Origin: Verrucomicrobiota bacterium
GTDB taxonomy: Bacteria > Verrucomicrobiota > Verrucomicrobiia > Opitutales > UBA2995
Length of the DNA: 34,945 nucleotides
Direction of reading: 5' to 3'
Assembly (NCBI GenBank): GCA_027622555.1
Contig: JAQBYJ010000061.1
Span: 1 to 34,945, forward strand
The translations under genes were made by a program, and so were the position numbers. This document shows, piece by piece, positions 1 to 34,945 of the stretch (its first letter is position 1; every line of letters starts with the position of its first letter). The notes below the pieces were generated by a model. That model was not told where the DNA came from and did not search any database. It saw nothing but the letters and a program-made list of their open reading frames with translations.

Positions 1-374
1 AAAGGCATTTGACAGTACTGTTTTGCCCCCGGATTATTGACCCGCTTAATTACGCGGAAGATCCCGTTGACTTGAACACCTGAGTAGTTACGATTTATTA
101 AGGATAAATCACCTCCTGAAAAGCCTATTTTCTTAAAAAAATGGCATATTTTGTTTATGCAGGGAAAAGTTCAATAAATCGGCACAAGGTTTTTCAATTT
201 GAACGCTTTGAAGTGGGCTATTGTTGTTAATTTATAAGGGATTTTATCGGAAGTGAAAAAAATGAAAGTTACTCAACTGATCAAGTAACTTGCTTCCGGA
301 AATGAATTGAAGCCCCCTCAAGCCCCCAAAAAGATTACCCCGTATAATCAAACCTACAAAATCAAGCACTCACT
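1..374. other. Gene-free stretch upstream of the sulfatase
   Basis: No convincing complete gene lies here. The first 83 bases read open in one forward frame to a TGA at 81-83, ending in residues NYAEDPVDLNT, so this could be the tail of a gene that starts outside the window; it is too short to call. TTGACA at 9-14 followed 17 bases later by GATTAT (32-37) resembles a sigma-70 promoter, but no gene follows directly. A second weak promoter-like pair is TTGAAG (208-213) and TATAAG (233-238), placed just before the inverted repeats at 248-298. The rest is AT-rich and featureless. Confidence 0.5.
248..298. promoter_or_regulatory. Nested inverted repeat upstream of the sulfatase gene
   Basis: An inner perfect 8-base inverted repeat, AAGTTACT (266-273) and AGTAACTT (284-291), is separated by 10 bases. 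An outer repeat, CGGAAG (248-253) and CTTCCG (293-298), surrounds it. The spacer contains TGATCAAG. There is no T-run on either side, so it does not look like an intrinsic terminator. Its place, about 75-125 bases before the sulfatase start and just after a TATAAG box, suits an operator or a leader hairpin for the carbohydrate operon. The role is inferred; the repeats are seen directly. Confidence 0.4.
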
Positions 375-1847
375 TTGAATAAATATAATTTGCTGATTAT
401 CACACCCGACCAGTTGCGGTCCGATTATCTGGGATGTTATGGGCATGCTTCGATTGGGACTTCTCACATCGATCAATTGGCGAATGAAAGTGTGAAGTTT
501 GAAAATTGTTATTGTCAATCGCCGCTCTGTGCTCCGAGCCGCGTCAGTTTCACTACAAGTACGTATGTCGGGGAACATGGTTGTCGTAATTATTGGTCCA
601 CCATTGATCCACTTGTGCCAAACCTGGTTTCGTCGCTAAAGCAGACGGGTTACACCACGGGCATGTTTGGCAAAAATCATTTATTCACCTACGACAAATT
701 AGATGAAGTTTGGGACACCTGCCATGAGGTTTGCCTGGGAAATTATGATGAGCATCCAAAGTATGACAAAGCATTCAGCTCATTCGAAATGGAAGACGAC
801 CATGAGTACAATGTTACCGGGTTGCTGACGACTGAAGCGATTGAGTTTATGGGCCAAACGAATGGTCCGTTTTTGACCTGGATCAATTACCAGGATCCAC
901 ATCCGGCGTTCACCTGCCCGGCACCGTACAAAGATCTTTTTGATCCTGATGAGGTGGAGTTACCCAAATCGTTTCGTAACTTTGATAAAGATCGTCAACC
1001 GATGCGGAATGAAGTCTGGCGCAAGCATTCTCAAATGGAAGAGTGCAGTGATGAGGAGATGCGGAAAGCCATCGCAACTTACATGGGACAAATCCGCTAT
1101 GTGGATGATTGTGTTGGCAAGCTCACGCAATTTCTGAAGGACAAAGGTCTGGCCGAGAACACAGTTGTTTTATTTTTCTCCGATCATGGGGAGCTGCTTG
1201 GAGATTTTGGAATGACCCATAAACTTCCGGCTTTCTACGACAGCCTTACCAAAATTCCAGTAATGATTCGTCATCCAGACAAAAAGTGGGCGGGAACCAC
1301 GTTCAAGGGACTTACCGAAGAAATTGATTTGGTGCCAACGCTTCTGGAATCTATGGGTGTGCAAATACCTCCAACTATGGTGGGTCGATCCTGGTTTCAG
1401 GCATTGGAAAACGGCGATGACTTGGGAAAAGAATCGGTACTTTCAGAAGCCGGTGGTGGGGGTCCGACATTTACCGTGCCTATCACCGATCTAAAGCTAA
1501 AGGCACCTCAGCTTCCGACCAGTTTGGGTCCAGGTGCCATGTTACGGAAGGGCGATTGGAAGCTAAGTATCTACCATGACGATAGATGTGAATTGTATAA
1601 TTTGGCTGATGATCCTGCTGAGACGAATAATTTGTATGGGGATGATGCATGTCAATCAGTGCAATCCGATTTGACCCTCGAATTGACCAAGCGGATGCTG
1701 GGTGTAAAAGTCAGGGATGTAGGAATTGATTGGCCTTATGAAGAATATTCGGTAGATGTTCGGTTTGAACCTTTGCTAAAAATACACCTGGATCCTGCGG
1801 AAATAACCGGACTAACAAAAGTTAGCTCCAACCTATCCACTGGATAA
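375..1847 (+). CDS. Sulfatase, family S1 (formylglycine-dependent)
   Basis: This is a type I sulfatase that hydrolyses sulfate esters. The formylglycine core is CAPSR, with Cys52 as the residue to be oxidised and Arg56 next to it. Other expected active-site residues are visible: Asp12 in TPDQ, the GKNH motif at Lys100 and His102, His176 in QDPHP, Asp270-His271 in FSDHGE, and Lys283. The usual TGR tail of the signature is replaced by TST (61-63). At 490 residues the length is normal. The start is TTG; an in-frame stop at 345-347 leaves no room for an upstream ATG, and no signal peptide is present, so the product should be cytoplasmic. It is first in a row with a fucosidase and a symporter, which suggests a substrate such as a sulfated fucose-containing sugar; the true substrate cannot be read from sequence. 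An anaerobic- or aerobic-type maturase must be encoded elsewhere. Confidence 0.92.
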   Translation: MNKYNLLIITPDQLRSDYLGCYGHASIGTSHIDQLANESVKFENCYCQSPLCAPSRVSFTTSTYVGEHGCRNYWSTIDPLVPNLVSSLKQTGYTTGMFGKNHLFTYDKLDEVWDTCHEVCLGNYDEHPKYDKAFSSFEMEDDHEYNVTGLLTTEAIEFMGQTNGPFLTWINYQDPHPAFTCPAPYKDLFDPDEVELPKSFRNFDKDRQPMRNEVWRKHSQMEECSDEEMRKAIATYMGQIRYVDDCVGKLTQFLKDKGLAENTVVLFFSDHGELLGDFGMTHKLPAFYDSLTKIPVMIRHPDKKWAGTTFKGLTEEIDLVPTLLESMGVQIPPTMVGRSWFQALENGDDLGKESVLSEAGGGGPTFTVPITDLKLKAPQLPTSLGPGAMLRKGDWKLSIYHDDRCELYNLADDPAETNNLYGDDACQSVQSDLTLELTKRMLGVKVRDVGIDWPYEEYSVDVRFEPLLKIHLDPAEITGLTKVSSNLSTG

Positions 1848-1879
1848 ATTTTGCAGCAACTGTTTAAAATACCCTAATT

Positions 1880-3748
1880 ATGCAAATCAGATTCACCTTT
1901 CTTCTTCTCTCCATTATTAGTGCGCTGTTGTTTTTTTCAGCCTGCGGTAAAAAGGATACCGTCTCTGTCGACAATCTTTATATAGATCCGGTGCGCATGG
2001 AGGAGTGGAACGACTGGCGTTTCGGAATGTTTATTCATTGGGGGGCCTGGTCGCAAACCGAGATCGGTTACATTTGGAAAATGGTCAACGAGGAACCACG
2101 CGAAATTGGAGAAACACGATTCGAACTCTACAAGACGTTTAATCCAACCAATTTTGATCCAAAGAAATGGGCAAGAGCGGCGAAGGATGCGGGGATGAAA
2201 TACGTCGTCTTTGTTACCAAACACCATGATGGTTTTAATAATTATGATACCCAGCTTTCAGAGTTAAAAAGTACCAACCCTTTGGTGCCTTATAGCTCGG
2301 ATTCTAAGGCGGATTTAACAAAAGCAGTGATTGATGCATTCCGGGCTGAAGGATTGGCCATCGGTCTCTATTATTCTCACATTGATTGGCATCACAAAGA
2401 TGGCCGATATTTTTCACGCGATTATTGGGATTACGATCCGGACCGAATTGAAAGCGATCCCGAGTCATGGCGGCGATTTATTGAGTTTGAGAGAGGGCAG
2501 GTTCGGGAATTACTGACTAACTACGGGAAAATAGATATTTTGTGGTTCGATATTATGTGGCCCCATGCTGCGGTGGGAGATGAGCAGATCGCTCACCCGG
2601 TTGTCAGAAAAGATGTTCACGACTTGTTGAAGCTTATGAAAGAGCTCCAGCCGGATATTATTTTTAATGATAGAGGCACCGGGAAATATGGTGGCTTCTA
2701 TACACCCGAGCAACAGGTTCCTGTTGCGGGATTACCAGGGAATTGGGAATCGAATATAACGATTACCAATAATCGAGGGTTTTGGTATAAAGGGGAGAAT
2801 GTCAGCGCCAAGTCGAATAAAGAACTTATCCGCATGCTGGTCGACATAGCTTCGAAGGGTGGGAATTTTTTGATGAATGTTGGACCGCGTCCGGATGGTG
2901 AACTGTCACGAACTGAGTATGAGGCATTGTCTGGAGTCGGCGAGTGGATGGGCATAAACGGTGAGAGTATTTACGGAACCCGGAAAGGACAGTTTTTGCA
3001 ACTTGAGTGGGGGAGATCGACGACCAAAGGCTCGACCATCTATCTTCACGTTTTCGATTGGCCCGCTGACGGGTTTCTTAAAGTTCCTGGTGTCAGAAAC
3101 GATGTAGTTAAAGCTTACCTGCTTGCTGATAAGGATAAAAAACCGTTGGCAGTTGCGTCCAATGGAGAAGACAAAGTGATCGGCCTCGGTACCACCGAGC
3201 TTGATGCCTATGCATCGGTTGTCGTTGTTGAGTTGGAGGGCGAGCCAGATATTAACAATGTTTATCGACAGAAGGGAAAAGATCCGATCGAACTAGGCAC
3301 CTACTTTGCGAATATCGAAAGTAAAACAGCGAAGTACAATTTTGGTAAAGCCACACGTAAAGGAGACTTTATTCAGGACATAAAAAGCACCGACGATCGT
3401 ATCTTTTGGGATGTTTATGTAAGTACTCCCGGGAGTTATAAACTTAGCATTGTCCAGGCCACTCAGATGGAACAAAGCGGCAGTAAATTCACTTTTGAGG
3501 TAGCCGGACAAATCCTGGCCGCTGAGGTATCGGGCACTGCCAGCTGGGAAGGTGATATTCTCCAAGTACTACGACAGGAAATGGATGAAGGCGAGCGGCA
3601 CAACAATCTTTGGTTGTTTAAAGATCTCGATCTGGGGACCGTCACTTTTGAGAAAGCCGGAAAGCAAACCGTTACCCTCAAGCCTGATACTATCAAGGGA
3701 GACTATTTAATGTACTTAAAGTCAGCTTCCTTGACGCTTCTCCGCTAA
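1880..3748 (+). CDS. Alpha-L-fucosidase, GH29, lipoprotein
   Basis: This glycoside hydrolase releases alpha-linked L-fucose from glycans. The first 21 residues form a lipoprotein signal ending in the lipobox FSAC, with Cys22 as the lipidation site, so it is probably anchored in the periplasm or at the surface. The catalytic domain shows family landmarks in order: FGMFIHWG near 48-55, KHHDGF at 114-119, and LWFDIMW around 221-227, where Asp224 is the expected nucleophile. The segment GNFLMNVGPRPDG marks the end of the barrel. Roughly residues 460-622 form an extra beta-rich C-terminal domain that I cannot name; it could bind carbohydrate. The gene begins 32 bases after the sulfatase on the same strand and is followed 43 bases later by a symporter, fitting a small sugar-release and uptake operon. 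No strong ribosome binding site is visible. Confidence 0.93.
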   Translation: MQIRFTFLLLSIISALLFFSACGKKDTVSVDNLYIDPVRMEEWNDWRFGMFIHWGAWSQTEIGYIWKMVNEEPREIGETRFELYKTFNPTNFDPKKWARAAKDAGMKYVVFVTKHHDGFNNYDTQLSELKSTNPLVPYSSDSKADLTKAVIDAFRAEGLAIGLYYSHIDWHHKDGRYFSRDYWDYDPDRIESDPESWRRFIEFERGQVRELLTNYGKIDILWFDIMWPHAAVGDEQIAHPVVRKDVHDLLKLMKELQPDIIFNDRGTGKYGGFYTPEQQVPVAGLPGNWESNITITNNRGFWYKGENVSAKSNKELIRMLVDIASKGGNFLMNVGPRPDGELSRTEYEALSGVGEWMGINGESIYGTRKGQFLQLEWGRSTTKGSTIYLHVFDWPADGFLKVPGVRNDVVKAYLLADKDKKPLAVASNGEDKVIGLGTTELDAYASVVVVELEGEPDINNVYRQKGKDPIELGTYFANIESKTAKYNFGKATRKGDFIQDIKSTDDRIFWDVYVSTPGSYKLSIVQATQMEQSGSKFTFEVAGQILAAEVSGTASWEGDILQVLRQEMDEGERHNNLWLFKDLDLGTVTFEKAGKQTVTLKPDTIKGDYLMYLKSASLTLLR

Positions 3749-3791
3749 GTTTATCTTCTGTGACCGTTTTTCAGTCTTTTTCATTTCGCTT

Positions 3792-5429
3792 ATGAAAATC
3801 CAACTCATCGATTCCCTAATAATCCTGATATATTTTATCGGAATTATTTCACTAGGATTGTGGATTTCACGCAAACAGGCAAAAGGGGGTAGAGAGTTTT
3901 TCCTGGCAAATAATTCTATGAAGTGGCCGTTTATTGGGGCCTCATTGTTTGCTACTAACATTTCGAGCCAGCAATTTGTCGGGCAGGCCGGATTAGCGTT
4001 TTCCATAGGAATCATCGCCGGCGGTTTTCAGCTGGTTGGTGCCACGTGTTTTATCTTTCTGTCCGTGTTTTTTATTCGGACCTACATGGGGTTGAAATTG
4101 GCGACTTCGCCCGAGTTTTTTGAAAAGCGTTTTAGTGGTCGGTGTCGGACGATTGTCTCCTTTATGAATCTGATGATGATCATCCTGGGTAACATTGCCG
4201 CAGCTTTGTATGCAGGAGCCCTTGTGCTGACAAATTTATTGGGTTGGGATACTGGAGAACATGCCGAGAAATTGTATTGGTTCTCCGTTTTCATAATTGG
4301 AATTGCTGCCGGTACTTACACGCTGTTAGGTGGGTTGAAGGCGGTGATTTACTGTGATTTTGTTCAAACCGCTGTGCTGGTTTTAGGTGGATTGTTACTG
4401 CTTTATTTTGGCATCTCAGCTGTCGGTGGGCCAAGCGTTCTTTTTGCCGCTACAGATGGAAATGGTGAACCTATGTGGTCTTTGTTTCGGTCATGGGATC
4501 ATGATTTCGGTTGGTTACCCATGCTGACAGGTGGATTGATTTTGGGTGTTCATGGTCACTGCACGGACCAGGACTATGTACAAAGAGCATTGTCGGCCGG
4601 AAGTGTGTATCATGCGAAAATGGGAGCGATCTTCGCTGGTGTTCTAAAGACACTGGCCCTTTTTGTAATCGCAGCTCCTGGTGTTGTCGCCGCTCAGTAT
4701 TTCCAGGGCCAAGATACAGGAGTCATCGATAATGCCTATGTCAGTTTGCTGACGAGTGTGATGCCGGTCGGTTTTTTGGGACTATGTCTGGCTGGATTGC
4801 TGGCCGCTATTATGTCCAGTGTGGACTCAGGTTTGTGTGCTTGCGGATCACTTCTGACATACGACTTTTTTGCCAAGATAAAGAAGAATGCCACTGAAAA
4901 ACAGCTATTGAAAGACGGTCGAATAATCATGGTGATATTGTTGATAGCCTGTATGCTTATCGCTCCGTATATTCGAAACTTTAAAGGACTGTTTAACTAC
5001 CTGTTGGCAGTATGGGCGTTTTTGGCGCCTGGAGTTTTTGTCACTGTTTTGTTTGGGCTTTTTTACAAAAAATCCACCGAGAAGGCTGCTTTTGTTACCT
5101 TGGTTGTTGGTTGTGTTCTCGGTTTTGCGGCATTTTGTTTACTCAGCTTTCCTTCCTTGGAGGGAATTAAGAACAGTCTCCCGGCTTTCTATCAAAACAA
5201 GCTGAATTTGTCTCCGATCATTACTATCGTTTGCGTGGCGACTATGTATCTTATTAGTAACTATGGTGGTCGAACCGATAAAGACTATGCTAACTCATTG
5301 AGCGTCATTATTGATCCCGGTCAATTTACCATGACTGCTGAGGAGACCCGCAAATACAGACGGTTTTTGGGGATTTTAATTGTTTTCATTTGTTCAGTCG
5401 TGGCCTGTTTCTCTCCCGTTTTTTATTAG
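3792..5429 (+). CDS. Sodium/solute symporter (SSS family)
   Basis: A 545-residue polytopic membrane protein of the solute:sodium symporter family (SGLT/PutP type), which couples uptake of a sugar or other small solute to the sodium gradient. The N-terminus has the typical order: first membrane helix near 8-24, then GREFFLANNSMKWPFIG and ATNISSQQFVGQAG, where the first helices of the LeuT-like core lie. Later hallmarks include GGLKAVIYCDFVQ and LAGLLAAIMSSVDSGL, the region that contributes to the sodium site in characterised members. I count about 13-14 hydrophobic segments. Position after the sulfatase and fucosidase suggests that it imports the liberated monosaccharide, possibly fucose, but substrate is inferred from neighbours only. 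The stop is followed directly by the octamer repeat. Confidence 0.93.
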   Translation: MKIQLIDSLIILIYFIGIISLGLWISRKQAKGGREFFLANNSMKWPFIGASLFATNISSQQFVGQAGLAFSIGIIAGGFQLVGATCFIFLSVFFIRTYMGLKLATSPEFFEKRFSGRCRTIVSFMNLMMIILGNIAAALYAGALVLTNLLGWDTGEHAEKLYWFSVFIIGIAAGTYTLLGGLKAVIYCDFVQTAVLVLGGLLLLYFGISAVGGPSVLFAATDGNGEPMWSLFRSWDHDFGWLPMLTGGLILGVHGHCTDQDYVQRALSAGSVYHAKMGAIFAGVLKTLALFVIAAPGVVAAQYFQGQDTGVIDNAYVSLLTSVMPVGFLGLCLAGLLAAIMSSVDSGLCACGSLLTYDFFAKIKKNATEKQLLKDGRIIMVILLIACMLIAPYIRNFKGLFNYLLAVWAFLAPGVFVTVLFGLFYKKSTEKAAFVTLVVGCVLGFAAFCLLSFPSLEGIKNSLPAFYQNKLNLSPIITIVCVATMYLISNYGGRTDKDYANSLSVIIDPGQFTMTAEETRKYRRFLGILIVFICSVVACFSPVFY

Positions 5430-5430
5430 G

Positions 5431-5470
5431 GTTCCGCGGTTCCGCGGTTCAACGGTTCAGGGGTTCCTCG
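5431..5470. repeat. Five-copy octamer tandem repeat
   Basis: Five consecutive 8-base units are seen: GTTCCGCG, GTTCCGCG, GTTCAACG, GTTCAGGG and GTTCCTCG. All start with GTTC and end with G; the first two are identical and the last three diverge by two or three bases. The array begins two bases after the symporter stop codon (TAG at 5427-5429). It is non-coding in this position. Copy number may vary between strains, as is common for short tandem repeats. Confidence 0.85.
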
Positions 5471-5523
5471 GGCTGGTGGTTTTAGCCAGTATTGCTTGGG
5501 GAATTGTCCGGTTCAAAGAAAAC

Positions 5524-5592
5524 TGTAGGAGCGGGTTTACCCCGCGATTGTATCGATAGGCCTCAAAGCGATCTGGGGAGTAAAACCCCTCT
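5524..5592. repeat. REP-like palindromic element
   Basis: The segment starting TGTAGGAGCGGG contains the stem GCGGG (5531-5535) and CCCGC (5541-5545) with a five-base loop. About 30 bases on, a second short stem, GGGG and CCCC around 5575-5590, carries a related core in inverted orientation (GAGTAAAACCCC compared with GGGTTTACCCC). The GTAGGAGCGGG-loop-CCCGC arrangement is the form of the repetitive extragenic palindromes known from several bacterial groups and mobilised by RAYT (REP-associated tyrosine) transposases. Only one such element is seen in this window, so repetitiveness is inferred from resemblance. Confidence 0.55.
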
Positions 5593-5697
5593 AAACCTTG
5601 CTAAGGAAGGTCCCGTTACTTCACTGAAACAATTAAGCAATTAGGTTGTTTTGCTTGATCATTTTCTCACAATGAGGAGCTTCTACTAAAATCCCTT

Positions 5698-6750
5698 GTG
5701 CAAAACATTCCTCAAAGAATCAGATTAAAGGATATTGCCGAAAAGGCCGGCCTAAGTGTGGCTGCTGTGTCCATGGCACTTAAAAACCATCGATCTCTCC
5801 CGGCTACTACGATCAAGCGGGTTCAGAATTTAGCTGAATCCATGGGTTATGCTCCGGATCCTGCCCTTTCTGCTTTGGCGGCTCACAGAAGTCGGTTACG
5901 AGTTCACAAGGACTTTTCCGTTATCGGTTTGGTTTCCAATTGGTCGAGAGAGGATGCCTGGACAAACCTTCCTAGTGGAAAGGCCGTAGTTGAAGGAGCA
6001 AAAGCACGTGCGCTTGAGCTTGGATTCACCATTCAGCATATGTGGTGCAATTCAAAAAATCTGTCTGCTAACCGCTTTGATCAGATATTAAAAGCCAGAG
6101 GAATTCGCGGACTTATCTTGGCTCCACTCCATAATTATGATGACAGGATTGAGCTTGATTGGAATCAATACTCAGTGGTCACTTTGGAGAAACCGCTTCA
6201 CTACTCCCACTTTCATCATGTGGTCCAGAATCATTATTCAGACCTCATACTCTGTTGGAAGAAACTCAAGGAACGAAATTACAAACGCATTGGCCTTATT
6301 GTGCGCGATCACCTTTCAAGTCGTTGGGGTTACCAATGGGAGTCGGCGCATCACCTGGTGCAATCCTCAACAACCACTCAAGAGAAAACGATACCTACCT
6401 TACAATTGAAGGACGAAAATCAGGAGGATCATGTAGATCTGGTTCGGTCCTGGTTAAAGCTTTTTAAACCTGATGCCGTGATAAGTCGTTGTGATTGTTT
6501 TTTCGAAGCTGCTGAAGGTCTTGGATTGAAGATCCCCAATAATATTGGTTATGTCAGTTTGAACGTCACCGATGACGTTGAGGGTGCCACCGGTATTCAT
6601 CAGCATCGAGATATTATGGGAGCTACCGCTATTGATGTATTGAATAGTCTGCTACAACGGAATTTTCGTGGTGAACATCAAGTTTCCGTGGGTACCCAAG
6701 TTGATGGATCATGGATTGATGGAAAAACTCTTCTTAACAGGGTAGGATAG
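5698..6750 (+). CDS. LacI-family transcriptional regulator
   Basis: A 350-residue regulator. Residues about 8-60 form the LacI-type DNA-binding domain: RLKDIAEKAGLSVAAVSMAL is the helix-turn-helix, followed by the hinge region ending near MGYAPDPALSALAAHR. The remainder resembles a periplasmic-binding-protein-like sugar-sensing domain (for example FSVIGLVSNW near 78 and RIGLIVRDH near 200). The start is GTG; a GAGGAG element lies 18 bases upstream, further than usual, and no closer alternative start exists in frame. It follows the sulfatase, fucosidase and symporter genes on the same strand after a 268-base spacer, so it probably has its own promoter and controls that set in response to a sugar. 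An 8-base sequence CTTGATCA at 5654-5661 is shared with the region upstream of the sulfatase on the opposite strand. Confidence 0.92.
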   Translation: MQNIPQRIRLKDIAEKAGLSVAAVSMALKNHRSLPATTIKRVQNLAESMGYAPDPALSALAAHRSRLRVHKDFSVIGLVSNWSREDAWTNLPSGKAVVEGAKARALELGFTIQHMWCNSKNLSANRFDQILKARGIRGLILAPLHNYDDRIELDWNQYSVVTLEKPLHYSHFHHVVQNHYSDLILCWKKLKERNYKRIGLIVRDHLSSRWGYQWESAHHLVQSSTTTQEKTIPTLQLKDENQEDHVDLVRSWLKLFKPDAVISRCDCFFEAAEGLGLKIPNNIGYVSLNVTDDVEGATGIHQHRDIMGATAIDVLNSLLQRNFRGEHQVSVGTQVDGSWIDGKTLLNRVG

Positions 6751-6860
6751 CCTGTATTTGGATTTAGTGACCAATATAGCTAGGGTGTTTCCAAGTGATC
6801 GTTCGGAGCAATTGAACAACCGTTTCGCGTTAAAAATTCTTCTATTCTTGAGTTTTTAAA
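6751..6860. other. Spacer between regulator and tRNA
   Basis: No gene, strong hairpin or repeat is visible in these 110 bases. Together with 6938-7088 it makes up a stretch without protein genes that holds only the tRNA-Arg gene and the terminator of the hibernation factor gene. Confidence 0.5.
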
Positions 6861-6937
6861 TGGCACACCCCGCAGGAGTCGAACCTGCAACCTCCTGATC
6901 CGTAATCAGGTGCTCTATCCAATTGAGCTAGGGATGC
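6861..6937 (-). tRNA. tRNA-Arg (anticodon ACG)
   Basis: Read on the reverse strand, the 77 bases fold as a full cloverleaf: acceptor GCATCCC with GGGGTGT, D-arm GCTC/GAGC, anticodon stem CCTGA/TCAGG around the loop TTACGGA, variable loop AGGTT, T-arm GCAGG/CCTGC with loop TTCGACT, discriminator G and an encoded CCA. The loop gives anticodon ACG, which reads CGN arginine codons after A34 is deaminated to inosine. The acceptor stem has two wobble pairs, G1-U72 and U4-G69, slightly unusual but compatible with function. It stands alone, with no neighbouring tRNA or integrase. Confidence 0.95.
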
Positions 6938-7033
6938 ACAATAAAGGCGATAAGTTCTGTAAAGCTTTTGAAAGCTGTCAAGTATCTCTTTCGACTGTTT
7001 TTCATGGATGTTCACTCCGATGGTATGTGGGTA

Positions 7034-7067
7034 TAAAAAAAGCTCCGGAATTCACCGGAGCTTTTTG
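7034..7067 (-). terminator. Intrinsic terminator after the hibernation factor gene
   Basis: A perfect 8-base stem AGCTCCGG (7041-7048) and CCGGAGCT (7055-7062) encloses the loop AATTCA. It is flanked by an A-run (7035-7041) and a T-run, so it can terminate in both directions. It lies 22 bases beyond the stop codon of the reverse-strand gene at 7089. Confidence 0.88.
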
Positions 7068-7088
7068 AAAATTGTCTAGTAATATGTC

Positions 7089-7457
7089 TTATGCGCTCGC
7101 CGCTTTTGGCAGATCCGCCGGAAACTCTATACTATGCGTATCTTTTCGTTTCACTTTGCTGAGACGGTGCTTTCGTCGAAGCATTCGGTCTAATTTATGA
7201 ACCATGTCGTCAATGGATTTATAGAGGTCTTCAGTCTCTGAAGTTACGTTCAGACCTGGCCCACGCAACTCGATGTGGCCTTTGGCGATAAATTCTTTTG
7301 TATTGGTGACGTTTTGATTGTATTCTAATTCAACTCTAATTCGAATTATCCTATCGTCATGGTGGAAGAGCTTTGCAGTCTTCTCATGGACGATGAACTT
7401 AAGCGAATCAGTGAGTTCGATATGACGACCTGTGATAATAACGTCAGGATTATTCAT
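7089..7457 (-). CDS. hpf: Ribosome hibernation promoting factor (HPF/RaiA family)
   Basis: A 122-residue protein of the sigma-54 modulation/S30EA family, which binds the 30S subunit in stationary phase and blocks or pairs ribosomes. The sequence has the expected order: the start segment VIITGRHIELTDSL, a basic helix HEKTAKLFHHDDRIIRIRV, the strand with ELRGPGLNVTSETEDLYKSIDDMV, and a basic tail HKLDRMLRRKHRLSKVKRK. It lacks the C-terminal dimerisation domain of the long form, so it is a short-form protein. I chose ATG at 7457 over an in-frame start at 7487 because AAAGGAAA (7463-7470) lies five bases upstream. A hairpin and a pair of direct repeats lie in the leader at 7492-7541. It is monocistronic with its own terminator. 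Confidence 0.93.
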   Translation of the reverse strand: MNNPDVIITGRHIELTDSLKFIVHEKTAKLFHHDDRIIRIRVELEYNQNVTNTKEFIAKGHIELRGPGLNVTSETEDLYKSIDDMVHKLDRMLRRKHRLSKVKRKDTHSIEFPADLPKAASA

Positions 7458-7491
7458 TGTTATTTCCTTTTGGTTGGTGTTTGGCAATGTA

Positions 7492-7541
7492 GGTCATTTC
7501 TAAAAATGACCCAGGTTGGAAATTCTCGAGATTATTCTCGA
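7492..7541 (-). promoter_or_regulatory. Leader inverted and direct repeats upstream of hpf
   Basis: A perfect inverted repeat GGTCATTT (7492-7499) and AAATGACC (7504-7511) with a four-base loop lies 35 bases before the hpf start. Beyond it the 8-base sequence ATTCTCGA occurs twice, at 7522-7529 and 7534-7541, spaced 12 bases apart. These are plausible operator or leader-RNA elements for a gene that is normally growth-phase controlled, but no regulator is identified. Confidence 0.4.
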
Positions 7542-7679
7542 TGAGGAAATTATTTGAGGGATGTATGGGATGAAAAACCGATATCATTGCTGAGATTTTA
7601 ACGTTAGACGCACAAGCAGGATTTTGCAACCTTTCTCCTTTTTTATTTTTAATATATCACCTAGTTTTATGGTTTTTTT

Positions 7680-8498
7680 ATGCCTGAATTTGATCCTGCT
7701 TTATATCCATCCGAACCTGAACTTATTGACCCGGAAGAATTTCCTTCCTGGATCGTTCATGAGGATTCCGGGATTCTCGCCATTAATAAACCTGGATTGG
7801 TAGTTTGCCATCCTTCCAAGAATGGACCGTGGTCAAGTCTGGTTGGCGCAGCTAGAGAGTATTTAGGCCAGGACTTGGTCCATCTGGTTCATCGATTAGA
7901 TCGAGAAACGAGTGGAATTTGTCTCCTGGCTAAGGACAAATATCACGCGCGTCATTCGCAGATGGCCTTTCAGAATCAACAGATATCAAAAGTCTATATT
8001 GCTGTTTTAGAAGGTGAATTTATGGAACCTATTCACTTAAATACTCATTTGGCGAAAGACTTGGATTCTGAAGTCTATGTGAAGCAAACAGTTCGAAAAT
8101 CGAATTCTTCAAAACGGGCAGAGACTCATTTTCAGCCCCTTCTTTCACGTGGTGGTTTTACACTGGCCAAGGTAGTTCCCATAACCGGTCGAAAGCATCA
8201 GATCAGGGTGCATGCTTCACACATGGGACATTCGATAGTGGGAGATAAAGTCTATGGACCGGATGATCGACTCTACCTTGAGTTTATAGAAAACGGTTAT
8301 ACTGAAAGTATGAACGCAATTCTTGGTTTTCATAGACAAGCGCTTCATGCTTATAGTGTTCACTTCGAGGCTCCGCTGTTTACTAGAAGCTTCATAGCAC
8401 CATTGCCACCAGATATGCTCGGTCTTATTGAGGATAAGATGGGGATTTGCGCAGAAGAGATAGAAGATTTCGTGCTTAGCTCAGATAAACAAAAGTAA
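7680..8498 (+). CDS. RluA-family RNA pseudouridine synthase
   Basis: This 272-residue enzyme isomerises uridine to pseudouridine in ribosomal or transfer RNA. The family signature HRLDRETSG is at residues 71-79, with Asp74 as the catalytic aspartate. NKPGLVVCHPS near 36-46 and VVPITGRKHQIRVHASHMG further on are the other two conserved blocks. There is no N-terminal S4 RNA-binding domain; only about 22 residues precede the catalytic fold, making it like the short RluA/TruC type. The target uridine cannot be assigned. A start at ATG 7680 directly follows a T-rich stretch with no clear ribosome binding site. It converges with the prenyl synthase gene 21 bases away. Confidence 0.9.
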   Translation: MPEFDPALYPSEPELIDPEEFPSWIVHEDSGILAINKPGLVVCHPSKNGPWSSLVGAAREYLGQDLVHLVHRLDRETSGICLLAKDKYHARHSQMAFQNQQISKVYIAVLEGEFMEPIHLNTHLAKDLDSEVYVKQTVRKSNSSKRAETHFQPLLSRGGFTLAKVVPITGRKHQIRVHASHMGHSIVGDKVYGPDDRLYLEFIENGYTESMNAILGFHRQALHAYSVHFEAPLFTRSFIAPLPPDMLGLIEDKMGICAEEIEDFVLSSDKQK

Positions 8499-8519
8499 TT
8501 CTTCCAGCTTCTGAGGTAT

Positions 8520-9605
8520 TTATGTTCCAACTCTTGAGAGTTCCAATTCATTCAATTTCTGTCGGAGCAATTGGCTGATTGAATTCAAGTTTTCTTTGGC
8601 AAGTTTCTCGGAAGGAAGTTTTTCTAGAGTAGTTACTGCTTGTTCCCAGAGGCTGGATACGAAGCTGATACTTCGATCGTAAATGCTATAAGATTCCAGC
8701 AATTCGTTTATATTGACCAAATCTGAGCGCTCCAGTGCTCCGATCATTCTCTCGGTTGCTATTGGATCGTTGAGCTGAAAAAGTTGAATGAGTGGGAGAG
8801 TTGCCTTTCCTGTGGTAAGGTCGGTTCCCAGGGTTTTCCCTATTTTGTTTTCGTCACCAATAAAATCGGTGAGATCATCGTACGCCTGGTAGGCTACCCC
8901 CAGTTCGGTGCCAAATTTCCTTAGAATTTCACAGTCTTCTTTGGAATAACCTGACAGCAAACCTCCCAGGTAGGTTGAGATGGAAAAGAGTTCGCCGGTT
9001 TTCATGTCCAGCATTTCCAAATAGTCTTCCAGGGACAACTTCCAGTCGCCTCTTCGAAACGTTTGCAAAATTTCACCTGAGCAAACCCGTCTTGTCGATT
9101 TTGATACGAGACGGCAGACTTCAACGGTATCGAATTGCGATGCTAAATGTAGTGCGTGTGAAAATAATGCATCTCCCAGCAGGACGGCTGTGTGCTGACC
9201 AAATTTTGAGCTAATGGTCGGCTTACCACGTCGTTTATTGGCGCCGTCAAGCACGTCATCATGGACAAGTGTGGCGATGTGGACCATTTCAACAACTGCT
9301 GAAACCTGAATGAGTTTTTCAAATACAGCAGGATTATCAATTTCTCCGGAAAGAAAAACCAAGGAGGGGCGAATTCGTTTCCCACTGTTTTTAAGACAAT
9401 AATCAACTAGATGCCTAATCTGAGGTTCAAATGCTTCGATTTGGCCTTCCAGGAATTGCGTCAGCTTCCTCATTGGCTTACTGAGGTAAGTCTGTAGCAC
9501 GTCGACGGACGGTTTTTGGAAAGGCTTTTCCGTTGGATTTAGCATAGTAAAGTAAACAACTTGGGCATGAATGTCGAAATTTTCAAGTAGCGAACATAAA
9601 ATCAT
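8520..9605 (-). CDS. Long-chain polyprenyl diphosphate synthase
   Basis: A trans-isoprenyl diphosphate synthase that adds isopentenyl diphosphate to an allylic primer, probably to make a quinone side chain. The two aspartate-rich motifs are clear: HDDVLD (first motif Asp116-Asp120 from this start) with GANKRRGKPT after it, and YDDLTD (Asp243-Asp247) followed by GKTLGTDLTTGKATLPLI. The residues four and five places before the first motif are the small Thr and Ala, as in IspB/HepT-type enzymes that make chains of C30 or longer, not the bulky residues of short-chain synthases. GKRIRP near 75-80 is the pyrophosphate-binding segment. The start is uncertain: an internal ATG at 9545 (341 residues) is equally possible, since neither has a good ribosome binding site. 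Confidence 0.92.
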   Translation of the reverse strand: MILCSLLENFDIHAQVVYFTMLNPTEKPFQKPSVDVLQTYLSKPMRKLTQFLEGQIEAFEPQIRHLVDYCLKNSGKRIRPSLVFLSGEIDNPAVFEKLIQVSAVVEMVHIATLVHDDVLDGANKRRGKPTISSKFGQHTAVLLGDALFSHALHLASQFDTVEVCRLVSKSTRRVCSGEILQTFRRGDWKLSLEDYLEMLDMKTGELFSISTYLGGLLSGYSKEDCEILRKFGTELGVAYQAYDDLTDFIGDENKIGKTLGTDLTTGKATLPLIQLFQLNDPIATERMIGALERSDLVNINELLESYSIYDRSISFVSSLWEQAVTTLEKLPSEKLAKENLNSISQLLRQKLNELELSRVGT

Positions 9606-9682
9606 AGGCCAATTCGGATTATTTTTGTTGGTTTAAAATTTGTTTTTGCGATTTCCAATTATTTTAAAGAATCTTAGAGTCT

Positions 9683-10141
9683 ATGTCCGATAATGTGGTA
9701 GAGGGAGTTGGAGGAGATCCTGTTATTCAATTTTCCGTATTTCTTGAAAACAAGGTGGGGCGGTTGAGCGATTTTTCCCGTTTGTTGGCAGATAACTCCA
9801 TTCACATCATGGCGATGACGGTTTTGGATACCACGGATAGTAGCATTGTAAGAATTATTGTAGACGATCCCGGAAGTGCCAGTTCGGTGCTTTATTTGGC
9901 AGGATATTCATTTTCCGAAACGGATGTACTCGTGATTGAGTTGAGTTCAGTGGACGATGTCCCTGCTTTGCTTTCTCTTATTTTGGCAGCTGAAATTAAC
10001 GTTCATTATCTTTACCCGTTTATTTTCCGACCATCAGAGAAATCTGCTCTGGCTATTCAATTGGAAGACATGGATTTGGCTACAGATGTTCTGAAATTTA
10101 GTAAATTTCGCGTGCTTTGTCAGAGCGACATTTCACGTTAG
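9683..10141 (+). CDS. Tandem ACT-domain protein
   Basis: A 152-residue protein with two ACT-like regulatory domains and nothing else. The first (about 13-80) begins IQFSVFLENKVGRLSDFSRL and contains IHIMAMTVLDTTDSSIVRII, the typical strand-helix-strand ligand-binding layout. The second (about 83-148) is more diverged, with VPALLSLILAAEINVHYLYPFI. Stand-alone ACT proteins bind amino acids and often act as small regulatory subunits, as in acetolactate synthase. No partner enzyme lies nearby, so the ligand and target are unknown. It is transcribed divergently from the prenyl synthase, with 77 bases between the starts. Confidence 0.75.
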   Translation: MSDNVVEGVGGDPVIQFSVFLENKVGRLSDFSRLLADNSIHIMAMTVLDTTDSSIVRIIVDDPGSASSVLYLAGYSFSETDVLVIELSSVDDVPALLSLILAAEINVHYLYPFIFRPSEKSALAIQLEDMDLATDVLKFSKFRVLCQSDISR

Positions 10142-10281
10142 TGCTTGCCGTTCAGATCGAATACCTGTGCGACTAAATTTTTTTGAGAGAAAAATCGTTC
10201 CTCTATCAAGCAAAAGCCATGTGACTATAATCAGCAGGTGGTAGGGAAGTCATGGTCTGCCGATATAAACCTGTTTCTTCT

Positions 10282-10821
10282 TTATTCTGACTCTGAGAAT
10301 TCGATTAGGCTCATTACATTGAGGTTAGCGGCTTTGAGTGCTTTGGATCCCCCAAGTTCTGGAAGATCAATGACAGCCGTGACTTCCACTACCTCTGCAC
10401 CTAATCTTTGAAACAGTTTGCTTGCAGCCAGAAGGGTGCCACCCGTCGCAATTAAATCATCAACAATTGCAATTCGTTCGTTCTTTTGAACCGAATCAAC
10501 ATGCACTTCAATGGTGCCCTTACCGTATTCCAAGGAATAGTCTTCCGACACCGTCTCGAATGGTAGCTTTCCTTTTTTTCTAACCAGTACAAATGGCAAG
10601 TTCATTTGATTGGCCACCGCACCACCTATGACAAACCCTCTCGCGTCTACCCCGGCAATGCGATCGACACCGACCTCCTCGTAGTGTTGGCAAATCGTAT
10701 TGACTATAGTCTTAAAACATTCAGGCGTTTCAAAAAGAGGGGTTACATCGCGAAAACGAACTCCGGGTTCCGGCCAGTCGACAACGGTTCGAACATGCGT
10801 TTTTAATTCATTTAAAGTCAT
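10282..10821 (-). CDS. apt: Adenine phosphoribosyltransferase
   Basis: This 179-residue purine-salvage enzyme converts adenine and PRPP to AMP. The type I phosphoribosyltransferase PRPP-binding motif is IAIVDDLIATGGT near residues 121-133, and the conserved RFRDVTPLF near the start and GVDARGFVIGGAVA around 57-70 are characteristic of the APRT subfamily. Length matches E. coli-type Apt. The start is ATG at 10821. It lies 17 bases downstream of the fused oxidoreductase gene on the same strand and may be co-transcribed with it, although there is no obvious functional link. The 140 bases between it and the convergent ACT gene hold no clear terminator. Confidence 0.95.
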   Translation of the reverse strand: MTLNELKTHVRTVVDWPEPGVRFRDVTPLFETPECFKTIVNTICQHYEEVGVDRIAGVDARGFVIGGAVANQMNLPFVLVRKKGKLPFETVSEDYSLEYGKGTIEVHVDSVQKNERIAIVDDLIATGGTLLAASKLFQRLGAEVVEVTAVIDLPELGGSKALKAANLNVMSLIEFSESE

Positions 10822-10838
10822 AATAGGTTAAATTGAAA

Positions 10839-12827
10839 CTAGGACTCTAAATTGAGCCATTTTAATTCTTCGCTATTCAATTGGATATAGGCCCCGGGGC
10901 AAGAGGTTCTTGTTTCTTCAAGGGTTCGCGGACCGATTAAGCTGAATATTTGAAATGGTTGGTTTAGTACATAGGCCAGGGCAATACTTATGACTGAGGT
11001 TCCCTTTTCTTTTGCCAATGTTTGAGCCCGATCTTTTCGTTCAAAATTTTCTTTGTTATACCAGCAACGAACCAATTCCTTGTCTTCAATGTTTTGCGGA
11101 TTGGAGCGATTGGTAAAAAATCCTCTGGCCTGAGAAGACCAACAGAAGAGCGGTATTTGTTTTTGTTTAAACCAATTCCTGCTTTCTGAATCCGAGGAGC
11201 TGATACAACCAGGCCAGGGAGGTTTTACCATTTCCGCCAGGCTAAATTGGTTGCTCACTGCGGTAAATCCAGCGAGCCCGTTCTCGAGTGCATAAGCATT
11301 GGCTTCAGCAATTCGATTGAGGGACCAATTTGATGCACCCAATGCTCGGATTTTTCCTTCATTTTTGAACCTGTTTAAGGCATGGATGAAATCGCCGACC
11401 GGATACTCCAAATTGTCCCGATGAAGGTAATACAGATCTATGTAATCAGTTTTAAGTCTTCTGAGCGAATCGTTGAGTTGAGCTGCTATGGCGTCAGGGT
11501 TGTTGTAAGGTGTGTGGCCTCCTTTTCCTATCAAGAAAACTTGCTCTCTTATACCTCGTGCTTTTTGCCAATTTCCCCAGAGGCCTTCAGGGAAGCCTTG
11601 GTTATAGATCCAGGCAGTGTCGAAAGCGGTTCCTCCCCGTTCGATAAAATCGTCAAACATTACCGACGCATGGGAAAGCGTTAGTTGATTATCCACCCCC
11701 ATGACCAGGCGAGATACTTTTTTATCACTGTCACCAAAGGGAAGGGTGGGTAGCTGTTCAATTCGACCCGGATTGAGCGGCTCTCCCGAGAGGATGGGTG
11801 GCTTTTTTTCGGAAGGAAAAATGAGCCCTAGATCCTTTCGCCAAGCATCCATTGCTTTCATATTTCCAAGCGTATCCGCTGACGACATGGCTGGAAAAAT
11901 CTTCTCCGGGGCTCCGATGCATTCGGAAACTTTATCGACCTCATAACTCCACATGAGTCTGTCAAAATGAATATTTTCCTCGGATTCCAATTTGCCGTTT
12001 TTCTCAATTCGAATGGTGGTTTTTCCGATTCTTGGATCCTGGACCCAGGGATTCTTAAACTGGATTGAACCTTTGCTTCCGAAGAGTTGAACATCCCAGT
12101 CTTGCTGATGATGGACTCCGCATGAAACTTGAGCAAAAAGGTCGCCCTCGAATTTCAGGTTAGCGATTGCGAACTCGTCAATGCCTGTTGATCCAAGCTG
12201 TCCCATTCCTTGCACCTGGATAGGATCAGCGAAGTCCTTGTTTTGAGAAACACCAGCTATGAGACGTGCTAGTGAAACAGGGTAACCACCAACATCCAAA
12301 ATTCCTCCTCCTGCCAAATTCAGGTTGTAGAGCCGAGATTTAGGATCAAGGGGAGAATAAAATGAAAAATCCAAACGCATGCTCTTAATAGATCCAATGA
12401 CTTCTTGCTGAATCATTTCGATCAATCGCGCAATTAGCGGGTGGCAACGATACATGTAAGCTTCCATTAAAAATACGCCGTTCAAATTCGCCTCTTCCAG
12501 AATACCCATTGCCTCGGAGTGGTTTAATCCGATGGGTTTTTCGCAAAGAATATGTTTTCCAGCTTTGGCTGTTTTAATGGCCCACTCAGCGTGAAATGGA
12601 TTGGGAGTTGAAATGTAAACAACCTCTACGTTTTCATCTTTCAACAAGGCTTCGTATGAGCTGTAGGCGTTTCGGATACTATGTTTTTCAGCAAAGATGT
12701 TTGCAGTTTCTTGATTTCGACTACCGACAGCTACTACAGTGCCTTTGCTGGATTGGGCAACGCTTAGGGCGAATTTATTGGCTATGTATCCGGTTCCGAG
12801 AATACCCCAATTCAGATGATCTGCCAT
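10839..12827 (-). CDS. Fused Gfo/Idh/MocA dehydrogenase and aldo-keto reductase
   Basis: One 662-residue reading frame joins two oxidoreductases. Residues 1 to about 335 are a Gfo/Idh/MocA enzyme: the dinucleotide-binding motif is GILGTGYIA (8-16), and the diagnostic EKP lies at 96-98 in HILCEKPIG. The second half, from about 365, is an aldo-keto reductase with the expected tetrad Asp403, Tyr408, Lys435 and His469, in FDTAWIY, LIGKGGH and YYLHRDN. The proline-rich join near 336-365 looks like a linker. There is no stop or frameshift in the join, so it is a true fusion. Both families use NAD(P)H and act on sugars or small carbonyls, suggesting two successive redox steps on one carbohydrate; the substrate is unknown. 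The next gene in the same direction is apt, 17 bases away. Confidence 0.88.
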   Translation of the reverse strand: MADHLNWGILGTGYIANKFALSVAQSSKGTVVAVGSRNQETANIFAEKHSIRNAYSSYEALLKDENVEVVYISTPNPFHAEWAIKTAKAGKHILCEKPIGLNHSEAMGILEEANLNGVFLMEAYMYRCHPLIARLIEMIQQEVIGSIKSMRLDFSFYSPLDPKSRLYNLNLAGGGILDVGGYPVSLARLIAGVSQNKDFADPIQVQGMGQLGSTGIDEFAIANLKFEGDLFAQVSCGVHHQQDWDVQLFGSKGSIQFKNPWVQDPRIGKTTIRIEKNGKLESEENIHFDRLMWSYEVDKVSECIGAPEKIFPAMSSADTLGNMKAMDAWRKDLGLIFPSEKKPPILSGEPLNPGRIEQLPTLPFGDSDKKVSRLVMGVDNQLTLSHASVMFDDFIERGGTAFDTAWIYNQGFPEGLWGNWQKARGIREQVFLIGKGGHTPYNNPDAIAAQLNDSLRRLKTDYIDLYYLHRDNLEYPVGDFIHALNRFKNEGKIRALGASNWSLNRIAEANAYALENGLAGFTAVSNQFSLAEMVKPPWPGCISSSDSESRNWFKQKQIPLFCWSSQARGFFTNRSNPQNIEDKELVRCWYNKENFERKDRAQTLAKEKGTSVISIALAYVLNQPFQIFSLIGPRTLEETRTSCPGAYIQLNSEELKWLNLES

Positions 12828-12926
12828 ATTGTAAAACTTCAGAGATTAATAAGGTAGCTGAGAGTTTTGGCTGCCTAATCCACCAGGGCCAAGTCAATAT
12901 TGGGTTACCTCGAAAACAGTGGAAAT

Positions 12927-12957
12927 AAAAAAGGCCTCCCATCGGGAGGCCTTAAAA
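12927..12957 (-). terminator. Intrinsic terminator after the coiled-coil lipoprotein gene
   Basis: A perfect ten-base stem AAGGCCTCCC (12931-12940) and GGGAGGCCTT (12944-12953) with loop ATC is preceded on the plus strand by an A-run, which becomes a U-run for reverse transcription. It lies 19-49 bases beyond the stop codon of the gene at 12976. Confidence 0.9.
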
Positions 12958-12975
12958 TGGATCTGAACTTTGCGT

Positions 12976-13692
12976 TTAATCGCGATTTGGGTTTGCGCGT
13001 AATTTTGCCATAATAATGGCATGAGCTTGGCGTTTATATTGTTCGCCCCCGTGGACGGCATAGGAGTAATCCCAATCTTCGATTTCTTGGTAACGTTTCA
13101 GTTCCGAACGAAGTTCTGCTTCAATTCGTTCTTGTTCAGCTACAGCAGCAAGACGTTGTTGTTCAAGTTTTTCCGTTTGGCTCTTCAACATAGCAGCTTC
13201 CTCCTTTGCTTTTCGGATGGTGTCCGCGGCTGCGGCCATTTCCCTTTCCCGCGTTTGCGAAGATTCGGTCGATGCGGCAGCGAGGGCGGCTTGCCTTTTC
13301 TCAGCTTCTGCGAGCGATTGGGTTAACGCTTCTAAGCGTTTATTTGTTTCAGCGGCTCGTTTATCCGCTTCCGCCCTGGCAAGTTCTTCGGCTTCCAGGC
13401 GAGACTGAACTTCTGCGATTTTCCGCTTTTGTTCATCTTTGGCTTGTTGGATCTGAAGCTCTGCTAGGCGTATTGCTTCGTTTTTCTCTGCTTCGAGTGC
13501 AGCGAGTTGAGCCGCCGATTTTGCTGCCTGTTCTGCAGAAGCTGCAGCAGCAGCTTTCGTTGCCGCTGTCGATTTCGAAGTTGATGTCGATGCACTTTGC
13601 GGGCTTTGGGAGTCGCTTGTTGTCTCAGATTTTTTACAGCCAACTCCGCTTAATAAAGTCGCTGCCAGTATGGTAATTAGGTATTTTTTCAT
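12976..13692 (-). CDS. Putative lipoprotein with long coiled coil
   Basis: A 238-residue protein that I cannot assign to a named family. The start chosen is ATG 13692, because the peptide MKKYLITILAATLLSGVGC is a typical lipoprotein signal; Cys19 is the likely lipidation site, although the lipobox (GVGC) is not ideal. A low-complexity Ser/Thr/Ala-rich linker follows (about 20-50), then a heptad-like Ala/Glu/Gln/Lys-rich coiled coil from about 50 to 205, and a short C-terminal part (EIEDWDYSYAVHGGEQYKRQAHAIIMAKLRANPNRD in two pieces) that looks folded. Such proteins often act as cell-envelope spacers or adaptors. It has its own terminator and an AT-rich inverted repeat upstream at 13748-13769. 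Confidence 0.7.
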   Translation of the reverse strand: MKKYLITILAATLLSGVGCKKSETTSDSQSPQSASTSTSKSTAATKAAAAASAEQAAKSAAQLAALEAEKNEAIRLAELQIQQAKDEQKRKIAEVQSRLEAEELARAEADKRAAETNKRLEALTQSLAEAEKRQAALAAASTESSQTREREMAAAADTIRKAKEEAAMLKSQTEKLEQQRLAAVAEQERIEAELRSELKRYQEIEDWDYSYAVHGGEQYKRQAHAIIMAKLRANPNRD

Positions 13693-13747
13693 ATGGAACT
13701 TGTTTGAGTTGAACAGATAATGTGTTTGGAAATGAATCAATTTCTAT

Positions 13748-13769
13748 AAAAACAAGAGATACTTGTTTT
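13748..13769 (-). terminator. AT-rich inverted repeat, possible weak terminator
   Basis: AAAACAAG (13749-13756) and CTTGTTTT (13762-13769) pair perfectly around a five-base loop. On the reverse strand the second arm is followed by T-rich sequence, so it could end the spermidine-pathway transcript, whose last stop codon is at 13814. With only two GC pairs it is weak, and it could instead be a regulator site for the lipoprotein gene 57 bases further on. Confidence 0.35.
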
Positions 13770-13813
13770 GAGATTTCTTTAAAGGATTTCAGGAATTAAC
13801 GCTAAAGACAAGG

Positions 13814-14947
13814 CTAGGATAACCGGTCTCTATAGTCATTGTAGTTAAATTGCTTCACAATTTCTAATTTTTCACTTTCAGGGTGCCATAATGCAATGGA
13901 GGGTAATGACACGCCATTGAAGGTATTGTTCTTTACCATTGTGTAGTGAGCCATGTCTTGAAAAACCAAGCGATCACCTACTTTTAAGGGTTCCTCGAAG
14001 GAATAGTCTCCAATGATGTCTCCAGCTAGACAAGTAAGACCTCCCAGGCGGTAGGTATACATCTTCTCATCCGGTAGAGTTGCGCCGATGACCGAAGGTC
14101 TGTAGGGCATTTCCAGAACATCCGGCATATGGGCTGTTGCTGAAGTATCCAGAATAGCGATGTTCATTCCGTTATTTATAATATCCAGCACTTCTGTGAC
14201 GAGAACTCCGGTATTCAAGGCTATGGCTTCGCCTGGCTCCAAATACACTTTCAGATCATGGCGCTCCCTGAAGGATTTGATCGTAGCTATTAGAAGCTCG
14301 GTATCGTAGTCTGATCGGGTAATGTGATGACCACCGCCAAAGTTTATCCACTTCAATTGATTAAACCATCTGCCAAATTTTTGTTCAACAACTTCTAGCG
14401 TTCGGGCAAGTGGCCCGGCGTTTTGTTCACAGAGAGTGTGAAAATGGAATCCAGTAATTCCATTCAGGTCGGCATCTATAAGCGCGTCAGCAGTTACCCC
14501 CAGGCGTGAGTTTTTTGCGCAAGGATCATAGAGCTCCACATCTACTTCTGAATATTCAGGATTTATTCGAAGGGCCATCTCGGTCGTTTCATTGGTCTCT
14601 TTAACGTATTGTCTGTACCGATGAAACTGTGACACTGAGTTAAAGGACAAGTGATGGGCGATTGGGGCAATTGATTCAATATCCGTTTGGGAATAGGCAG
14701 GGGCATAAACATGCACCTCACCACCGAATTCCAATTTTCCAAGTAACGCTTCGTTAACCGAGCTGGCTGTAGTCCCGACCAAATACTTTTTGATTAGTGG
14801 AAAAGTGCTGAATGCCGCAAATCCCTTGAGTGCCAATATGATTTTGCAATCCGCTTCGTCCTGGATTCGCTTTAACAGCTCGAGGTTTTCCCTTAATCGC
14901 CCCATATCTATGATGTAACAGGGTGTTGGGGAATTTTGAATATCCAT
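13814..14947 (-). CDS. nspC: Carboxynorspermidine/carboxyspermidine decarboxylase
   Basis: A 377-residue PLP enzyme of the alanine racemase-fold group that decarboxylates carboxynorspermidine or carboxyspermidine to norspermidine or spermidine. Lys41 in ILALKGF is the expected PLP lysine. The family segments TASSVNEALLGKLEFGGEVH, INFGGGHHI (the phosphate-binding glycines), YLEPGEA and DTSATAHMPDVLEMPYRP are all present. I chose ATG at 14947; a longer frame starting at 15010 would overlap the upstream gene by 52 bases. The dehydrogenase for the previous step lies 11 bases upstream, so both enzymes form an operon for the SAM-decarboxylase-independent polyamine route. Which triamine is made cannot be told from the sequence. 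Confidence 0.93.
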   Translation of the reverse strand: MDIQNSPTPCYIIDMGRLRENLELLKRIQDEADCKIILALKGFAAFSTFPLIKKYLVGTTASSVNEALLGKLEFGGEVHVYAPAYSQTDIESIAPIAHHLSFNSVSQFHRYRQYVKETNETTEMALRINPEYSEVDVELYDPCAKNSRLGVTADALIDADLNGITGFHFHTLCEQNAGPLARTLEVVEQKFGRWFNQLKWINFGGGHHITRSDYDTELLIATIKSFRERHDLKVYLEPGEAIALNTGVLVTEVLDIINNGMNIAILDTSATAHMPDVLEMPYRPSVIGATLPDEKMYTYRLGGLTCLAGDIIGDYSFEEPLKVGDRLVFQDMAHYTMVKNNTFNGVSLPSIALWHPESEKLEIVKQFNYNDYRDRLS

Positions 14948-14958
14948 AGCAACTACAA

Positions 14959-16152
14959 TTAAAGCTCCGGATGTTGGTCCAGCTCTTGAACTTCCCAGGG
15001 CAAACCACAATTATTGAGATCTTCCATGAACGAATCCGGGTCTAGCTGTTCAATGTTCCATACGCCTTCTTTTTTCCAATTTCCACTTAGGATTTGTTTG
15101 GCACCAATCATTGCCGGGACTCCTGTTGTATAGGAGATGGCTTGGGAATTCACTTCCTCATAACACGCTTCGTGGTCGCAAATATTGTAGATATAGATTG
15201 TTTTGGCTTCCCCGTCTTTTTTCCCGGAAATAATACAACCAATACAGGTTTTACCCTTAGTTCGTTCACCTAAGCTGGAAGGATCGGGAAGTACGGCTTT
15301 TAAAAATTGTAAAGGCACAATTTTTTTTCCTTCGTACATCACAGGATCGATTCGGGTCATGCCCACGTTTTCCAAAACCTTCAAATGGGTAATGTATTGC
15401 TGAGAAAACGTCATCCAGAATCGAATTCGCTTAAGACCATCAATATTTTTCACCAATGACTCCAATTCTTCATGATACAACAAATAGACGTCTTTGGGTC
15501 CAAGGACCGGAAAGTCGAAAACGTTCTTAATGGATAAAGGTTCTGTTTCCTTCCACGTTCCATTTTCCCAGTGCCGACCATTCGCAGTTATTTCACGAAT
15601 ATTGATTTCCGGATTAAAATTGGTCGCAAAAGGGTGCCCATGATCGCCTGCGTTAGCATCGAGAATATCAATAAATTCGATGGAATCGAAATAGTGTTTT
15701 TGAGCGTAGGCGCAGAAAACGTTGGTGACTCCCGGATCAAAACCAGATCCCAGCAGGGCCATGAGGCCAGCGTCTTTAAACCGTTCTTGATAGTCCCACT
15801 GCCACTTGTATTCGAATTTTGCCTCATCGAGCGGTTCGTAGTTGGCGGTATCGAGGTAATCAACGCCAGTGGCAAGGCATGCATCCATAATCGTCAAATC
15901 CTGATAGGGTAATGCCACGTTGATAATGAGTTTCGGACCGATCCGTTTGATCAATTCAATAAGCTCCTGGGTATTATCTGCGTCAACCTGGGCTGTGTGA
16001 ATTTTTGTTTTAATTTCCGAGGCAATTTGGTCGCATTTAGCCACCGTTCGGCTCGCCAGCCAAATCTCAGAGAATACCTCGGGCACTTGGGCGCATTTAT
16101 GAGTAACTACTCGGCCAACGCCTCCAGCTCCAATTATCAATACCTTGCTCAT
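14959..16152 (-). CDS. Carboxynorspermidine/carboxyspermidine dehydrogenase
   Basis: A 397-residue saccharopine-dehydrogenase-like enzyme that condenses aspartate semialdehyde with diaminopropane or putrescine, using NADPH, to give the carboxylated triamine. The N-terminal Rossmann motif is VLIIGAGGVGRVV (4-16). Other markers are DYLDTANYEP, ALLGSGFDPGVTNVF and CIISGKKDGEAKTIY. It belongs to the lysine-dehydrogenase/LYS9-like fold, but the partner gene 11 bases downstream fixes its role in polyamine synthesis. The start at ATG 16152 is followed by the glycine-rich loop directly, as in relatives. Its promoter must lie in the 147-base gap shared with the divergent sppA gene. Confidence 0.92.
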   Translation of the reverse strand: MSKVLIIGAGGVGRVVTHKCAQVPEVFSEIWLASRTVAKCDQIASEIKTKIHTAQVDADNTQELIELIKRIGPKLIINVALPYQDLTIMDACLATGVDYLDTANYEPLDEAKFEYKWQWDYQERFKDAGLMALLGSGFDPGVTNVFCAYAQKHYFDSIEFIDILDANAGDHGHPFATNFNPEINIREITANGRHWENGTWKETEPLSIKNVFDFPVLGPKDVYLLYHEELESLVKNIDGLKRIRFWMTFSQQYITHLKVLENVGMTRIDPVMYEGKKIVPLQFLKAVLPDPSSLGERTKGKTCIGCIISGKKDGEAKTIYIYNICDHEACYEEVNSQAISYTTGVPAMIGAKQILSGNWKKEGVWNIEQLDPDSFMEDLNNCGLPWEVQELDQHPEL

Positions 16153-16261
16153 GATGGTTTTTTGTTATTCGCGACCAAGACATAGGTAATATTATTGTGA
16201 ATTCAATCGATATTTTTGAATCTTATGGTTCCTGGTCCATATCATTTAGGAAAACATGTGA

Positions 16262-16276
16262 GACAATTCTATTGTC
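16262..16276. promoter_or_regulatory. Small palindrome upstream of sppA
   Basis: GACAAT (16262-16267) and ATTGTC (16271-16276) form a perfect inverted repeat around TCT, 24 bases before the GTG start of sppA and in the divergent promoter region shared with the polyamine dehydrogenase gene. It is a possible operator, but also short enough to occur by chance. Confidence 0.25.
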
Positions 16277-16299
16277 CTTGGCCTATCCGGTAGTCAACG

Positions 16300-18138
16300 G
16301 TGTCAGCTGCAACATTATCTCATTCATCCAATATGTGGCGATTTATTCAAAATACCTTTAGTAGCTTCTTAGGAACCCTGCTTGCTCTTTTCGTTTTAGG
16401 GTTCGGCGGTTTTATTATTATCCTGATCGTGGGTCTTGCTTTCCAGGAGCCCGTTGCTGATATGCCTGACAGCGCTGTGCTCGTTCTTGATATTTCAATG
16501 AGTATTAACGACAAACCCCCGTCGGTGACGCTTGATGATGTGATTCAACAGGCCATTTCAAATAGTGAGATCCCCCAGGTCGGTCTCAGAAAACTACTAA
16601 ACGCCATAAAATACGCCAAAACCGATAAAAGAGTGAAAGGTCTGTTTTTGACGGGGAATCTACAGTCTGTTAACTTCGGTTCCGGCTATGCCGCCATCAG
16701 TGAGTTGCGTGATGCTCTGATTGACTTTAAAACGAGTGGTAAGCCGATTGAAGCTTATGTCGTAAACGCAATGCCTAGAGATTACTATCTTTTCTCGGTT
16801 GCCAATACGGTTTCTATGAACCCGTTCGGCGAATTGATGTTCAACGGGCTTGGCGTGGAAATGATGTTTTACGCCAACGCCTTTGAGAAATGGGGAATCG
16901 GTGCACAGCCAGTTCGGGTGGGTAAATTCAAGGCGGGAATTGAGCCCTATGTTCAAGACCATATGAGTGAGGCCAACCGCGAGCAAACCATGATTTTAAT
17001 TCAAGGGCTTTGGGATTCGATGGCGAAGGAGGTAGCAGAATCTCGAGGAATTGACGTCGAAGCCTTGGATGCTATTGCTGGTTCTGATCGTTCCTTTGTG
17101 GCTGAAAAAGCTAAGGAGCATGGCTTTGTAGATGAGTTGATCTATTTCGATGAAATGTTGGAAAAGCTCAAAAAGGTGTCGGGTGAGGATAAAAAAAAGC
17201 GGACATTCAGTCAGATCGATATGGCTTCGTACATGGTCGCCAATCCGGTTAACGGACCTTCATCGAAGGACAAAGAGATTGCCATCGTTTATATCGAAGG
17301 AGTGATTGTTGCTGGCGAAGGCAGTTCCAGTCAGGTAGGCGGTGACAAGTTGGCACGCCGGATTCGCGAAATTCGCCTAAACGACAATGTCAAAGCCGTT
17401 GTCTTACGGGTCAATTGCCCGGGTGGAGGAGCTCAGGCTTCTGAGATCATTCAACGGGAAATTCGCCTATTGGGTGAAAGTAAACCCGTAGTGGCTTCCA
17501 TGGGCTATGTTGCGGCGAGTGGCGGTTATTGGGTGTCTACCTATGCTGACCGGATTTTTGCTCAGGATAACACCATCACTGGTTCCATCGGCGTGTACGG
17601 TTTGATTTTCAATATCCAGGAGGTTGCTAATGATTTTGGAATTACCTGGGATTATGCTGGAACCCACGACTATGCGGGAAGTTGGACGATGACCCGTCCG
17701 CAAACCGAAGCCGAGATGCAGCAGCTTGAAGAGTCCACGACCTGGTATTACGATAAATTCATTGAGAAAATTGCTGAGTCAAGGGACATGGAGATCGAGG
17801 AGGTTGATTCGGTCGGGCAAGGCCGGACTTGGCTGGGGAAGGATGCATTAGAAGTAGGGTTGGTCGACGAGCTTGGGGGACTTGAGGCAGCCATTCGACA
17901 TGCCGCAAAATTGGCAAACCTTGAGGACGGTAAATACCAGGTTTCAGATTATCCAAAAGGAAACAATATGGATCAATTGCTCGAAGCCTTGATTGCCGGG
18001 CAAGATTTGGATGTTTCGATCGACCCTGCCACTGGTTTATTACGCCAGGTGCAAAAGGATCTTGAACGCTTGAAGACCTTCAATGATCCTCGTGGTATCT
18101 ATCTCCTTCCGGAGATCAATTATCAATTTATCAAGTAA
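16300..18138 (+). CDS. sppA: Signal peptide peptidase SppA, long form
   Basis: This inner-membrane serine protease degrades signal peptides after their release. It has a single membrane helix near residues 20-47, then two S49 domains, the 67-kDa type of about 610 residues. The Ser/Lys dyad is split between the repeats as in E. coli: Lys211 in KFKAGIEPY in the first half, and Ser407 in GYVAASGGYWVS in the second. GSIGVYG and the late KFIEKIAESR are conserved as well. The start is GTG at 16300; an in-frame ATG at 16333 would shorten it by 11 residues and still leave the membrane segment. A gene for SufT follows after three bases, so the two are probably co-transcribed. Confidence 0.94.
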   Translation: MSAATLSHSSNMWRFIQNTFSSFLGTLLALFVLGFGGFIIILIVGLAFQEPVADMPDSAVLVLDISMSINDKPPSVTLDDVIQQAISNSEIPQVGLRKLLNAIKYAKTDKRVKGLFLTGNLQSVNFGSGYAAISELRDALIDFKTSGKPIEAYVVNAMPRDYYLFSVANTVSMNPFGELMFNGLGVEMMFYANAFEKWGIGAQPVRVGKFKAGIEPYVQDHMSEANREQTMILIQGLWDSMAKEVAESRGIDVEALDAIAGSDRSFVAEKAKEHGFVDELIYFDEMLEKLKKVSGEDKKKRTFSQIDMASYMVANPVNGPSSKDKEIAIVYIEGVIVAGEGSSSQVGGDKLARRIREIRLNDNVKAVVLRVNCPGGGAQASEIIQREIRLLGESKPVVASMGYVAASGGYWVSTYADRIFAQDNTITGSIGVYGLIFNIQEVANDFGITWDYAGTHDYAGSWTMTRPQTEAEMQQLEESTTWYYDKFIEKIAESRDMEIEEVDSVGQGRTWLGKDALEVGLVDELGGLEAAIRHAAKLANLEDGKYQVSDYPKGNNMDQLLEALIAGQDLDVSIDPATGLLRQVQKDLERLKTFNDPRGIYLLPEINYQFIK

Positions 18139-18141
18139 CTT

Positions 18142-18696
18142 ATGGCACAAAAGTCATTCACTCTTATCAGGGATACACAGGCTACTTTAATTCCGGCAGG
18201 AGATATATTGTCGCTAAAGCAAGGCACCGACGTTCAGGTAACCCAAGCCTTAGGTGGCACGGTCACCGTTCAAGCGAATGGTGGGCTTTACCGAATAAGC
18301 GCTAAGGACCTGGACGCACTCGGTGAGGACGGCCAATCAGAATATACGGTTGAAGGTGCAACGGCCCCGGTGGCTGAAGGTGAATTTTCAGAGGAACATG
18401 TTTGGGAAGCCTTGAGGACCTGCTTTGATCCAGAAATTCCAGTCAACATTGTCGACTTGGGGTTGATTTATGATTTAAGCGCTGTTGACCTCGGAGAAGG
18501 AGAATACGAGGTATTCGTCAAAATGACCCTCACCGCTCAAGGTTGTGGCATGGGGCCCTCAATTGCAGCTGACGCTCAGCAAAAGATAGACGCCTTGCCT
18601 GCCGTGAAATCCTCTCAGGTTGATATTGTGTGGGATCCTGTTTGGACACCTCACATGATCAGTGATGAAGGTCGAAAAATCCTCGGATTAAACTAG
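18142..18696 (+). CDS. sufT: Fe-S cluster assembly protein SufT
   Basis: A 184-residue DUF59/MIP18-family protein with the extended form named SufT, which assists maturation of iron-sulfur proteins. Residues about 1-60 form a beta-rich N-terminal domain (TLIRDTQATLIPAGD). The DUF59 domain follows: EEHVWEALRTCFDPEIPVNI holds the DPE motif, then VDLGLIYDL, and TLTAQGCGMGPSIAADAQ carries the conserved cysteine; VDIVWDPVWTPHMISDEGR is close to the C-terminus. It starts three bases after sppA, with no other suf genes in the window. Whether the pairing with a membrane protease has meaning is unclear. Confidence 0.92.
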   Translation: MAQKSFTLIRDTQATLIPAGDILSLKQGTDVQVTQALGGTVTVQANGGLYRISAKDLDALGEDGQSEYTVEGATAPVAEGEFSEEHVWEALRTCFDPEIPVNIVDLGLIYDLSAVDLGEGEYEVFVKMTLTAQGCGMGPSIAADAQQKIDALPAVKSSQVDIVWDPVWTPHMISDEGRKILGLN

Positions 18697-18697
18697 A

Positions 18698-19153
18698 TTA
18701 TCCAAACCAGGCACCCTGCCACTGTTCTGGATACCATCGGCCTTCATCCATCTCAATAACGTCGAAGTCCGTTACCAGTCGGCTGTCCGGTTTGACGCCA
18801 TAGGATTCAATCAGGTCGGGGATAAATTCTCTCGTTTCGTCATCCCGCCAACCGCGTTTGCTCATAAAGCTGTTGTAAATAAGGATTTCTTCATCGGTGA
18901 GCTTCCTGCCGTTTTCAAAACACCAAGCGAGCACTTCCTCGTTTGTTTTCCCCGCAAGCACCTCGGCTTTTACTTCTTCATAAGTTACCTGAAGGTAACG
19001 ACAGGTTCTTCCATCAAAACCATTCCCGAGCATGTCGAAGTAAGCTTCAGGTAAACATCCATCGGCGTTGATCCGAATCTTCGAGCACATTCGCGCAAAA
19101 TAAAACAGCTTTCCGGTTTTCTCATAACAACAGCACGGCACTTGAGTATTCAT
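18698..19153 (-). CDS. DUF5069 family protein
   Basis: A 151-residue protein whose sequence fits DUF5069, a family I associate with Verrucomicrobiota and Planctomycetota. Recognisable blocks are FARMCSKIRINADGCLP, GFDGRTCRYLQVTYEEV, NEEVLAWCFENGR and SFMSKRGWRDDETREF. No catalytic motif or membrane segment is visible and the function is unknown. The start ATG 19153 gives a normal N-terminus; an extended frame from 19213 would run into the region of the opposite-strand gene. It converges with sufT, with a single base between the stop codons, and is divergent from the rhomboid-like gene. Confidence 0.75.
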   Translation of the reverse strand: MNTQVPCCCYEKTGKLFYFARMCSKIRINADGCLPEAYFDMLGNGFDGRTCRYLQVTYEEVKAEVLAGKTNEEVLAWCFENGRKLTDEEILIYNSFMSKRGWRDDETREFIPDLIESYGVKPDSRLVTDFDVIEMDEGRWYPEQWQGAWFG

Positions 19154-19287
19154 ACTAATTCTAAATGTTGGATATTTTGCGGCAGACAAGCCTAGAACAA
19201 ATTTCCAGGTCATCTGTCAGGTGCTTATTTCTGGACAGTGAAGAAACCCTTGCTTTGCTTAGGACTCCTTATGTTTCCTGCATTATA

Positions 19288-20061
19288 ATGAAATGGATTG
19301 ATAAACTAGAAAAACGCTTCGCCCATTTGGCTATTCGTAATTTGGCTCTGTATTTAGTGGCCGGGCAGGTTATTATTTTTGCGCTTATAAATTTCGGAAG
19401 GATGACCTCCTCCGCTTTATATTTAAACTCCACCTTGGTCTTGAATGGAGAGATTTGGCGTTTGTTTACCTTTATGTTGATTCCGCCCCGGGCAAGTATG
19501 CTCCTGATTGCGTTTGCCTGGTATATTTTCTGGATGATTTCCCAGGCATTGGAAGCTCAATGGGGAACATTTAAATACAACCTGTTTTTATTAATTGGAG
19601 TCTTTGCCACCTGGTTGGCTTCCCTGTTGATGCCCTTTGGATTATTCACCAATTATTATATAGGTATTTCTGTGTTTCTTGCGTTTGCGACCTTGTATCC
19701 AAATTTTGAGTTTCTTCTCTTCTTCATTTTACCTGTCAAGGTGAAATACTTAGCATGGATTTCCTTGGGGTACATGGCTTTGATTTTCCTTCAACCTTCA
19801 GTGGCCACACGACTTGAAATCATCGCAGCTTTAGCTAATTACGCATTATTCTTTGGGAAGGATTTGTACCAGGCAATGTACTATCGAAAGCGACGAATCG
19901 AACACCAGAAAGAGACAAAAGCATACGCCGAAGAAGCATTCCATATTTGCGCAACTTGTGGGGCGACTGATAAATCCAATCCCGAACGTGAGTTTCGCTA
20001 TAAGGATGGCGATGGTATTTGTAGCGACTGTCTTGAAAAAGAATCTACTCCCCAAGTTTGA
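19288..20061 (+). CDS. Rhomboid-like membrane protein with C-terminal zinc ribbon
   Basis: A 257-residue protein with about six membrane segments between residues 18 and 195 and a short cytoplasmic tail. The layout follows the rhomboid fold: GEIWRLFTFMLIPP (54-67) matches the L1-loop WR segment, and EAQWGTFKYNLFLLIG (89-104) matches the ExxWG motif. At the expected catalytic site there is GISV (126-129), which lacks the final glycine of GxSG, and the helix that should carry the catalytic histidine has AALANYALFF instead. So it is probably a pseudoprotease. Four cysteines at 221, 224, 245 and 248 (CATC and CSDC) form a zinc-ribbon-like tail. I chose ATG 19288 because upstream residues are not membrane-like and would overlap the divergent gene's leader. 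Confidence 0.72.
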   Translation: MKWIDKLEKRFAHLAIRNLALYLVAGQVIIFALINFGRMTSSALYLNSTLVLNGEIWRLFTFMLIPPRASMLLIAFAWYIFWMISQALEAQWGTFKYNLFLLIGVFATWLASLLMPFGLFTNYYIGISVFLAFATLYPNFEFLLFFILPVKVKYLAWISLGYMALIFLQPSVATRLEIIAALANYALFFGKDLYQAMYYRKRRIEHQKETKAYAEEAFHICATCGATDKSNPEREFRYKDGDGICSDCLEKESTPQV

Positions 20062-20067
20062 TTGTAT

Positions 20068-20478
20068 CTAGTATCTCAGGATTTCGGTTCGAGACTCTTC
20101 TACTTCATTCGCAATGACGAAGAAAACCAGGAAATCTGTTTCGCTCGTGTTAAACATCCTGTGATAGGTGCCCTTGGGTTGGTAAAAACAATCACCGGCC
20201 TTTATGGGAAATTCTTCATCTCCCCGATACATAATTCCTTCACCTTCCGTGATGATGAAAAACTCATCCATAGTAGTGTGGCAATGTTGTGGGCAATTGT
20301 GGTGTTGGGGAAGAATGCGGGTCATCTCAACATCAAAGGGGTGCACCGGGTTACCGTCCCTGCCTGATCCCAGTGCTAAGGATATATGGCGACGGAGCCG
20401 CTTATATTTTTGATTTTCTCCCCAGAAGTTTTCGACCTCGGGTACCTCGTCTAAGTTTAATAGTGGTGGAACAGACAT
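20068..20478 (-). CDS. Single-domain cupin protein
   Basis: A 136-residue cupin-fold protein with a probable metal site. Motif 1 is HCHTTMDEFFIITEGEG: His65, His67 and Glu72 with the typical spacing to Gly79. Motif 2 is PKGTYHRMFN with His106. These four residues normally bind Fe, Mn or Ni. Sequence alone does not give the substrate; stand-alone cupins include isomerases, dioxygenases and sugar-binding proteins. I chose ATG 20478 because TAAGGTGG precedes it at good spacing; a GTG at 20487 would add three residues. It converges on the rhomboid-like gene with six bases between, and lies 28 bases downstream of a small membrane-protein gene. Confidence 0.82.
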   Translation of the reverse strand: MSVPPLLNLDEVPEVENFWGENQKYKRLRRHISLALGSGRDGNPVHPFDVEMTRILPQHHNCPQHCHTTMDEFFIITEGEGIMYRGDEEFPIKAGDCFYQPKGTYHRMFNTSETDFLVFFVIANEVEESRTEILRY

Positions 20479-20515
20479 GTGGTCCACCTTAGCAAATTAC
20501 TACCTTAACGAAAGT

Positions 20516-20767
20516 CTAATTGTTCAGGTAGTTCGTTGTTTCCGGGATCGGTTTTCTATTAACCAGTTTCAAAATAAGGTAGATGATCGGGGGCGCAAAA
20601 AAGAACACAAAGAGGCCTATGATCCAAACGGTTCTTGTGAGTCCGTTGAAGTCCGTTCGACGGATTACGTCAATTAGGGCCCAGATCCAAAAACCGAAGA
20701 TTAGGCCCATGAATAAAAGGACCAGGATCTCTGGCGGACCGAGTGACGGTAAGAAAGATAATACCAT
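20516..20767 (-). CDS. Small PLDc_N-like membrane protein
   Basis: An 83-residue protein with two membrane helices, about 13-33 (EILVLLFMGLIFGFWIWALI) and 45-67 (VWIIGLFVFFFAPPIIYLIL), linked by a short basic loop VIRRTDFNG. The pattern of a helix ending in WALIDVIRR followed by a second helix with a Pro-Pro break is that of the phospholipase D-nuclease N-terminal (PLDc_N) domain found alone in small proteins. Function is unknown. A perfect palindrome lies 11 bases upstream of its ATG, and a long imperfect hairpin lies between it and the M24 peptidase gene. Confidence 0.72.
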   Translation of the reverse strand: MVLSFLPSLGPPEILVLLFMGLIFGFWIWALIDVIRRTDFNGLTRTVWIIGLFVFFFAPPIIYLILKLVNRKPIPETTNYLNN

Positions 20768-20777
20768 ATTTTAGAAA

Positions 20778-20787
20778 AACGATCGTT
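20778..20787. promoter_or_regulatory. Palindrome upstream of the small membrane-protein gene
   Basis: AACGATCGTT is a perfect ten-base palindrome 11 bases upstream of the ATG at 20767. Its place overlaps where a promoter or ribosome binding site would be, so it may be a repressor site. The evidence is only the symmetry. Confidence 0.25.
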
Positions 20788-20834
20788 ATGCCAATTCGAT
20801 GAAGAGGCGATCCAATACTGACTTGGAACTGTGA

Positions 20835-20871
20835 GAGCTAGGAATTTATTAAGAAATAACTTCCAAAGCTC
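20835..20871. other. Imperfect 14-pair hairpin between M24 peptidase and PLDc_N genes
   Basis: GAGCT (20835-20839), GGAA (20841-20844) and TTATT (20846-20850) pair in turn with AATAA (20855-20859), TTCC (20861-20864) and AGCTC (20867-20871), with single-base bulges between. No T-run follows on the reverse strand, so it is not a standard terminator. It begins 45 bases downstream of the M24 peptidase stop codon and could stabilise or process the transcript. Confidence 0.35.
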
Positions 20872-20915
20872 GCTCTGAAATTCTTTGAGTTGATTCGTTG
20901 TCGTAAGTTCCGCGC

Positions 20916-22049
20916 TTATTGCAATGCAATCTTGTGATGGCTTAAGTTTTCCGATCCGCTTTGAGTTATCAGGTAATTCCGTTCAATCCTGACTCCACCG
21001 ATTCCTTGGATGTAATTCCCCGGCTCCAAGGTTACCACATCGCCAATCAACAGGGTGTCTGTAGAATTACTTACGATGGCGGGAGGTTCAGGGTGTTCCA
21101 GCCCGAGTCCATGTCCCGCATGACTTGGCAAGGCTTCGAATCCTTTTTGAATCATGGTTTCCGAGCATATATCAAAAATGGTCTTGCAGGCTACCTCTGC
21201 TTTTAAGGCTTTCTCGCCTGCCTCAAGGCTCGCGATACAAGCATTCATCAAGGCACATTGATCATCCGAAGGTTCTCCTACTGCAATGGTGTTTGTGAAA
21301 TCGCTACGGTATCCATCCAGAATAACCGAGTAGTCCAGAATGTAGAGATCGCCTTCTTGCAGCGTGTAATCAATGGGCAGTCCGCCTGCTTTCGGAAGGT
21401 TCGCGTTGGTTGCTCTAAAATCACCGTAGACGAGGCAAGGCCTGCCAGCCTGTTCGAGCACCGCAGCATGCACATTACGGTACACCTCCATTTCCGTAGC
21501 CCCTGGGCGAACGAAGTTCAATGCTGCTTGATGCCCCGCTTCACAGGCCTCCATGCAGGTTCTTAGATGAGCTATTTCGTCTGCTTCTTTTTGACGTCTC
21601 AGGAATTTAATGACATCGCCTAGCTTGATCTTTACTTCGGGTTCACCCGTAATTGTTTCAAAGGTCGCCACAGGAAGGGAGTCGCATTCAATGGCTCCGT
21701 TCGATAGGGTGAGCGAACCAAAATGTTTCTTGAGCGCGGTCGCCTGTTTGTAATCCCGATTGTCCACCGAGTTTTTTCCGTCGTACCAGGCTTCAGAAAT
21801 GGTTTCGTCAACGTAAGCCTCTCCACTCAATGATTTGAGTGTAAAGTTATCGGCAAGCGCGATGACCTTCCCAGATCGTTCCATGTGCAGCCATACGCTT
21901 TGCCCGGCGGAAAAACTGATCGGATTTACCCAGATGTTGGAAAAATATTTTACGTGTCTCGGATTGGAAATGAGAACCCATTCCACAGAATCAGGTAAGG
22001 ATGACCACAAACGGGAACGGCGTTTTAAACAACCTTCTTGGGTAAGCAT
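20916..22049 (-). CDS. M24 metallopeptidase (Xaa-Pro aminopeptidase type)
   Basis: A 377-residue peptidase of the pita-bread fold, likely an Xaa-Pro aminopeptidase or dipeptidase (PepP/PepQ group). The N-terminal part (about 1-150) is a creatinase-like domain. The C-terminal catalytic domain shows all five dimetal ligands: Asp239 and Asp250 in LDYSVILDGYRSDFT, His313 in SHAGHGLGLEHPEP, Glu342 in TLEPGNY, and Glu356 in GVRIERNYL. No signal peptide is visible, so it should be cytoplasmic and help break down proline-containing peptides. It begins 11 bases after the leuS stop codon on the same strand and is probably co-transcribed with it. Confidence 0.92.
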   Translation of the reverse strand: MLTQEGCLKRRSRLWSSLPDSVEWVLISNPRHVKYFSNIWVNPISFSAGQSVWLHMERSGKVIALADNFTLKSLSGEAYVDETISEAWYDGKNSVDNRDYKQATALKKHFGSLTLSNGAIECDSLPVATFETITGEPEVKIKLGDVIKFLRRQKEADEIAHLRTCMEACEAGHQAALNFVRPGATEMEVYRNVHAAVLEQAGRPCLVYGDFRATNANLPKAGGLPIDYTLQEGDLYILDYSVILDGYRSDFTNTIAVGEPSDDQCALMNACIASLEAGEKALKAEVACKTIFDICSETMIQKGFEALPSHAGHGLGLEHPEPPAIVSNSTDTLLIGDVVTLEPGNYIQGIGGVRIERNYLITQSGSENLSHHKIALQ

Positions 22050-22060
22050 TATCTTATAAG

Positions 22061-24817
22061 CTAGTTGGCGACTATATTGAGGATTTTACCTGGAACGTAA
22101 ATGACCTTCCGGATTGTTAGCCCTTCGATACTGTTTTGAACACGCTCTTGGCTGAGTCCCAGTTCTTCGATTTCCTCTTTCGTGGCGTCTGTGGATACCA
22201 CCAGTTCTCCCCGGTGCTTCCCGTTTACCTGAAGGACAATTACCACTTCGTCGAGAATGAGCTTTGATTCATCGAAGGATGGCCAGCGGGTATCGCATAT
22301 GGATCCCGAGCCTCCCAGGCGACCCCATAACTCTTCTGCAATATGAGGAGCCATTGGGTTTAGTAATTGGATAAAAGATTTAGCTGTTTCTTTCGAATAA
22401 CCGGACGTTTTTACCATCAGATTAAGTAGTATCATTAATTGAGATACCACCGTGTTGAAATTCAGACGTTCGATGTCCTGGGTAACTTTCTTGATGCTTT
22501 CGTGTAAGAGCTTGTCCAGGTCTTTGTTTGTCTCAGGTCCGTCACTTAACTTGAGATTAAGACCGCCATCCTCGGCTACGACTTCACGCCACAAACGTTT
22601 AAGAAATCGGAAAACTCCTTCTATTCCCTGGGTGTTCCAAGGCTTCATGTCTTCGATCGGACCAAGGAACATTAGAAATAACCGGGTTGCGTCAGCACCG
22701 TAGGATTTGATCAAACTATCGGGGTTCACCACATTGCCGCGGCTTTTACTCATTTTGTGCGAACGCGCATCCACTTTGATGGTGCGGTCACTCTTGAGCA
22801 ACCAACTGTCTCCAGCCTTCTCGACATCGGATTCTGGTACCGTCGATTTGGTTAGATCCATTTCTTCGGTGATGGCATCGAATGAAACGGGTGTGCCGTT
22901 TGAATCTGAGAACTGGGTGAATTCCATTTCGCCCAGAATCATTCCCTGGTGGAGTAAAGCCGGGAACGGTTCAGGGCACGGGGTAACTCCTTCATCAAAC
23001 AATACCTGATGCCAAAAACGGGCATAAAGAAGGTGCAGGTTCACATGCTCAGCGCCTCCAATGTAGAAATCAGGAACGCCCCAGTATTCTGCAATTTTCG
23101 GATCGATAGGTGCCTCTGTGTTTTTTGGATCGCAATAACGTAAATAGTACCAACATGAACCTGCCCATTGTGGCATGGTATTGGTCTCCCGGGTACCTTT
23201 CACCCAATTATCCCCTTCGGGTTTATTTGAGGAGCGTGGAATCGATTCACCCGTTTCCGTATTTAACCATCTTTCAAGCCATTTTGTAACTCCTGCCAAG
23301 GGACTTTCCCCGGTGCCGATCGGCTCATAGGATTCCACATCCGGCAGTTCCAGAGGTAGATGAGTGGTAGGAGTGGGTAGGGCGTAATGAACCTCTCCTT
23401 CCACTTCGAAAGTTACAGGCTCCTCGGGTAAGAATTCGCGGAAAGGGTTTGCTTCATTAGCGGTCGCTTGTTCGTAGTTTTCTTTTGAAACCCACATTAC
23501 CGGAAAGGGTTCACCCCAATAACGTTGTCGAGAGAACAGCCAGTCCCGAAGTTTGTATTGGACACTGGCTGACCCTAGGTTGCGTTCTTCTAAATTGGCT
23601 ATGATTTTCGCTTTCCCTTCGTCGGAGGTCATTCCAGTGTATTCGCCGGAATTGATCATAGTGCCTTTTCCGCTGAAAGGGAGCTGGGTTGGCTCATTTT
23701 TGGCTGCTGCAGCTTCATCTTGGATCACCCGTTGAATGGGGATGTTCAAGCTCGTAGCGAATTCAAAGTCACGTTCATCGTGGCCGGGTACCGCCATGAT
23801 GGCTCCGGTTCCATAGCTCATCAGAACATAATCCGCTACCCAGATCGGAACTTTGGCTCCATTTACCGGATTAAGGGCGTAGGATCCCGTGAAAACTCCA
23901 GTCTTGTCTTTGGCCAGATCTGTTCGTTCCAAATCACTCTTTTTCGCGGCATCAACTCTGTAATCTGCGATGGCCTTGACTTGCTCCGTTGTGGTCAGCT
24001 TATCCACCAATGGGTGTTCCGGAGAGAGCACCATATAGGTAACTCCAAAAAGGGTATCCGGCCGGGTAGTGTAGATGGGGAGTTTTTCAGAATGTCCTTC
24101 TATACTGAATTCCACCTCGGCTCCGGTTGAACGACCAATCCAATTTTTTTGTAAGCGGATGGATGAATCGGGCCAGTTCAAGTCCGTATGACCTTCGAGT
24201 AGTCGTTCGGCATACGCAGTGATTTTTAATACCCATTGGCGTAATTTTCGTTTTTCGACGGGATGATCACCGCGTTCGGATTTACCATCAATCACCTCTT
24301 CGTTTGCCAAGACCGTACCCAATGCAGGACACCACCAGACGGGCTGATCAGATACGTAAGCGAGGCCACGTTTAAATAGTTGCAGGAAAATCCACTGTGT
24401 CCACTTCACATAACCGGCGTCGGTGGTATTTATCTCCCGATCCCAATCAATGGCAAAACCTACTTTCTGAAGTTGAGCACGAAATATTTCGACATTCTTT
24501 TCTGTGACAATGCGAGGATGGGTGCCTGTTTTTATGGCATACTGTTCCGTCGGAAGGCCAAAGGCATCCCAACCCATTGGCTGGAGGGTGTTAAATCCTT
24601 GGGATTTTTTATACCGAGCCAAAATATCGGGAGCGGTATAGTTGATCGCGTGGCCGATATGAAGTCCGTCTCCCGAGGGGTAGGGATACATAGACAGAAT
24701 GTAATATTTTGGTTTTTCGGAAAAATCTTTGGCTTGAAAGCTTTTATTTTCGGCCCAAAAATTTTGCCAGTGCGCTTCGATTTGGGAGAAGTTATAGTCT
24801 GTTGTTGGTGTCGACAT
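22061..24817 (-). CDS. leuS: Leucyl-tRNA synthetase
   Basis: A class I aminoacyl-tRNA synthetase of 918 residues that charges tRNA-Leu. The HIGH motif is HIGH at 53-56 in GDGLHIGHAINYTAPDIL, and KMSKS is at 688-692 in SHKMSKSRGNVV. The editing domain is present (YTTRPDTLFGVTYMVLSPEH and a second block YGTGAIMAVPGHDERDFEFA). The C-terminal anticodon-binding and tail region runs to VIVLQVNGKHRGEL and the end. The bacterial length is normal. I chose ATG 24817; a TTG two codons upstream is possible. It reads away from the HtrA gene, with 57 bases between the two starts. Confidence 0.97.
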   Translation of the reverse strand: MSTPTTDYNFSQIEAHWQNFWAENKSFQAKDFSEKPKYYILSMYPYPSGDGLHIGHAINYTAPDILARYKKSQGFNTLQPMGWDAFGLPTEQYAIKTGTHPRIVTEKNVEIFRAQLQKVGFAIDWDREINTTDAGYVKWTQWIFLQLFKRGLAYVSDQPVWWCPALGTVLANEEVIDGKSERGDHPVEKRKLRQWVLKITAYAERLLEGHTDLNWPDSSIRLQKNWIGRSTGAEVEFSIEGHSEKLPIYTTRPDTLFGVTYMVLSPEHPLVDKLTTTEQVKAIADYRVDAAKKSDLERTDLAKDKTGVFTGSYALNPVNGAKVPIWVADYVLMSYGTGAIMAVPGHDERDFEFATSLNIPIQRVIQDEAAAAKNEPTQLPFSGKGTMINSGEYTGMTSDEGKAKIIANLEERNLGSASVQYKLRDWLFSRQRYWGEPFPVMWVSKENYEQATANEANPFREFLPEEPVTFEVEGEVHYALPTPTTHLPLELPDVESYEPIGTGESPLAGVTKWLERWLNTETGESIPRSSNKPEGDNWVKGTRETNTMPQWAGSCWYYLRYCDPKNTEAPIDPKIAEYWGVPDFYIGGAEHVNLHLLYARFWHQVLFDEGVTPCPEPFPALLHQGMILGEMEFTQFSDSNGTPVSFDAITEEMDLTKSTVPESDVEKAGDSWLLKSDRTIKVDARSHKMSKSRGNVVNPDSLIKSYGADATRLFLMFLGPIEDMKPWNTQGIEGVFRFLKRLWREVVAEDGGLNLKLSDGPETNKDLDKLLHESIKKVTQDIERLNFNTVVSQLMILLNLMVKTSGYSKETAKSFIQLLNPMAPHIAEELWGRLGGSGSICDTRWPSFDESKLILDEVVIVLQVNGKHRGELVVSTDATKEEIEELGLSQERVQNSIEGLTIRKVIYVPGKILNIVAN

Positions 24818-24874
24818 AATCAAATGAAGTGAACTAGCTTGATTGAAACGAATTACCAGTCAATAACCCAAACT

Positions 24875-26251
24875 ATGATTCCATTTCGGATCCCATTCTT
24901 ATCATTTATCCTGATTGCTGCCCTGTTAATGTCTGGCTGTGAAACGACCCAAACTACCAAAAATTCGAGCGGTTCGAGGACCACTTCGAATGAAGGGTTT
25001 AAACAATTGCTGGACGCGGTGGTTCGCATCGATGTGAGGGAAGTAACCTACCGTGGTGGTTCGAAACAGAATATCAGTGGTGTCGGCTCGGGTGTAATTA
25101 TTTCCGAAGAAGGTCACATCTTAACGAATGCCCACGTGGTTTCCACCTTCGCTGAGGAGATTCGTATTACTCTTTCCAATTTGGAGAGGGTAAGGGCAGA
25201 ACTCGTTGGATGGGATCACTGGACTGACCTGGCCCTACTCAAATTGGACCTTGAAGAACTGAAGGAGCGCGGCCTGAGTTTTACTTATGCTGAATTTGGC
25301 GATTCGGATGAAGTTTACCCAGGGCTTACCGTTTTTGCAGTAGGAACACCTAATGGCCTGACTCGAACGGTTAGCCGTGGAATTATTTCCAATACCAATC
25401 GATTTTTCGAAGGTGCAGATGGCGTGCGTGGATATGAAACCGGATATTTCAATACCTGGCTGCAAACAGACGCTGCTATTAATCCGGGAAACAGTGGAGG
25501 GCCGCTGGTTGATGAGGATGGCAAAATAATTGGCATTAACACGCGCGCGTACTTAGGATCGAATAATCTTGGTTTTGCAGTCCCCTCGCAGACGGCGCAA
25601 TTCGTTCTGGCAGGCCTTTTGGAGAATGAGGAGATTATCCGAAGTTATGTGGGAATTGTTCTTGGTCCCATGCAAGACCTGGAAACGTTTTATAACATTC
25701 AAGCCAATCAGGGTGTATTGGTTGAAAGTGTCGATCCCGGATCTCCTGCTGCAACTAAGGGAATTCAGCCTGGTGATATCCTTATATCTATGGATTCCAA
25801 CAGTCTTGATGGTCGATTTCCTGAACAGCTGCCCCCGATCCAGAATCGTATCGCGAATTACCCAATTGATTCAGAAATCACCTTTGAGATCAGTCGCCAG
25901 GACGCGCGATTCTCAGAGACCCTTACAACAGAGAGACTTGAAAGTCGGGTTGGCGAAGAGTGGGCTTTTGAAAAATGGGGACTGAGTGTTCGTGAGGTTA
26001 GTCGGTCCTATGCTCGAGAAAACAAACTGGTTTCGGATGATGGGTTTCTTGTGCTGGGAGCCAAAACAGCCTTTCCGGCAGATCGGGCCGGTATCCGCTC
26101 AGGAGACATTGTATCCAAAATAAATCGGGAGCCGGTAGGTTCTTTGATAGATCTCAAAGCCTTGCACGAGGAATTTGATGGCAATGCACAACCCTTATTT
26201 GTTGAAGTCACCCGAAATTTCCGAACCTCCCTTTTCATTCTTAAACCATGA
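24875..26251 (+). CDS. HtrA/DegP-like serine protease, lipoprotein
   Basis: A 458-residue trypsin-fold protease with two PDZ domains, acting in the periplasm or at the outer membrane on misfolded proteins. The signal peptide ends in the lipobox LMSGC, with Cys22 lipidated; a lipid anchor is uncommon for HtrA proteins, which usually are soluble or have a membrane helix. The catalytic triad is intact: His87 in NAHVVS, Asp118 in TDLALLKLD and Ser207 in PGNSGGPLV. The PDZ domains lie near 255-345 (GVLVESVDPGSPAATKGIQP) and 395-455 (FPADRAGIRSGDIVSKI). ATG 24875 is chosen over a TTG at 24839 because it places the signal peptide at the N-terminus. The stop codon overlaps the ATG of the next gene (ATGA). 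Confidence 0.93.
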   Translation: MIPFRIPFLSFILIAALLMSGCETTQTTKNSSGSRTTSNEGFKQLLDAVVRIDVREVTYRGGSKQNISGVGSGVIISEEGHILTNAHVVSTFAEEIRITLSNLERVRAELVGWDHWTDLALLKLDLEELKERGLSFTYAEFGDSDEVYPGLTVFAVGTPNGLTRTVSRGIISNTNRFFEGADGVRGYETGYFNTWLQTDAAINPGNSGGPLVDEDGKIIGINTRAYLGSNNLGFAVPSQTAQFVLAGLLENEEIIRSYVGIVLGPMQDLETFYNIQANQGVLVESVDPGSPAATKGIQPGDILISMDSNSLDGRFPEQLPPIQNRIANYPIDSEITFEISRQDARFSETLTTERLESRVGEEWAFEKWGLSVREVSRSYARENKLVSDDGFLVLGAKTAFPADRAGIRSGDIVSKINREPVGSLIDLKALHEEFDGNAQPLFVEVTRNFRTSLFILKP

Positions 26252-27636
26252 GACTTTTTTTTGTATTATTTATAGGATCCTTAATGGGAGCCTCCTCGCT
26301 CAATGCGGATACTTTTCCGGAGAACCTAAGTGACTTGGTTCTGGAACGATCGAAGACCATAGTGGCACTCGAATTTGTAGTCGAACGCGAGATGGACCGG
26401 CAGGAGGGATATACCTACGGTTTGATTGTTGATGACAAAGGAACGATAGTTGTATTGGAAAGTATGATTCCTTCCTGGGTTCCTGTTGAGAAGTTGAAGA
26501 AATTTATTGGCTATTCACTACCTCAGGGGGACAAAGATTATCCCCTTGTGTATTTAGGGAAAGACTACTCGTCAGGCTGGCACGTCTTGTCATTTAAGGA
26601 TGGCTTGCCGGATGTTTTTACTCCGATCACCAAATTTGAAACCGCAACCGTCAATATGGGCGATTCGGTTTTTGCCGTGGGAGGTGTTGGAAAGGAATTG
26701 GGATTCGACCCCTATGTTCTTACCGCTCGAGTGGCGATGACTAAACGAATGCCTGATCGGCAGATAATCTTTAGAGATGATCTTACTAATCCGGGATGTC
26801 CTGTCTTTAATGTTGCTGGCGCTTTTGTCGGATGGGCATCAGATCCTCTGTCTTACAAACGTATTATGAATCTTGGTCGTGATACGCTCAATGTGACCAT
26901 GAGTAATCCTGAGGAAACTTCAGTCGCACTGAGTAGTGAGGATTTTTTTGAATACCTCCAAGGCATTGATCCTGAAATCGTGGAGGGTCCTCGGTCTTGG
27001 ATTGGAGTATCGGGCATGCAACCGATCGATCCTGAGGTTGCTGAATATCTGGGTATCAAGAATCAGAGCGGTATTGTATTGAGTGAGATTCTCGAAGGGA
27101 GTCCATCGAGCGAGGCGGGATTGGAAAATAATGATATTCTTATAATGGTTGATGGAGAGAAGCTTCCTCAATTTCGACCCGACTACTCAATCACCCCTTA
27201 TTTTCAAAAATTAATTCGTCGGAAAAAACCGGGTGAGATTATTTTGGCTGAGGTTATTCGTGGTGAGGAAAGGAAATCTTTCTCAATAACGGTGGGTGCC
27301 GGCCCCAAGAATGTGCGCGAAGCCGCCTATCGTTACTATGAAAAACTTGGCTTTACGATCCGTGAATTTTTACTGACTGACGGAATCAACCTCCGGTTGC
27401 CTAAGGACGAAATGAAAGGAGCCATTGTAAATTTCGTCAAACGAAGCTCGGCCGTCGAAACCGCGGGTCTAAGAAATGGAGATTGGATCAAACAAGTGGA
27501 AGGTGTTGCCATTGATTCCTACGAGGATGTACTTGAGATTTTGGATAGAGTTGAAGCGGATAAAGAAAAGTCAGAATTTGTTCTGCTTGTTGAACGCAAT
27601 AACGAGACCTCTTTTGTCCGTGCTCAGTTAAAATAG
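26248..27636 (+). CDS. Inactive HtrA paralogue with two PDZ domains
   Basis: A 462-residue exported protein with a cleavable signal peptide (likely cut after Ala20 in LNAD) and the same domain order as its upstream neighbour: protease-like domain, then PDZ domains near 245-345 (GIVLSEILEGSPSSEAGLEN) and 365-455 (AVETAGLRNGDWIK). Aligned without gaps to the neighbour over the key regions, the catalytic residues are gone: the His becomes Ser72, the Asp becomes Trp111, and the serine motif NSGGP becomes NPGCP with Pro182 in place of Ser. It therefore cannot be a serine protease and is likely a regulator, adaptor or chaperone. Its ATG overlaps the stop of the active gene (ATGA), so the two are translated together, which suggests a 1:1 complex. 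It is not a decayed gene; the frame is intact. Confidence 0.85.
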   Translation: MRLFFVLFIGSLMGASSLNADTFPENLSDLVLERSKTIVALEFVVEREMDRQEGYTYGLIVDDKGTIVVLESMIPSWVPVEKLKKFIGYSLPQGDKDYPLVYLGKDYSSGWHVLSFKDGLPDVFTPITKFETATVNMGDSVFAVGGVGKELGFDPYVLTARVAMTKRMPDRQIIFRDDLTNPGCPVFNVAGAFVGWASDPLSYKRIMNLGRDTLNVTMSNPEETSVALSSEDFFEYLQGIDPEIVEGPRSWIGVSGMQPIDPEVAEYLGIKNQSGIVLSEILEGSPSSEAGLENNDILIMVDGEKLPQFRPDYSITPYFQKLIRRKKPGEIILAEVIRGEERKSFSITVGAGPKNVREAAYRYYEKLGFTIREFLLTDGINLRLPKDEMKGAIVNFVKRSSAVETAGLRNGDWIKQVEGVAIDSYEDVLEILDRVEADKEKSEFVLLVERNNETSFVRAQLK

Positions 27637-27648
27637 TAAAACGTTGTT

Positions 27649-28266
27649 ATGTTTACAGGAATCGTAGAGGAGACCGGTACTATCCTTAGCTTTGAGCGAG
27701 ATGATGCGGCGTCCTGTGTCTTGAAGCTTTCTGCCAGCAAAGTGTTGGAAGATATTGTACTAGGCGACAGTATTGCGGTGAACGGTTGTTGTTTGTCTGC
27801 CACTTTTTTTGATAAGAACTCAGGGGAAATTCACTTTGACGTTCTTGAGGAAACCAAGCGCTTAACTTCATTTGCCAATCTCGACGGAGGTAGTCTTGTG
27901 AACCTCGAACGGAGTTTATCGTTCAACGGAAAAGTGGGAGGACACTTTGTAACGGGACACATTGATGCCACGGGTCAAATTGAATTGTTCGAGCAACGAG
28001 GTAATGATTATTTCCTGCGTGTTTCGATCCCAGAAGAACAATCAAAATATGTGATTATGAAGGGCTCAATTGCTCTGGATGGAATTTCCTTAACTGTTGC
28101 CGAAGTAACAAATCGCAGCTTGGCTGTTTGGTTGATTCCTATGACTATGGCATTAACCAACCTAAGCCAAAAGAAGATCGGTGATTTAATGAACCTTGAA
28201 TTTGATATGCTTGGGAAATATGTAGAATCCTTAACCCTGGGTAAAAGCAATGCGGACACAAATTGA
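27649..28266 (+). CDS. ribE: Riboflavin synthase, alpha subunit
   Basis: A 205-residue enzyme that makes riboflavin from two 6,7-dimethyl-8-ribityllumazine molecules. It starts with the family signature MFTGIVEETG, and has the two tandem lumazine-binding barrels: the first through VNGCCLSA and FDVLEETKRLT, the second with GHFVTGHIDATGQI and KGSIALDGISLTV. It has the full expected length and ends with the helix of the trimer-forming tail. Other rib genes are absent from the window, and no riboflavin riboswitch is visible in the 12 bases before its start. It overlaps the next gene by 17 bases. Confidence 0.97.
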   Translation: MFTGIVEETGTILSFERDDAASCVLKLSASKVLEDIVLGDSIAVNGCCLSATFFDKNSGEIHFDVLEETKRLTSFANLDGGSLVNLERSLSFNGKVGGHFVTGHIDATGQIELFEQRGNDYFLRVSIPEEQSKYVIMKGSIALDGISLTVAEVTNRSLAVWLIPMTMALTNLSQKKIGDLMNLEFDMLGKYVESLTLGKSNADTN

Positions 28267-29215
28267 ATTAGTCATCGATGAGTTGAAGCGCCTCAAGCAG
28301 GAGGGCGTTGAGGGGATCTACATTGGTGATTCTACTTTGTCTGATTTGCGGGAAAAGGTGAGTGCCGTCCATTCCGCGGCGTCACCTGAATCGATTGATT
28401 CAGCCGTTGAAGATCCTGCTCAACCCTACGTATCGAAAAAGTCGAATCAGAAGGGAGAATCTTTGCAGGATCTTGTAAAAGGAAGACCGATCCAGAAGGC
28501 TGTCGAAAAAGCAAAAACTCAAGTGGCTCTCAATCAACATGGGAAACCAATACCCGCTATTCCTGTGGCCGCGCCCGAAATCAATTTACCCGAAGGGGAT
28601 AAGCAAATGCGTTGGGATGCATTGAGGGAAATTGTTCTAAATGACCCTATTTGTAAGGAGCATCTGAATCCAGGTTCTCAGGTTGTTTTTGGTGTGGGCA
28701 ATATAGATGCCGAAATCTTTTTCTGCGGTGAAGCGCCCGGTGGTGATGAGGAAAAGCAAGGCGAACCTTTTGTTGGAAGAGCAGGGGAGTTGCTATCCAA
28801 AATTATCACGGCGATGGGTTTGAGTCGTGAAACGGTTTATATTGGCAATATTATGAATTGGCGGCCTGAGATGCCGACGCCGGTAGGAAATCGTCCGCCT
28901 ACGCCTGAAGAAATGGCTTACTGTCTTCCTTACCTTAAAGCGCAGATCGAGGTGGTTCAGCCCAAGGTGATTGTTGCCCTTGGAATGACTGCAGTGAACG
29001 GTTTATTGGGCCCGGATCCTAAGCGCAGGATGGGTGAAATTCGCGGTCAGTTTTTTGATTTTGATAATACCTCAATGTTGGTGACCTATCATCCCTCTTA
29101 CCTTCTTCGTTATGCGACTATGAAAACCAAACGTTTGGTTTGGGAGGACATGCTTTTGGTGATGGAACGGATTGGGATGTCGGTTTCGGAAAAACAAAAA
29201 GGGTTTTTCCAATAA
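28250..29215 (+). CDS. Uracil-DNA glycosylase, family 4-like
   Basis: A 321-residue protein of the uracil-DNA glycosylase superfamily. The catalytic domain starts near residue 115. The family-4 motif GEAPGGDEE (160-168) and KQGEPFVGRAGELL follow, with NIMNWRPEMPTP (200-211) and the second motif HPSYLLR (281-287). Of the four cysteines that bind the 4Fe-4S cluster in family-4 enzymes, only two positions are clear here: Cys135 and Cys225. The partner of Cys135 is His138 (CKEH in place of CxxC), and the KCRP cysteine is Trp204. About 110 residues precede the domain; the first 45 are a helix-rich piece and the rest is charged and probably flexible. It overlaps ribE by 17 bases and ends 14 bases before the kinase gene. 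Confidence 0.85.
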   Translation: MRTQIELVIDELKRLKQEGVEGIYIGDSTLSDLREKVSAVHSAASPESIDSAVEDPAQPYVSKKSNQKGESLQDLVKGRPIQKAVEKAKTQVALNQHGKPIPAIPVAAPEINLPEGDKQMRWDALREIVLNDPICKEHLNPGSQVVFGVGNIDAEIFFCGEAPGGDEEKQGEPFVGRAGELLSKIITAMGLSRETVYIGNIMNWRPEMPTPVGNRPPTPEEMAYCLPYLKAQIEVVQPKVIVALGMTAVNGLLGPDPKRRMGEIRGQFFDFDNTSMLVTYHPSYLLRYATMKTKRLVWEDMLLVMERIGMSVSEKQKGFFQ

Positions 29216-29229
29216 CAGCCACTTATGGA

Positions 29230-29943
29230 ATGGCTGGTTCAATTGACATGGTATTTATACACCCTGACTTTTCAGATTTGCCCGAGTCGTTGAAGCAGGT
29301 GATATTTGAACCGCAATTATTAAGCGAGGCGGGTCTTTTAACCAAAGAACTTCGCGGTCGTGGAGCTACCTATTTTTTTAAGCTTCGCGAGGATGCATAT
29401 GTACTACGTCATTATTGGCGAGGCGGTTGTGCGCGTCATCTTTCCAAAGACAAATATGTTTGGATGGGATTGACGAGAACACGTTCCTACTGCGAGTGGA
29501 GGCTGCTCGAGGAACTCGAGTCACTTAAGTTGCCCGCCCCACGAAGGGTTGCTTTGAGAATCCTTCGCAGCGGTTTGTTTTACCGGTCTGATATTGTTAC
29601 AAAAGAAATAAGGGAAAGCCTGTCTCTTTCTGCTACCCTAAAAGTGGAAGACCTTGAAAGATCAGTGTGGATGAGGATTGGAAGAACGATTCGCCTGTTT
29701 CACGATCATAACGTTTTTCACAAGGATCTGAACGCAAGTAATATTTTACTGACCTTGAAATACTGCTACCTTATCGATTTTGATCGAGCTGGAATCCAGG
29801 TAGGCAACGGATGGAAGTCGGGTACCCTCAATCGTCTGAAACGGTCACTTGAAAAATTCGCTACAAACGAAACCACTTTCCATTACGATCCTGGAAAATG
29901 GATGTCCTTAATGGACGGATACCAACAGATGGGTGAAGGCTAA
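29230..29943 (+). CDS. Kdo/LPS-core kinase-like protein
   Basis: A 237-residue small-molecule kinase of the lipopolysaccharide kinase (Kdo/WaaP) family, which phosphorylates Kdo or inner-core sugar of LPS at the cytoplasmic face. The catalytic loop is FHKDLNASNILL, with Asp166, and the metal-binding segment is YLIDFDRA, with Asp183. YFFKLREDAYVLRHYWRGG near 48-66 is the N-lobe with its lysine. I chose ATG 29230; an open frame reaches back to 29140, but that stretch lies inside the glycosylase gene. The likely product is KdkA-like, which implies a Kdo-containing outer membrane. Its stop at 29943 is three bases from the opposite-strand permease gene. Confidence 0.8.
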   Translation: MAGSIDMVFIHPDFSDLPESLKQVIFEPQLLSEAGLLTKELRGRGATYFFKLREDAYVLRHYWRGGCARHLSKDKYVWMGLTRTRSYCEWRLLEELESLKLPAPRRVALRILRSGLFYRSDIVTKEIRESLSLSATLKVEDLERSVWMRIGRTIRLFHDHNVFHKDLNASNILLTLKYCYLIDFDRAGIQVGNGWKSGTLNRLKRSLEKFATNETTFHYDPGKWMSLMDGYQQMGEG

Positions 29944-29946
29944 ATA

Positions 29947-31167
29947 TTACTCGTGTCGCAACGCGTCGATCGGATCCAGACGTGAAGCCATGAAGGCTGG
30001 GTAGAGTCCGAAAATTACCCCAATCGCGGCTGACACACCCAGCGAAACAGCAACAATCCAGGTCTTGATGATGGTGGTCATATTGAATTTTTCCTGGACC
30101 ACTTCACAGACGCCGTAGGCGATGGCGATGCCGATGGCACCACCCATGACGCTCAAAACCACTGCCTCGATCAGGAATTGAATTAATACGTCCGTGCTTC
30201 GTGCACCGACGGCTACGCGGATGCCAATCTCACGGGTACGTTCTGTAACAGAAACCAACATGATATTCATGATTCCAACACCTCCCACGATCAGTGAGAC
30301 CGCTGCTACGATTGTCAGGAATGTGGTCATGGTTTGAGTTGTGGATGTGAATGCCTCGGTCAACTCAGACTGACTGCGGACGGTAAAGTCATCCTCCTGT
30401 CCATCGATCAGTTTATGAGCCTGCCGCAGGGTATCTGTAATTTCTATCTGTGCCGCCTCCATCGTGCTGACATCCGTGGCGCTGGCGTAAATCATACTGA
30501 CATATTGGGAATCTCCCCGGAGACGAAAAGCCGCTGTGGTTAAGGGAACGAGGATAGTGTCGTCCTGATCCTGGCCGCCTGAACTTTGACCCTTTGCCTT
30601 TAAGACGCCGATTATTTTAAAAGGTGTTTTTTGAACGCGGATGGTTTGTCCTACCGGACTCACCCCACCGTACATGTTTTCGACCACGGAGGCACCCAAC
30701 ACGGCAACCTTGGTCTTTGCCCTAATGTCCCTTTCGGTGAACATGGTTCCATCTTCAACCTCCCAGCTCTTAATGGTCAGAAATTCGGGGTCTACCCCCT
30801 GTACATTGGTAAACCAATTGGTTCCACCCCCGATGACCTGACCGCTTGACTGGACGATCCCGGAAACGGCCATTACCAAGCTGCTCTGTTCTCTGATTTT
30901 TTCGACGTCCGTAACAAACAAAGTACGCGAACTACCGGCACCTCTGCGAATACCTCCCATCGAATTCGATTCGGAACGTATCATCAGCAGATTGGTGCCC
31001 AGCGAATTGATACGGTCTTCGATATTCTGTTGAGCACCATCGCCAATAGCTCGCATGACGATAACTGCGCCGACCCCGATGATGATACCTAACATGGTCA
31101 GGATGCTTCGGGTACGGTTTTTCATTAAGCTCCCTTGAGCTATGGCAAGTAGTTTAAAAAATTTCAT
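29947..31167 (-). CDS. MacB-type ABC transporter permease
   Basis: A 406-residue inner-membrane permease of the MacB/FtsX group. It has an N-terminal helix (SILTMLGIIIGVGAVIVM near 23-40), a large periplasmic domain of about 220 residues, and three C-terminal helices starting at about 283 (TTFLTIVAAVSLIVGGVGIMNIM), followed by VTERTREIGIRVAVGAR, the conserved loop that contacts the ATPase. The ATPase is a separate gene just upstream, 9 bases away, unlike E. coli MacB in which both are fused. It is the last gene of the operon with TolC-, MacA- and ATPase-like genes. Substrate could be a drug, peptide, lipoprotein or siderophore. Confidence 0.93.
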   Translation of the reverse strand: MKFFKLLAIAQGSLMKNRTRSILTMLGIIIGVGAVIVMRAIGDGAQQNIEDRINSLGTNLLMIRSESNSMGGIRRGAGSSRTLFVTDVEKIREQSSLVMAVSGIVQSSGQVIGGGTNWFTNVQGVDPEFLTIKSWEVEDGTMFTERDIRAKTKVAVLGASVVENMYGGVSPVGQTIRVQKTPFKIIGVLKAKGQSSGGQDQDDTILVPLTTAAFRLRGDSQYVSMIYASATDVSTMEAAQIEITDTLRQAHKLIDGQEDDFTVRSQSELTEAFTSTTQTMTTFLTIVAAVSLIVGGVGIMNIMLVSVTERTREIGIRVAVGARSTDVLIQFLIEAVVLSVMGGAIGIAIAYGVCEVVQEKFNMTTIIKTWIVAVSLGVSAAIGVIFGLYPAFMASRLDPIDALRHE

Positions 31168-31176
31168 ACAATTCTC

Positions 31177-31917
31177 CTATATTCCAATTACGCCGGAAAA
31201 TTCGGCTAGTTCTTTTTTAGCGTTTCCTCGATCCTTGACTTGTGTATCCTGGACAACGAGGCCATCGCGCATTTCTACCACTCGTTTGGTAAAGCGGGCA
31301 ATATCAGGTTCGTGAGTAACCACGATGATCGTGATACCCTGATCATTAAGCTCTTGAAAAAGTCCCATCAGGTCGAGGGAGGTGCGTGAGTCCAGATTCC
31401 CGGTAGGTTCATCCGCCAGAATCAAGGCGGGGTCATTGACAAGTGCACGGGCCACGGCAACGCGTTGCTGTTGGCCACCTGACAACTGCTGCGTCTGGTG
31501 ATCCATGCGGTTGCCGAGTCCCACCCGCTCCAGGCACTGAGCGGCCTTTGTTTTCGGATTTATTTTGGATTTAGAGCGCTGGTACACCAGAGGTAGGCCA
31601 GTGTTTTCCAAGGCGGTAGTCCGGGATAGTAAATTGAATCCCTGAAATACAAACCCGATTTTTTGGTTTCTGATATCGGCCAGTTGATTACGGGAGAGCT
31701 TATTCACGGGTATTCCATCCAGCAGGTAAGAGCCCTCAGTCGGTTTGTCCAAACAACCGATAATATTCATGAAGGTGGACTTTCCGGAGCCGGACGCTCC
31801 CATGATACTGACAAATTCTCCAGGGCTGATGGTCAGATTTACGCCACGGAGCGCATGAACCGGCTCTGCCAGCTCATAGGTTTTCTTTAAATCGATTGTT
31901 TTAATGACTTCTTCCAT
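31177..31917 (-). CDS. MacB-type ABC transporter ATP-binding protein
   Basis: A 246-residue ATPase that powers the permease encoded next to it. Walker A is GASGSGKST (40-48), the signature is [15 protein letters not shown] from 145, and Walker B is [12 protein letters not shown] from 165, with the catalytic Glu170. The closeness of [10 protein letters not shown] and the Q-loop [17 protein letters not shown] is typical of the MacB/LolD group. It begins 17 bases after the adaptor gene and ends 9 bases before the permease gene, so the four genes form a single transcription unit. Confidence 0.95.
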
Positions 31918-31934
31918 GATGTTTGATCAATGGA

Positions 31935-33365
31935 TTAGAATGGGCGACCACCACCACCACCAGGACCACCTCGGCCACGTCCATCACCACCACCTCCAAA
32001 GGGGTTAACCGGTCGTGCCGATTCAGGGGCCGTTGACGGAGTCAGTACTTTGGTAATTATTTCCCGACCTTCCGGTAGCTCTTCATCACGCAATGCCATG
32101 ATCTCGGTTGTAATGCCATCGGTGACGCCAGTTCGAACGGGCATCATGGCGAGTTTACCGGCATCATCCTTATACCAGAGAACTCCAATGGCTGGCCGGG
32201 TTCCTCGAGCACCGCCGCCTCCAGGGCCACCAGCGCCGCCGCCAGGAAAACCGCCGCCGCCAGGAAAACCGCCGGCACCAGCAAATCCGCCACCGCCTTC
32301 TCCACGTTGTCTCCTTTGTCCGCCTTCAGCGCCAGCTTGACCACCTTGTCCGCGTTGGCGGGTTTCCCCACCAGCTGTAGCATCGCCGCCAGCTTCTCTT
32401 CTGGCCAGGGCTTCTTCCCTGATTTTTGTCTGAGCGGCCACCATTTCATCGCTCGCTTTTAAACTGAGAGCTGCGGAGGGGACTGATAATACGTCCTCAA
32501 CTTCCTCCACGACAAAATCGAGTGTTGCTGTCATTCCAGGCAGTAGAACATTTCCTTCGTTTTCCGTCTCAACCACTACGGTATAGTTCACCACGTTTTG
32601 AATCACCGATGGTTGAAGGCGGATCTCAGTTACATTTCCGGTAAATTTTCTTTCAGGATAGCTGGCTACGGTAAATCTGACATCCTGGCCTTCTTTTATT
32701 TGTCCGATGTCACTCTCGTCAATATTCGCGAGTATTTCCATGAGAGCCAAATCTTCCGCAATAATAAAGAGCCGTGGTGTGTTAAGGCTGGCCGCGACAG
32801 TCTGGCCTTTTTCCACATTGCGGTCGATAACGACCCCGCTAATGGGTGCTCTGATTTCGGTAAACTCCCGACTGCGCTTTATGCGTTCAAGGGACGCTTC
32901 CGCACTGAGCACGTTGGCTTCCGCTGTTTCTCTACCGATATCGTAGTTGAGGAAGTCATTGCCTGAGAGGAAGCCTTTTTCATAGACTGGAAAAAACCTG
33001 TCGTATTCTGTTTGCGCACGCCTGAGCATGGCTTTTTGACGCATGAGATCTGCTTCGGCACTTTTGACCTGGGCGTCCAGGACGGATGGATCAATGAGAG
33101 CTATGAGTTGTCCTTTTTTAACTGTGTCGTTAAAATCAGCATACACTTCTTCGATAGTACCAGATACCTGGGTCCCAACTTCTACCAGTTCCCGGGCGAC
33201 CAAGGTGCCGGTGGCAGTAATCATATTGAGGATGTTTTTCTTCTCAATCTTGCCGTAGGTGTATTGAGGGCCAACCGCCGTTTTATCTCCCTTTTGGATG
33301 TAATAACGGTAGCCGCCGTAGCCAAGGCCGGCCAGGAGGATAATGATGATGATCGCTTTTTTCAT
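31935..33365 (-). CDS. MacA-type periplasmic adaptor with glycine-rich insert
   Basis: A 476-residue membrane fusion protein that links the inner-membrane ABC permease to the outer-membrane channel. Residues about 3-20 form a membrane anchor (AIIIIILLAGLGYGGYRYY). The lipoyl/hairpin region follows (GTQVSGTIEEVYADFNDTV at 64-82 and a coiled hairpin to about 170), then a beta-barrel through about 300. Between residues 326 and 390 there is a Gly-rich, Arg/Gln-containing insert, and the last 20 residues (456-476) are also Gly-rich. Ordinary MacA proteins lack these. The insert lies before the membrane-proximal domain (PAIGVLWYKDDAGKLAMMPV). It begins five bases after the channel gene. Confidence 0.92.
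   Translation of the reverse strand: MKKAIIIIILLAGLGYGGYRYYIQKGDKTAVGPQYTYGKIEKKNILNMITATGTLVARELVEVGTQVSGTIEEVYADFNDTVKKGQLIALIDPSVLDAQVKSAEADLMRQKAMLRRAQTEYDRFFPVYEKGFLSGNDFLNYDIGRETAEANVLSAEASLERIKRSREFTEIRAPISGVVIDRNVEKGQTVAASLNTPRLFIIAEDLALMEILANIDESDIGQIKEGQDVRFTVASYPERKFTGNVTEIRLQPSVIQNVVNYTVVVETENEGNVLLPGMTATLDFVVEEVEDVLSVPSAALSLKASDEMVAAQTKIREEALARREAGGDATAGGETRQRGQGGQAGAEGGQRRQRGEGGGGFAGAGGFPGGGGFPGGGAGGPGGGGARGTRPAIGVLWYKDDAGKLAMMPVRTGVTDGITTEIMALRDEELPEGREIITKVLTPSTAPESARPVNPFGGGGDGRGRGGPGGGGGRPF
32233..32268. repeat. 18-base tandem repeat inside the adaptor gene
   Basis: Two copies of an 18-base unit, differing in their first bases and both ending in CGCCGCCAGGAAAA, follow one another in the plus-strand sequence, with a third partial copy after. 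On the coding strand they encode repeats of the GGGGFP type in the Gly-rich insert. The repeat can expand or contract without breaking the frame. Confidence 0.75.
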
Positions 33366-33370
33366 AAAAT

Positions 33371-34756
33371 TTATCGGAGTTCGGGGACTTGGGTATTCAA
33401 TTTGTTAATAAGAAAAGTTTCCAGAGTGCCGTCTTGCAAAGTTATATCCAGACGGTTGGTGAATAGATTAAACCAGGACTCCTCAACTGCCACTGCGGCA
33501 TCCAGTCGGGTAGAGAGAAGGCTGTTCACATCGAGTAGAGTTGCAGCTCCTGCATCATACCGTGCTTGTTCCGCCTCAAGAGCTGCATCGGCTGAGAGCA
33601 GTTGGTCCTGTGAAAATGCAAGTTGGGCTTGGGCGGTGTTGAAATCGAGAACTGCCTGAAGCAAGTCGGTTCGAGCTCCTTGTTTCAAGTCGACCATGTC
33701 GATTTCTTCCTGTCTTTGTTGAAGGGTGGCACGAGCCACATTGGTACTGGTCCTGCGACGATCAAATATGGGAATTGAGAGGGTAAGTCCGCCTGAGAGT
33801 TCTGGTTCGGTTTTGAAATATTGGCTGACTATTCCTTCTCTTCTATTCTGACTGGAATAGCTGGTCCTCAAGCTTGCTGAAGCTGTGAGCGATGCTTTTC
33901 CCCCGGACTCGGCGATCCGTATATTTTGGTTGGCCGCCTCCAGCCGATATTCCTGGGCCAACAAATCCGGGCGTTCAAGGATTCGTCCCCAAGATGATTC
34001 TACATTGGGCTCGGTCAGATAATCGTTATTTCCCCATCCGCTGTTCTCTATATCTAAAATGATTTCTGTTTCAGGAGGCAGAAGCAAAAGCTCCTTAAGG
34101 AAATATAGACTGCGTTGATGGGTTTGTTTTGCTTGGGCAAGACGTCGTTCACTGTCTGCTACCAGTGATTTCTGTCGAAGTACGTCAGCTTCAATACGGA
34201 TCTGGTTTTCGAAGCTAAGAATAATCCTATCGAGGTTTTCTTGTCTCGATGCTAGCTCTTCTGTCTGAATTCCTATCTCCTTATACCTAAGGATGGCTTC
34301 CATATAGCGGAAAATGGAATTGAATAGAATGACCTGTCGCGAGCGACTCAGATCACCAAAGCTTGCTTCGAGGGAAGCTTTTGCCTGGTTGATAGACGCT
34401 TCTCTCCCTCCACCTGTCCAAAGCTCCAACGAGGAATTCAAGCTGCCGCTTAGAGATTTCGTATTGCTACCATCTTCCCACACTGAATCGGTCCCGTTAC
34501 CGAAGTAGCGGAGGTTGCCTCCAACAGAGCCCGTCAGGTTGGCTTGGGAATCTGCCTCTGCGAAGAGGAGGTCGTTTTCCCGTAGCTCAATTTGAATCTT
34601 TGACCGTTCAAGGGTCAAATTTCTGTTCAGTGCCAGGGAAATGACATCAGAAAGCGCGAGTGTGCGAGTTGATCTATTTTCGATTTCAGGGGCTTGGCCT
34701 GAAACGGTACCCACAGAGCAGGCTAGAAGTAATAAAAGGAAAATAATACGAGGCAT
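33371..34756 (-). CDS. TolC-like outer-membrane efflux channel
   Basis: A 461-residue outer-membrane factor of the TolC family. ATG 34756 is chosen because MPRIIFLLLLLACSVGTVSG is a clear signal peptide cut near Gly20; an in-frame TTG at 34837 would add 27 residues in front of it. The mature part shows two copies of the long-helix pattern typical for the family: LALSDVISLALNRNLTLERSK with EASFGDLSRSRQVILF in the first half, and RPDLLAQEYRLEAANQNIRIAESGG with DTAQAQ-like DFNTAQAQLAFSQDQL in the second. It is the first gene of the four-gene efflux operon, five bases before the adaptor gene. The presence of an outer membrane follows. Confidence 0.92.
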   Translation of the reverse strand: MPRIIFLLLLLACSVGTVSGQAPEIENRSTRTLALSDVISLALNRNLTLERSKIQIELRENDLLFAEADSQANLTGSVGGNLRYFGNGTDSVWEDGSNTKSLSGSLNSSLELWTGGGREASINQAKASLEASFGDLSRSRQVILFNSIFRYMEAILRYKEIGIQTEELASRQENLDRIILSFENQIRIEADVLRQKSLVADSERRLAQAKQTHQRSLYFLKELLLLPPETEIILDIENSGWGNNDYLTEPNVESSWGRILERPDLLAQEYRLEAANQNIRIAESGGKASLTASASLRTSYSSQNRREGIVSQYFKTEPELSGGLTLSIPIFDRRRTSTNVARATLQQRQEEIDMVDLKQGARTDLLQAVLDFNTAQAQLAFSQDQLLSADAALEAEQARYDAGAATLLDVNSLLSTRLDAAVAVEESWFNLFTNRLDITLQDGTLETFLINKLNTQVPELR

Positions 34757-34837
34757 AGGGATTAGCCAATGGTTAGAGCTTCTGACATAACGAGGGATGT
34801 TCTTTTGAGGTTTCAATTTTATTATTATTTTTCTCAA

Positions 34838-34932
34838 TAATTGGCTTTTAGATTCGATATCGGGATAAGAGACTTTGGTTCTTCGCTATTTTTAGTGGAA
34901 TGAACAAATAAATTGTTTGAAGGTGAGGACCT
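34838..34932. promoter_or_regulatory. Presumed promoter region of the efflux operon
   Basis: This short AT-rich stretch lies upstream of the tolC-like gene and, in the other direction, ahead of a possible new gene at the edge. It contains the short inverted repeat AACAA and TTGTT (34903-34917). I see no clear -35/-10 pair. The role is inferred from position. Confidence 0.3.
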
Positions 34933-34945
34933 ATGAGTCCTGAAA
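34933..34945 (+). CDS. Possible start of a divergent gene, cut by the window edge
   Basis: An ATG at 34933 starts an open frame of four codons (MSPE) to the window end. AGGTGAGG (34921-34928) lies four bases before it, a better ribosome binding site than most genes here have. The identity cannot be told from four residues; a divergent regulator of the efflux operon is possible but not shown. Confidence 0.3.

Follow-up and report, generated by a model that had tools for sequence, protein, structure and literature searches.

A family-4-type uracil-DNA glycosylase that probably works without an iron-sulfur cluster in an order of Verrucomicrobiota

Described glycosylases and the gene in the window

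A standing question about the [4Fe-4S] cluster of DNA glycosylases is whether it acts as a structural clamp or in redox and DNA charge-transport signalling. Cluster-less MutY-type adenine glycosylases belong to an Fe-S glycosylase lineage in which the ligands were lost and the enzyme was kept, on an HhH fold unrelated to that of uracil-DNA glycosylases (UDGs). In family-4 UDGs, which excise uracil from both single- and double-stranded DNA, the cluster is bound by four cysteines. The family-4 motif A is GE(A/G)PG and motif B starts with HP, as given in the available part of PMC10359453, which also describes UdgX as holding a 4Fe-4S cluster and lists GLAPA and HPSPLN for family 5. The accessible text of PMC10776899 covers the UdgX and Tth UDGa residues from which the catalytic set used here was defined, namely a motif-A Glu, a stacking Phe, a motif-3 Asn that recognises uracil (UdgX N91, Tth UDGa N80) and a motif-B His; it also reports that UdgX K94 (Tth UDGa K83) is needed for folding, the K94A change unfolding UdgX. 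In Brig1-type antiviral glycosylases a Glu replaces the motif-3 Asn, according to the portion of PMC11078745 at hand. The family-4 UDGs of P. furiosus and A. fulgidus lose only about 40% of their activity on Cys-to-Ser changes, and disruption of the cluster in the family-5 UDG of S. acidocaldarius lowers both activity and thermostability (PMC5295032, available part); the first of these results indicates that the cluster is not required for the chemistry. We noticed no earlier description of a cluster-less family-4 UDG in a literature search of partial coverage, which does not establish absence from print.

The window analysed here, a stretch of 34,945 nucleotides from a genome of the order Opitutales, carries on its forward strand a gene for a 321-residue protein of the family-4 type (28,250–29,215). 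This assignment draws on the open reading frame and on Pfam and NCBIfam matches, and close homologues start at the corresponding Met. The protein matches the Pfam UDG domain PF03167 (E 7.7e-37) and exceeds the cut-off of TIGR00758, the NCBIfam model UDG_fam4 (158.1 bits against 125.3); it falls below the cut-off of the NCBIfam archaeal type-4 UDG model. Its AlphaFold2 model (mean pLDDT 88.6) resembles T. maritima TM0511 (1vk2; Z 26.8, rmsd 1.6 over 187 residues) and 1ui0 (Z 25.3). A preliminary description of the stretch had called the protein a family-4-like UDG, and the profile score, the Pfam domain and the modelled fold bear this out.

The window protein shares with family 4 the fold, the GE[AG]PG motif, the motif-3 Asn and the HP of motif B. 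Unlike family 4, it is without two of the four cluster cysteines, the first being Asp and the third Trp; it has Asn203 where family 4 has a Lys after the motif-3 Asn (a conserved residue, not a strictly defining one), and it reads GEAPGxxEE rather than GExPGxxED. Its GEAPG and HPSYLLR set it apart from family 5, and it keeps the Asn (Asn200) that the Brig1-type proteins have exchanged; a search for a defence role with the 2023 PADLOC library, which is older than the Brig1 paper, gave no match. The protein is termed here a cluster-less variant of family 4, because its mode of work, by sequence and model, is probably that of a family-4 UDG, whereas the set of four cluster cysteines, a defining feature of the family, was tested for and is absent.

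The ATG of the UDG gene overlaps by 17 bp the 3' end of a riboflavin-synthase-like gene (27,649–28,266), recognised by a match to Pfam Lum_binding. This neighbour is present in 27 of the 60 loci of the order that extend over 9 kb and is uninformative on function; the loci fetched for other groups span only about 1 to 2.6 kb and are too short for a comparison of neighbours. The next gene (29,140–29,943) encodes a Kdo/WaaP-type lipopolysaccharide kinase; from its listed TTG it would share 76 bases with the UDG gene, and that start may be false.

Ligand sites in the window protein and across its order

Alignment to the solved enzymes of T. maritima (1l9g/1vk2) and T. thermophilus (1ui0) places the four ligand sites at Asp132 (28,643–28,645), Cys135 (28,652–28,654), Trp204 and Cys225 (28,922–28,924), all on the forward strand, with Asn203 and Trp204 (28,856–28,861) replacing the Lys-Cys of the KCRP motif. 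Two of the four ligand cysteines are therefore kept, at sites 2 and 4, and those of sites 1 and 3 are lost. Only residues 135, 159 and 225 of the protein are cysteines, so a [4Fe-4S] cluster cannot be held by four of them. The preliminary description was right that the ligand set is incomplete, that Trp204 stands at the KCRP cysteine and that Cys225 is the last ligand cysteine. Its choice of CKEH (Cys135 to His138) as the CxxC was off by three residues, and the true site is D132-P-I-C135: Cys135 aligns to the second cysteine of the motif, and His138 is not a ligand position because its column is Leu in all 39 four-cysteine relatives.

Searches with the window protein found a match in 165 of 177 genomes of the order, with none in the remaining 12, and in 353 of 387 genomes across the phylum. 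From genome searches and a scan of the genome collection, a selection of the order's matches was read and 144 distinct UDGs were aligned, once duplicate proteins, rows with the same last 150 residues and rows of viral origin had been removed. Order and class labels are kinship codes; those of loci L032–L111 come from record titles and similarity, and some of these titles are at phylum level only. No sequence among the 144 has cysteine at all four sites. The commonest tetrads (positions 132, 135, 204, 225) are CCWC (63), DCWC (50), CCFC (7), NLWC (5) and HCWC (3); NCWC, CTWN and SCWC occur twice each, and ten further types once. Site 3 is aromatic without exception (W in 134, F in 8, Y in 2), and the position before it, 203, is Asn in 123. 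Site 1 is C in 76, D in 54, N in 7, S in 4 and H in 3. Site 2 varies among C, L, T, A, F, G and S, with Cys in 130, and site 4 is Cys in 139. In these alignments the loss of cluster ligands is a lineage-wide trait of the order and not a quirk of one gene.

An extra check covered 20 low-scoring genomes (16 of the order and 4 of the class), and its results stand outside the counts of 144 and of the 40 sequences described below. The order genomes yielded 14 further copies that cover site 3, of which 13 have W or Y, one has Ser (L372, a very diverged copy) and none has Cys; one more copy is a fragment that ends before the site (L375). In two of the genomes (G064 and G014) only a four-cysteine paralogue was found, which, together with the 12 genomes without a match, indicates that the UDG gene is not indispensable everywhere.

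To our knowledge Trp does not ligate iron, and no replacement for the missing cysteines is seen in the alignment. Only at 132, 135, 159 and 225 does a domain column hold Cys in 14 or more of the 144 sequences. Cys159, immediately before GEAPG, is the sole common cysteine beyond the ligand sites (120 of 144, with Val in 23), and His reaches 100 or more of the 144 in a single domain column, that of the catalytic His281. Another cysteine set at the cluster site, the finding that the preliminary description had said would count against its reading, was accordingly absent among the columns of the order's 144 sequences. That the protein holds a normal [4Fe-4S] cluster through non-cysteine ligands, with Asp132 joined by another residue or by a partner protein, is extremely improbable: Asp can occupy ligand positions of some clusters, as the available part of PMC4070099 has it, but the third position is aromatic in every aligned member of the order, and no other conserved Cys or His column would fit.

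Cluster-less and four-cysteine relatives in the phylum

A second cluster-less clade is made up of 40 UDGs that belong to the families f29 and f33 of the same class, which we infer to be Verrucomicrobiales; no description of it was seen among the papers found. Sites 1 and 2 are replaced in all 40, usually by W and A, and site 3 is W, F or Y in 39, the commonest tetrad being WAFC (30). Lys203 is kept in all 40, and Cys225 in 37 of the 39 sequences that have lost sites 1 to 3. The one member with Cys at site 3 (L282) has Trp at site 4, and this single sequence looks as if the aromatic residue had moved from one site to the other. The low-scoring genomes of the class added three new, diverged f29 copies, with the tetrads AYHC, WAFF and LRFF and the catalytic set in none of the three. 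The first of them (L368, genome G494) has His at site 3, in KHRP, a rare departure from W, F or Y. The other proteins from these genomes were one already counted (L366) and one with GEQPG and KHFKF that looks like UdgX (L376), whose genome (G384) also has a cluster-less UDG.

All 39 phylum sequences sampled outside the two cluster-less groups have the CCCC tetrad; 18 come from the same class (families f30–f32 and f34–f40) and 21 from other classes. In the gene tree the order has support of 100/99, and the four-cysteine sequences lie on one side of a branch with support of 100/82. The order, the f29/f33 set and the four-cysteine set are separate on the tree, so one loss suffices; the best tree needs a single ligand-loss change, and the AU test keeps a tree with two (p 0.208). 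Long branches lead to the cluster-less clades. A change from Asp to Glu at column 168 is common to both clades (Asp in 38 of 39 four-cysteine sequences; Glu in 136 of 144 in the order, 40 of 40 in the second clade and 6 of 6 in a set of f29 paralogues described below), which fits one origin. The trees are unrooted, and we infer loss rather than gain because the 21 relatives from other classes and the T. maritima and T. thermophilus enzymes carry a cysteine at each of the four sites.

The preliminary description had noted an N-terminal extension of about 110 residues, and such an extension is present, made up of two helices, a low-confidence stretch and a confident run into the domain. The AlphaFold2 model predicts a two-helix module of residues 2–17 and 27–43 (28,253–28,378; mean pLDDT in blocks over residues 1–40 of 86, 93, 89 and 89) and a low-confidence linker of residues 44 to about 90 (28,379–28,519; block means over residues 41–90 of 61, 41, 44, 52 and 58, with values below 50 at 48–71), after which a confidently modelled stretch leads into the UDG domain. 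A similar short helical stretch and linker can be seen by eye in several four-cysteine relatives of this and other classes, and from the sequences the extension does not look special. The C-terminal tail VSEKQKGFFQ (29,183–29,212) fits the pattern [IV][SP][ED][KR][QR], which occurs in 114 of 144 sequences of the order, 31 of 40 of the second clade, 6 of 6 of the f29 paralogues, 13 of 18 four-cysteine sequences of the same class and 0 of 21 from other classes; on these sequence counts it is a mark of this class. Neither the extension nor the SEKQ-like tail explains the loss of the cluster.

Homologues on viral contigs were aligned as well. By a quick alignment, 51 of the 68 distinct sequences read CCCC and 17 read otherwise, some of the latter possibly through misalignment. 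Loci without the cysteine set include L197, L235, L214, L242, L220, L245, L247 and L251–L253, of which L197, L214, L235 and L242 have an aromatic residue aligned at site 3 by the same quick alignment. In L249, L250, L221, L223 and L211, site 3 is Asp, Lys or His and the other three cysteines are kept. From these homologues, ligand loss may be recurrent beyond the order.

Catalysis, the remaining cysteines and cellular role

The motifs GEAPG (residues 160–164; 28,727–28,741) and HPSYLLR (residues 281–287; 29,090–29,110) are intact, as the preliminary description had said. The window protein keeps all four catalytic residues, E161, F174, N200 (28,847–28,849) and H281. Across the order Glu161 is found in 137 of 144 sequences, Asn200 in 137 and His281 in 142, and the full set (E161, F/Y174, N200, H281) is intact in 134 of 144, as it is in 40 of 40 members of the second clade. 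Eight of the ten failures come from two families, f13 (L123, L154–L157) and f19 (L138–L140). Of the order's 14 low-scoring copies, 4 keep the set, 9 lack it and one has it in part, and the nine failures indicate that catalysis is not under strict constraint everywhere.

Decayed copies in f13 and f19 are found at L123, L138, L139, L140, L154–L157, L361–L364 and L369; in one example the ligand set CTWN goes together with HPN in motif B and with Pro where motif 3 has its Asn. The f19 genome with the decayed copy L364 (G145) also has a family-1 Ung. A second UDG-like paralogue of f29, counted apart from the 144 and the 40, is represented by six sequences (L135, L136, L137, L287, L288 and L289) in which TDAPG replaces GEAPG; in all six the motif-3 Asn is replaced by His and the motif-B His by Asn. 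It is conserved without the catalytic set, and its sequence suggests that it is perhaps a repurposed DNA-binding protein.

The preliminary description had also suggested that the window protein may have become a DNA-binding relative. Such a role, as a UdgX-like protein that binds or cross-links uracil-DNA or as a decayed, non-catalytic protein, would be in keeping with the catalytic decay just described (10 of 144, and 9 of the 14 low-scoring copies), with the f29 paralogues that carry Asn for His281, and with Asn at the Lys203 position. UdgX itself (M. smegmatis, 6ajo and others) has the same fold as the window protein, with a best Z of 25.5, and the alignment puts His, not Cys, at its ligand site 3. 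However, unlike UdgX, the window protein has GEAPG and not GEQPG, and no KRRIH loop, reading EMPTPVGNRPP after W204-R-P; it scores 129 bits against the UdgX model TIGR03914 (cut-off 189.95) and lies above the family-4 cut-off. With the four catalytic residues kept and no Ung found by TIGR00628 in the window's genome, the suggestion is unsupported for this protein, and we consider it very unlikely.

The loop that follows site 3 differs in length among the relatives. Between sites 3 and 4 there are 20 residues in the window protein, 15 in 20 of the 21 relatives from other classes and 21 in all 18 four-cysteine sequences of the same class. The residue that is Lys after the motif-3 Asn, and that is critical for folding in UdgX, is Asn203 here. 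Judged by sequence, the loop around site 3 is rebuilt and not merely stripped of its ligand.

The retained cysteines bear on another reading, in which Cys, Asp or His at 132, with Cys135 and Cys225, would hold a mononuclear metal or a three-ligand Fe-S cluster, or Cys135 and Cys225 would form a redox disulfide, with Trp204 packed beside them. Cys135 and Cys225 are both present in 129 of 144 sequences, and in 125 of these 144 they are accompanied by C, D or H at 132; Cys225 is lost in 4 of 14 sequences without Cys135 as against 1 of 130 with it; and Asp at Fe-S ligand positions of hydrogenase is generally well tolerated (PMC4070099, accessible part). However, the joint loss comes down to only three independent supported pairs on the tree, too few to serve as proof of a metal pair, and it was rejected as such. 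Among the 201 domain columns, 69 of which are conserved at 90% or more, Cys225 ranks 39th in conservation and Cys135 only 68th, whereas site 1 ranks 148th and has undergone at least 17 changes on the tree; the replacements at site 2 (L, T, A, F, G, S) are mostly not ligand types. Furthermore, Cys225 is kept in the second clade by sequences that have lost the other three sites, so its retention needs no metal. An altered metal or redox site of this kind is rather unlikely. It is a shade more doubtful that the order has re-used the three positions as a new small metal site or redox switch beside the aromatic core; were this so, another regulatory site would have taken the place of the [4Fe-4S] cluster in a DNA-repair glycosylase.

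Considering sequence and model together, the likely explanation is that the window protein is an active UDG, descended from [4Fe-4S] family-4 UDGs, that works without a cluster and has an aromatic residue in place of the third ligand. The preliminary description had offered work without a cluster or with a different one. The first option is the best-supported reading, with sites 1 and 3 lost, no replacement cysteines and the catalytic residues kept; the second is less likely, given the drift at sites 1 and 2 and the modest ranks of Cys135 and Cys225. In the proposed course of events, the third ligand would have become an aromatic residue in an ancestor of this UDG branch, and the ring would fill the pocket vacated by the cluster, steadying the N-terminal segment together with the loop that joins sites 3 and 4, as the cluster does structurally elsewhere. 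After the loss, site 1 would have drifted mainly to the helix-capping residues D, N and S, which fit a helix that begins at residue 133 in the model, and site 2 would in part have become hydrophobic. Uracil would be hydrolysed from its sugar by the usual family-4 route, and base excision repair would take over at the abasic site left behind. Three observations sit less easily with work without a cluster: the joint retention of Cys135 and Cys225 in most of the order, which an idle pair would not need; the Asn at the counterpart of the folding-critical Lys; and the exceptions to an aromatic site 3, namely Ser in L372 of the order and Cys in L282 and His in L368 of f29.

Of 156 genomes of the order, 5 had a match to the family-1 Ung model TIGR00628, with a control that was positive in 6 of 14 known genomes. 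A PF03167 search of the window's genome returned two UDG-superfamily genes, of which the one in the window is over the family-4 cut-off. The other (L002:1426-2052; match G000:C9:10270-10605), also counted apart from the 144 and the 40, encodes a shorter protein with GQAPG, HPSGAS and four cysteines spaced as CxxC ... C ... C; it is over the Pfam cut-off and under all three NCBIfam UDG cut-offs, and the paralogues in G064 and G014 (L373 and L374) are of its kind. Because Ung is missing from most genomes of the order, the window-type UDG is probably the order's main uracil-excision enzyme, the search for other UDG families covering the window's genome only. The same genome encodes an EndoIII-type 4Fe-4S loop (PF10576), so the cluster was probably not dropped for an inability to make clusters.

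A family-4 enzyme that is unable to hold the normal cluster seems to serve both the order and a second clade of its class; the window's own cell keeps the genes of other Fe-S repair proteins, and Ung is rare in the order. As the enzyme probably works without its cluster, it would be a naturally occurring test of the cluster's purpose. Four-cysteine and cluster-less relatives within one class form natural pairs in which the role of the cluster may be tested without artificial mutants.
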